NCBI GenBank assembly: GCA_905250025.1
Contig: CAJNOJ010000140.1
Coordinates: 203,341 to 267,340, forward strand
Direction: 5' to 3'
Origin: Adineta ricciae
Taxonomy: Eukaryota; Rotifera; Eurotatoria; Adinetida; Adinetidae
DNA: 64,000 nt
Shown: positions 1 through 64,000 of the stretch, piece after piece
How positions within the stretch are numbered: position 1 is the first letter of the stretch
Layout: every line of letters starts with the position of its first letter
Program-made: the position numbers and the translations under genes
Notes under the pieces: generated by a model
Told to the model about the DNA's origin: nothing
Seen by the model: the letters and a program-made list of their open reading frames with translations, nothing else
The model's database searches: none

Positions 1-1400
1 CGAAATATGTTGACGTCGGCTAGCTTCGATTTTTCTTTCACATGGACAACTAAGAATGTTTCACTTGACAGAATGAGACAGATGTTTGGAAGTGTTGATA
101 ACGAATTATTCTTCTATCATCTGAACTAAAGTAGGCACAATGCATCCGACGACAATGACATCAGATACAACTGAGTCACCGATAACGACTACGGATATCA
201 TTGAATCAACGACAGAAACTTTACCACTTGGCAATGCAGGTAAGACTGAATGAAGACATCGTTTTCTAAGAAACTGACAGACACGATGAGTAATGAATTT
301 CGTCTATGGCTCGAAAATAGTATGATAATTGATTGTTGAGATGAACTTGACGTTGTGTTCTTTCACAGGATTTGACCGAGATATAATTTGTGGAAACAAT
401 TACGAAAATATAACAGGACAATAACAAACCATTGAGGATGAAAAATATGTTCTCAATCAGATTCCTATACAATGGAATAAATTTACTCTTATATATACGT
501 TTCTGTTTGGCTAGTATTAAAAACAATCCCTGACAATACACGTATTGCTCTGTACTGTCCCGGAGAAAAATTTCGTGTTCTCTCCGCAATTTATCAATCC
601 ACCTCAAATGCTTCGTTTTGCTCAGAAGACGTTACGAATACTGTCAGACAACTATGTCCAGACACATGGTACTGCGTAGTGGCTGCTGATAAGACGCTCT
701 CGAATGGAATCAAATGCAGCTACGTTGAAAAACAACTTCATATCGTCTATACATGTGATGTTGACCGATGTAAGCTTTTCATTCGTTCTTAGAAAACATA
801 GCATAACATACTTTTTATCATTTTAAGATGTGTTCGGGCCGGTGCTAATCGATCAAGACTCTTCGGGTTACGATATTTACATAAGTGAGTTTTTTAAATA
901 ACAAGCAGCTTAGTTTTGCGAAGACGAGCATCTCTCCATTATGAAATCACGAAACTAATATCAAATATATAAAGCATAGCGCTTAATTCGAACGTTTACG
1001 CTACGATAAAAACTCCGTTGATATACAAACATCTAGAAAATACGAAATGAAAACTGACCTTTGATCATCAGTCAGTTGAATAGTTTAAATTAAATCAAGA
1101 AAGGCAAACTCGGCTATTCACAGAGTCTTTTCTACGAAATCAAAATACTGTAATCTCTGAGTCATAGACTACTTTCCTTAATGCTGTCCTTTTTTTATTA
1201 TAGATGACGAGCATCATATAGACGACGTTGAATCAATCGAAGCCTGTGGTATGCGCTGTCTTGAAACAGATCGATGTGTTGGTGTTGTCTACGCCCCACA
1301 GGGAAATCGATGTTGGTTAAAACATACAATAGTATCCCGTATACTAGTGAGAAATAGAAATTCCATGTCGGTTTACCATCCTCAACGATATCCTGATTAA
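1..1400 (+). CDS. Secreted galactose/rhamnose-binding (SUEL-type) lectin with PAN/apple domain, 5' partial
   Basis: Hand-built model: exons ..91, 135-239, 515-769, 828-884 and 1204-1400, all phase-consistent; stop TAA 1398-1400. The start lies before the window. The 92-134 intron has a weak GTGTTG donor and is the least certain part. After a Thr/Ser-rich linker (135-239), exon 515-769 encodes a SUEL/galactose-binding-lectin-like domain: an ALYCPGEKF opening, spaced cysteines, a WYCVVAADKTL block and a closing VYTCD strand. The last exon encodes a PAN/apple-like module (ACGMRCLETDRCVGVVYAP followed by CWLK). Known role of these modules: carbohydrate and protein binding outside the cell. I infer a secreted or surface recognition protein. 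The signal peptide is not visible because the 5' end is missing. Confidence 0.7.
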
Positions 1401-1740
1401 ATCATCGGCAATGAATATCAATAATGACATTTTAACTGATAATCTTTTTCTCTTCTACATTTACAAAATCATGAGTTGAACTATGAAAAGCTTGTAGAGA
1501 ATAGTTATCGTACAAAAGACATCTGTAAGATGTGTAGCGATCGCTTTTGAATAATTATTACACATTTATTTCAGTTTTGTTAAAATATTATTTTGCGCAT
1601 GCTTTTATCAATTATCATAAAATGAACTGATATCGAATAGAAATCATATATTACCAAAACTATTCCACGAAAGCTATGTAGAATTTGCAACGGATTAGAT
1701 AGAAATTAATTTAGGGGAAATAGTATGTAGTGTCATTGAT

Positions 1741-3633
<1,893 letters not shown>

Positions 3634-4150
3634 CGTCAAACAGCAAACTAGTTCTCGATATTTATTTGCGTCTCTTTTATAATATATGATAATAACTAAG
3701 GTACTTTATTTATCACAATGCTTCGATAAGCAACCAGCAGTCGCGTATGTTAGAACTTCACAACATGTTCCTTTCACTTGTGAAATTTAATGTGTCTTCT
3801 GTGTTCTCGTCATTCTAACCCAGTTTTTTGTGGTAAATAAAGCACAACCTTTTCTATTCGAAAACTTAAGATATGAAGATATAGATATTGAAATATGTTG
3901 AGTGTATCAGGGAGACAGCTACCGTTCTACTTACGTATTTATATTTTTTCATCAATATGATGAAAAATAAATATGGAACACGTGCCGATGCAGAAAAGAA
4001 ACAGAACAGCTTCTTTTACACTTACACGGCAACGTTGCGTCAGTGCTGTATATGACGATTTAGTAGATTTTCTTGCAAAGTCAATATAGTAAATAGAAGG
4101 TGAATCTTCTTGTTATTTTAATCGTTTATTCCTGCATTTAGAAGATAGTC
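3634..4150. other. Divergent intergenic region
   Basis: About 520 nt between the start of the carboxylesterase (minus) and the start of the ATP-grasp gene (plus). It must hold both promoters, but I see no clear TATA box or other motif, and no ORF. Confidence 0.5.
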
Positions 4151-5327
4151 ATGCTTAATTCTTGTACCAATTCAGCGACGAATGATGACCAACCTGAGGA
4201 AAAGTATGTTTTGCATGTATTTTGCAATGTATCGAGCAGTTGAATGAGAAAGATTAAAACTTTTCTCCTAGGAGATCTTTCGATACAGTTCAGCCCACTC
4301 TGTCTAATATGGAAACACCTACAATAGTTATTCTAACACCAGCCGCCGATGACCCTATGTTTGCAGACTTTTGGCAATTTAATTTCAATCAGTTAAGTTG
4401 CAAGTTTGCTGAATTTGATATACGTGTCATAGGAGCACCATGGATGACAACACCCTTAGCATCTGATCGATCCCGTTCATTTATTTACATCGCTAATCTG
4501 GCATGGGGTTACCACTATCAACCCGACCGTTGGAAGGCATGGCTTCGTGATTGGCCCAAAGATATTAGCCTGATCAATTCACCATCGTTACTTCTATGGA
4601 ATACGCAAAAAACATATTTGCAACATTTACAAAAAGCTGGAGTTCGAACGATTCCTACATTATATGTTGAACATGTGAACGAAGAAGTATTAATCGATGC
4701 AGCGAAACACTTCAATGTATCTGATTTAATTGTTAAGCAACAGATATCCGCATGTAGTTTCAATATTTTACGTATACTAGTTGGTAGTGATGACTTTGCG
4801 TCTGCACCAAGTAAAAGATTACATTTCTAAACGCGAGCTAACTACTATCAAATATTCATTCGGTTTTCTCGATCATAGGATCAATGTGTCCTGCAGAAGC
4901 TGTTGCTGAACTCACACGTTTAGACGCTATTCATTCTCCAATGATGATACAACCGTTTATGCCCAGCATTGTTCAGGAGGGTGAAATATCTGTATTTATG
5001 TTCAATGGAAAAGTTAGTCATGGCATTAGAAGCAACACACAGCCCGACGATTATCGGGTACAATTCGAACACGGTGGAGTGACAACTGCACAAAAAGAAC
5101 TTTCAACTGAAATGCTGGAACTGGCTCATGCTGCCATCAACGCTTGTCCCGAGCTACCTGTGTATGCACGTATCGATATGATACGTGATGTTTCAACAGG
5201 ACTTTTCTGTATCATTGAAGTGGAACTCATCGAACCCAATCTCTTTTTAGAACATGCGCCTGATGGCGGTACATCATTTGCACGCGCTATTTTACATGCT
5301 AGTGGTTTATTAAATTACAATGAGTAA
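4151..5327 (+). CDS. RimK/glutathione-synthetase-like ATP-grasp ligase
   Basis: Three exons, 4151-4203, 4272-4810 and 4879-5327, give 346 residues. Both introns (68 and 69 nt) are GT-AG and keep frame. The open frame continuing past the second donor to 4830 is intronic. The second half has a typical ATP-grasp pattern: an IVKQQ strand, then MMIQPFMPSI with VQEGEISVFMFNG, a GIRSNTQPDDYRVQFEHGG block, YARIDMIRD, and IIEVELIEPNLFLEH, which carries the metal-binding Glu/Asn pair. Enzymes of this fold join a carboxylate to an amine or thiol using ATP; the substrates here are unknown. The closest resemblance I know is to bacterial stand-alone RimK-like proteins, so horizontal acquisition followed by intron gain is a reasonable inference, not shown here. 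Confidence 0.82.
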
Positions 5328-5832
5328 AATAAACAATCCCGAGAATCTGAAGTAAAGGCACATCAGTATATGTGTTTGCAACAAAAACAGATGAATGTTA
5401 CGTCACAAAAATTCTCATTTGAGATAGAAAAGGACATAGTTCCAGTATATGTGACAATCGATATGATTAATATATTGACTGTTGGAGTTCAGGCAAAGAC
5501 AAAGGAAAGATACTATAATCTATATTTATTAACATTGAGATTTCATCTGATTTATTAATCTTGAGGAAAAAGAAACGAAGCTTAAAGCTCGTGACAGACA
5601 GGTATTTTGCTTCCATAAATAAGGATCAAGATAATACAGAAAGAAAACTTATTAGTAAGATACACTTATTACAATGGATACAGTAGAGAGATTATATTTT
5701 GTTCAGCTATTGTAGCTTCTATCGTTTAACTTCGTTCGAGTGCTCTTATGATGAGTTCAGTGACATAGGTTTGGATTTAAAGTATGTCTGTTATCCTGTG
5801 AATGTAGTATATCGTTTTCATTCTGATATAGT
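5328..5832. other. Intergenic, nothing recognised
   Basis: AT-rich spacer after the ATP-grasp stop. The only open frames are short and have no family features. Confidence 0.4.
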
Positions 5833-6520
5833 TCAACAATACTCAAGCGTTGCCGGAATATTGTTGTTTCTCCTTTGATATTGACTATCATTATTTAAGA
5901 GCTCCGAAAAACATTCATGCTCTTTTATTTCTTCAATGTTTAAAATAGGGTTGATTTCACAAATCTTCGAATCCATCGTCGCATCTGTTGAGACCTTGTA
6001 TTTAGATAAGAATTTATAAGTTAATTCATCTAACTTTCTGACGAGCACAATCAATTGCTGATTTTTAATCTTTTTTCTTGATTTTCGTACTTTGGACATT
6101 CTTCAAATGCAGAGCTGTGTTGCTCTTGTCAATTAGAACCTTTAGGTGGTTGTTGCCTTTTATCACAAACATTAAATCGATTGGGTTCAGTACAGTGAGA
6201 ACAGATGTGAATTTCGTGCTTACAATATTTTACTATGTCGCTAGAACGGTAACACAAATGACATTGTTGGTAATTCGCTTTTTTTATTTTACATTTTCTG
6301 CAGGAAAATGCATATGATTAATTTGTAGACCAAATTTAGTAAACGTACCGCAATTTCTGGCATCATTAAAAGTAATTTTAATAGTTGGTACGGTCCTATT
6401 TTGTTCCTTTGTTTACTAATCGTTCTACTTGATTGACTTTATGGCCATTTCGAGCTAAAGCATTTTGAATATCACCAAGGGCGATATTTTTTTCTGTATT
6501 TATCTTTTAAATTCGTTGTG
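5833..6520 (-). mobile_element. Decayed non-LTR retrotransposon ORF1 (Gag-like, zinc knuckles)
   Basis: Reading the minus strand from about 6520 down to 5833 gives pieces of a LINE ORF1 in shifting frames: a segment with NIALGDIQNALARNGHKVNQ, then TIKITFNDARNCGTF, then a run of CCHC-like knuckles (QCHLCYRSSDIVKYCKHEIH, ICSHC) and HSSAFEECPKYENQEK, followed by a lysine-rich tail ending at 5833. This is the usual order in jockey/I-type ORF1 proteins, where the knuckles bind RNA. At least one in-frame stop interrupts the knuckle region (a TGA after PPKGSN) and frames change upstream, so it is a relic. No ORF2, poly(A) or target-site duplication was found beside it. Confidence 0.65.
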
Positions 6521-7314
6521 TTGAACGTAGAATGAAAACGCTCGCAGTATCGAATTATTTTCCCCTAGGTAACCCAGTGAATAACACATTAAATGAGAGT
6601 ATAGTTGAAGAGTATATGGTAAAGTTTTTAACTTCGTGTTCAGTGTTGGAGACTTTCTGTTTGGATTCAATTGTTGTTTATTGACGGGTGTCGCTGATGA
6701 TTTAGTAAGAGCCAGTACTTTTTAGCTTGCTACTTTTCATGACTGTAGTAAATCGAATATTTGTTATTATCGTTTGATTATTCATATTGATCAGACTAGA
6801 TTTAATCGAGCGGCTAACGTCAACTGAAAGGACACGCGATTTGTTAATGCGCACGTGAAATAAAACGACGTAATTGAAAGATGAAAGAAGAAAGATGAAG
6901 AGAACGTACCTAATCAATAGCTATGTAGAACCAATGTGATATTTATTGATTGAAACGTTGCATACGCATAGTTTGCTTTCATCGATTAGCGAGAAAAGCA
7001 TAATATCATCAACCCTCAAAGCTTATGATTATCATTCTATAGTTCGTTGATGTCTGAATTTTATTCTGTTCATTCAAAATTGAGTGGCATACACATGCCT
7101 GACTATATCATAAGATTCCATATCCATTTCATCCATATTCTCTTTATTTTAATTATATCTCTACAAAAAACCATACTAGATATGAACAGTTTTCACTATG
7201 ATATCACTAAGATCAGTATGAATACTCATGTATATTATCCATTATCGTTATGTAATGGGCTTTTTTCTGATAAGAAAAAAAAGGAACAGCGGAAGAAGCT
7301 CACATGAAACATGA
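6521..7314. other. Intergenic / older transposon flank
   Basis: AT-rich, with short frames only. The part up to about 6900 may be further decayed N-terminal ORF1 sequence of the adjacent LINE relic, but I cannot support that. Nothing else is visible. Confidence 0.3.
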
Positions 7315-8955
7315 TTATCTTTTTTCTTCTGTCGAAGGTTGACGATTCACGATATTTGCAATTTTCTCGATAGTATATACTAGTCCTGATTTCAATGCGT
7401 CTATTGCCGTGGATGTCTTGTCATGTTGTCGTTCGAATGCATCGTTAACCATACGCGCATCAATAGCCAAACGAAACACCACTATTGTGTCTGATGAGCC
7501 ACTAAGTACAATAGGCACCGGTTGTCCAATAACGCACCTCATTGGATGAAGATCTGTTGGACGTTGCAATTTGATGTACAAATCTTTGCTTGCTTCTTGA
7601 TCGAGAAAGGTTTTATCTGATCGACGAACACGAAATGGAAAGATGGTCGGATGGCGAAATTCCGCGTCATTTTCATCGAAAAATGAACCTCTTCCAACAT
7701 TTTCAACTGGTTGAAGTAAATCTGGAAACGCAGCAAATGCAGCTCGAATTTCAGCACCAGCTGCTACAATAAACTGTTCTCGCCATTCAAAAGGTATAAT
7801 TAAATAACGACGAAGTTCAAAGACAGCTGCAGTCAACCTTAAGAAGTGACCAACGTTTGATTGCCATATGACCGATGAATATTTTGCCATGCATTCGCGA
7901 ACATTTCTCCAAGATCGAGGCCAGTCTGAAATAGCTGAATATGCGGCGAGTTCACTAGACATGTATTTATCAACGGGAGCATTTTGGATTCGAGTACGAA
8001 AATGAGCAGGAACCAGAATGGCACCACTGAACGGTGGACCAGTAAGAAATTTTGAACCAGTGAGAGTAACAAATCGATCACGAGTGATATGTTCACGTAC
8101 ACGCCATGGTGATATACGAAATTGACACGCATCAATAAGAACAGTCAATACATCCTTCGTGTACTTTTTTTCTATACGATCCATGCAATCATTGCTAGGC
8201 ACTCTGTTACCCAGTTTCGATGTGTCAATAGCATGTAGAAAAATGTGTATATCTTCATTGCTATGTACAAGCTCATTGACACATTGCTCGATGAATGCTT
8301 CATCGCGACATTTTGCATAGGAAAGATCGACACATTGAATACGAGTGTCACCATTAGATCCATGTAGACACGCGATGGGCGTACCTTTATTGATATCTTC
8401 GCCGCGAATATTTTTCGTATTGAAATGACAACCAGAAGCAGCATTTATAACACGTCCTGCTGCTTCGTCAGCAGCAAGAACTAGATTCGTTAATATTGTT
8501 GTTGATCTGGGCAAACATAATTTGGCAAGAAAAACCGACTGAAGAGTTGCATCAGTACCCGATGGGACGAAAACAACATCAACATCAGCTGATGCCAATC
8601 CGAAATAGTCAAGTAACTCTTGCCGGAGTTCTTCCATTTTCGTATCCATAGTATTAACATCGTTGATCTTATTTAGATGGTTCATCATCTCGGTAAGATG
8701 AATGAAAGCGCTGGTGGAAATAGGAGTCGCCGTTGATGATGACAAATAAATTGAACTTGCTGGGTTTGTTGGACCTAACGGACAACCATACATATTCAAA
8801 CCAGTTGACGAGTCAATTAATAGACGTTCATCGCCTCCTGAACTTAACAATTGATGCAGTTCATTTGGTGAAATGCTTTCCTTGGTTTTCATCAGTACAT
8901 CTACTTGTATGTCCTGTGATGGTCTATTACTTATTATGTACTTACAGTCATCCAT
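7315..8955 (-). CDS. PLP-dependent (fold type I, aminotransferase-like) enzyme, intronless
   Basis: A single uninterrupted frame of 546 residues; ATG at 8955. An N-terminal segment is followed by a fold-type I PLP core. FVPSGTDATLQSVF is the phosphate-binding, cofactor-cupping turn. VLIDACQF supplies the Asp that pairs with the pyridine nitrogen. TLTGSKFLTGPPFSGAILVP carries the Schiff-base lysine in the usual SK context, followed by a Gly/Pro-rich loop. The C-terminal domain has mixed alpha/beta character. The reaction cannot be assigned; family members include aminotransferases, lyases and desulfurases. Lack of introns, in a neighbourhood where most genes have several, fits a later acquisition from a prokaryote or a retrocopy, but there is no direct evidence of either. 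Confidence 0.75.
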   Translation of the reverse strand: MDDCKYIISNRPSQDIQVDVLMKTKESISPNELHQLLSSGGDERLLIDSSTGLNMYGCPLGPTNPASSIYLSSSTATPISTSAFIHLTEMMNHLNKINDVNTMDTKMEELRQELLDYFGLASADVDVVFVPSGTDATLQSVFLAKLCLPRSTTILTNLVLAADEAAGRVINAASGCHFNTKNIRGEDINKGTPIACLHGSNGDTRIQCVDLSYAKCRDEAFIEQCVNELVHSNEDIHIFLHAIDTSKLGNRVPSNDCMDRIEKKYTKDVLTVLIDACQFRISPWRVREHITRDRFVTLTGSKFLTGPPFSGAILVPAHFRTRIQNAPVDKYMSSELAAYSAISDWPRSWRNVRECMAKYSSVIWQSNVGHFLRLTAAVFELRRYLIIPFEWREQFIVAAGAEIRAAFAAFPDLLQPVENVGRGSFFDENDAEFRHPTIFPFRVRRSDKTFLDQEASKDLYIKLQRPTDLHPMRCVIGQPVPIVLSGSSDTIVVFRLAIDARMVNDAFERQHDKTSTAIDALKSGLVYTIEKIANIVNRQPSTEEKR

Positions 8956-9349
8956 CGCGATTCACCACTCAACTGAGAATCAAAATTATAAACGTATATT
9001 GAGTACTATATCCTATCAAAATAGGTAAATATATCTGCGTGATTTAATGAATTCACTCGTGCATGTTATTATACGGCAGAGAATGTCTGTCGTTTAACTT
9101 TTCTCGTTCTTTATCGCTTCACGGAGAATGTAGAAAGAAAATATTATTGCTTACGAATATATTCAAGTGCAATCATATCCGTAGCCAAACGTATTTTATA
9201 TTTGTCCTCAGTTTAACCTGTGATCATACTTTTTATTTACTTGACGTCGATAAAATTTATTCGCGCGGTGCATTTGATTTTTTCAACGATTTCAGTACTA
9301 ACATAGACGAAAAGAAACTTAACGACAAATTAAAAGAATAAAAAAGAAC
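8956..9349. other. Intergenic, nothing recognised
   Basis: About 390 nt between the PLP enzyme start and the 3' end of the GPCR pseudogene. It holds only a low-information frame at 9063-9341. Confidence 0.4.
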
Positions 9350-10410
9350 TCATTGGCGAACTGAAAGTAAATGTACAAGTTCACGCCAAAATAGTTGACT
9401 CGATAATGTGCATAAGTAAAAACCCATACATGGACTGAGTAAATCAACGAATGAGAGAACATTTCCTGTTAGACCTTTCACAGCTAATGACAATGGATCT
9501 TTACGTAAACTACTATCAATCACATTATACATGCCACCGATAGCACCGGCAGCTGATGCTATACAAAAAAGAATAGATTGAACGAGTGTGATTTGAACTA
9601 ACTGTCTACCGACATGTTTGATACGTTTTTTGTCGTCGGTTGATCACATCGTGATCGAATGTTCGTTGTTCTGACTTTTGAATATTACGGATGGTAAGAA
9701 GATCGAAGATAAGCATTGCTAACGATGGGATCAAACTCCAAATAATCAACAGAAATATTCCATTGAGCTTTTGAAACGAATTTGGCTGATCGAGACATAT
9801 CATAGGATCTTGATGAGTCGTGTAGAAAATTAAGATTCGAATTTGTGTTATACCAATGAATACAGTCACGGAAAAGATCAAGCACGATGAAACAGGTAAA
9901 GTATTCCAACAACGAACTGTAACCGATGATGAACTGCACAATATCTAGAACGAAATGAGAAAGCAAGTAGATCATATCCATTCTTTATTCAAAAGATTTA
10001 CCGACCGAGAGAAGCTAAAGCAATAAACCGCAACGTAAGATTCTGTTGTAAAACAAACATTCTGTATTTATTTGAGTCTATTGAATAAGTCACGTACCTG
10101 AGCCAAGAGAAGAGAAAGGTTAATGTTTTACATAAGATTTCCGATGACATAAATAAACTCCAATTGTATCTGAATTGTAAAAGATGCACAGGAAGAATAC
10201 CAAAAATGATGAAGTAACCGGTAATAGCCGATGCTGGAAGATATCTAACACATGGGTCGAGTCGAAGTGAACGTCGAGTAAATACACAAATATTCAATGT
10301 ATGTCCAATGAAACCAATAGCGAGTGAACAAGATTGATCTCATTTTAACAGTTGCCAGAAGATAAGTGGTAGTATCCATAGTCGATCATATTCATCGAAG
10401 TAGAAGACAT
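9350..10410 (-). pseudogene. Rhodopsin-like 7TM receptor, disrupted
   Basis: Read on the minus strand this is a one-domain GPCR of the lineage-expanded kind: TM1 SLAIGFIGHTLNICVFTRRS, a TM2 region ending in FSWLRY, then LTLRFIALASLGRY (TM3/DRY position, here GRY), TM4/TM5 SSCLIFSVTVFIG and FLLIIWSLIPSLAMLIFDLL, then VQITLVQSILFCIASAAG (TM6) and LSFVDLLSPCMGFYLCTL (TM7). Three lesions break it: an in-frame TGA at 10340-10342 before TM1, a one-base shift directly after GRY near 9944, and a shift at an A6 run (T-run near 9626-9632 on plus). Two short introns seem present around 10050-10100 and 9945-10000. A sequencing error could explain the homopolymer shift but not readily all three. Confidence 0.7.
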
Positions 10411-10973
10411 CTGAAATCAATAAAGGAGGCACTAAGATGTGTGAAAATTCTATAAATAAGGTGATATTTGTGCGTGTTTTTTCCTGTATACCAATAAGCT
10501 ACTGAATGTATCAAAAACTTTTTTTTTTATTACCATAAGAAATGTTACAAGGACAGTGCGAAACAACTGATTCTCCCTGTAGTTTTTTTAAAAGGACAGA
10601 TGAATATTAATTGTTGAATTCGACGGAAACTAAAAGAAGAAAAAGACAACATTGAGGTCTGTTACTTGCAACATTGCCAATTAAATTTTCCTTCCTTCAC
10701 GTAAGATAGTCTGCGGTTTTTATACAATTAAAGAACACTTGAACACGAAATGGAAAGTGGCAAAAGAAGGATGTATTGCTGTCCCAAGAGAATATCGTGG
10801 TTCCTATGCAAGTCTTGTCAGCATAGCGCTGACGCTCAGCAATGAGAGATCCGAACTGAATGAATACATTTGCGAGTTTTGATGTGAATAGGTGATATTT
10901 AAAATATTCTTTTTGTATATTTAATCAAGATTTTTTTTTGAAAATCAATAAATGAAACATGAGAAGCTTCTGA
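10411..10973. other. Intergenic, nothing recognised
   Basis: About 560 nt between the GPCR pseudogene and the 3' end of the reductase gene. No coding pattern, repeat or RNA gene was noticed. Confidence 0.4.
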
Positions 10974-12326
10974 TTATGGAATAACTTTCATTTGTTTTAA
11001 TCGATCGAAACATTGAATATAAGCATCGGCAGTGTCCACTGTCGTCGTCCATCCATACTTTCTCGCTTTGCTCAAATCACCTTCAATATTGTATGGAACA
11101 TTAAGAAGAAAGACTGGAAAATAAACGATAAAACTTTACTAGCAAATATTTTGGCTTTTAAACTTACAAGAGAACATCCATGTCGCATAATCGAACGATG
11201 CTTGATCAAGATTATGGCGTTGAACAACTTCATCCCAGACTGCTCTATTTTGGGTCATGTATTCAAACAAAACCAGTTGCGGTGCCATCTTATTCTCAGG
11301 AAACTTTTGTTCATGATGCGCGAAGCCAAAATATCTAGAAGATAGTCTTCGATGAAGAATCATTGATGCATGACTTTTGCTCTGTACTTTTCGAATTTTG
11401 GCCACAGTATTCGAAATTGAACCTTATCACCATTATGAATATTGAATATTTCATTTGCCGTATGACCATTAGTTGCTGCCCATAATTGAAATCGTGCATT
11501 ATTCAATGAACTCGAATGATCGAGAACAATATTCCAAGCAAGTTCATGTCCGGGAAAAATCAATGGTTCACCTTTTTCTTTTTGCACGCTTGCATATATT
11601 GCCAAACTCACAGCAAAGTTCATAAAATTTCCTATGAAACACATAGTAGAACAAAGAATTCTTTGCAAAAAATATATCCTCACCTTTCGACACTCCAATA
11701 ATTAAATTCGGACGCGTAATACTATAATTCCACTTGTTTTTCTGCGCATACTCTTTAATAAGATCTTCTTGACTATAGTAAAAATTCACCCCTTCATGAC
11801 GAGGTGCGTCCTCAACAAACGGTTGTGTAGGCATATGTTGTGGTCCTTTATGTGCGCCATAGTACTACGATTAGGAAGAATACCATTGAATTCAACAAAA
11901 CTAGCCATTCATGTTTTTTCTTACTTTATATCCCGTTTGTAATGATACACATTTCACATTTTGACCAGCTATTTTTGCGGTTACATCAAGTGCTTTCTGT
12001 AAGAGTACCTTATTAACATGATCCTGTTCGGTTTCATCCATTTTCGAAATATATGCATAATGAAACATATGGGTAATTGTACGTCCGTCGACTTTAATTA
12101 ACTCATCGACAATATCGTCAATACTAGCTTCCATAACATCAATTGAAATGAAATGAATGCGATCATCTGTAAGATTGATTTGCATTGGTCGTCGAGATAT
12201 GCATATAATTTTACTAAATTCGCTATAGGACTGATCGATAAGCGTATCGATCATGCCTATACCAGATATCCCGTTGGCGCCCCATACACAAGCAACATTG
12301 GTTGTTGATGATGCACTCACACTCAT
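10974..12326 (-). CDS. PRISE-type NAD(P)H-dependent reductase (progesterone 5-beta-reductase/iridoid synthase-like SDR)
   Basis: Five exons on the minus strand: 12326-11925, 11864-11684, 11631-11388, 11334-11168 and 11113-10974; 377 residues, introns 53-60 nt, all in phase. An in-frame TAA lies just before the ATG, fixing the start. The Rossmann dinucleotide motif is GANGISG near residue 17. The family catalytic pair is in place: the Lys of LQTGYK (134, equivalent to Lys147 of plant progesterone 5-beta-reductase) and the Tyr of NFYYSQEDL (163/164, equivalent to Tyr178). The substrate-binding C-terminal domain follows (WPKFEKYFGF, ending near FLLNVPYN). PRISE enzymes reduce activated C=C bonds of enones, usually with NADPH. 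The family is widespread in plants, fungi and bacteria and uncommon in animals; the substrate here is unknown. Confidence 0.88.
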
Positions 12327-13028
12327 TTGTTAACGATGTCTTGTCCTTATGTCGTGCGTCATCTTGTCGAAATAGAACAAAAAGAGCGCAAGATAAGATA
12401 AAAATAACTATACAAAGTAAAACAGAAATTCCACCTGCTAGAGTTATCTTTGAATAAAGAAAATGGAGAATGCCTGGAAGATTTATACTTGCCAATGATC
12501 AAGTCCTCCCTCGATAAACACTGCCATCTAAGTGTAATGGAGCAACTAGAGAAAAGAAGTGATAGCACCGAATGTCCATCTACAAAAATCTGCTATGTGT
12601 GATAAGCTCATGTTAATGTGAATTGATACAGTCAAAAGAATAAAGGTAGATAAGCACGAACTGATCACACATTTGACATACTGAAATTGTCAGTTAATAA
12701 TACAAGCGTTAAAGATGTGCAGTAAGCAAGAGAAATTAAGAAAAAGATAGATATGATGAAATTTAGAACAAAATAAACCGTAATCATCGATATAAAGGCA
12801 CCTATCGGGTACAATGAACAATTTTACTCTTTTGTCTTGCCTTGTTAAATTTCAAAACTAAGTTCGATTATTCCACCATTCAACTTTCCCGAATAATTAT
12901 TTAAATCCACGTTCAATTTTACTTTCAGTGCCCTTCTCATTTATGATACAACTAAGGTAGGAAATAAGCCCTTTTAACTAATGTATTATGCATAAAAAGA
13001 TAAATTTTACATAGAGATTATGTCATCA
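12327..13028. other. Intergenic with one short hydrophobic frame
   Basis: Contains a minus-strand frame (12495-12223) with one clear transmembrane stretch (ISVLLCIVIFILSCALFVLF), but it lacks an ATG and overlaps the start of the reductase in another frame. I treat it as untranslated sequence or a relic. The rest, to 13028, is AT-rich with no signal. Confidence 0.35.
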
Positions 13029-16000
13029 TCAATCATAAGCTACATTATACACTTCGTCGGAACTCAGTCGTTGTATAATTGAATCTAACTTCTGACGATC
13101 TTGATACGTAATTGTTGTGCATTGTGCATAGATAGTCGATGCTCTCTGGTAATATTCCAGTGCAATCCTATATTGTTTTAAGTATTCGTAACAAGCTCCA
13201 ATATTAAATAAACTTTTGCCTAAATCTTGATGATTAAACGGAAGACTTTTTTCACGTATAAAGAAACATTTTAATTCATAAACTAATGCAAGTTTATACT
13301 CATTTCGTGCGCGTTGTACTTCACTCAAATATGAAAGTGTATCGAGTATTGCTGAATGGTCGGAACTGAAATTAACTTCCCTGATCTGTAACGATTTTTC
13401 ATAGTACTCGATTGCTTGTTCATAATTCAACTTAATAAAACAAATAAAACCAATCCATTGTAAATAACGTGCAATTTGATTATGATTATTTGGATAATGT
13501 TCTTCATAAATGCTCAATGCTCGTTTATACGAGTCAAACGATTCATCATATTTACCTTGACGACTTAAACTACTTCCAATAAAACTAAGTATATTGGCAA
13601 TGTTTGAATGATGTGATGGATAGTATTTATCGTAAATATCTAACTGTTTACGATAATAATCGACAGCTTCGTCATATCTTCCTTGACTGTTACGAATATT
13701 CCCCATATAGTGAAAACTATCAGCGATATTCATATAGCCAAGGGGATAATGCTGTTGTCGAATATCCAACGCGCGTTGTTCATATTCAAATGCTTGATCG
13801 TATTTTTCTTGATGGTTCAAGCTCGTACCTATATTACTAAGAATTGTAGCGATGTCGGAGTATCGAAACGATGAATTTGTTTCATAGATATGCAATGCTT
13901 TTTTGTAGAAATCAATTGCTTCATTGTATTTGCCTTCGCTACTACGAATATTCCCCATATAGTTCAAACTCAATGCCATATGTGCATTGTCTGAATCGTA
14001 ATATTTCTTCTGAATCTGCAGAGCTTTCTCGTGATGTTGAAAAGCTTCATCGCATTTGCCGAGACGATATAATATTTTACCAACATCATTGAGACTCGTC
14101 GCGTAACTAATGTGTTCCGACGAATGATAGGTTTCATAGATTTTCATAGCACGTCGATGATAATCAAGGGCTTCGCCGTTATTCTTTTGATTACTCAAAA
14201 TATTGCCAATATTACTTAACGTATGTGCAATATTAACATTATCCGATGAATAATACGTCTTTTGCATGTCCAGTGCTTGTCGATAGTAAACCAGCGCATC
14301 AGGAAACTTCCGCTGTTTATTCAAATTATCGCCAATATAATTGAGATTAATAGCTAAATGTCCTGAATATGTGGGATAGTACATTTCTAACATTGTCAAA
14401 GCTCGTCGATGATGGTCAAGCGCTTCTTCGTATAAACGTTTTCCTCGAGAGAAGATATAACCAATATTATTCAAAATACAAACGTTATCTAAATGATCAG
14501 CTAACTGGTATTTTTCCTGCATGAACAATACTTGCTGATATAACTCTAAAGCTAAATCATAGTTTCCTTGTCCATATGTTATATTTCCAATATTACTCAA
14601 ACTTGTTGCTATATCGATGTGACCATGTGGATAAAACTTCTTTTGAATTAAAATTGCACGTTGAACTAATTCGAGTGCATCATGATGCTTTTTCTTCAGA
14701 TAGAGAATATTTCCCATACTATTGTAAGTTAACGCCAGATAGATATGATCGAATGGATAATATTTTTCATAAATCGATTTTGCTTCGTGATGATAAATCA
14801 AAGCTTCATCGTATTTACCTTGATCAATCAGAACATACCCAATATTTCTTACATTCGTCGCAATATCAATATGAAACGAATGGAAATATTTTTGACGAAT
14901 CGCTAATGCTTGTCGAAGATAATTCAATGCTTCATTGTATTTCAATTGTTGATAACGAACAAGACCAAGATTTTCCAAACATGTGGCAATGTGTGGATGA
15001 TCGAGTGACGGATGAATTTTCTTCCGTATAGCCAATGCATTTTGATGATACTCATAGGCTTGTTCATATTTGCCTTGTAAATGTAATACTTCACCTATAT
15101 CTGATAGAACACATGCCGATTCGTACGAAGAATTTGGTTGTCTGTTCAGTACTTGGTCATAAAATTTTCTTGCTTGAATCCAATCTCCTTTCCATCGATG
15201 AACTTGGCCAAGACAGTGTTGAATTGAAGATGAATCTTCTTGATCAAAGTCATTCAATAAATTTTCAAAATATGCTTGCGCTTGATCCCATTGGCACTGA
15301 TCGCAAATCAATCGTCCGAAAATAACTGGAATTGATAGATTTTCGAATAAGGCACGTGTATCATAAAGATACTTTTCGATTAATTCTCGTCCATGCTTGA
15401 CAACATCCATTTCTATTATCCAAACATTGTCCTCTTGAAAAATCTTTTCCAAATGAAATGTTGTATTGAAATGAAACAGGATTTGATTTTCTTTCGATAG
15501 GCGGATTTCAGCGAAAGTCGCGTAGTCTTTTGTTTCCTGGATATTACATTGAATTCGGAAAAGAACAGGAATGGAATCATCCAATCTGGAGAACTGCCGG
15601 CTTATGAATGGCCGCGAATAGGAGCATATGAGGAATTTTTTCATGGATATTAGTTGGCCTTGATTGTTGATGAATTTATCGAAATCACTTTTCGCTAAAT
15701 TCATTCGATGATAAACAACTAGGACATCAGTATTCGATTGTACGTACTGCTGATGTCGAGTATCGAGACATTGGATTAAATCACCGAGAAAATATCTTAT
15801 GGTGTAAAGTTCTTTGGTATTTTGTCCTTGCAGAGCGGTATCAATGAGTTTCCGAAGAAAAAAATTATTTAAATACCAATCTAAAGCGTCATCTGATTGA
15901 TATTTTCTTTTGAACTCATTTATAAACGCCGATAGACGATACGCATGCAGAAGCTGTTGTTTTGCATACTCGTTTCGTGATAATTGTAAAATCACATCAT

Positions 16001-16460
16001 GTAATAGTTGAATCCAAAGAAAATCACTGGGAAATTTTGATAAATCTTTCGTGGAATATTCGTTGTGATCGAAAAAGGTCCAAACATGAGACAGTCGATG
16101 AATAAAACTTAATTGATCGGCAATAGACGCATAGAGTGAATCGGAATCCGTATAAAATCCAATTATTTTCGTATATTGAAGAAACAAATACTCGGATTGA
16201 TCTTTTTCGGAAGAAAATATAAATATACAATGAATTTGTTCTAATGTATCAAGATAAGGTAGAATATGAAAGGCGTGTGACTTGGAAATAATTAGAAAGA
16301 GTTTCTCATCTTTATGCGATTGAATAAAACTTAAACATGTGTCTAATTTCGTTTGAAAAACAACATGATTCGTCAGATAATACAGACGTCTTTTCCATGC
16401 TTCAGTTTGATGATCAGAAGAAAAGGAAATAAGTGTAATCTTTGATAGTAATGTTGACAT
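13029..16460 (-). CDS. ART-like domain protein with kinesin-light-chain-type TPR array
   Basis: A single exon of 1143 residues. Residues 1-190 form an unassigned N-terminal alpha/beta region. Residues about 200-360 resemble a mono-ADP-ribosyltransferase fold (R-S-ExE type): WYLNNFFLRKLIDTAL, then KFLICSYSRPF at the usual FLSTS position, VLFRIQC, YATFAEIRLS, and ENQILFHFNTTFHLEKI. At the catalytic ExE site the sequence is E324-N-Q326, so the second (catalytic) Glu is Gln and activity is doubtful. From about residue 395 to the end there are about 18 tetratricopeptide repeats, most 42 residues long with the GKYDEAL/YYxxAL signature of kinesin light chain. TPR arrays bind partner proteins; I infer an intracellular scaffold or sensor. 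ART-TPR fusions are common in rotifers. The gene lacks introns. Confidence 0.82.
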   Translation of the reverse strand: MSTLLSKITLISFSSDHQTEAWKRRLYYLTNHVVFQTKLDTCLSFIQSHKDEKLFLIISKSHAFHILPYLDTLEQIHCIFIFSSEKDQSEYLFLQYTKIIGFYTDSDSLYASIADQLSFIHRLSHVWTFFDHNEYSTKDLSKFPSDFLWIQLLHDVILQLSRNEYAKQQLLHAYRLSAFINEFKRKYQSDDALDWYLNNFFLRKLIDTALQGQNTKELYTIRYFLGDLIQCLDTRHQQYVQSNTDVLVVYHRMNLAKSDFDKFINNQGQLISMKKFLICSYSRPFISRQFSRLDDSIPVLFRIQCNIQETKDYATFAEIRLSKENQILFHFNTTFHLEKIFQEDNVWIIEMDVVKHGRELIEKYLYDTRALFENLSIPVIFGRLICDQCQWDQAQAYFENLLNDFDQEDSSSIQHCLGQVHRWKGDWIQARKFYDQVLNRQPNSSYESACVLSDIGEVLHLQGKYEQAYEYHQNALAIRKKIHPSLDHPHIATCLENLGLVRYQQLKYNEALNYLRQALAIRQKYFHSFHIDIATNVRNIGYVLIDQGKYDEALIYHHEAKSIYEKYYPFDHIYLALTYNSMGNILYLKKKHHDALELVQRAILIQKKFYPHGHIDIATSLSNIGNITYGQGNYDLALELYQQVLFMQEKYQLADHLDNVCILNNIGYIFSRGKRLYEEALDHHRRALTMLEMYYPTYSGHLAINLNYIGDNLNKQRKFPDALVYYRQALDMQKTYYSSDNVNIAHTLSNIGNILSNQKNNGEALDYHRRAMKIYETYHSSEHISYATSLNDVGKILYRLGKCDEAFQHHEKALQIQKKYYDSDNAHMALSLNYMGNIRSSEGKYNEAIDFYKKALHIYETNSSFRYSDIATILSNIGTSLNHQEKYDQAFEYEQRALDIRQQHYPLGYMNIADSFHYMGNIRNSQGRYDEAVDYYRKQLDIYDKYYPSHHSNIANILSFIGSSLSRQGKYDESFDSYKRALSIYEEHYPNNHNQIARYLQWIGFICFIKLNYEQAIEYYEKSLQIREVNFSSDHSAILDTLSYLSEVQRARNEYKLALVYELKCFFIREKSLPFNHQDLGKSLFNIGACYEYLKQYRIALEYYQRASTIYAQCTTITYQDRQKLDSIIQRLSSDEVYNVAYD

Positions 16461-17680
16461 ATTACCAAGAACAATTCATGTTAGAAACTAGAAAAAAAGA
16501 AATCAAGGACGGGTTCGTTCTTATATTAATTGGATTGTTGATAATTGTTATTCGAACTAATGTTTTGGAAAATACAAGTTAATTTGAGAACGTCTGCTTT
16601 TCTAAATGTTGTTGATTTGTTATTTAAATAAATAAAAAATATCGAAGATAAAAAAACAACTTACAAGCAAAATATTGAAGTTACAGATGAGAATATGTAT
16701 ATACTCGATCATCATTTACCTATCTCACCTTGATATAATTGAAAATAAACGTGCTCGATTTTTTTTCTTCATTTCTAATCAACACGTTTAATAACATGCA
16801 GAAAGAGAAGCATCACCTTTACATGATAACAACAATATCATACACATAAAAAGAAAATTACGGTTTTTTTCTCATCGTTCTGCTTATATTTATCATCGGT
16901 TACTTTGTCGAGATAGTCTGCTGATGATTGAACAAATCATTTGACAAGAAAGACAAATGATTGTGGTTGTAGATCTTACCGCTCGAGCCTAATGGGATCA
17001 GTCGTATGTTTGTCTGCGATACGAATTCAAATAAAGCTTTTATCTCGTGTTCTTCATAATCTGGGTCGTCTTCCGTCAGCTGGACGACACAGCCGGCGTC
17101 AGGATAGAAACGCTATTTTGGTTGAAGAGTTTATTAATTACCTATCTTATATTCCAATACATAACAGTAATATAGTCTTCTTTTCACCACTCGTGATATC
17201 AACTGTGCTTTCATCTCTGCGTTGAATTGTTTGGATACATCTTCTGACTCATCGTCACACTCAGAAGTAACGAGTCTAGTTATAATGTGTCGTAGCGGAT
17301 TGAGAGAAAATTGAAATGTGAATTTGTCTTTATAGCAATTCAATTTAAGACTATTTTTGCATTTTAATCCTCTTTTCAACATCTAAGCTTCAAAGAGCAA
17401 GCAAATTGACATCATGCGATTTCCCTCGCAGAATTGTATACTGCATAAAAAATAAGATTTTTCTCTTCAATGCAATGCGTCGTTCTCTATGAAATCTATC
17501 GAATATCGGACGTTTGTTGGTAATCAACGTGTTCAGATACGCAATGATCATGACCGACTCCATGTTTATGTTGTTTCTCAACTAAAAGTACCCTAGTTTC
17601 TTCCTTTTATAAACAAAATCCTGATTTTAATCAAGTTCACGGTTGAAAAACCTTTATCTGTTTTCAAAAACAATTTTTTC
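16461..17680. other. Mostly non-coding; possible orphan exons
   Basis: Mainly AT-rich. On the minus strand, about 17105-16985 reads as a good coding stretch (YPDAGCVVQLTEDDPDYEEH continuing to LIPLGSSG, followed by GTAAG), and 17382-17134 is an open, charged frame. I could not join them with a frame-keeping splice or match them to a family. They may be remnants of one gene. Confidence 0.3.
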
Positions 17681-18068
17681 ATCAAAGCAAAACTCAATGC
17701 ATAAAGCGGTTCACAAACACACACCACTTATACACATACACAAAAGCGCACATTCATCAGTTCATCGTTGCTTTTGTTCAGAATGTCTCCCACGGATACT
17801 GCGCTCGTCGCCAAATTCGCTTCACGCTTTATACTTCAGCTGCTTCCAATATGTCGAGCCAAGGTCTTTCGCATGCAACTGACATTTTTTATCAAAACCG
17901 CTGCTTGCGCACAAGCAGATCTCCATCGATGGACAATGAGCATGATCTTCACAACATTCGTCTCCATTCAAACAATATCAGTCATTGGCCGAACATCAAA
18001 AGCGATCTGCAGAAGGGTGTAGTTGCTGTTCGAACGCGACAAGCAATTCGCATGATAATCATTCGTAA
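17681..18068 (-). pseudogene. Truncated duplicate of the LDLa/EGF/7TM receptor gene, 7TM region deleted
   Basis: The minus strand matches the receptor gene at 31100-35872 at the nucleotide level in two blocks that are far apart in the parent but adjacent here. The first corresponds to about 34660-34880 (third EGF module, with GATCATGCTCATTGTCCATC shared exactly). The second corresponds to about 35780-35930 (C-terminal codons, stop and the start of the 3' untranslated region, sharing TGATGAATGTGCG and TTTATGCATTGAGTTTTGC). About 0.9 kb of the parent, all of the 7TM domain, is missing. In-frame TGA codons (two within the EGF module) confirm loss of function. Inclusion of the parental 3' UTR points to DNA duplication or a partial retrocopy. 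Confidence 0.82.
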
Positions 18069-18254
18069 TTACATATTCGAATCAAATGAAATTTATTACT
18101 ATTTGAAGAATATATAAACCATATATTCTAAATATATGCACAAGTAATTTAACAGTTATATTTGAAGAGTCACTGGTGAAAGTCTTGCTTCAATATAGCA
18201 TCTCCAACAACGGCAGCTTGAACTATATTGAACGTATATGCATAATAGAGTGTA

Positions 18255-19381
18255 CTAATTAACATCGTCATATTTCGGCAAGACTTCACTAATAATAAAA
18301 TCCTCATAACTGGGCGGTGAATTTTCTTCTTCATCGATGGATAAATGTTCAAGAATCTCGGGAAAAGATTTTAATTCATCCATAATTTTCAACGTTCGCT
18401 GATGATCAGTCGTACAAATAGTGGGTAATGTTAAAGTGAAATGACTGTTAAAGAAGCCATGTATGTGGCATTGAACATGTAGTTCATATCGAACATTCTT
18501 GTAAGATGATGTAGGCGCCATTACTTGACATTTGTCAAGCGGAATCGATAATTCATAGATATTGTGATGATACTCGTTACTGAATCCTTTGGGCCGAAAT
18601 CCTGTTAGTATAGTAGAGAATATCGTGAAGTCACTTTCTTCATCTGTAATCGTTCGATACTGTTTGAGTATTGCACGAATTGATTTGATAGTCGTTTTCA
18701 TTGGATTGCTTATCTCAATCTCTAACATATGACAATGGCCAGGTACAATCAAACCGTTGTTTGAAAGTACACCATGTAGTTTGACACCCTCGTATTGAAC
18801 ATTGCCCTCGATACTATAGTTTTGTAGCAGTTGTTGACAAGCAAGTAACATTGGAGCGGGTGTGAAAACAGTAAAAGGAACTTTTCGAGATAAATTCGAA
18901 CGATATAAATAAACACGAGCATAATAACAGATGTATGAATCATCTCCATCACAATGTGGTAACGATGAAGGAAGTGAAGAATCCAGGAGACCATCAAATA
19001 CCCAACGGTAGGTTGAACATTGACTGATTTCCTGAAAAAGAAGTTAGAGAACTATTAGTTACGAACTTTTTCGGCTACGAAAATTCTAACTGTTGGTGAA
19101 TTGTCAGCTGGGATTTTAATCACTTGCGCTCGTTCGCGAAAAAAAATCTGCACATTATTTAAATTTCTCTGCTGATAAAGGTTTGTTTTAACATCTTTTA
19201 ATTCTCCAATTAATTCAACATACAATGGGCCGTATCTGAAGTTTAAATCATTGGTTTTATCATTAGTAACAATGTCAATTATACCATGTACTCGATCACC
19301 ACTCAAATAAAAATCATAGGGTGTTTCACGAGTCAATTTAACTTTGAATGATGACAATACCGATGGAGCGATATTGCCCAT
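18255..19381 (-). CDS. Alpha-arrestin (arrestin domain-containing protein) with C-terminal PPxY
   Basis: Two exons: 19381 to about 19079, then 19031-18255, roughly 359 residues. The chosen start is ATG 19381 (MGNIAPS); the open frame upstream has no ATG. Arrestin-N features: VKLTRETPYDFYLSGDRVHG and LYVELIGEL. Exon 2 opens with the second half of arrestin-N (YRWVFDGLLDSSLPSSLP, ICYYARVYLYR), then arrestin-C (GVLSNNGLIVPGHCHMLEIE). The tail ends with PPSYEDF, a PPxY motif that in alpha-arrestins recruits NEDD4-type ubiquitin ligases to membrane cargo. The intron donor is ambiguous: GTAGCC at 19078 gives a 47-nt intron and GTTCGT at 19066 a shorter one; both keep frame. The likely role is endocytic sorting of plasma-membrane proteins. 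Confidence 0.85.
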
Positions 19382-20634
19382 AACTTTGGAAATATTCAGA
19401 TCTGAATAAAATGTCAAAGTAATATTGCAAACTAGCTATATAAAGGGAAAAAAGACACAAGGATTGACGAGAAAGAAACAACAACATCAACAAACTATAG
19501 TCGGAACACATGATGATGCTACTTTGCCTAGAAACTTCGACAAAAAATAGAAGCGATGTCCTCACAGAACAGAAGGAAAAGGATAAAAAATGATTCTTCT
19601 CTTCATTTAGCGACAGAACGCAAGAAAAACTGGAAAGAACTGAGAAAACGGTCAGAACGCCACAAGATTCTCAAAATAAGTCATTCTCTTTAAGAGAGTA
19701 ATTGCGCAGTATGGATGAATATGATTGAGTTTCATCATAATGAAACTAAGGCAATGACAGTATTGTCTCAATACAGGTGCGACGATTGGGGGCCATAAAT
19801 GTATAGTCAAACATGATTTTGATGTGCTTTGTCAACTCTAATTATTATAACTGTTTGAAATGGAAGCATTCAGCCATTAGAGCGTGAGCACAAGACCAAA
19901 TAAGATAAATAGACAAACCAGAACGACTAAAATAGATATAAAGAAGATGCATCTATGATCTCAAAGCACTGCTAGTCAAAATACATATGGTAATCATATC
20001 AAATTAAGTGAAAGAGTGAATTATAACAGGAAAGATCAGTATCTCGACTGAAGGCGTTGATTTGAAGGATCATTTAAGAGCAAAATGTGAGTACATAGCA
20101 GTTGTTTATCAATGACAGTTCTCTTCGATCCAGCAAATACTGATAAGTCGATTGCCAATTTAGAGTTCCAATATCGGTACAAACTGTTAGTAAAGCTATC
20201 GCATCGATTACAATAAAGTCGAATGCGCTAATTCTACTAATCTTTATATAGTTGCGCACTGCTACTTGAAGAATTTTGCTGATAAACACTGCCTTTTTAA
20301 AATAGATCAAAGTATCAAAAACTCTTTTTTTTAGAATTCAAGATAAAATGACTGGCTGACTGTCAAAGACTTCCAGTAGCTAACTCTTGCCTGCAGAATT
20401 ACGTAAATGACTAATACCACTCTTGAAAAATTAAGCACTGAGAAAAGAAATCTTCTAAATCCACTATACTATTAAAGACAGATCTAACGTTGAAGTAACG
20501 CACGTAATCATAAAAACAAAGATTCTATAAATCCATTTGTGATAAAAATTCTTTTGAAATCATCTCTCTATTCATCATTTATAAGAGCAATATTGCATGA
20601 AGCTATATTATTTATTGAAATAAAATATAGGTCA
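19382..20634. other. Intergenic, nothing recognised
   Basis: About 1.25 kb upstream of the arrestin gene. Short frames only; no repeat or family signal seen. Confidence 0.4.
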
Positions 20635-21211
20635 CTATTCTTTCTTCGTATACGCCGTACATTCGATTTCAACTTTTGCATTGGCTGGCAGCGTTTTCAC
20701 AGCGAACGTCGTTCTTGCAGGATAATCCTCCATAGAAGAAAAATACGAGGCATAGATAGCATTAACTGCTTGAAAATCATTCATATCAGTTAATAGTACA
20801 AGACATCGTGCAACTTGTCTTAAATCCGCTCCAGCAGCATTTAAAACAGCTTGAATATTACGAAAAACTTGTTGTGTTTGATTTCGAACGTCATCCGACA
20901 CTAATTGACCTGTAGCAGGATTAATACCAATTTGACCGCTCAGAAAGAGAATGTAGTTGATTTGAACTGCTTGATTGTACGGTCCAATTGGTTTAGGAGC
21001 ATCCTATATAGTTTAAATAAGACACAGCATATGAAAAGTTAAGTCTCCTCTAGATTCACTTTACCGGTGTTGATATAACTTTTTTCTTAACATCGTAGTC
21101 GTCTAGTTTTTCTTTGTGAACGATTCCTGTTGACTTGAGTTTAGCAGCCGCCACTCGATGTTGAGCCAAAATGCCGAACAGACAAATAAATAAAATACAG
21201 ATTTTGCTCAT
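20635..21211 (-). CDS. RidA/YjgF/UK114-family protein with N-terminal signal peptide
   Basis: Two exons: 21211-21065 and 21003-20635, split by a 61-nt intron in phase 0; 171 residues. Exon 1 encodes a signal peptide (KICILFICLFGILAQHRVAAA) and a linker; exon 2 encodes the complete Rid domain. Family marks: PKPIGPYNQAVQ, ILFLSGQIGINPATG, NIQAVLNAAGADL, PARTTFAVKTLP (with the Arg that binds the substrate carboxylate) and VEIECTAY (the conserved Glu). RidA hydrolyses reactive enamine/imine intermediates to ketoacids and ammonia, normally in cytosol or mitochondria. The secretory leader is unusual; mitochondrial targeting is less likely because the leader has a strong hydrophobic core and few arginines. 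Confidence 0.9.
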
Positions 21212-21664
21212 CGTAAACGAGAAAAGATACTGAATGAATCAAGCTACAGTGAAACTATGAAATAAGAAAGAAAATAAAGGTATTTAAATGGACTGATAGT
21301 GGTTATACGTTTGTAAACACAACTGAAGAAGAGTCATGTAGAAGAGTTGATCTACTTGTTGCTTATCACGCGCTACAATCATATTTTACACAGGTAGCTT
21401 TGCAAAATTTTTACATTGTCGATGTTGCGTTAACATTTTCTCCGTCCTACATATCCTTGCATTTTACGAACTGAAAATTCGTTAACGTAAGCGTCTCCAC
21501 ACATTCAGTGAGATATACTGGTTGAAAAAGCATCGTCACTCTGAATTCATGGAAACCACATTCGATTCCACTTGTTTTTCTTAGCAAAATTTCAGATAGA
21601 TCGGTCGATATATCCTTTTATTCTGTATTAAAGATGATAACGAACTGCATATTCTGTAGGTCTA
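21212..21664. other. Intergenic, nothing recognised
   Basis: About 450 nt between the RidA start and the 3' end of the DUF6970-like gene. No coding or repeat signal seen. Confidence 0.4.
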
Positions 21665-22012
21665 TTATGATCGTGGTACTGTCCAAATATTTTCCAATTG
21701 TTGTGCTTTCTCCCAAAAATCTATGCATTTACCGTTGCCACGACCGATAAAACCGCCCGATGGAGCACATATTTGATGACATTCTCCATCAAAAAGAGGA
21801 TTAAATCGATCGCAACAGCTACTTGTAGCTAGATAAGTTGTTTTACCACGATATATGTAGCTATCAATACTGATATATGGACTAAGACGAGGCGTAGAGT
21901 TGAATCCATCGATCATTTTACGAACACATTTTGGTATTTCAGTTGTTTTAGCTGTTGATGTTGAAAACATCACACTGACAATGCAAACAGTAACAAGAAT
22001 GACAGTTTTCAT
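21665..22012 (-). CDS. Small secreted cysteine-containing protein, DUF6970-like
   Basis: A 115-residue single-exon protein. I chose ATG 22012 because it places a clean signal peptide first (KTVILVTVCIVSVMFSTSTA). The mature part starts with KCVRKMIDGF, has a SYIYRGKTTYLATSSCCD strand pair, then GECHQICAPSGGFIGRGNGK followed by a CIDF turn, and ends with a W-containing strand. This order (Cys-helix, YxYxGKxxY, CCD, IC-P-GG-GxG-GKC-DF, I/LW) matches a family of small secreted or lipoprotein-like proteins I know mainly from Bacteroidota (DUF6970-like). The domain assignment is from memory and the function is unknown. A bacterial origin is plausible. Six cysteines could form three disulphides. 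Confidence 0.65.
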   Translation of the reverse strand: MKTVILVTVCIVSVMFSTSTAKTTEIPKCVRKMIDGFNSTPRLSPYISIDSYIYRGKTTYLATSSCCDRFNPLFDGECHQICAPSGGFIGRGNGKCIDFWEKAQQLENIWTVPRS

Positions 22013-24125
22013 ATTTGTTTTTTTTACAATGATGATGATGATCTGAAAATTTAAATCTTGAGGACAAAACACTACCTTTTCACATTCGCAATCGATATCA
22101 AATTTACGATCAAAAAGAATGCAGTAAAACTGTAGTCGTTATTTTATTTTACGTCGTCGTTATCTTTTTTTTTCGTTTATAACAGCCGTATGCATTTGAC
22201 TCTCATGATGAATCAAAACGACACAGTGTGAACAAACTCACAATTGCAATCCGAAAGCTTATTTACGTATGCAGATTTCGAAGTAATCGAGTAAAAAAAA
22301 AGTACTAATTGATTCTTACAGGTCGCAAATGAAGATATTCTTGTTCTTGGTATACTTTATGTTTATTTCGATGAATACAAGCATGAAAATAATCTGCTAT
22401 AACTACAGGCAAAATGCATGTGAAATGTTACATGTTGCGGCTTTAAGTTGAATCCAATCAATTTTGGAATTGGTATAGCATTGACAGATGGTTGTACTGA
22501 TCGAAATAATCTTTTACGTCCATCATTATTGCAGATCACTTGCAATGCTATTACAATGGCATTAAGATATTCAAACAAAGCAACGGATGTTCCGTAACTA
22601 TTATAAAAAGCCAGAGAACTGTTTTCGAATAAAAACATATCATTGAATCTTCTACAATAACAGAAACTGATCATGGAACAAATTTAGGTTTTACTCATTA
22701 GAATGGATATAAAATTGTCATTCGATCAAATACATGTGTGAATAACTATACATTTACCGATGACCATTCATTGACAACCGAGGTAATGGAACGCCCATGT
22801 ATAAAGCGAGCAGTGGCCATGTTTATGCAAGAGAAAAAGATCATTGGGACATCGTTTGTAGTAATTCTGTTTAAGATTGTGCGATCTCAAACAGAAGCAT
22901 GCAAAGAAATTCATTCTCGAAACGTCAGAGACTCCAAGTTACACAAATGAATGTTTACTATTTTATTTGTTGAAAATAAAAGTTAACAGGATTTTATTTC
23001 CGTTCTTGTAAGTATCCTACTTGAAAGAATAGTATACATTCCTACAGCATATCTATTTTCCAAGCATTACTAATTTTGAAAACTATTTTATCATAAAAAA
23101 AACTTCATGCAGTTTACCGTCTTCGACTTCACATCTGAAGTGGTTTTGACTAATATACATTTAATTCTTGACGAATTACAGATTTTGTGTTGAATATATT
23201 AAGCAATGTATAGTATCTTGTAATGTATTGAAAAAGTTGATCATATATTTTGATATGATTCATGTTAACTGCGTTGAAACACAGCAAGCACAAAAACGTC
23301 ATTTTTTGAATCATTATACAAATGCACTGAAGTCAAGTGATAGCGGAAGAACTGTCTTATACCCAGTGTGTTGATTTTTTGTAAAATTTTATCCAATTAT
23401 ATGCTTCACCTATGACGAATAAGTGCATTTTTATCCAATAAAACATGTAGAAAAACGAGATATGATCAACAACATAAATCTTTCGCTTAAATCAAACTTT
23501 CGTGTCTTCACCGAAGTGGTAAAGATAACAACAGTAGTCACATTGTTGTGAAAATAAAATAACAATGATATCGGCGAAAGATGTTTGAAAACAGCTTATT
23601 GAGTCAAAATCAACGAAGATGATTGAATATTGAATCAATTTGGTGATTTAACACATTTGTAATGTCAAAAGCCACTTTACGTACGAATATATGTGTATGC
23701 GTCACTAACGTATAATACGATACTTTATGACTTTTTCTATAACATGAAATCTTTGTTATCACCATAACTCATACTTCCTTTTTTTCCCTTTCAGGACAAT
23801 TTTCTCTCACAGGATAAATTTCGTTAACCTTATTTCAGTATAATCAAAGCAATCCTGGCGAAATATGTGATAGTACTGTTTATTTAATAATGACAAACGT
23901 GCCCTTTCAGGAAATTTTAGATTATTCTGTGAAAAAAGTCATAATCCACTTTCGTTTGACTATAGCTTGGAAAATTCGCAGAAAAGCATACAATGGTATG
24001 TTGATATGATGCAAACACGCGCATATATATATACACTTCTTTTCTCATCGTCACACAACCCAATTCTACTCTCTCCTGTTATTTACAAGAACTTCTACAC
24101 ATAAACAATACTAAATTCGGTTACA
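22013..24125. other. Gene-poor spacer of 2.1 kb
   Basis: Contains a 103-codon minus-strand frame with an ATG (22674-22363) that I cannot assign, plus several shorter frames. No repeat structure was recognised. The last 100 nt hold the candidate promoter of the first defensin-like gene. Confidence 0.35.
24021..24036 (+). promoter_or_regulatory. TATA-like element of defensin-like gene 1
   Basis: GCATATATATATACAC lies about 95 nt before the ATG at 24126, at a reasonable distance for a TATA box with a short leader. Position and composition only. Confidence 0.4.
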
Positions 24126-24537
24126 ATGCATCTCAAATTCATAATTTTAATTGCCATAATGATCCCATTTCTAATATTGGAAACCCAAGCTTGGCAATTG
24201 AGTTTTATAACACCGTCAAGTAGTAAGATCTTAGATAATTGTCATTCGTCTAAAATCGGTAAGTTTCTTCTCGTTGTAGAGATATCAAAGAACAAGAAAA
24301 AATGGAATTATTCATATATGTCTTATCGCAATGGTGAAAAGAAAAGGACGAGGCATGCAAATATCAAATAACGTGATATAGAAATAGATTTAAACAAAGA
24401 ATACTCATCGATTTTGGTGTAAAACAAAAAATCGAGAGGCGCAAACGAACTGTGTATTGCAATGCAGCTTTAGTGGCCATCGCAGCGGACATTGTCAACC
24501 GCACAAAGATCATTTTCGGTGTGTTTGTTCTGGCTGA
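24126..24537 (+). CDS. CS-alpha-beta defensin-like secreted peptide (copy 1)
   Basis: Two exons, 24126-24258 and 24437-24537, 77 residues; intron of 178 nt in phase 1. The open frame running through the intron to 24371 hides the true C-terminus. Exon 1 encodes a signal peptide (HLKFIILIAIMIPFLILETQA) and a short pro-segment with the first cysteine. Exon 2 (frame of EAQTNCVLQCSF) supplies the other five. The six cysteines are spaced C-x10-C-x3-C-x9-C-x8-C-x1-C, with CxxxC, GxC and CxC elements as in invertebrate and plant defensins; the GHC corresponds to the canonical GxC. Such peptides are usually secreted and antimicrobial. The gene at 29812 has the same architecture and identical spacing, which supports this splice model. 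Confidence 0.72.
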
Positions 24538-26217
24538 TTAGTTTCAAAATCTTATTAATCTGCATCTTCTCAAAGCAATCTCAGATAATAAATAACCAAG
24601 AGTTGACGTTATGAAGCTTAACCCCGTGTGTGTATAGTGTAAATTGTTTGATTTCAATGATTGGCATCCAGTAAGTCCTTCGAACAGAGGGAAGCATATG
24701 ACTGTGATCAAATAAAGTTGTGTGACTTTCCTGTTACATCGTAAGATGTAATAATAAAAGAAAACTTTTCGTACAAGAATCATGTTTTCTTGTTGTTCCA
24801 TTCTTATGATTTATTTTGTACCCTTTCTTCTATATGTGGACAGGAATCTGTCTTTATTTTGTTACTATGAATCAAATAAATCATTACTATACAAATGTCT
24901 TACTGATTGTGAAATAAGCTTCGATCGAGATGAAAACTGAAACCGTATCCTTGTTTTCGTCAAAGTTTCGCTTTGATTAAGTTTACAAGAAACGAAATGA
25001 AGCGATTAAATTATTACACCAATGAACACTCTCTGTACTCATATCGATGACTGATGTAATTTCTACTGACCGTTGTGGATCTGTCGCATAACGGCAGTGT
25101 TCAGTTGCCATAAGAAGCAAACTTCATGAGTTTTAAACAACAAAAGTAATAAATGAAACAACGAAAATATTTTCTCAGAAAATTTGCATTATGATATGCT
25201 CTTAAAAAGATAACAAATTCAAATCTGATTCGTCAGAACATACTTTTATCTCAAACTAATAAAATGATTCAATGTGATTCAACGAAAGATGGTATGAATG
25301 AATACGTCTAAAAGATAATATTCATTCTACATATCGATACAAGTGTTCGTTATATCAGCATGGATTTTTACTTCGATACTCCTCGGCACCAGATTCAGTT
25401 ACTGTTGCACGCTTTCATCAGAATTTCTGCAAAGCTCATATGAAGTAGATAAGATGATATTTTATATTTGGTTAATACGCTTCATTTGATATTCTGATGA
25501 AAGGATTCTAAAATAGATGGTAAGAAGTGTTCATAATGTGTTTTGTCATATAAACACACAGAACCAAAAAATAAAATAGTTTGATTGTCATGAATTTACT
25601 GTTTTACCAAACAGTTACCGTTGTCATAATAATCAATTCATTAGGATGTCCTAGATGTTCTTACAAGGAAATAATCTTACTTTGAAAAACAAAGCTAATC
25701 GATATATTGGGCAGTATACTCATATACGAGAAAGAGCAGAAAATCAAAGTGTTTTTAATATTCCTTACTATCGAAACGCTAGATGCAAGTTAATCTTCAA
25801 CTGTGAAAAAGGTCGTCAAGAATGAGTATTTCTCAGAATTGTCATCATTGAAAAGAAACTAAATGTGTTTTTGTTGTTGACATTCTACTCGTCAGCCTCG
25901 TTTTGTGAAACTGAGTGTATACGAATCGATATGATTGTATCATTATACAGCTTTTGACATACCAGTAATCTGCTCAATGAGAAAAATCGCGTACAAGGGT
26001 GGGTTATGCGAGATTCATATTTGTGTCAGTGCAGTTAGACGTGTATTTAAAGTTGGCTACTATGACTACAACGAGTTGATCTTCACAAATGAGTCACACA
26101 CGTCTTGACAATACAGTTCATGAATCATTATTCGATGCTTTTCAAGTATCAGTTCGGTCGTAACATTTAGGTGCAAATTCTTATAAAACAGATATTTTTG
26201 TCCTTGATTAAGATAGA
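24538..26217. other. Gene-poor spacer of 1.7 kb
   Basis: AT-rich. The only sizeable frame (24801-24544, minus) shows no family features and overlaps the defensin 3' flank. Nothing else is recognised. Confidence 0.4.
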
Positions 26218-27367
26218 ATGAATCATACAACGACGATTCTTCGTGCCAGTGATAGTACTAGTGATATTCTGACGACGATGCCTTACATAGTTAACATTTT
26301 CATTGGTACATTTTTGGTCGTGATGGGAAACATTGGTTGTATTGGTAATGTGATTGTATATCAATCATCAATATTTTACAATCAAGCTTATGCAAAATAT
26401 CTGTTGGCAGAAACAATCTCCGATTTCTTTGTAATCAACCTTGTACTTCTCACACGAGTGATCGAAAAAGGTTACGGAATTCCAGTATATACTACTCGCT
26501 ACGATTTTTTATGCAGAATTCGACAGACTGGTTCGTATTATTTTGTTCTGACATCATTTTCATACTATACACTAGCAACACTCGATCGAATTTTATCCGC
26601 ACAACGTTCCAATTGTAAGTAAATACTACTTTTTATATTCGAAAACAACGGTGAACTGCATAATTGAGATATGTGCACACATAATTACTTGGCCACGTTT
26701 TCTATAACTATAAATTAAATATCACCCTTAAAACGTGCGACTCACTCTGTTCATTTTAGGGCTTCGTAAATGGAGCAATCGTATTTCTCTGGCTTATAAG
26801 TTAATCGTTGCATGCGCCATCATATGGCTCCTACTCACTGGTCACCGACTTTTCATATATGCATTGGTCCATGGCAAATGTAATCCTCAACTTGCAGTTT
26901 ATGATCAGATCAACAATTATATAGAAGCGATTGTAATGGAACTTGGCCCACTAGTGATCGTATTTACACTTGCATATCTTTTGAAAAGATCTCTTCGACA
27001 CATTATTCAGCGGCCAGCTGCTAGCATTACTATTGGAAAACACTCTCGAGTGCGTCAAATCGATTCACAAATTACATTAATGTTACTGCTTCAATCCATA
27101 GTAGCAATCATATCTTTTCTCCCATATGGAATAGAAACACTTTACGATCATATAACTGAAACATGGTATAAAACGTCTTTACAACTTGCCATCGAAAAAA
27201 TCATCGGTCAAATCACGCATACATTATTATATACATTTTCTGCTTCTGGTTTTCACATATCAATTATCTCTAGTCATGGGTTTCGTCGTGAAATTAAACG
27301 TATCTTATGCAGGAAAAAGATACATCCTTTGCCAACCATACCGACTTTTACAGCTAGAATACAATAA
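26218..27367 (+). CDS. Rhodopsin-like (class A) G-protein-coupled receptor
   Basis: Two exons, 26218-26614 and 26760-27367, 334 residues; the 145-nt intron is in phase 1. Asn-rich glycosylatable N-terminus (NHTTT). TM1 VVMGNIGCIGNVIVYQS carries the conserved GN. TM2 LLAETISDFFVINLVLL carries the LAxxD-like Asp. C-terminal of TM3 is LDRILSAQ, that is DRI in place of DRY. Then follow TM4 (LIVACAIIWLLLTG), TM5 (ELGPLVIVFTLAYLL), TM6 (LMLLLQSIVAIISFLPYG) and a divergent TM7 (ITHTLLYTFSASGFHISI) without NPxxY. The tail is short and basic. Ligand unknown; such divergent class A receptors form large expanded families in rotifers. It lies between the two defensin-like genes on the same strand, with no known functional link. 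Confidence 0.85.
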
Positions 27368-29811
27368 AAGTTCAGAATATTAATTATTTTGATTCTAAAG
27401 AAAATATATCTTCTCATTAGTCTTATTCATTCCGAAAAAAAATAAACAAACTTATGCAGCTTAGCTTAGGAAATAGTTGATTGTCTCTAGATAAAGTAGT
27501 ATCTTGCAAATAAGCGCAACTATCTTTATATGCTTTAAGATATTCATCAACTGCATCTGATTTAGTCAAGAACAAGCAATCTATGAGAAAATCGGAGCGA
27601 CGCAATGAAAATGATGAGTATGCGTGCGCCCTACAGTATTTTCTCATTCATATTCACGCTCAAGAAAGTCCTTCACTACATATCCTTCATAAAATGGAAA
27701 CAACAGCTAATTATAGACACGATAATTTAATCTTTCATGCATCATTGTTAACCATATTGATTTTTCAGAGGTTTTTCCAATGTATATAAATTAGATCATT
27801 CACGAGAACAAGGTATGTGCTATTGCACTATTTATGATTTAGACCGCAGGAGAGAACGTACATAGCAGCCATAATCTGGAGTTTTATGGGCCATTCGTCG
27901 ATGAATGAACAAGTTCAATCAAATTAACGACTCGAATTGTTCTACTTCCACATGAAAAGCACATACTTTGCACAAATATTTCGTGATAATACTAAATGAC
28001 AAAAACATTGCCGCTTATCCGATATGACTGATATTTAGACTATGTTGTGTCAATATTACTTCCCTTCTATGTTGGAAACTTTGATGAGAGGAGCAGCATC
28101 TGTTTATTTCTATATCTGCATACGACGACTACAAACATCATTCGTGTAATACGAAAACAGAAAAAAACGATGTGTGCCTTAGGTAAAGTTAGCAGTACAT
28201 TTGAGTATTTATTGTCTGGGTTCGCCTGAGAACTTGTGTTGAGTCTAAAAATGATCGCGCTGAACGCTAAATTGAATTATCTATTAAATGATGTCGTTTT
28301 CGGCATGGACTATCGAGAAAAAAATCAGTCGCACCCACACTCAGATCCTCGCCTGCGATGATATCCTCGTGACTTACATCATTGGATAGAGAATTCGATT
28401 CTGAATATAGCACAGCCAATGTGAGAGGCTCAGGACAGGTTCTTCAGCGAATTCGGACAATAAATACTCGAACGCAGTGTTAACTTCACTTAGGTCGATA
28501 TGTGATGTATTTCAATATTTTACGTCTATTCTGAGTCATAGACATTTTCATTTCGACGAAATGTGCGATTATTAGGATACCACTATTACGGCTTGTTCCT
28601 ACGATTATATGATATATCTACAGTAATTGTTGAAAAGACAACGTTGACGAGATCAATGATGTCCAGAAACTCAACACAAGTAAATAATAATTACAGTAAA
28701 CATATGGAGCATCGTGGTTGTTATTGATCTGCTACATGAGAATTATTCAGATATCGTGTGTTTTCTCTTATTTCTGTCAATTAAGGGCCAGCTGAAATGA
28801 TTTCGGATTTCTAAAAAAATATTTTCGCATCTAGCTAAACTGATTTGCCGAAAACATCAACTACAAAACTTCATAAACCACCCAAGTTAATGATTTCGAC
28901 CCTCGGACTCATGGGATTCCAGCAGAAACCTGAATGAGAAGACAACGGCTCCTTTCAATTCTCGGAGAGAACCGGATGAAGTCATGTGCTGGATCCGTTC
29001 AGAGAATTCCTACTGTATCAAGTCCGTACTTCTCTACATGTACGTTAGCAACTGACACAAGTTAAAGTTACGATAAAGACCGCTGAGTTCTTTCGCGCGA
29101 TTCTCGGTTACATTGATCAGAGCTGGAAATTGAATGGTATAGTATTCAGAATGACAATAGTTTTACCAATAACTTACTTGCTAATCAATCTTATCATCCG
29201 TGAATACGAATGAATGTTGTGACCGCTTGCATGACCTTGCAATATTCATAAATGTGAACAGAGTTAACTGTATTGCTTCTTGCTGATGTCTGTCTGTCTT
29301 ACTAAACAGTTCTATAATGCTCACAGGCAATGGTGTTATGTAGAAATATAAAAAATAGAATATCTCGAAATGCTTATGCAGTAAAATGAGAGAAACTCAC
29401 GTATTGAAACCATAACGAACGTTTGTCCTTTCTTATCGAATTAATGAATAAATCTGCTTGTAGTAGGTAGGTTTTTTCCTTTTTCGAATAGCTGAGAAAT
29501 AATATCAACAATATGATAAGAAAATCACGTGAATAATCATGACGACAGAATATTTAATTTAAACTGACTTTGCGTGGATGAAACTTTGAGAGTACGGTAG
29601 TTTACTTCCTATCCATCCTCTGTGGGAAAGATCAGAAAATTGGCAAGATGCTTCTCCAACAGTATATAAGAGCCGTAGATGCACTCTGAAAAAAAACATT
29701 CTATTTGCTACTCAAAACTACAAGAAACCTTCGATATTATCGAAAACAAGTAAGAAATTACTCGAATGACGGATGAAAAAGCTTATTGAAACGAGATTAT
29801 CTTAAGTGTTT
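27368..29811. other. Gene-poor spacer of 2.4 kb
   Basis: Short frames only. Around 28870-29110 base composition is less AT-rich than the surroundings, without a coding pattern; it may be an old inserted element. Otherwise nothing recognised. Confidence 0.35.
29661..29672 (+). promoter_or_regulatory. TATA-like element of defensin-like gene 2
   Basis: AGTATATAAGAG is a good TATA box about 140 nt before the ATG at 29812. A GTAAG soon after (from about 29750), followed by an AG just before the ATG, suggests a short 5' UTR intron. Confidence 0.5.
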
Positions 29812-30126
29812 ATGAAAAATTCTAAGCAATTTATTTTGGTATGTTTAATTGGTACTCTATTTATGGCAGCGCAAGCTATGAACCAACTCAATGCACACGC
29901 AGATCACAGTAAGAATGGAGAGTTTTAATAAACGCAAACCAGGATGATGTATGACTGTATAGAAATGAACATGGGAAATGACATACAATTGGACCTTCCG
30001 ATTAAGTACTGTAAAAGTATGAGTCATCTGGAGGATAGCAAATGCAGTCACTGGTGTGTATGGCACAAGCATAGGTTCGGCAGATGTGAAGAATATAAAA
30101 ATAAGATCATATGTGTTTGTGCTTAA
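29812..30126 (+). CDS. CS-alpha-beta defensin-like secreted peptide (copy 2)
   Basis: Two exons, 29812-29908 and 29963-30126, 86 residues; the 54-nt intron is in phase 1. An alternative acceptor at 29942 also keeps frame but would leave a 34-nt intron. Exon 1 encodes a signal peptide (KNSKQFILVCLIGTLFMAAQA). The mature region has six cysteines spaced C-x10-C-x3-C-x9-C-x8-C-x1-C: KYCKSMSHLEDSKCSHWC, then FGRC and CVC at the C-terminus, ending one residue later. GRC is the canonical GxC of the CS-alpha-beta fold. It shares cysteine spacing, intron phase and strand with the gene at 24126 while the intervening residues differ, so they look like diverged paralogues. Expected role: secreted antimicrobial peptide; not demonstrated. 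Confidence 0.8.
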
Positions 30127-31099
30127 TTAATCGACGATAATCGCTATTGTCCAATTAATCGAGAAATTGTATAAAAATATTTTTCCATGCCGTTGTTTAA
30201 CCAACTAATAAAGGTTTTCTCTTACAAATTTCTACGAATATATGCACTGGATTTTCTGGTATATGACAGAGAAAATCATATGCTCAAATTTATGGATGAT
30301 TCCATGTGAACATATAATATATTCTCGCAGACGTCAAAGTCGAACGAGAGCAAGATAATTACTAATTATATAATGAAAAAAGAATATACAGAAGTAGAGA
30401 TTGAAGCGTGTGTAGAATATGATGTGGACTAAAAAAATTACGATTTGCAGGTATTTCTTCTCTCTTTATTAATATAAAGATACCGGCTTTTCAAACTCAT
30501 TTCGGTTTGAAGTGTGAGGGTGGATGAAGGTGGAGGGTGAGGGTGAGGACGAGATAATTTTAATTTTTGGTGTTGAAAAGCTTTTCCCCTAATTTTATAG
30601 AGAAAAAGGTTTTTCGAGATTTTTGCTTTCGAAATTTTTGTTTTCGAGATTTTGTCAGCAATTCCACCTAACATATGAATCCTAATTTCGACTTAGTGTA
30701 CTGGCGTAGCCTAGCCTTGACTTGTATGTATGTGCATTCTCTCTCACAACGATGTCAACCAACGGAATTACGTGATATTCTACCGCATCATCAATGTCCT
30801 CGAAACTCTTCAATCAATGCAAACATAAACAGTAGCTCGTGACCATTGTTCCATTTTGAGCACACACACATTCGATGAGAACGTTTGTCAGTACCTATCA
30901 GGCAATCAAATTCATTGTTCTTCTCATTCTCTAACATTTTTTCATCGTTACTCTCACAAAGACAACATTTTCCTCTTGTTCTCTCTCTCTCTCATCAATT
31001 GCAAAAAGTCGTTACTATCATCTTCGGTTTCTCCCACACTTAATCTTTTGCGGTTAACTATATGCACACTGCATAACGACGCCTACATTGAAGACAAAG
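30127..31099. other. Intergenic with G-rich tract
   Basis: Upstream region of the large receptor. It includes a plus-strand G-rich run (about 30508-30550, repeated GGGTG/GGTGG) able to form a quadruplex and a short CT microsatellite near 30980-30993. No gene seen. Confidence 0.4.
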
Positions 31100-34000
31100 A
31101 TGATCATCGGAGAAGTTAAAGAAATATTTGAGGTTTATTCGCTGATTTTCTTTCGGTTGGCATTGACGACATGCCAGCTGAACATGTACAACAACCGAGA
31201 AATCGTTGGTGGCAATGCACTGGCATACGATTGTCTGGATTATCATGGTCAACATCGAACAAAGCTAGCTAATCAAGATTTATATGATATGACTATTGAG
31301 CTAATCTCGTTCTGTATCCGTCCGGTGCGTCCAGATGATGAGCCAATGGACACGTTCGTTCATCCACTTGCTCGTCGTCTGTCATTTGAACGAGTGAGTG
31401 ACATGGGTGTCACCGTTGAACAACTGTTGTCATGGTCAATTCCAACGGTGATAGTTGAGCGTTATCAGCGCTATCTGAGCAGTCACAAGATGGCATCATT
31501 GAACGAGCAATTCTACAACTGCACTTCTGCACGGTTCGGTATTCGCTGTCAATATTCGTTTGGATCTCGTTTCATGCAAGGAATGTCTTTTGATGATTTG
31601 ATCGATGACACATTTAACAGCAAACAATCGTATGCCACGTCATGGGATGATATGACGACGTTAGCAGCGCCTATCCCATGCTATGTCCTGATCAAATGTC
31701 ATCGCAATGGGATCGAGTGGTGTCTTGATTGGCGTGAGATATGTGATGGAGTGATAGATTGTTTTGACGAAGGCACCGATGAAGAACACTGTTTTGTACT
31801 GGAAATTAATAAATGCAAGGCGGACGAATATCGATGCCACAATGGCATGTGCATTGCAGAAGATCTATGGCAAGATGGCGAAGACGGAAGCGAAGTGGAT
31901 TGTCTTGATCGGTCTGACGAGGGTCAAGATGAAGCTTCTTTGACGATGTGCTATCGGGACGTGTCATTCCGATGTGAACAGCAGGCATGTCGACCAGATG
32001 AACTTCGATTCTCATGCGGCGATGGTGAGTGTGTTGGGAGATTTGCGCCTTGTCATAGTGGTCGACATCAGTTGTTGATTGAATCGTTGATGCAAGAAGG
32101 CGACCTGAATAAAGAGTGTTGGATGACAATGGTTTGTTTGACTAAGCTTGTTAAGCAACTGAATGGAACACCATGTGATGTATGGTTGTTAGACGATTCC
32201 ATCAGTGCACATCTCGCACAATGTCCTCACCTGTTTCAGTTTCCAACAACTGCAGTCCACTCAAATCACGTTCTCTTTTTTTACGCCAATGTTGAGACTC
32301 GCAAAAATCTGACGGATGATTTTATGCCTGACTACGTGTGTTACAATGAAGAACTCTGCGAGTTTCATTCCGTGCATTGGCTTTCTGATGTTAATATGAC
32401 TTGCTTGAGCAAATGGGATATTTGGATCGAATGGGATAATACGGTTAAAGATCCATGGAGTCAATTAGTATGGTTGATTGAGCGAGAATTTCGTTCTTGT
32501 ATGGTGTCCACAAATGATGTTTTTCGCAATCAGATGCTCGATTCAAATGATTCTACCTTGTATCAGTGTTCGAACTCATCAAAAGTCATTTCTTCGCACC
32601 GTATTAAAGATGCCTTGTACGATTGTATTGAGAATGACGACGAAAACCGTGCAAACAGTTGTTCGTTCAACGATCGACATCGAGCAAGATGCGAGCATGA
32701 AAAAGAGTGTTGGTCGCCGTTAATAAAACAATCCGTCTGCAGGATCAGTGATGAGCAAAGTGAAGATATTCTACCATTCGCAAGCTTTTGTGATGGCATT
32801 TCACAGTACTATTATCATAGCACGAACAGAGAAAAGCGAGACGATGAAGATGGTTGTGATATGAATGCACTGTGTGACAATATGTATTCACGTTGTGATG
32901 GCTTCTGGGCATGCCCAGATGGTCGCGATGAATGGAACTGTAGTAATCACTCGCTATGTCCAGTCTCAAGTCATGCTTGCATATCTCCTTATAACTACAC
33001 AGTGTCGTGTTTGTCTGCTAATCGTGTCAATGATGGAGTCGCTGACTGTCTGGGAGCTACTGATGAACAAGAGAAATGTCGCTTTACTTTCCGTTTGCAT
33101 CACGATCTTCGTCCTTTGGGTTGTCTAGGAAGTGACGAATGCTTACGATCGTCCCAGTTTTGTGACAACAGAGTTGATTGTTCGCAGCATCCAGATGATG
33201 AACAGTTTTGCCAAGATCGACCGTTCACATGCAATCAGACTGTATCACGCGAACGAAATCAACTCGAGCACATTCTTTGTAGTCTAAACGAAGAGAATGA
33301 ACGTCGGATCAAATTCTTTTCGGTGATTACATCGACACTTTACCCTGCGTCAACCGAATTGTCCGATCGTCATGATCACGCGCAGTCCCGGCGAGTCCAA
33401 AAGAATAACGAGTCGGAAGATGCAACGAAACTGATGGTGACACGAACGTTCACACGAGAAGATAAACGTTGGTCACACTATTGCAACCGTGGCATTATGG
33501 TCGAAAAACAGTCGAAGAATCTTACTTCCTTCGACTGCTTGTGTTCAGCAAGTTATTACGGTGATCGATGCCAGTATCAAAGTCAGCGAGTTAGTTTATC
33601 ATTGCAGCTAACTTCAACAAGCCGATATGAAATCTATGCTGTCATCATCCTGCTAGTTGACGACCAACGCAATGAAATCACAGCATTCAGTCAATTCAAG
33701 TACATTGCAAAAGATAGTTGTGCAATGAAATGGCATGGAGTCCTTCTGTATCCGACGAGACCAATGAATAGTTCCACAAATTACAGTGTTCGAATCGATG
33801 TAATTGAGAAGAACTCGATGGATTACGTTGGCCATTGGTATTATTCGATTCCATTTGCGTTTTTACCTGTAAACCAGCTGAGTGTTGCATTGAACTTATC
33901 ATCAAGTGCTATTGTCGGAAAAGTCGAGTGTAGCATGACATGTTTAGATGGAAAACAAGAATGTATGGTATATGTCAATGTGAGAAACAAGTCATTTTGT

Positions 34001-35872
34001 CGATGGAAACCATCTGAAACAACTGACGATGAATGTTCGAGTGGGTCTGTGTTTATTGGCTGGACACAAAATCGGCGACCGATCTGCGTGTGTCCATTCT
34101 TTCGGCATGGACCAACTTGTGCGTTGATGTCACCGCAATGTTCGCCGAATCTTTGTCAAAATCAAGGCCAATGTGTTGAACACGATGAGAGCTTGTTTGA
34201 TAGAAAGTACACATGTGTTTGCACTAGCAAGTATTACGGTCTGAACTGTGAATACGAGAAATGGCAACTAGAGGTGTCGTTCGAAGGCATTGATGTGTCG
34301 TCGTATGTCATTGGACATTTCTACACTATCTCGAATGATTCGCAACCGCAAAAAACAATCCTTCTTCGAAAACTGACACTGTTCCAACATGTCGTGGCAT
34401 TTCATATTTCGATTCCATTTCACTTAGCTTTCATTCAGATCAACGAACGTGACTTTTATCTCGTTTATCTTCAACATTCACCGTCGATGTATGCATTCTC
34501 TCAGCTCAGTGACAAACAGCGATGTCATTCGATGAGTAATTATGTCAATTCCACAGTATTGAATCTGCATCGATATGAACGAATAGCTCATTTTCATCGC
34601 GTCTGTTTGCAAAATTGGCATGTAGTGTGTTTCGTTGATGAAATGTATTTGTGTTTATGTACGAATGATCATCATGCGAATTGTTTGCCGTTCGAGCAGC
34701 AACTGTACTCTTCTGCAGATCGCTTTCGATGTTCGGCCAATGATCAGTATTGTTCGAACGGAGGCGAGTGTTATCAAGATCATGCTCATTGTCCATCGAC
34801 GAAGATCTGCTTATGCGCAAGCTGCTTTTTTGGTCAACAGTGTCAATTGTATGCGAAAGGGCTTGGCTCGACATTAGACGAAATCTTGGGCTATGAATTC
34901 GTTGCAAAGCGAAGTCTAACCTCTCAGTCCGTGTCAATTAAGCTGAGTGCTGGAATAACCATGGTGATTTTTGTTGTAGGAATTATCAATGTCATCTTAG
35001 CATTGATGACATTTTCGCAGCCGAAAATCCGTGAAGTCGGCTGTGGACTGTATTTATTAGCATCATCGGTTACTTCATTGTCGACAATGATATTCTTCAC
35101 ACTGAAGTTTTGGCTGCTGCATTTCTCTTATCAGAATGTGTCCAATGCTGGAATCATTCTGACGATCAATTGTCGATTTGTGGAAGTGATGTTAAAGTTG
35201 TCTTTATTCATCGACAACTGGCTGAATGCATGTATTGCCATGGAGAAAACTAATTCAGTCATTCAAGGTTTGCAGTTCAACAAGAGAAGTAGTCGACAGC
35301 TAGCAAGACGGGTAACTCCATTTGTGTTTGTTGCCAACGTTGCAATGCTCGTTCCACAGATGCTCAATCTTCATGTGTTCGAAGATAAGATGGAAGGACG
35401 AAGTTGGTGTGTGATTCATTACAAGCCATGGTTGAAAAGATACATCGTTGGTCTGATGTTCTTCAATTATTTTGGCCCATTCGTTGTTCAGATTGGATCA
35501 ATAATCCTGATTATTATAGGCACAGCTTATCAGAAACTGTTAATACAATCGAACGAGAAACGTATTTGGAGCCATCTTAGATGGAAGATTGTCAAATACA
35601 GACGACTTATGATTAGTCAAATGATTATAACATTGTTGACATTGCCTCACTTGATCATTTCGCTAAAATTAGAATGCAGACGATCGTCTGATTTGCTTTG
35701 GTTTTTTCTGGCTGGTTATTTCGTATCATTCCTTCCGGCAGCAAGTATTGTTATCATATTTGTGACCCCATCTCCATTGTATCGAAAGCAACTGAAGCAA
35801 GGTGTGAAGCGAATTTGGCAACGAGCACAGTATCAGTGGGAGACGTTCCGAACAAAAGCAATGATGAACTGA
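31100..35872 (+). CDS. LDLa/EGF-repeat ectodomain 7TM receptor, intronless
   Basis: One frame of 1590 residues. The ATG at 31100 is the first in frame; a separate upstream signal-peptide exon is possible since the N-terminus (VYSLIFFRLALTT) is only a weak leader. The ectodomain has about six cysteine-rich modules of LDL-receptor class A type, for example GVIDCFDEGTDEEHC, CHNGMCIAEDLWQDG, WACPDGRDEWNC and CDNRVDCSQHPDDEQFC. Three EGF modules follow near residues 793-825 (CLCSASYYGDRC), 1010-1052 (CVCTSKYYGLNC) and 1210-1250 (CLCASCFFGQQC). From about 1277 a seven-helix domain occupies the C-terminus: TM1 MVIFVVGIINVILALMTF, an IDNWLNACIAMEK segment at the DRY position, later IVGLMFFNYFGPFVVQIGSI, and a last helix before a basic tail. 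Similar mosaics exist in lophotrochozoan and rotifer genomes. Ligand unknown. A truncated copy lies at 17681-18068. Confidence 0.88.
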   Translation: MIIGEVKEIFEVYSLIFFRLALTTCQLNMYNNREIVGGNALAYDCLDYHGQHRTKLANQDLYDMTIELISFCIRPVRPDDEPMDTFVHPLARRLSFERVSDMGVTVEQLLSWSIPTVIVERYQRYLSSHKMASLNEQFYNCTSARFGIRCQYSFGSRFMQGMSFDDLIDDTFNSKQSYATSWDDMTTLAAPIPCYVLIKCHRNGIEWCLDWREICDGVIDCFDEGTDEEHCFVLEINKCKADEYRCHNGMCIAEDLWQDGEDGSEVDCLDRSDEGQDEASLTMCYRDVSFRCEQQACRPDELRFSCGDGECVGRFAPCHSGRHQLLIESLMQEGDLNKECWMTMVCLTKLVKQLNGTPCDVWLLDDSISAHLAQCPHLFQFPTTAVHSNHVLFFYANVETRKNLTDDFMPDYVCYNEELCEFHSVHWLSDVNMTCLSKWDIWIEWDNTVKDPWSQLVWLIEREFRSCMVSTNDVFRNQMLDSNDSTLYQCSNSSKVISSHRIKDALYDCIENDDENRANSCSFNDRHRARCEHEKECWSPLIKQSVCRISDEQSEDILPFASFCDGISQYYYHSTNREKRDDEDGCDMNALCDNMYSRCDGFWACPDGRDEWNCSNHSLCPVSSHACISPYNYTVSCLSANRVNDGVADCLGATDEQEKCRFTFRLHHDLRPLGCLGSDECLRSSQFCDNRVDCSQHPDDEQFCQDRPFTCNQTVSRERNQLEHILCSLNEENERRIKFFSVITSTLYPASTELSDRHDHAQSRRVQKNNESEDATKLMVTRTFTREDKRWSHYCNRGIMVEKQSKNLTSFDCLCSASYYGDRCQYQSQRVSLSLQLTSTSRYEIYAVIILLVDDQRNEITAFSQFKYIAKDSCAMKWHGVLLYPTRPMNSSTNYSVRIDVIEKNSMDYVGHWYYSIPFAFLPVNQLSVALNLSSSAIVGKVECSMTCLDGKQECMVYVNVRNKSFCRWKPSETTDDECSSGSVFIGWTQNRRPICVCPFFRHGPTCALMSPQCSPNLCQNQGQCVEHDESLFDRKYTCVCTSKYYGLNCEYEKWQLEVSFEGIDVSSYVIGHFYTISNDSQPQKTILLRKLTLFQHVVAFHISIPFHLAFIQINERDFYLVYLQHSPSMYAFSQLSDKQRCHSMSNYVNSTVLNLHRYERIAHFHRVCLQNWHVVCFVDEMYLCLCTNDHHANCLPFEQQLYSSADRFRCSANDQYCSNGGECYQDHAHCPSTKICLCASCFFGQQCQLYAKGLGSTLDEILGYEFVAKRSLTSQSVSIKLSAGITMVIFVVGIINVILALMTFSQPKIREVGCGLYLLASSVTSLSTMIFFTLKFWLLHFSYQNVSNAGIILTINCRFVEVMLKLSLFIDNWLNACIAMEKTNSVIQGLQFNKRSSRQLARRVTPFVFVANVAMLVPQMLNLHVFEDKMEGRSWCVIHYKPWLKRYIVGLMFFNYFGPFVVQIGSIILIIIGTAYQKLLIQSNEKRIWSHLRWKIVKYRRLMISQMIITLLTLPHLIISLKLECRRSSDLLWFFLAGYFVSFLPAASIVIIFVTPSPLYRKQLKQGVKRIWQRAQYQWETFRTKAMMN

Positions 35873-37463
35873 TGAATGTGCGTTTTTGTGTATGTGTGTT
35901 TGTGAGCCGCTTTATGCATTGAGTTTTGCGTTAGTGAAAGATAGCTTGTATTAATATTGTTGAAGCTAACGCTTACCAGATGAAACCTAACAACTTCTGC
36001 TAGCAGACAGTCAGAGTGTATTTGACATAAAGAATGAAATAAGGTATGTGGTCGATGTTTGCATTAATTTTTTCTAATAAACGACATACACTAACGTTTG
36101 ATTTCTTCGGAAGAACTGTAAGTCTTTGTTCATTATACCATATACACGATAGTGTCTTTCGAAATTCGTACAAGTTTCACACAGATTCTACTGGAATTTG
36201 TTAATTACACTGTGACCACCATCAATTATAGCGTACTATATGGAATGTGTTAATTAATCGCTAACTAGGAGGGTGTATAGTCGATAAAAATTAACTGAAA
36301 CAATCCAAATCAGGTAATAAGTGTTTGGAAATTGATTGATCATTTATTAGAATAATACATTTAGTTAAGGTCACATAGAATCACAGATCACATGCTATTA
36401 TGATAAAACTGTTGAAATCAATGAAATTGATATTCCGGGTTAATATCATTTCTTAGTTTATTGATTCTTCTATTGCGTCTAATACACGGCAAAATATAAT
36501 CACCATCTTGCATGGCTAGTGAATGAGATTTAATGAATTCACAAAGCTATCTTGTATAGTAGATCAGAGACTACACTAGAGCGTCCGACATTCGGTTCTA
36601 GGCTTCGAAAAAGTGTACATTTGGTGTACTATATAAACAACGAGCAAATGATTTACCTTGATGAACTGCAAAGCTGGAATGGCTGATAGAATGGCATATG
36701 CTTTGTTCAGTACTAATATATATATATATATATAGCATAAAGAATGAAAATAATCGATAGAATATGTTATAGAAGTAACTAGAAATTGATACCTTGGGAA
36801 ATCTTGCACCATGACTTGTGAAGTGAGACACAATTCTGTATGTGAGCTCACAATTTGTTTTACATACGTTAATCCGGAAAATGATACTATTTGTGATTGT
36901 TGTTTATTTAAACTTACAGACAAAAGAAAAAACAAAGCAAACTGTGACAATATTGTCACAAATTAAAATTTATACTAACTGCTTGACATGCAGAGATTAC
37001 TCTAAGAAATAGGTACTCTTAGGCTTATAGTAAAAAGCATTCAGTACTGTTTCATACGGCAATTGAAAAACAATACATATCACTTCCTCATTGGAAAATA
37101 ATCATGAAGATGTATAATCATCTTTTGCTTTCTAATTCACATGACTTTGTCGATATCGACACGAGTAATATCGAATGTTAATTGATCATACGCGTGTGCA
37201 TGTGATGCTCACGCGACTATACATAAAGGTTCGAGTTATATCAGAACGTGCTACAAAGACTTAAATCTTTCAATAGTATATTAATCGTAACATGTGAATT
37301 ATTTCAATGCTGATAATCACATGTTTCAGTCAACCATAAAATCAATATTGCATTAAATACACAAAGAATCACAAAGGTTGTGCATTATTCAGAGGGAAAA
37401 GAGAAGGAAACAGCGTGTTTTTTACTTTTTATTGCATTTGCTTTTTTCAAACAAGATAGTGCA
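35873..37463. other. Intergenic, 1.6 kb
   Basis: 3' UTR of the receptor followed by AT-rich sequence with a (TA)n microsatellite at about 36716-36734. The minus-strand frames at 36576-36959 overlap the microsatellite and look spurious. Confidence 0.4.
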
Positions 37464-38786
37464 ATGTATCGCAATAGAAACGAAACGTATCTGCGTCGGA
37501 ATCAGTTTTCACGTTTGGCCATCATTACAGTGATGTTCAATCCTGTTCGATATCAAACTCGTTACCAACGATATCGACAATTTGCATATCATATGGCACG
37601 TTCAGGTGTCAATCTCTTTACTATCGAATGTATCTTCGAATCAGCAACACGATACGGTTTGCCACCACAACGATTCGAAGTCACACAGCCAAATAATCCA
37701 CAACATTTTCAAGTCATAGCTCCATCCATCATATGGATGAAAGAAAATCTCATCAATATCGTTGTGCAACAACTACCACCTCACATTGATCGAATCGCAT
37801 GGATCGATGCAGATGTTGAATTCGAAGTGAGACATCGTGATGTGTTTTTCTACACATCCTCACCACAGTTTCAGATGACAACTGTTTTGTTTCTTCTATT
37901 GTGTATATAGCGTCTAGATTGGCCGCAGTTAACAATGGCTGCTCTTGATCGATATCCTATAGTTCAAATGTTCAAAGTTGCTTTCATGACTGGTGCTGGT
38001 GGTAAACGTGAAGTGTTAAAAAGAAAGTATTCAGTTGGGTATGCCATTCGTCATGGTAAAGCGATTGAAGCAAATTATCCATATGGACATGTTCATCCAG
38101 GTCTGGCTTGGGCAATGCATCGAAGTACTTTTAGTGCAATTGGTGGTCTCATGGATTTCTGTATTGTTGGATCAGATGATTTGCATTTTGCCTTTGCTTT
38201 ATTAGGTCGAATCAGGGAGACATATCCAAGTAATATAAATCGAGATTATGCTATGTTAGCGAAGAGCTGGAGTGATCGAGTTGGTGCGATAGCTGGATAT
38301 GGTGGCAATGTTGGTTATGTGGATGTGAATGTTTATCATCGACGGTCTGGAAGTCGAAACAGTCGAAGTTATTTCGGAAGATGGTACGAAAGGACTGCTT
38401 TGTAGAAGTATTTGATAGACTGTAGTATTATTTTGTGTGTTTGCTATAGGTTAATCTTATCACACTATGGGTTTTCTCCAGCAAAAGACTTGGCGAGAGA
38501 CGAGCAGTCGGGTGTGATTTATTTGACAAACAAACGTCGATTTGATTTGGATTTGGGAGCACGTCGAATCGAAGCGATTCAACGAGGTGTTGTAAATTAC
38601 TTTTTATCCCATGATGAAGATAATCAAAGAATAATGATGATGAGACAAATGGCACGAATGGGTCGATATGGTCATGGCGCAGTTGCTACTCCTCGTCGAC
38701 CCCGATCCGCTTCTCCAAATGCGATGATGAGGATGCCTCGACAGTTTGTTGCTCCTCGTCGCGCCTATCTTCAGGGCTTTTATTAA
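37464..38786 (+). CDS. GT-A-type glycosyltransferase with Met/Arg-rich tail
   Basis: Three exons, 37464-37826, 37911-38383 and 38450-38786, 390 residues; introns 84 and 66 nt. ATG 37464 is the likely start; a longer open frame upstream lacks an ATG. The first exon has the nucleotide-sugar-binding start LAIITVMFNPVRYQTRYQRY and ends with the metal-binding WIDADVEFE (DxD-like DAD) after IIWMKENLINIVVQQLP. Exon 2 begins RLDWPQL and has HPGLAWAMHRS and FCIVGSDDLHFAFAL, the usual acceptor/base region. Similar proteins are known to me from giant viruses, phages and fungi. There is no N-terminal anchor. The last 50 residues are rich in Met and Arg (MMMRQMARMGRYGHG) and look disordered. Donor and acceptor sugars unknown. 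Confidence 0.8.
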
Positions 38787-41700
38787 ACTCTTTTTTTTAC
38801 ACCGAAGCAGAAAGTATGATATAACATTTTGTGGAAATTCTACTGAACGAGAAGGATAATTCTTACTCGATTTCAACTTTAAAAAGGACATTAACATGTC
38901 CACATACTAAACGCTGGCAGAACTAAAATACCGACAGACGCGGGAAGGTTTGTGAAGAAATAAATTTGCAATGAACTCCGCTGTTTTCAGTTTGCAAGTT
39001 ACTAGACAAGAACAAATGTTGAACAACGTCTTTCCTCGTATAGCTGTGCTAACTCTGGCAACTTTTAAGGGATCGAGGGGATCACAAAGTATATTTTCAG
39101 ACTGTGAGGTTAGCGTAAGAGTGAGTCATGCATTATTTTTTTTGTCTAATAGCTGTGCCTTTTAAGCATCCTTGAACTTTTTCACTAAGGAAACATTTCT
39201 ATATACAATTCTGTGTGCTATACTAGCTCAAAACGCATACACAGCATGGTATTATCTTGTGCTCCTATCAAGATTTCGCTGCACATATGCAGAATGCACT
39301 CAAATCACAAAACTGAGCCCTATATGTAAAGACTTTCCGGTCACCACAAAGCAATTACGAAATCTATTTTCTCACACATCCAAATAAGTCATCGGGTACC
39401 ATCGATACCATATTTCTAAAATAGGCCGTTGAAGATCTGCGCCTGTTAATCCAGATGAAACAAATATTTTCTAACAGCAATATCTTCCTCAATATCCATG
39501 CATTGAAACAAACGGATCTGGGGATAGAAATGGTCGTTGGCATGCTCTAAACTAGTAATAGAAAATGAGTTACCATGTTCAATATGTTCAACAAGCAATG
39601 AAACTATTATTTTTGAGACCTAAAAGTATTTATCACCGGCATATTAGTCATCAACATCTGCGTACAAAGATACTTCATCTTGTTCATGAGACACTTTATG
39701 GTAACTAGCCATAAAGTATTATAATGTGCACATTTAACTTTTTCTTTCTAAATAATTTAATCCAGGTCAAAGCAGGATTCCAGGCTGGAATCACCCGGCT
39801 AAAATCCGTTTGTTTCTACTCGCATCCGAACGGAAGAGCTTGGACTCCGCCGGAAAAACACTCCGACAAATTACATCCAGATCCCTATATACGGAAGCCG
39901 GTCGGAAACTAACAGATCGGACAGCAACTTTCTTGACAAAAGGAATCCTAGTGTTGCGCCAAACTCGCATTCTTTTATATCAATTTTCTAAGCCTTCGAA
40001 AAACGGCTCAGTACCAAAAAACACTAGACTTAACAGCTCGTCACCTTCCCGCCGTCCGCCACTTGCCCAGACACATAACAGTACACTAGAACCATCCCCG
40101 AACTGAATTTGCGAGTCGATGAAAATCGAAATTTTAATCCTAACGAAAAGGTGGCGATTGTCGTGTTAGATCAGTTTTAAGACAATATGGTTTTATTATG
40201 AACAAAACGAATCTCACTACTAATGATCTTTTTGCCGAAATATATCGAGTTTACATAGAGCTACCAGACTTAGAGAATATTAACGATACTTGGAAACAAT
40301 ATGACGTACAAGGAAAAAAAGAGAGCAGACGATGAACATATGTCATGACGCCCTGTAGAACATACGAAGATATGTAGGACAATTCCGTATCATGCTGAAT
40401 TGGTAATTCTTCATAACATCAAGATTTAAAACTTTTTGGTGTGGTCATGTGTAAAGAAATAAAACCTGATTTCAATCCTCTCGATTTTTCTCTGTTTTTT
40501 GCACGTTAGTGATTTGTATAGGTTCTTGCATCATGGTTTTGGTGGACTGATGCGTATAGTCTAGAGCCATGGATAATATCCGAGTATCACCGGTGATTTC
40601 GTTAATGAAGAATGTTATTTGTGATAGAATTTCTGTGGATGCCAGTGAAATGTTTTGAAGCCGGTAGGAATTGAATAGTATAAGTTGGATATGATAGCTA
40701 GGATTCTTCTGTCGAAGTTCGTGACAGGATCCGTGCATAATGCGTTTGAAGAAATCAGAATTGGGCGGAATGGGATGGAAAAGTTCGACTGATCGGATTT
40801 CGATAGTCCTGTTTATTTTCCAGACAGTTTTTCGTTGGAATAAGATCGGTTGGGTCTCCGATGATAAGTTAAATAATTTTTCTCATCGATTGCTGTATGT
40901 TATTCTATTAAATACATACTTTTCATTCGAACGTATATGTCGTATCAAATCTAGCTCGCTTATCAAAGTTATTACCTTTCACAGAGAGTTGAACGATATT
41001 ACAACTATGACAGACGTGACTTTGACAAGACGGCACGCCATAGCTATAACTCCGACAGTATTAAAACATTACAGAAAAATCTTTGACAAAATCAAGCATC
41101 AAGGTTATCGGAAAATAGAAAAAATATAGATACGCATAGATAACGAGATTTAGATAATGGTCTAGCTAGTTTTCACGCTTATATCGATAGCGTCACTGTT
41201 GGTCAAAAAGTGCCGAGATGAGACCGTAAACGAGATCGAAAAACCAATCGATGAAAATGTACACTAAGTGAAGTATTGTTTGAATTTTGTTATCATCACT
41301 CAGCAACTTATCGCAATAAATGATTAGTTACAGTATGCATATCGTTTTTTATTTTCGGATAATTTCGGTGGCTGATTTTCTCATAGTTGTAACCTAGTTC
41401 AATTCTTTGTAAAAACAAGAAGTCTGACAAGCGAGCTAGGCTTGATACGACATACATATACTCATACAGTTAAATTGACGACAATATTCTTTTTTCTTTT
41501 CTTTTCTGTCATCCCATATTTACGGCTTGTTCAACGACCCATGACCGCGTGCATAGATATTTTCTTTTTACTTCTGTATCGAACATTGAATCTTTTTCAT
41601 ATTCTACTCGTTATGGTTTGGAGAAGAATGAAGCTCACAAAATTAGATCGCATCATCGATAATTTGTTTACAAGTAAGAATATATTTTCTACACATGGAA

Positions 41701-44280
41701 AGTTCTCCTCTCAGGCAACTCCTCACAAAATAAAGCGTTCATATTCATTCAAGATCTGAGCTTTATACTAACCACTTCAACATACACACGATTGTAAAAT
41801 ATAATTCACATTCGTTTGCTTTTATACGGCAGTATAATAGAATGTGTAATTATTTCAGTGATTTTGACAGAACTGCGTGAATATCTATGTTGACATAGCT
41901 GGAAGAATGAAAAATTGGTCAAAACGAATAATATGTCAGACGTTTAATATACGACTACAGAGAAAAATGTTTTCTTTTTGCATCAGAGAAGAGTAGAATG
42001 AATACTTTCAGTTCTAAACACGGTGAAAAGAAAGGGCTTTCTTTTTTCCGTGCATTTCTTCGCTTCATATTCTCCGCTTCGATTATAAGAAAATTCTTAG
42101 TGACATTAAGGATTTCTTCGACTTAACGTCTGCACTTTAATATAGAACAGAACAGAGAAGGATGAACTCTGAAATATCATTTTCTATTACACGAGAATTT
42201 CATATAAAAGAAAACTGATTCTAAGTTACGTATTCTATTCGTCACTTCGCCTAGTTTATCAGTGTGAAAATGAAGTTGGTATTTCTACGATGACCTTAAT
42301 CATTCGATTCAGTAAAAAATTTATCTCCTTCATATGTCTTTGTCATTGAATATTTTCTCTTAGTCAATAAGAACTATAGAATTACAATATAACGTGCTAA
42401 GATTTGTTGAGAATTTCTGCTTTTTTTATCAGCTGTGATCATAATTTCAAAAAAGTATTGTATATTTTTTCGACGTTTAGGTTATCCTTTATGGTGTAGA
42501 TATGTTATTTTCTCTATTGTCGTATAGAGGAAGAAATGTGTTCTGGAAAGATGTTCATAGATGTGATCACAATCTAGTTTCTTAATGTTTTTTTTCTTTT
42601 CTTTGCTCTTCAGTCAAGTCTTTTTCGATACATTCCAATGTCTCATTCAAGATTTGTTCTACATAGGATAGCGTGCTATTTTTAGTATGAAGAGAAAAAT
42701 GGAACGAGAGTAAATAAATGCAAGAACAATTAGAGAGGGCCTATTTCTTGCGGATTTTGCCGTTTCTGCGAACGTAAAGAAATGAACAACCGTTGTTTCC
42801 ATCTGTTGTTCTCTCGATTTCAGATGCATTTTATCTCTGAACTAAAGATGGCACTTCACAAGGGATAAAAAGCTGAGTTAAATCACTCCTGACTCAACCA
42901 AAAATCATCGCAAGTGACTTTTTTTTTATGAGTTAGGATGAGTTTCAATGACTTTCAGTGTGCATGTGTTATTTAGCATAATTCTATGTTAATCTCTGAT
43001 CGAAGAATCTGGTCCGGATGCGATCGGTTCCAGAATATTCCGACCATTTCAGGGAAGCAGTATCCCTGAGAACGGATCCGGTGACTGGATTTAGCGAGTT
43101 TCACATGGAGCCGATCAGAACCTACCATAAACGGCAGTTGGATACAGTGTCAGGATTTTTCTCCTGGATTCTGAATATTTTCCGAGCGTTTCCAACCGGA
43201 AAATAATAGATTAACAGCAGGTTTTCGTGGGATATTAGTGGAATACTGCTCCCGAAATCATCGTCCTGGGAGCTCTACTTATAGCGGGCGAATTTGTATT
43301 TCTTCTAACTGACTTTAACTCACCAAAACTCATAAATCGTTTTTCCTCCCTTGGCACTTTAACTTCATTTCACTTTCGAAAAGTAAAATAAAGAAAATTA
43401 AAATTATCAACGCTATTTTCTTGAGTAAAGTAAGCTTAAAAATAATACTTTATCCAAAACAATAAAATAAAAAAGTAAGACAGTTTAGCTTAAATTTGAA
43501 GAATACGTAAAATAAAGCTTACCAATCGGCATAGTTCATGTATAAACAAAAAATTGTACTTCCTCAGCTTTATTAATCTTATCTTACATTAATATTAGGC
43601 CCAAATGGCACTCAATAGTCTCTGATAATTTTTGGAATTATTTATACGCGTTACTAACCTAACAAAATTTTTAAATTTTTAAAATATTTTGCTTCAGTTT
43701 TTTTACTTTACTTTATTTTAGTTTAGTTTACTTTTTGGTAAAGCATACTAACTTTAATTTACCGGGTAAAGTTTATGCAGTACCACTCCTACTTCAAATC
43801 TAGGTTATCGTATACGCCTTCTGATACAAAGAACGTCATTAGAACACAGATAAATATAACATGTCACTGTCGTTTTCCTTCTATTATACAGGCTACATAG
43901 ACTGCGTTTTTTTTCTTTGCATGGCGTGACAAATTCTAAGCAAAGTTTCTATGTTACGCTAGACTTGACTAATATTCTGTAACTCTTCTTTTTTGTATCG
44001 TTATGTGGAATAAAATTGTCTTAGCAACATGTCTTGCATTGTGATTTACCATCTTGTACAGGTTGTAAAAGTAGTTAGGCTTTTCCCTCTGCGACGATCG
44101 TTGAGATAAATTGGACATTTGAGTGGCAATTAATTAGAGGTATGGACGTTTGGTACGTAAACTGGACAGATTAATGTGGTAATTTTAAGAATAGTCGAAC
44201 ATTGTCTTTTACTCACAAGAAATTTATTAGAATCTTAGTGACACTGTAAATGCATAAATCTACTTTGTTTTATAGGATTC
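38787..44280. other. Gene-poor region of 5.5 kb
   Basis: No gene could be supported. Frames such as 40738-40472 (minus), 40740-41129 and 41442-41759 show no family features. Two islands of higher GC (about 39760-40110 and 43010-43270) stand out from the AT-rich background; one carries a 62-codon frame. At 43370-43790 there are reiterated TAAAGTAAG/CTTTACTTTA-like words on both strands. These look like old, non-autonomous repeats rather than genes. Confidence 0.35.
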
Positions 44281-45237
44281 ATGCGGAACAAAGGCTATTA
44301 TACGTGTCTGCTTTTATTATTCTTACAATCCTTATTGATCATTCATTTACAAAGAAAGTATGATGCTCTCTACTCTCTTGCTACTATTCCACATATAGAT
44401 ACATTTTGGCATTCAAATAATGATGCGTCGATTATTGTTCCACGAAAGCGTACTCAGGTGAAATTCGATCGTAGCTTTATCATTGTTACAGCATGCGCTC
44501 GAGATGTGGCTAAATTTTTACCAGAATTTCGACGAAACATCGAAGATATTGTCTCAATCTTTGAAGACTATCGAGTACTTATTGGTGAGTCTGATTCTAA
44601 AGATGCTACGCGAGAGTATCTGACAAAATGGTCAGTGAAAAATCCGAAAATTCAACAGTATACTTATGGGAATTTAACGAGAACATTTTCAACGCGACGA
44701 ACAGATCGTATCGCTTATTGTCGAAATCATCTGCTGACTACTGCTCGCGAAAAGCAATGGATTACACGTGCGCAATTTCTACTTGTTGTTGACATTGATG
44801 TTAATGGAAATTCTATTCTTTCTTCTGACAAGTTTCTGACGAATTTTCATTATGATTTAAATCAGTGGGGGGCAATGACAGCATCCCAAACTCATCTATA
44901 CTATGATATATGGGCACTGCGATCATCCATCGTCGATTATGATTGCTGGAAGGCAGTAAGCAAGTATCCACGGAATTCAGATATCGCTCACAAAATATTT
45001 ATTGACGTTCATCGAAAGCCTATTCCTAAAGATCATCCACTTATACCGGTCCAGTCAGCTTTTGGCGGCTTTGCGGTATATCAGACACGATACTTACAAG
45101 ATTGTCGATATGATTCATTTGATGCTGAGTTCAGCTATGGTAAATGCGAACATGTGATATTCAATGAATGTGTCAGCCGAAATGGAGGAAAGATATTTGT
45201 CAACCCTGCATTTCAAAATTCTGATGGATTGTTGTGA
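44281..45237 (+). CDS. Type II membrane glycosyltransferase (GT69/CAP59-like)
   Basis: A single exon of 318 residues. After MRNKGY comes one membrane anchor (CLLLLFLQSLLIIHL), so a Golgi type II topology is expected. The catalytic part has FIIVTACARDVAKFLPEFRR, VLIGESDSKDATREYL, then RIAYCRNHLL, the DxD-like LLVVDIDVNGN, a YDIWALRSS block and AVYQTRYLQDCRY, ending with NPAFQNSDGLL. The order RIxYxRN - hydrophobic-DxD - YDxWALR is that of the fungal CAP59/CMT1-type mannosyltransferases and relatives; donor and acceptor here are unknown. An AG acceptor lies five bases before the ATG, suggesting a 5' UTR intron. Confidence 0.75.
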   Translation: MRNKGYYTCLLLLFLQSLLIIHLQRKYDALYSLATIPHIDTFWHSNNDASIIVPRKRTQVKFDRSFIIVTACARDVAKFLPEFRRNIEDIVSIFEDYRVLIGESDSKDATREYLTKWSVKNPKIQQYTYGNLTRTFSTRRTDRIAYCRNHLLTTAREKQWITRAQFLLVVDIDVNGNSILSSDKFLTNFHYDLNQWGAMTASQTHLYYDIWALRSSIVDYDCWKAVSKYPRNSDIAHKIFIDVHRKPIPKDHPLIPVQSAFGGFAVYQTRYLQDCRYDSFDAEFSYGKCEHVIFNECVSRNGGKIFVNPAFQNSDGLL

Positions 45238-45539
45238 ACTTTAAATAAGCAACTACCTATGAGCGTATTTACACACAAGCGAATGGTCTCTCACCCTCCT
45301 ACATTCGCAAATTATTCAAATAATTGTGTCCTGCATTAGCACTAATGATTTCTCCTACAATTTGTATCATCTTACAATTTAGTATATTCCGAATGTCTTT
45401 AAACATGAAGACTCCTATATTAACGTTATTTGATCGCAGAACGATAGTTAAGCAATGTTCTATATGTGGTAAGGTTGGAATTACCAAAGGGGTTTGCTAC
45501 GCAGTATGCAGTACGAATATTATATCAAGATCACTACCA

Positions 45540-46440
45540 CATTACCAATCAATGCAACTTGATTTTTGTATTGGCCTCGACAATGTATCAAATTGCTAGT
45601 CAACATATTGCAATTCAGTATAACGAAGACCATCATTGAAAGCTAGACCAGTATCATCACCATAAAGAAGATGATCGATGGCTATATTCTAATTCTTTAA
45701 ATTCAATAAATCTTTCGTGTACGCTAAACTTAAAACATTCCGCTGATTAGAATGCGTGAGTGCGGTAACTGGATTACACAACGTTAAATACGTACGAGTA
45801 ATAGGATCATATTGATTAGTAAATTTACTCATGCCATCAGAAAAGGAGATAATAGAACGAAACGATAGTGTATTGTATTTGAGATTTGATTCTGCGGGAC
45901 AACAGCAAGATTAGCTCAAAGAACGAAATTGAAGCGTAATCATTTGATACTTGTATCGATTGATGATTGGATGACAATGAAAAGCTAGACAAGATGACAG
46001 CACTACCCTCCAATAACCTTGGTGCATTTAAATTTGAATACGACGACGGTATCCACGATTGATTGAACTGTAAGGGTGACGCCATTCGTCAATTTTTCGG
46101 AGACATTTCAGGATCATCTTTCGTCGTACTGTTGTATGTCAACAATGTTGAAAGATCATAGCTAATGATTGTCGCTTGAAATATCCCCCAGGCCAAATGC
46201 CTGGTACCGTTCGATGTTCTACAGAACGGTATATGACTTGATTCGTCATGACGATAGGCGTGGGACATGTTGAGAGTGCGCCATTAAATAGTATACCTCT
46301 ACTATTACTATTATTATATCTCCATGAAACATCACCCTCGACACTCCGATGTATGGTGATACTACTTTGATGTTCATCATCGATGCCAATTGCATAAACA
46401 ATATCGTTGTATACAGCTAATGTAGTGGACTAGCTACGGA
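45540..46440 (-). pseudogene. Sialidase/BNR-type exo-glycosidase, decayed, bacterial-like
   Basis: The minus strand gives a broken but recognisable six-bladed sialidase-like protein. About 46430-46135: YNDIVYAIGIDDEHQSSITI, HRSVEGDVSW, PTPIVMTNQVIYRSVEH and WPGGYF. About 45850-45595, in one frame: FSDGMSKFTNQYDPITRTYL, NPVTALTHSNQRNVLSLAY, YGDDTGLAFNDGLRYTELQY, then VD-stop-QFD where a Trp is expected. Stops include a TGA after MIFQHC, a TAG before NIAIDH and a TAG in the VDWQF position; the middle (46130-45860) is frameshifted. The pattern QRNVL/LRYT/QYVDWQF is one I know from bacterial exo-sialidase-like proteins, so acquisition from bacteria and later loss is inferred. Confidence 0.62.
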
Positions 46441-46979
46441 GAATGTAGGAAAGAAATATCTATGAATTTCCATTGTCATCATTGCTATGTATTATGGAGC
46501 ACATTTTTAGATTGTGTTTGGTATTTTTTGTCAAAAAAGTCATGGTTGGCTAATAGACGACTGAATGATAGACGAACAAGTGATGGTGAACCAAGAAAAA
46601 TCCTTGACATCTCATTTTGATAAGCGACTTCATTCAATTCCAATGTGAAGTCATCTATCGTGGTCTACAGACGATCAAAGATGAAAAAAGTATCGGCATA
46701 TATGTTAGACTTATCGATCTAAACGAAAAAAGAATATGGCAACACATATTTTGTGCGCAGCAAAAATCAACTGGTCTGTCTTTTCAGTCTATCATTATAT
46801 GGTTACATTATTGAAAGACGGTACATCTATTTTTTACTCAGCTGGATTCTTGCTTTGTGAAGATAAGAGAGAGAGAGAGCCGTAAATGACGCACTTTTCA
46901 TCATTGAATAGATAAAATGAAGAACAAAAAGGGTATTCATTTGAGTGTCATCTCTTTAGGCAAAACGCGCTAAACAACT
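46441..46979. other. Intergenic upstream of the hydroxy-acid oxidase
   Basis: No gene. A (GA)n stretch at about 46867-46879 precedes the oxidase start by 100 nt. Confidence 0.4.
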
Positions 46980-48143
46980 ATGGACAAACCTCAACGTTTG
47001 CTTCTAAATATTGAAGATTATCATCAACAGGCAAAAAGCAAATTACCTGCGATGATCTATGATTTCTATAGTACGGGCTCCGATGATCAACTAACTTTAA
47101 TTGATAACGAACGAGCTTTTCGACAAATCAAATTACGTCCAAAAGTATTAATTGATGTTTCTTCACACTCGACGAATAATTCGATCAATTGCCAAACTCA
47201 AGTTTTGAATTCGACGGCAACACTTTCATTTCCTTGCATGATTGCTCCAACTGCATTGCATCGATTAGCGAATAATGAACATGGAGAATTAGCAACAGTT
47301 CGAGCAGCTGTTGCCTGTTCGACAATTATGTGTGTAAGCACAAATGCGTCTGTAGACATGAAACGAATTGCTGATGAACATCATCAACAAATCAGAATGA
47401 ACTATCCTCAAAGTACATCACAACTATGGTTTCAGCTGTATGTTTTAAAGAATCGTCGAAATACACAAAAATTAATTGAACGTGCTGAAGAATGTAATTA
47501 CAAAGCTTTGGTGATCACAGTCGATCATTGTGAGCAAGGCAATAGAGAATGTTACATTCGAAATAACTTCACTTTGCCAAATGGGATTCAAGCTGAGAAT
47601 CTCATGGATGATGATAATGACAATACTGAGTTCGGTAAAACATATCGAAGCGATATACCAATTGATGCAGCACTATCATGGAAAGATATCGATTGGATAC
47701 GATCAATTACATCGTTACCAGTTATTATTAAGGGCATTATTCATCCTGATGATGCTCGAGAAGCTATTCGACATGGTGTGCAAGGTATTATTATTTCAAA
47801 TCATGGAGGTCGACAGTTGGATACTTGTCAGGGAACAATTGACGCTCTACGAGACATTATGATAGCTCTTGGAAACGATAAAGATCAAATCGATATTTAT
47901 GTTGATGGTGGAATTCGGCGAGGAACTGATATCTTGAAAGCGATTGCCTTGGGAGCAAAGGCCGTGTTGGTTGGACGGCCGATACTATGGGGTCTAGCAG
48001 TAGACGGTGCACAAGGTGTACAAAGTGTATTGAATATTTTGAAAAATGAATTTCGATTAGCCATGATGCTCTGTGGTTGTCAAACGATTGAAGACATTCG
48101 AAAGAACAATCTATTAATTCTAGATAACAGATCGAAACTGTAA
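46980..48143 (+). CDS. Peroxisomal FMN-dependent 2-hydroxy-acid oxidase (glycolate/lactate oxidase family)
   Basis: A single exon of 387 residues ending in SKL, the canonical peroxisomal targeting signal type 1. The TIM-barrel family marks are all present: MIYDFYSTGSDDQ (active-site Tyr), FPCMIAPTALHRLAN (FMN site), WFQLYV (Tyr129 equivalent), VITVDH plus GNRE (Asp157 and Arg164 equivalents), PVIIKGI (Lys230), ISNHGGRQLD (catalytic His254 and Arg257) and YVDGGIRRGTDILKAIALGA with VGRPILWGL (phosphate binding). It should oxidise a short or long 2-hydroxy acid to the 2-oxo acid, producing H2O2. Divergent spots are STNASVDM at the usual S-W/T-A-T segment and an acidic DDDNDN loop in the lid, which may shift substrate preference. 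No introns. Confidence 0.95.
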   Translation: MDKPQRLLLNIEDYHQQAKSKLPAMIYDFYSTGSDDQLTLIDNERAFRQIKLRPKVLIDVSSHSTNNSINCQTQVLNSTATLSFPCMIAPTALHRLANNEHGELATVRAAVACSTIMCVSTNASVDMKRIADEHHQQIRMNYPQSTSQLWFQLYVLKNRRNTQKLIERAEECNYKALVITVDHCEQGNRECYIRNNFTLPNGIQAENLMDDDNDNTEFGKTYRSDIPIDAALSWKDIDWIRSITSLPVIIKGIIHPDDAREAIRHGVQGIIISNHGGRQLDTCQGTIDALRDIMIALGNDKDQIDIYVDGGIRRGTDILKAIALGAKAVLVGRPILWGLAVDGAQGVQSVLNILKNEFRLAMMLCGCQTIEDIRKNNLLILDNRSKL

Positions 48144-48299
48144 AGTAATACCAAATAGTGTGTTATTGTTTTTTTTATTATCATAGTATAACACTCTTCT
48201 ATTCACCTGAGACCGGTGTAAGGGGCGTATGATGAAAATAGATAAGGACAATGTTTTATTCGTTTTCGTTTTAAAATACCACCGTTTATATAGAAAAGT

Positions 48300-49598
48300 A
48301 TGAGTGACAACAGCGGGCGTTTTGGAGAACGGGCCAGACGTAATGGACGACAAAACAACTGTCGCTTTTGCTGGATACTACTTGTTTGCATCATGATATG
48401 TAACTTATGTATTTCTCTGATTATTTTGTATTTGCTGTTGGCTGACGTCGTTCTTATACCACAAACAGCAATCACGATGGAAACTACCCGAGTGTCACCT
48501 ACTTCAACTCCCATGAAACAATCTATTAAGTTGAAAAGTAGTTTTTTGACGACAGTTAGATATGAACTCGCAAAGAATAAAACTATACTATTTCTAGAAT
48601 GGGCGCAGATCGCTAAAATGCATTATCCACGACATGGACATACAGTATTGGTGTTGAAAAATGGAAATGTGTTAGTCACTGGCGGACTGAATGCAGATTA
48701 TCCAGTGAATAGCAGTGAATTCTATGATGTGTCCACGAATACTTGGATAGCAACAAAGAACATGCATTTTGCACGATGTGGTCACACAATGTCATTATTG
48801 TCGAATGGAGATGTTTTAGTGGCAGGCGGCTTTAGTTTGGAAGGTGCTTATTTGGCTACCGCAGAACTGTACAATCCCTCAACTCAAACTTGGACAATTA
48901 TTGCCGATATGAGTGCACCTCGGTATCGGCATACAGCGTCTACATTAGAAGATGGACAAGTACTACTCATCGGTGGATGGAGTGGTTTTAATGAATTGGA
49001 TTCTGTAGAACTGTATGATTCAAACACTAAAAAATGGAAATTGATCAACAGTATGGAGTATCGACGACAAGCACATACTGCAACTGTATTGAAAGACGGG
49101 AAGGTTTTGATTGTTGGCGGATATACTGAATCTACAGAGATAAAACACACAGAATTATATGATCCATCGCAAAAGAAGTGGACGACCTTAAAGCCTATGA
49201 ACGCTGCACGAAGTGATCATACTGCATCTCTATTAACCGATGGTAATGTATTGGCTGTAGGAGGATATGATGGTGTAAGCGAAATGAACACTGTGGAATT
49301 ATATGATAGATTAAGTCGGGTTTGGACTGTTGTTAATAATATGAATAATAAACGATCCGAGCATAGTGCATCTTTACTAGCTAATGGGCAAGTTTTGGTT
49401 GCCGGTGGATGGAATGGTCGAACTGAATTGCAGACTGTTGAAGCCTATGATCCATCAACCAAAAGTTGGGTGCTTCTCGCTAACATGACACTGAAGCGAA
49501 GGCAGCACACTGCATCTGTTCTAACAAATGGAGCACTTCTAATTGCTGGCGGTATTAGTCACAAAACTATTTTGGATAGAGTGGAACTGTACCAATAA
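48300..49598 (+). CDS. Type II membrane protein with kelch-repeat beta-propeller
   Basis: A single exon of 432 residues. An Arg-rich cytoplasmic start (GERARRNGRQNN) precedes one transmembrane helix at about residues 24-48 (WILLVCIMICNLCISLIILYLL), then a Thr/Ser linker and a kelch propeller from about residue 110. Seven repeats of about 47 residues each have the HTxxxLxNGxVLVxGG / ELYDPxTxxW pattern, for example GHTVLVLKNGNVLVTGG and HTATVLKDGKVLIVGG. The L-x-D/N-G-x-V-L-x-x-G-G form is typical of the bacterial-style and rotifer-expanded kelch subtype. I infer an extracellular or lumenal binding propeller; the partner is unknown. It follows the oxidase by 156 nt on the same strand. Confidence 0.85.
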   Translation: MSDNSGRFGERARRNGRQNNCRFCWILLVCIMICNLCISLIILYLLLADVVLIPQTAITMETTRVSPTSTPMKQSIKLKSSFLTTVRYELAKNKTILFLEWAQIAKMHYPRHGHTVLVLKNGNVLVTGGLNADYPVNSSEFYDVSTNTWIATKNMHFARCGHTMSLLSNGDVLVAGGFSLEGAYLATAELYNPSTQTWTIIADMSAPRYRHTASTLEDGQVLLIGGWSGFNELDSVELYDSNTKKWKLINSMEYRRQAHTATVLKDGKVLIVGGYTESTEIKHTELYDPSQKKWTTLKPMNAARSDHTASLLTDGNVLAVGGYDGVSEMNTVELYDRLSRVWTVVNNMNNKRSEHSASLLANGQVLVAGGWNGRTELQTVEAYDPSTKSWVLLANMTLKRRQHTASVLTNGALLIAGGISHKTILDRVELYQ

Positions 49599-50107
49599 AT
49601 ATTACTCTTCTTAAGATCGAATATAAAATTTGATTCGAACAGTCGATAGATATTTGATAAAATGTTTTCTATATAATATACATGCATGCTTTTTACATAT
49701 AGATGATAGTTTAGCTCAAAGTCGACAATATTTTTCAAATTTTATTTTACCGTACGAAATAGAATTATACAATGGAAATAAAACCCTATGCCAATCACTA
49801 CATGCGTTCGAAATACAAAAATACCTGTGAATAAATTAATCTGCGACACTTGTACCATCTTCATGTGGTGTATCGAAAAACCATTTTTCCTTCTGTCCAA
49901 TACAATCATCATTGAGAGTCCTCTATACTGACGCTATTTACTGCATGACTCAAATGAATCAAAGAGATATACGTATTCATGTAATTGTGCAATGCTTGCA
50001 ATATGTGTCATTTATGAAATTTCCCAAAGAAAAAAAACTACCTCAGTATAAAACGTTTTTTTCTCGTTGCTCGCTCTCATTTCTCATAGATTCATAACAG
50101 AAGTGAC
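49599..50107. other. Intergenic upstream of RPB1-like gene
   Basis: About 500 nt with only small frames. It presumably holds the RPB1 promoter; no clear core element was recognised. Confidence 0.4.
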
Positions 50108-53100
50108 ATGTCATATTCGAGCTCTCAAATAAGCGATTCAGTAGCGCCTTACCGAGATATTCGTCGTGTTCGATTTGGAATCTTGTCTCCAGTTGAAATA
50201 TTACGAATGTCAGTAACAGATAAACCTATTATACATCCAGAATTATTTGAAAGAGGTACACGAAAACCAAAACTTCAAGGTCTATCCGATCCACGACAGG
50301 GACCAGTGGATCGACATTCGAAATGTTTGACTTGTGCAGGATCTTATACCGAATGTTCAGGACATTTCGGCCATATAAAATGTTAGTATTTTTGTTTAGT
50401 TTAGTGCCTTTTTTTTAGAAACTTGATCCGATGAATATCATTCATATCTCATATAGTGGTTAAACCTGTTTACCACGTCGGTTTTCTAGCAAAGATATTG
50501 AAAATATTACGATGCATTTGTTTTCGTTGTGGGAAACTATTAATTGATCCAAACGATCCGAAACTTCTACAGATCGTTAAAAATACAAAAAATCAACGTC
50601 ATCGACGCTTAGAATGGATAGTTGCAGCATGCAAAAGTAGAAAAAGATGTCAAGGCTCAAATTCGATTCTCGAAGAAATCAATGAACTTGACAATCAATT
50701 TACAAATCATTCCAATGGTTGTGGACAACTACAGCCAACTTATCGCCGATCAGGCGTAGGAATAATAATGAAGTTGAAAGGAAGCGATAACGAAAACCAA
50801 ACAGATGGCACACGATTAACACCTGCACACGTTCTGGAAATTTTTAAATTAATTCCTGATTCTATATGTCGGATACTTGGTATGGATCCTCAACACTCGC
50901 GGCCTGAGTGGATGATTTTGACTGTCATACCAGTTCCCCCTCCATGTGTTCGACCATCCGTATTGATATTTGGCGAATCATCTGCTCAAGATGATTTAAC
51001 ATATATTTTGGCAAACATTATCAAAGCAAATAATATTTTGCACGAAGACGAACAAAATGGCGTCTCTTCGCATATCATCGATGAGCATTGGACATATTTG
51101 CAATATTGTTGTGCAACATTGATCAACAATGACATTTCGGACATACCGAAAATGGCCCATAAGACTGGTCGACCTTTGAAATCATTGTCAGAACGACTGA
51201 AAGGTTCCGTTTTGACTCTGATAATTGAGTAAGAATGTAGATATGTCGTTTTTCAGGCAAAGAAGGTCGAATTCGTAGTAATCTAATGGGCAAACGAGTA
51301 GATTTCAGCGCACGAAGTGTATGTTAATATAAGTTTAATTTTGTATTTCAATTGAAAAGTCAAATCGTTCTTCATAGGTCATAACAGCTGATCCTAACTT
51401 AGCCATTGATCAAGTTGGTGTACCGAAATCGATTGCGCAAAATTTAACCGTTCCAGAAATTGTCAATCCGTTCAATAGAGAATGGCTACAGGAAATGGTT
51501 TCAAGTCGCACCGCTAAATATATTATTCTTGAAAATGGAGATCGAATTGATTTGGGAGTTCGTACTTCTGATATCTCATTACGCTGCGGATGTATTGTCG
51601 AGCGACCAATGATGGATGATGATCTTGTTGTTTTCAATCGACAGCCGTCGTTGCATAAAATGTCCATGATGGCACATCGCGTGAAACTTTTGCCATGGTC
51701 CACGTTTCGATTGAATTTATCAGTTACAACCCCGTACAATGCTGATTTTGATGGTGACGAAATGAACCTTCATTTGCCACAATCACTAGAAGCTAAAGCT
51801 GAACTATCCGAATTAATGACGGTTCCGCGCCTTCTCATTACACCACAATCTAATCGACCAGTAATGGGTATTGTTCAGGATTCATTAACAGGTGTAACAA
51901 AAATGACACGTCGTGATGTCTTCATTGATAAAAGTGATTTGATGAACTTGCTCATGCTTATACCATCATGGGACGGTAAAATTCCACAACCAGCTATTCT
52001 TAAACCTAAATCATTGTGGACCGGAAAGCAACTTATTTCGCTATTACTTCCACGAGAGGTGAATTGCGTTCGTACGTATTCTGAGAGCGGACGTTTCGAC
52101 TGGCTTTCGTCAAGCGATACAGACATATTAGTTGAAAATGGACGACTGCTCTCTGGTATTTTATGTAAACGAACACTAGGGGCAAGTGCAGGTTCGTTCG
52201 GACATATTATCTTTATGGAATGTGGTTACAAAATAGCCGGCGAGTTTTATTCATCGATTCAAGTTTTAGTCAATAACTGGTTACTGCTCGAAGGACATTC
52301 TGTTGGTAAGCTTTAATAAAATTCGGTTTCTAGAAATTGAATAAGCTCGTTTCAGGTATAACTGATGCAGTTATTGACGAACCTACTACGAAGATGATTC
52401 AAGAACAAGTCCAACAAAATGAATATAGAGTACAACAATTGATTGAAGACATTCGTAGCGGCCAAATACCATCAAATTTGTCATCGCGACGTCTATTTGA
52501 AAAAGAGATCAATCGAAGTTTGAATGATGTGAAAGATAAAGTTGGATCACTTGCTCAGCAATCGTTATCGGATTTCAATCAATTCAAAGCAATGGTTACT
52601 AGTGGAGCCAAAGGTTCACCGATTAATATCGCTCAAATCATTGCTTGTGTTGGCCAGCAAAACGTTGAAGGTTTGTTGTATACAGTTTAACCGAATGGCG
52701 TTTTCATCATTCTTTTAATGATTTGAATATTTAGGGAAACGCATTCCATTCGGTTTTCAACAACGTTCGCTACCACACTTCTTCAAAGAAGATCATGGCC
52801 CGAGAGCGCGTGGATTTGTTGCAAAATCCTATTTGCAAGGTCTGACGCCTACAGAGTTCTTCTTTCATGCCATGGGCGGTCGAGAAGGAGTTATCGATAC
52901 GGCTATTAAAACAGCCGAAACCGGTTACATTCAACGTCGTCTAGTTAAAACCATGGAATCGGTCATGGTCAAATACGATGGAACAGTTCGGAATCAGCAT
53001 GAACAGGTGATTCAGTTCATTTACGGCGAAGATGGTCTAGCCGGAGAACATGTTGAGTTTCAAAAAATCATCTCATTGAAACCATCTGATAGTGTCTTTA

Positions 53101-55622
53101 AAGACCTATGCAAATTTGATTTACCTGATAATGCGCAAGATTTACATGAATTTTTAAACTCTCATGTTATCAATGATCTGTTCTCTAACGATCAATCTTT
53201 ACAAATCTTGGACAACGAATGGAATCAATTATGCCAGGACCGGCAACATCTCCGAGAATTATTTCTCCATGGTATTAACTCACAATTGATTTTACCATGT
53301 AATATAGACCGATTGATTTATAATGCACAAAAACTATTCCACATTTCTAAACGAACAAAATCGGACCTTTCGCCAATCAAAATTATCGATGACTTAAAAA
53401 ATTTAATTCAACGTTTGACCGTCGTCAAAGGTGCCGATTCACTTTCACAAGAGGCTCAACAAAATGCCATTTTGTTGATAAGTACTCTTCTTCGATCATC
53501 TCTTTGCTCACAGCAAGTTCTCAAAAACCATCATCTAACTAGCGAGGCTTTTGATTGGCTGTGCGGTGAAATCGAAACGCGTTTTCAACAAGCACAAGTT
53601 CATCCAGGTGAGTGTGTGGGTGCACTCGCAGCACAATCGCTTGGTGAACCAGCAACTCAAATGACGTTAAATACGTTCCATTACGCTGGTGTCTCAGCAA
53701 AAAATGTGACACTTGGTGTTCCTCGTCTTCGAGAAATCATCGGTGTTTCGAAAAAACCTAGAACACCCTCGATGACTATTTTTTTTAGTGAAGAAGTTGA
53801 AAAAGATGTCGAGAATTGTTTGGAAGTCTTATCGAATCTTGAGTGCTGTTACCTGAAGAATATCACTGTTAGCTCAAGTATTTATTATGATCCTGACCCA
53901 GCAATTACCGTCATTGAAAAAGATCAAGAATGGACGAGCATTTATCATGAATTAGCCACTGAAAATCATTCGCAGAGATCTCCGTGGCTACTACGCATTG
54001 AACTGAACCGACAGAAAATGCATCAGAAGAAATTAACAACGGAGCAAATTGCTGAAACAGTTACAGGCGCTCTTAACGGCTATTACCACGTGATTTACAA
54101 TGATGACAATTCAGATGTACCTGTTCTACATGTCAGACTTACTAGTTTAATGAAAGATCTTATTGATGAAGACAATACGTCGGGAGAAAATGGGATTGAT
54201 AAAATAGATGAAGATACTAATCTTCAATTGCTCAATAGAGAAATATTACCGAGTTTATTACTGAAAGGTAAAGCGTTAACTTTGAAAATGTCTAGAGTAC
54301 CGTATATGATTTTATCTTGAACAGGATTTTCATCAATATCGAAAGTAAATCTCGTTGAAACAAAAGCGTTTCTCTCGAACACTTCAAAACAACGATATAC
54401 TATTTCGGATAAAGGATGTATTGAAACAATTGATGAATATTGTGTTGTCACAGATGGCTCTGCACTTCAAAAGGTTCTTGGCACAAAATACATTGATCAT
54501 CGCCGAACGTTTACAAATGACCTGGTCGAAATTTTCGAAGTTCTTGGCATCGAAGCTGCACGCTCAGCAACTCAATATGAATTAAAGCAAGTGATGTCAT
54601 TCGATGGGGCTTATGTCAATGCCCGTCATATATCTCTACTATGTGATATTATGACAACAAGAGGACAATTAATATCAGCCACACGCCATGGAATTAATCG
54701 ACAAGGTCTTAGTCCAATTATGAGATCAACCTTTGAAGAAACTGTCAGCATTCTTATTCAAGCAGCAGCACATGCCGAACTTGATCCATTAAGAGGCGTT
54801 TCAGAGAATATTATGCTTGGTCAATTGGCTAAAATAGGCACAGGCGCATTTGATGTTTTCCTAGACGTAAGAAAGTGCAATTCAGCAATGGAAGTACCCA
54901 GCACAAATATCGATACATTTCAACCAGTCACGAACCAATTTTTGATTGCTAACACACCGTGGACAGAATCAATAGCCACTCCAGCATATCAAATAACTGA
55001 TTCTTCAACTAGAACAGCATCTACACTAAACATAAATTATCGGCACTCTCCATCATCGCCCAGTTATACATCATTTCAATCACCAAATTCTTCGACAACA
55101 CCGTCTTTCTACCGGTATGTGTATTTCTCTTAATTGAACTAGATTTATATTTATAATTGATTGAAATAGTCCTATCAATCCATCGTATACTTCAGTAACT
55201 AGCCCGGCTTATTCAACCGGTCTAACGTCGCCATTCTATGAATCGAGTAGTCCAGCATACCGTTAGTTTCTTTTTTTTTCTTGCAGATGATCTTACTATA
55301 TTTGTTCATACTTTGTTGTTAAAGATCCAACGACTCCTGTATACAGATCATCTCAATCAAATCCACCTTATTCACCGATGTACTCACCGACGTCGCCGCG
55401 AATTAGCTATTCAACTGCAACGTCACCAATGTATTCACCAACATCACCACAAATGTATAGTCAAACGTCACCCATTTACCGACCCAATGTCGCTTCGCCT
55501 CTTTATCCGTATGTTTCATGCTATTTTTATTTGTCTGCATACAACTTCTAATCTTTTATTTTAGACAATCGCCAAACTACAGTTCCAATTTTTCTACAGA
55601 TGGTGCTGACGATTTCATATAA
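50108..55622 (+). CDS. RPB1: RNA polymerase II largest subunit (RPB1) with short degenerate CTD
   Basis: Ten exons: 50108-50381, 50457-51203, 51257-51318, 51378-52305, 52356-52670, 52735-54267, 54325-55114, 55170-55261, 55325-55508 and 55565-55622. All phases agree, giving 1660 residues. Catalytic subunit of Pol II in the nucleus. Landmarks in order: [17 protein letters not shown]; the zinc-binding [37 protein letters not shown]; the active-site [10 protein letters not shown] with its three Mg-binding Asp; [11 protein letters not shown]; the bridge helix [20 protein letters not shown]; the trigger loop region [20 protein letters not shown]; and [12 protein letters not shown] before the CTD. 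The core is complete. The CTD (about 150 residues, last four exons) has only two clear YSPTSP heptads and many drifted ones (YSQTSPI, TSPAYS, TSPFYE), far fewer than the tens usual in animals. It may be a diverged ohnologue; whether it serves general transcription is unknown. Confidence 0.95.
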
Positions 55623-55942
55623 ACTCTTTTTAAATTTTTTTGCTTCAATTTTGTTGTATGATACTGTTAAATCATTTAAAAAAGGATTTGCATTTCTATG
55701 AACAAATCATAGAATTCTAAACATCGGAGTTTGTAGATTCTTCTGTCAGGATGATTGTATAATGCAGATGTACGAACACTTAGATTATAAAACTTTTCAA
55801 ACATGCTGCTTTTTCTGGTTGAAAATTTCTACTCCGTTCTGATCACTTAGTAAAGTTTGCACGTGAAAGGAAAAAGAAATAAAAGTAAAACTGCAAATAA
55901 AGACTATTTTTTTTTCAAACAAGCTACTCTCTGACGGATTGT
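55623..55942. other. Intergenic, 320 nt
   Basis: 3' flank of RPB1 and 5' flank of the next gene, on the same strand. Nothing recognised. Confidence 0.4.
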
Positions 55943-56839
55943 ATGGTTTACATGATCAGTCATTTTACATTGAAACGCCTTACGATATATGTTTTCTGTC
56001 TGATATTGAATCTCATTGTTATAGCACTTCTATCGAATTCTTTTACTTTAATTACATATGAATCGATTAGAAACAACGAGAATTATTTCAATTTTACACA
56101 TTTGCATGCTGCTTTCAATCGTAGTACGAGCACAGCAGCAGCACCAAGACTGTGTATTCTTGTACGTACATATGGTTCACAAATTGGATATTTACCTGTT
56201 CTAGTTCTCTCGTTATTTCATTCACATCTTGAAAATGACCGTATCTTGGTAATAAACACGGATAATCGCACTGATATCCAACTTCTTAATGATACAATTC
56301 GTTTTGTTAACACTTTAGTTGCTCGTGAAGATTACGTTACTCTTCTTGATTATGGTTTACTTTCAGTTGGAGCAGACTTTGGATATTATATGACGGATCA
56401 CGTATTGACATATCTGTACAACTCTTCTAAATGGGACTGTCAATATATTACTTTTACGAACGGTGATAATTTCTATTCTCGAGTATTTGGTAGTAAAATT
56501 ATTCCGCATATGAAAGGTGGTATGGATATTATTGCATGGGGATTCGTATCACACCATTCTTGGCCTGAATTTCAAGAGATGACTGTTACTAAACATCGTA
56601 GTGTACCGCAGATTTTCGACGATGGGAGTAATAAGTGTATCAGCGTGTCACTGAAAAGCTCTCGAGCTGATTTAGGCGCAGCGGCATATCGATTGACGTT
56701 CTTGAAACGACATCATCTGTTTTTTCGGGATCTTCATGGAAAATACAGCTTGAATTCTGATGGAATGTTTATTCAAAGAGCAGCGATGCTGACTAATTCA
56801 TCTGTTCTACTTCGACAAACTTTATTTGTGCATCAATGA
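55943..56839 (+). CDS. Type II membrane glycosyltransferase-like protein
   Basis: A single exon of 298 residues. One N-terminal anchor (LTIYVFCLILNLIVIALL) follows a short basic start; the ATG at 55943 or the one nine bases later could be used. The lumenal part has LCILVRTYGSQIGYLPVLVL, a typical first strand of a GT-A nucleotide-sugar fold, then RILVINTDN and YITFTNGDNFYS. The last sits where a DxD motif is expected (NGDN). IIAWGFVSHHSWPEF and a late DLGAAAYRLTFL block follow. Several N-glycosylation sequons (NFT, NRS, NRT) fit a secretory-pathway protein. I recognise a glycosyltransferase-like architecture but not a numbered family. The gene lies close to RPB1 on the same strand. Confidence 0.6.
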   Translation: MVYMISHFTLKRLTIYVFCLILNLIVIALLSNSFTLITYESIRNNENYFNFTHLHAAFNRSTSTAAAPRLCILVRTYGSQIGYLPVLVLSLFHSHLENDRILVINTDNRTDIQLLNDTIRFVNTLVAREDYVTLLDYGLLSVGADFGYYMTDHVLTYLYNSSKWDCQYITFTNGDNFYSRVFGSKIIPHMKGGMDIIAWGFVSHHSWPEFQEMTVTKHRSVPQIFDDGSNKCISVSLKSSRADLGAAAYRLTFLKRHHLFFRDLHGKYSLNSDGMFIQRAAMLTNSSVLLRQTLFVHQ

Positions 56840-58259
56840 AGATCAACAACTGTTGATGAGAATATGTGTTGTTGTTATTAGTGATTGGTACCTGAAATAT
56901 AGTTATCTAACATGAAAAGCGTACTGCAATGTACTGCGTTAAGTACTTCGATAAAAAAAAAGGGCTAGCAGTAATATCAGAGGCGAGTTAATGATTCGAG
57001 AAATAACATGTCATCTATCCGTATGTATATTGTATGCATTCGGTTTCTGTTATCTTGAGCGTATATCTAACACATCAGCAACATTAAACATTTACACGTA
57101 TGCTGATTGTATTTCTTCTCCTTTTCCTTGTGCCATCTATCACGAGATGGCATTTACGTTAGAGTTGCTAAGAACATTCAACATATATGATCAGGTAAAT
57201 TCAATGTGTCTGAAGTTCAAAGTACTACTAGAATAAAAGTAAGATGAATGTTTTACAAATATTTTGTAGTTTGGATTTGTTGCGATACGCGAAGAGATTT
57301 CGAAGTTAGAATGAAAGAAAATTCTACAAAGAGAGAAAGTAAACAGTTCAATAATTTATTAAGCAAACTTTTACGAGTAGAATCTACGGAAGATTGATTG
57401 TTTAATAGAGGGGAAATCTTCTGTTTCTCGGCTGCACCACAGTATTTTTCATTCACCGAAGTCATCGTTTATACGCACTAGATGAAGAATTCATTTTTCA
57501 AAAGTGTTTTTCTATCTAAAATGCATAGATTCTGGAGGAACATTCAGATGTGTCAAGTCTGTCTGGTTTTATATTGTCTAGTTCAATCAAGGAATTATAC
57601 TACATGGTCGATTACCGCTGTTCCATATACTTTCTGCTCTTACTTTTAAAAGTCGTCAAACGCATGAGTTCAATCCAATAAGAACTATACGCATCGATGA
57701 AAGCCGTACAACGAGTGAGTCTATCAACGCATTCGTTCAGTTCACACAAATTTCCCATTTAGACAGGTAATGTTAAAAGTGAATCGTTGTATCAACTGTT
57801 TTGCGGACATTTTTTCTGAGCCCATGTCGGATTCCATCGGGTCCGAAACATGATTTTTTCGGACTTTCTAAGGGTCATCATAGAATATAGCTAAAAAGAT
57901 CGCCCATAAAATTTGCAATAACCGACTGAATTTTCCCAGTCGGATCCAGCATCGGATTTATTAGCCTGAGAGTTGGTAAAAAAAAGTATTCGCAATATAG
58001 AGACGGGGAGAAAGAAACTAAATTGTCCGCATAAGAGAAAGTGTATGCAATGTGAAATCAAAGGAGAGAGACAAAGAAACAATGGGATAACATTATCAAG
58101 CAAAAGAAAATTTATTTCATTAAGAATAAACAAAATGATTTTATAACAGATAGTTGAGTAGCTAATTGTCCTTTGGCCCATAATCAAGATCGTCTTGTTC
58201 ATTAGTATCAAACACGTGGATATATCGATAAGAGAGAATGCGCAATCGCCTCTGATAAC
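56840..58259. other. Intergenic with one possible orphan first exon
   Basis: The frame 56991-57236 begins with ATG and a leader-like segment (CHLSVCILYAFGFCYL), then an AT-rich stretch with GTAAATTC about 60 nt before its stop. It could be a signal-peptide exon of a lost or unrecognised gene. Nothing else can be supported. Confidence 0.3.
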
Positions 58260-59519
58260 CAGCTATGCCCAAGACACCGTCCCAATATTCTTATTTCGCT
58301 TGAAGTAGAAGATTTTCATTGATTACTATTTTTGCTTTTCTACAACGTGTTGTTCGTTGTTGAGCTTGTTCTTCTTCCACTCGAACCATCGTTGATTCTT
58401 CCAGCTCCTGTATAAATCTGGTCCATGTTAACCTTCTGCATGATTATTAGTTTTTGGTCGGATTCCAATAAGATCGAAAACATCCCAAAAGGAAGGAGGA
58501 AAAACTGCATGGGCAATGTATGTTCGAAGAATATAATCTGTTAACTTGAGAAAACGAGAACTGATACCACTAAATTCTTCAATAATATCACAAAATGCTG
58601 TTTGAATTTCTTGACGTGGTAATAAAGGCAAGGATAATATGTTTCCTATTTGACGACGTGCTTCAACACCCTTGGAATATGAAACTAAACCTTTCTTCTT
58701 TATCTGTCGTCAGATATTCTCACGAAAATAGAATTGACACCCTTTTATATTTGCCATTGGAAAGTTTTTCAAAAATGCTTTGTAAGCCGCCATCTCGAAA
58801 TCGATCAATATTAATAGTGGAGCTAGGGTGATTTAGTCGTTTTGAGCATAAATAATCAATTGAACCAAAAAGCTACCGTAAGTGTCGAAGTTCTTGTTAG
58901 GTAAGGCACCATAAACTACAGGTTTCATGCTGAAATCATCCCACGCATGTATGCTGTAACTTTGATAGGATAATCGAAGACTATTAAGTGAAGAAAACCC
59001 AAATATTGATTGAATATTACTACAGAATAAGACGTTTTAATTAGTTAACGTTCGAGTGAACGAGTAAGGTACCACGATTGATGATGAATCTTTTGGAATT
59101 TTCCGTTGTTTCGACGAACGATAGTGATGTAAAGAAGATTTCATACGATCAAATACAGGAACTGCACTGACATTACCATTGGTACGTCTGAATTTTTTCA
59201 CTTGTTCATCGTATAACATAGAAACTGATGCTGTTGGTTCTTTATCGATTCTTTGTTTGATAGATCGAATACATTCATACACATCGAAAGACATTTTTCA
59301 CGGATGATCGTACTCATGAGTTCCATCTGGGTTAATGCATTTCATTTTAATAATAGAAGATGCTTGGGTTTCGATTGAAGCTTTGCATAGTTTCTTAATA
59401 CAGGCCCACATTTTGCTCTCATCTTTGTTTGTTCGTTTCAATCCGAAATGATAATCGTTGAAAATAATACCTTCATTTCCCTGTTGTGTGGTAATCACAA
59501 AAAAGTTGTTCGAATTCAT
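58260..59519 (-). mobile_element. Relic of a FLYWCH/MULE-type transposase gene
   Basis: From the ATG at 59519 the minus strand encodes a FLYWCH zinc-finger-like domain: IIFNDYHFGLKRTNKDESKM, WACIKKLCKASIET and THEYDHP. The frame continues past an in-frame TGA (59298-59300) into a helical linker (VYECIRSIKQRIDKEPTASV). A MULE transposase core follows: VVYGALPNKNFDTYGSFLVQL, LILIDFEMAAYKAFLKNFP, IKGCQFYFRENI, then KTNNHAEG. The DFE is the catalytic acid with the expected C-x-F-x-F next to it. Stops interrupt it at HP-stop, QND-stop, ENI-stop (expected Trp) and EG-stop, so it is inactive. I saw no terminal inverted repeats. FLYWCH-MULE genes are abundant in rotifers and sometimes domesticated. 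Confidence 0.78.
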
Positions 59520-61297
59520 GCTTGATATTAGTTATTATTCGATTTTCTCTCGTATTAGTGAGCTTAAAAAGATGTATCCATGGTGTTTCTCCTTTGTTAC
59601 AGTTACCCTCGTTAGATATCATCTAATATCAATGTTCGTTTAATTCGAAAATGTAATCATCTTGGTTTCTCTATCTTTTCCCCTGGATTTCATATTGCGG
59701 ATACTTTCTGTTAGTTGGTTAAAAAACTATCCGAAATGTAGAATTAGTCGTTAGCATATGGAAAGAGAACCGAAAGCATATGTGAGCGTATGCGGAAAAA
59801 TAAAATGTGAAGCGCGCGAGAACGACATATATGATGCTAATTAGGGGATGATATATATATACATCGTCCTCTAACAGCCCTATGTACAACGATTTACTAT
59901 AACAACATTTGTGCATTCATCAGTTAATCGTTAAAATACATATATATGACTCATGCATATATCGTTCTCTCTTCTTTTCTGATCATTACATCCACTCATA
60001 TATTTTCATAACACGTCCATCTTCAACACTTACTCTCATGACTCTCTTTCTGTCTCTCTCGTGTTTCTCTCTATCAAGTCTCGCTTGACTGAGGCGTTCG
60101 GAAAGAGAAGAGAGACAACTAATATAGAAGTGAAGGTTTGGTTGAAATAAAGATCAGATCGAATAACCTTGAATAAAGCTTGCTGCTACATATACCCCTC
60201 TTTGAGAAAAGGAATATCTGTCGTGATTATTTATTACATAGCTAAATAAGGTTTACAATAACTTTATTGCAAACAACATCAGCGCTACGTAGCGCAGCAG
60301 GTTAGTATAAATAAGAATTGAGAAAATAAAAAGAAGACGATAGAACCCGGCTGTATGTGGAGAAATACTACTAATAACTGCGACCGGTCCCAGCGGACGT
60401 AAAAGCTTATGGAACGTTATTATTATTATTATTGTATGAAGTTCATACAATTATGTTTCAGTTCTTTGTTCGAGAGCTACGCAGTGTTGTTAAAGTAAAT
60501 TTTACTTATAAGAAAGACATTCCCCATGTGTAACTGAAACAGCCGTATTCTCTCTCTTCCTGCCTATTTTCTAGAAGAAAGAGCGTTTTTTTGACTACTT
60601 GTTTCTGCTTTTCAAGAAAGAAAAAAAGTAAGAAAGCTATTACATTAATGAATGCCGATTTTTCCAAGCTTTGAACATATAACGCTAGAAATATAAAAGA
60701 AATTCTGAAAAAGAACGTATTCAAGGTGGTTATTCATTGGCTTTCATTCTTCCGTCTAGCTTTTATTTATTCTTTTTTTTTCTCAGAACGTGTCACACTT
60801 TACTTTCAATATTAAACTAACCTATCTATTCATTTTTTGCGCACTATCTTTCGATGCTCCGTTTTTACCCTAGTCCTTCCTACATGAGCCATTTGGCACC
60901 CAGAATAAAAAATTAGAAGTGCAGTGTAATATTTAGATAGTTTCGGGCTTAGAGGAACATATATAATCTATTATGAACATAGAATTGTTGCATAGCGTGG
61001 AATGAAAGTCATTTCTTTTATCTCATCTCAAGTCTTCAGTACAATATAGTACAATTTCATCAGTATTTAACATTATACTAGGTACGAGAGCAAATTAAAT
61101 TTTTGAATAAAATCCAAGACTCACACCCCCCCCTCCCGCCCCCACCATTTTAACTGCATATTTATCCGCAATCTCTTACAGATATTTATTTATTGGACTT
61201 TGAATCATCCAGTTATGATGATATATGATTCACTCGACTGGATTATTTATCGAAATTATCTATGTATAGTGGGGGGAGGGGGAGTGGAAGTCTAAGA
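59520..61297. other. Intergenic, AT- and pyrimidine-rich
   Basis: No gene. It includes a short TA repeat near 59850-59860, a CT-rich run near 60000-60070 and an (ATT)n patch at 60418-60434. Near 61122-61144 the plus strand is C-rich (CCCCCCCCTCCCGCCCCC); near 61269-61287 it is G-rich (GGGGGGAGGGGGAG). Confidence 0.4.
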
Positions 61298-61300
61298 CAT

Positions 61301-61646
61301 CTTCTCTTTGAATTTTCTTCAAGAAAGGTAAGAACTGGACGAAATCTAAATAGCGACTTGGATAGCCCGCGAAATTCTCTATCAGATGCATTATGTTTCT
61401 AAAGTTCATAAAAATTTTTATTAAATTTTTTAAAATGCTAAACCTGCATTTTTTAGGTCTTGCAAAATCTTCGTCGATTTTGTTAGGACTTGAAAAAAAG
61501 TAGGTTTAGCATTTTAAGAAAATTTTAAAAAAAATTTATTAACTTTTGAAACATAATGCATCTGATAGAGAATTTCACGGGCTATCCAAGTCGCTATTTA
61601 GATTTCGTGCAACTCTTACCCTTCTTGAAGAAAATTCAAAGAGAAG
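61301..61646. repeat. Long inverted repeat (arms about 170 bp, loop about 6 nt)
   Basis: The left arm, 61301-61470, begins CTTCTCTTTGAATTTTCTTC and contains AGCGACTTGGATAGCCC and ATCAGATGCATTATGTTTC. The right arm, 61477-61646, contains the reverse complements of these, with a few mismatches and small indels (for example AAGGTAAGAACTGG against AAGGGTAAGAGTTGC). The tip is TTCGTC between AAAATC and GATTTT. The transcript or single strand would fold into a hairpin of about 170 bp. It could be a foldback (MITE-like) element or a recent tandem inversion. No target-site duplication was evident, and it encodes no protein. Confidence 0.85.
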
Positions 61647-62049
61647 GTGCCTTAAACATTTCATCCTCCACTACATCATTTAGTACTTTTCCATATTTTT
61701 ACTTTCTAGATTAAGATTTGTTTTTTTTATTACTTGTTCTGAATAAAGAATTGACATACTGTCAGTTTTTTTCTGTCAAGTTCGATATACCAGTAGCATC
61801 CTTTTATCAAGACAGTAGCCTTAAAATCGAGAAAATCTTTTTACAGAAGCGTAAATTGCTATTTTAGTACGTAAAAAAGCACGGGAGGATTACGATTAAT
61901 TATCGATAATGAGTATTCAGATGTTGGACGGCACAAATCGGCTTCTTTCTCAGAGTAAATACTAGAAGGATTTGTATAACCAAGGGTAACTAGTGGTTAT
62001 TTGCGGCGTATGTAACTTTACTATCGAGAACAATCGTTTAGACGCATCA
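61647..62049. other. Intergenic, nothing recognised
   Basis: About 400 nt of AT-rich DNA between the foldback repeat and the poly(A) end of the LINE fragment. Confidence 0.4.
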
Positions 62050-63201
62050 TTTTTTTTTTGGTAACATAGCTTTATTTCGTGTAACATTACTGCATAAGCC
62101 ATAAATTAACGGTTGGTTGTTACACGAAAGCTGGGCACAAAAAATGAAAGAAGACAGGACCCATGACGTATGTCTTTTGTCCTAGAAGAAAAAGATGAGA
62201 AAATAAACACGGAGAAAATATGGTTTGCGTATGGTAGGGGTTTGCGTCTGTAATGTGTCATGATAAGAAAATTTAAACGGTTGCAGTTTAATCGGTAAAT
62301 GGAGTGAATTTTTCTCGTATTAGGTATAAGAACGAGTGAAAAATTTGGTAGTGGTGAAAGAGTCAGTAAACACGTTGATTGGATTCGATATTTCATATGG
62401 AAAAGAGAAAACGGTTTAGCTGGAAACGAAAGAATCAGCATATATATTGCATACTTTACATATAGTATATGGAAGACAACAGAATTAGCTAGCGCGAAAG
62501 AATCGTTAGTTACGTTGAACCGATTCCATATTAAATATGAAAAGAAGACAGAACGAGAAAAACGATCGAAAGAATAATCAGCTGGATTGAATTGGTTTTA
62601 TATTGTATACGTTGTTGCATATATACCAAACGCTTCGTACGTTATTCCGATATAACGATTTTTGTATAGATTCGGGCGACACAAAAATGATCGAGTTTAT
62701 CGACGCTTCTGTATAATACGACTTTGGTGATTTCTTTAAAATTTTTTCTAGTATGTGTACTAGATGATTTCTAAGCGTAATGTCGCTGTTATTTGCCGCT
62801 GCTCGAACTGCTTGTTTAAGAAGTCCTACTGCATGGCCCTTGATGTTGGGGATGTTGCTGATCTGATGGATGTATTTGACCGATGTGTATATGGGTAAAC
62901 CTAATGCAGCTCTGATTGCTTTGTTCTGCATGATTTGTAAGCGATCCCATATTTTTTGATCGGCTGTGAGCAGAACAGGATAGCCGTACATGATGACTGT
63001 GCGTACAATTGATTCGAAGACATTTATCATCGTCTTGTTATTTGGTTCTTGAGCTGATCTCGATAGATATAGAAGAAGGCCGATCCGAGGAGCTATCTTG
63101 GCTTCAATATGTTCGAGATGCATCATTCTTGACATTCTTTCTTCAAGCAATTTCGAATTCAAATTTTCTTTTGTAGAAATTTCATCTGTTTCAATGTCCA
63201 T
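62050..63201 (-). mobile_element. 5'-truncated non-LTR retrotransposon (LINE), end of ORF2, 3' UTR and poly(A)
   Basis: The minus-strand frame 63201-62578 (207 codons) has the C-terminal post-reverse-transcriptase pattern of jockey/CR1/I-type ORF2: AKIAPRIGLLLYLSR, TVIMYGYPVLLTADQKIWDR, LQIMQNKAIRAALGLPIYTS and a helical tail. No reverse-transcriptase catalytic motif is present, so the copy is 5'-truncated. About 500 nt of 3' untranslated sequence follow, ending in an A10 run (T-run 62050-62059 on plus). The frame is intact, which suggests a fairly young insertion. Its 5' end overlaps by eight bases the ATG of the glycosyltransferase gene on the other strand, so it sits in that gene's promoter area. 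Confidence 0.75.
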
Positions 63202-64000
63202 ATCACAAACAAACCGTGCATGTCAATTCATAGGTTTACTGGGCTTGTTGATTATTATTGTTTACTTGGCCGCCGATCATGGACTTCTATCGCATGTGAA
63301 GCCGATTCCTACAGTACAAATGCAATCAAAATCAGTTGTGATGAGACCACGAGCATATATCATTACTGCAGATTGTTATTCAGCACGTTTTAATGCAACC
63401 AAGCAAAATGTTGAACGTGCATTTCCTAACTTTTTCGAAGTCGTATGCTTTCTAGCGATTCCATTAAACGATTCTCGAATATTATTTCCTTCGTCGGCGA
63501 CTCTATTCCGAAAATGGGCATCCAATCTGCTAGCTTTTGTTGAGCTTTGGACCTACGAAATTCCTAAACATAGCGCTCAGAATGACTTGCAATGGTCTTT
63601 TATTTTCGAAGATGATGTGAACTTTTACGATCTATCGAAAGTATTCTTGAAGAATTATATCAGCCCTTTACAAGAAATGATGTCACATCCTGATGTTCAC
63701 TTGAAAGATGGGTTCTTCTATTTAGGCATATGTGATCCTAAATACAACAATGATACTCAAACGATTGTATTGAAAGATACAAACAATAGTGTGATAAGTA
63801 AACGGAATTATGGATATTGTCTTCATGCAACGGCAATAACAGCGAAGCGATCTCGAATATTCTGGGGTGAAATTGCCTCCTATCGTCCCAATGCGAACGA
63901 AAAGTCCCTAGATTATCAATTACGCGAATTCAGTATGCGAAGTAAAAGTTATTTTTATACATTCGGAAGTAACTTACACTATCCACCTGGAACTGGACAT
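63194..64000 (+). CDS. Type II membrane glycosyltransferase-like protein, 3' partial
   Basis: Open from the ATG at 63194 to the window end (269 codons, no stop). A short N-terminus (SISQTNRACQ) precedes an anchor (FIGLLGLLIIIVYLAA). The lumenal part starts RAYIITADCYSARFNATKQN, where substrate-binding strands of GT25-like enzymes lie, then FPNFFEVVCFLAIPL, and WSFIFEDDVNFYDLS, an E-D-D metal-binding motif typical of GT25-type galactosyl/glucosyltransferases. Next is FFYLGICDPKYNND, then YGYCLHATAITAKRS with LDYQLREFS, resembling the later HxYxxS/DxxL region of that family. I infer Golgi glycan synthesis, substrate unknown. A LINE fragment lies against the start on the opposite strand. Confidence 0.72.
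   Translation, partial: MSISQTNRACQFIGLLGLLIIIVYLAADHGLLSHVKPIPTVQMQSKSVVMRPRAYIITADCYSARFNATKQNVERAFPNFFEVVCFLAIPLNDSRILFPSSATLFRKWASNLLAFVELWTYEIPKHSAQNDLQWSFIFEDDVNFYDLSKVFLKNYISPLQEMMSHPDVHLKDGFFYLGICDPKYNNDTQTIVLKDTNNSVISKRNYGYCLHATAITAKRSRIFWGEIASYRPNANEKSLDYQLREFSMRSKSYFYTFGSNLHYPPGTGH

Follow-up and report, generated by a model that had tools for sequence, protein, structure and literature searches.

Two short genes, here called A and B, lie on the plus strand between positions 24126 and 30126 of the window, by which we mean the whole 64-kb stretch of DNA that was analysed. Exon 1 of gene B (29812-29908) runs for 97 nt from the ATG to a GTAAGA donor and encodes the putative signal peptide MKNSKQFILVCLIGTLFMAAQA plus ~10 residues. 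It is followed by a 54-nt phase-1 intron (29909-29962, GTAAGA...TGTATAG) and by exon 2 (29963-30126), which contains the entire six-cysteine core, with the first Cys at 30010, and the stop codon. The spliced model yields a product of 86 aa with the cysteine spacing 10-3-9-8-1. A narrow splice scan returned this open model only, and in a wider scan it was the best of four listed; the other three (e.g., 29852/29963 and 29922/30048) use poorer donors, and two of these three lose part of the core. A TATA-like box (TATATAA, 29663-29669, a consensus match only) is located 149 nt 5' of the ATG, and 150 nt before it in a second copy of gene B on contig C143, while an AATAAA at 30207-30212 matches the poly(A) signal as a motif only. 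A second TATA match is present near gene B at 29347.

Gene B looks like a real gene and matches its earlier description, on four lines of evidence. First, it has a phase-1 intron. Second, the C143 copy is colinear and keeps both the donor and the acceptor of this intron, which has itself diverged at 10 of 54 positions. Third, exon 2 is under purifying selection, with 6 nonsynonymous and 11 synonymous changes between the two copies (dN.046, dS.663, dN/dS 0.07; Fisher p=1.1e-6). Fourth, its paralogues share its arrangement of exons.

Gene A begins with a comparable leader. Its first exon, taken to the donor used in the family (24126-24222), encodes a putative signal peptide in 97 nt, as in gene B, and ends at a GTAAGA (24223-24228) kept in both gene A and its C143 copy. 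The core exon (24394-24537) is an open frame whose first Cys codon lies at 24418; from this residue the spacing 10-3-9-8-1 is uninterrupted within exon 2 (CKTKNREAQTNCVLQC...), and the residue sits at the place of the first Cys in those relatives whose exon structure is resolved. Both genes carry the core C-x10-C-x3-C-x9-C-x8-C-x1-C with GxC and CxC. The cores of A and B are 29% identical, cysteines included, so the description of the residues between cysteines as almost completely different is fair, yet the two genes are paralogues.

Searches of the same genome located the 10-3-9-8-1 core at 13 loci, A and B included, with relatives on C143 (two), C171, C349, C602 (two), C280 (two), C705, C170, and C54; nine further loci have other CS-alpha-beta-like patterns. 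All 13 of the 13 loci aligned have the arrangement C..CxxxC..C..CxC and an unchanged gamma-core GxC (G30/C32), and the distance from ATG to GT donor is exactly 97 nt in all nine genes aligned. The mature domain occupies one exon behind a phase-1 intron in gene B, C143B, C349, C602b, C280a, and C280b; for C171, a 97-nt phase-1 model exists and was ranked fourth by a crude splice score. The cores have a net charge of +3 to +11 (12 of 13 cores computed). By hydropathy only, the best 11-residue mean of the leaders is 2.87 in gene B and 3.18 in gene A, and by eye the leaders end at AQA/M and TQA/W. The C280 pair differs by 9 nonsynonymous and 1 synonymous changes, an excess that is not significant (p 0.46). 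Several database and genome matches were set aside: gene A matches on C15 and C9 (E 0.016 and 0.034) were judged spurious from their translations, and phmmer matches of gene B to BTLA (E 0.07) and to EGF receptor (best E 2.3e-4) were judged to be chance, the latter spanning query residues 9-62 and made up of two stretches of 11 bits each within a single tandem chain.

Gene A is harder to read. Several joins of its core to the leader exon can be drawn and coding constraint was not detected, so that the gene is either decaying or diversifying with changed splicing. We tentatively entertain a pseudogene whose leader and core survive open and are no longer joined in frame. The core has a dN/dS of ~0.9 relative to the C143 copy, and in a MAFFT alignment the family acceptor falls at 24279/24280, leaving ~90 additional nt ahead of the core and a stop (ending 24371) in the resulting frame ahead of the first Cys. 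Five single-intron models are open in both copies: the first Cys is missing from three and lies 35 residues away in another, and the last gains a seventh Cys. A decaying gene is harder to reconcile with a core that has undergone 16 changes with no stop and no loss of Cys or GxC, an outcome expected ~6% of the time without selection, or with 24276/24400, the sole shared single-intron model with the whole six-Cys core, from which a working transcript could be made. That gene A does work through such a changed splice, the family core gaining an extra Cys from a lengthened leader exon, seems doubtful to us: the model reads through in both copies with the frame of the core undisturbed, but its sites (GTAGAG and AACAAAG) look poor, it is in phase 0 versus the family's phase 1, and constraint on the coding sequence is not seen. 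The gene A leader carries 13 nonsynonymous and 1 synonymous changes, an excess that is not significant (p 0.29). The stretch 24223-24399 differs from the C143 copy at 9 of 177 sites (binomial p 0.009 against the mean), but this is the 10th percentile of windows in the region, so we do not claim an element there.

With the splice of the earlier note, 24259/24437, gene A would be an ordinary working gene with its first Cys in exon 1. This splice gives an open 77-aa frame in phase 1, with a GTAAGT donor (24259-24264) and the spacing 10-3-9-8-1, but we find it improbable that gene A works in this way. The donor reads TTAAGT in the alignment of the C143 copy, the acceptor AATCGAG is without a pyrimidine tract, and the coding changes reveal no constraint; all six cysteines lie in exon 2 of the resolved relatives, likewise in gene A, which also retains the nt-97 donor of the family. 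Because the core is already in exon 2, the proposed donor is lost in C143, and the family donor is kept, the first Cys and the intron were probably misassigned in gene A. The claim of one phase-1 intron between leader and core stands for gene B (29909-29962); the model drawn for gene A is not supported.

Structure prediction, a check set in the earlier note, did not give the refuting outcome of a fold lacking helix and sheet: both models have one helix and two main strands, a result of prediction only. The gene B exon 2 model (pLDDT 82.7) has a helix at 21-33 and strands at 39-44 and 47-52, and the gene A core model (pLDDT 82.9) a helix at 12-24 and strands at 29-35 and 38-44; the pTM values of the two are 0.60 and 0.58. 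Structure searches with these models gave weak E-values and Z scores, with the first plainly different fold at rank 24 in one search. Compared with solved structures, the family profile matched plectasin best (E=2.9e-4), followed by pine, nematode, mite, and insect defensin-type chains. Nematode ABF/ASABF, mite Blo t 19, and plant gamma-thionins, which are of the same fold class and among the profile or structure matches, mostly have more cysteines or longer tails.

The six-Cys CS-alpha-beta core is common to the family and to plectasin and similar fungal and invertebrate defensins, although the C4-C5 loop is longer than in plectasin. Two members of the family, C170 (FGCNG) and C705 (HGCNG), are similar to plectasin at the N-terminus; gene B reads KYCKS and, unlike plectasin, has no Gly before the first Cys. 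Plectasin contacts lipid II through F2, G3, C4, and C37, as given in PMC3418506. The Phe-Gly of this contact is absent from B (KYC) and A (FWC), and FGC is found in C170 only (1 of 13); gene B shares none of the plectasin contacts beyond the cysteines. With the arthropod defensins of PF01097, the family shares the Cys order, CxxxC, GxC, and CxC, and is mostly cationic. Gene B also follows the exon rule described for mollusc, arthropod, and scorpion defensin genes, in which a phase-1 intron precedes a single exon that contains the mature domain (PMC6435467). In the insect-defensin consensus quoted in PMC3234185 (C-X5-16-C-X3-C-X9-10-C-X4-7-C-X1-C), four loops fit and the C4-C5 loop of 8 falls outside 4-7, whereas the wider C4-C5 range of 4-9 in PMC6435467 takes it in; the CxxHC given by the latter source is missing from A and B. 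Neither A nor B matched PF01097 up to E 10 or reached its curated cut-off, or that of any Pfam family, while 4 of 13 exon-2 peptides matched PF01097 at E<=1 (best 0.0066). The genome has 10 PF01097 matches, five with a CS-alpha-beta-like pattern (C458, two on C167, and two on C682); a pattern scan found no such pattern in those on C68, C47, C330, C177, and C105. The C458 match (C458:52280-52519, minus strand; 50 bits) is a canonical Defensin_2 gene that has a leader, six cysteines, and the CS-alpha-beta class in common with the family. It differs in being one unspliced open frame with the spacing 16-3-9-5-1 (hand count), a class separate from 10-3-9-8-1.

We consider it likely that A and B are paralogues in a family of small secreted CS-alpha-beta (invertebrate-defensin-like) peptides, with B functional and probably antimicrobial, and A decaying or re-spliced. 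The proposal of such a family in this genome is upheld by the 13 loci, the predicted folds, and the profile match to defensins, and from sequence the family is probably lineage-specific and antimicrobial. The peptide would be secreted, with removal of the signal and perhaps of an N-terminal pro-part, and three disulphides in the usual CS-alpha-beta pairing (1-4, 2-5, 3-6) would lock the helix onto the two-stranded sheet. The cationic peptide may then bind microbial envelopes and would serve as an innate-immune effector; plectasin and oyster defensins suggest, by analogy, that its target may be lipid II or another precursor of the cell wall. It is unlikely, in our judgement, that the peptides have animal targets instead, as ion-channel ligands or in an offensive secretion, or act as internal signals. 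The fold class is common to scorpion toxins, which occur among the structure-search matches, and the two uses are described as inseparable by sequence (PMC5116183); however, antimicrobial defensins head the sequence-profile matches, and an immune arsenal would fit the number of genes, the presence of neighbouring copies, and the cationic charge.

The window holds two uninterrupted six-Cys matches, A and B, and no further 10-3-9-8-1 copy, against 0 in 150 order-2 Markov windows, a comparison for which the pattern was chosen after the genes had been seen; even the last five cysteines alone were found in 0 of 150 simulated windows. Both genes are short and small proteins are easily over-called, but that they are chance open frames with like-spaced cysteines is next to inconceivable given these windows, the same core at 13 loci, and purifying selection on gene B, for which the Markov windows and selection led us to reject a chance origin. 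In prokaryote genomes, a single scan for the gene B core returned 36 pattern matches, none of which was a relative.

On a broader reading, for which we see even odds, a bdelloid-type asexual animal has a large unreported CS-alpha-beta immune arsenal. It would comprise at least 22 loci of several classes, among them a lineage-specific 10-3-9-8-1 family whose C4-C5 loop is long; within that family B would be held constant, whereas the neighbouring A alters the join of its exons and either diversifies or is lost. Such a family is easily overlooked because exon 1 is only 97 nt and neither A nor B reaches a Pfam cut-off. In the titles and abstract openings of the open-licence literature, we found no report of CS-alpha-beta peptides in rotifers and little on rotifer antimicrobial peptides themselves. 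One review states that big defensins are absent from rotifer genomes (PMC7203481), and a flatworm study describes CS-alpha-beta peptides as not found there (PMC10414684). If the genome is bdelloid, this spiralian line would have kept and multiplied such peptides, and they would be candidate effectors in addition to the biosynthetic genes, acquired horizontally, that are reported for bdelloids confronted with a fungus (PMC11258130). C140 and C143 are colinear at ~86-92% identity in their main blocks, which fits, without proving, the degenerate tetraploidy given for all bdelloids examined (PMC7943196). With a comparison repeat that was a rotation of TGTGGG, and so no true control, TGTGGG arrays were seen on 10 contigs; the same source gives TGTGGG as the A. 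vaga telomeric repeat, supported in other rotifers (PMC7943196).

Chance by itself does not produce the strict six-cysteine spacing attributed in the earlier note to the two small defensin-like genes of the window, genes A and B. A six-frame scan of the window for C-x10-C-x3-C-x9-C-x8-C-x1-C, with other cysteines barred, returned two contiguous matches, at 24418 and 30010, both on the plus strand, the first in gene A and the second in gene B. Neither the strict pattern nor its last five cysteines alone occurred in order-2 Markov copies of the window (n = 150); the pattern was derived from genes A and B themselves, and this control speaks against chance alone and shows nothing further.

Gene B is a conserved protein-coding gene. 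Its ATG, at 29812 on the plus strand, opens a 97-nt first exon; an intron at 29909–29962 follows, and the stop codon of the second exon has its last base at 30126. The splice model is the sole open one in a narrow scan and the top of four listed in a wider scan. The single intron proposed between leader and core holds. The 86-residue product has a hydrophobic leader with AQA at its end. A copy lies in the same gene order on another contig, C143, in a segment matching the window at ~86–92% in the main alignment blocks. Between the two second exons, 11 changes are synonymous and 6 nonsynonymous (dN 0.046, dS 0.663, w 0.07, Fisher p 1.1e-6); the introns differ at 10 of 54 sites.

The join proposed for gene A, 24259|24437, yields the correct spacing, but three results make it unlikely. 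First, the core exon, 24394–24537, holds all six cysteines at 10-3-9-8-1 without exon 1. Second, the donor of this join reads TTAAGT in the colinear copy of gene A on C143; the donor common to the family, at 24223, is retained in both copies. Third, of 18 single-intron models ending in the core, the five with an open frame in each copy do not include the proposed one. Three of these five carry five cysteines, and one carries six, the first 35 residues ahead of the second (counted by hand); model 24276|24400 (phase 0, GTAGAG...AACAAAG), the last of the five, adds a seventh cysteine to the complete family core. The first core cysteine reads FWC in gene A and YRC in its counterpart. The 26 nonsynonymous and 4 synonymous changes between the copies are indistinguishable from neutral (p 0.34), exons diverging by 12–15% versus 13% in the flanks. 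After 16 changes in the core the six cysteines, GxC and frame are all intact, an outcome with a ~6% chance without selection. Decay is the likeliest reading; a working gene with a changed splice is a less probable alternative.

Searching the same genome (130.5 Mb, 1033 contigs) placed the core at 13 loci: genes A and B, both C143 copies, C171, C349, C602 (two), C280 (two), C705, C170 and C54. Spacing and the GxC glycine are retained in all 13. The distance from ATG to GT donor is 97 nt in all nine genes aligned, the donor being GTAAGA in eight and GTATGA in C171, where this model ranked only fourth by a crude splice score. By eye, a phase-1 intron also splits leader from core in C705 and C170. 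The C54 core sits within one open frame. One C602 locus, C602a, looks damaged; no leader exon was seen beside its core exon. That exon is adjoined by a 225-bp fold-back element (L022, reverse strand, ~3316–3540) whose inverted ends, 24 bp each, are near perfect.

In mollusc and arthropod defensin genes, by a published rule, a single exon downstream of a phase-1 intron encodes the mature domain (PMC6435467). The family's C4–C5 loop of 8 falls outside the 4–7 of the insect-defensin consensus (PMC3234185) but inside the broader 4–9 (PMC6435467). Among the literature matches listed, none reports CS-alpha-beta peptides of rotifers.

Gene structure, the constraint on gene B, the family and its charge (net +3 to +11 in the 12 cores computed) are direct observations. 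The peptides would be secreted, disulphides would form in the core and the action may be antimicrobial; for six-cysteine CS-alpha-beta sequences with insect spacing, toxin and antimicrobial are not separable by sequence (Tarr, PMC5116183). Antibacterial defensins of fungi and invertebrates bind lipid II (PMC3418506), but the Phe-Gly contact of plectasin is missing in genes A and B, so lipid II as their target is only a guess.

At least nine further loci carry a CS-alpha-beta-like cysteine pattern, on C458, C12 (two), C167 (two), C682 (two), C352 and C182. Read from sequence alone, the genome holds at least 22 such loci, at least one (C602a) apparently damaged, a lower bound because the genome searches score best candidates only. 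At G000:C458:52280-52519 on the minus strand (L040, L074) lies a defensin gene of canonical arthropod type (Defensin_2, 50 bits); within this genome and up to E<=10 it matches nothing but itself. It has one open frame and a TATA-like stretch upstream, and adjoining frames look animal by eye. Two peptides score above the Pfam cut-off for gamma-thionin (G000:C12:594847-594969 and 622564-622686; L026, L025); they have a long acidic pro-region. In two protein pairs (G000:C167:82306-82404 and 99281-99379, L041, L042; C682:25945-26019 and 29166-29240, L048, L049), each protein seems by eye to have two CS-alpha-beta-like domains.

Elsewhere in the window, all on the minus strand, are a single 1148-residue open frame with many TPR_12/TPR_10 repeats (13029–16475), a secreted-looking DUF6970 protein (21665–22138, Pfam 99.7 bits) and an open frame resembling, by eye, a LINE-type reverse transcriptase end (62578–63222).
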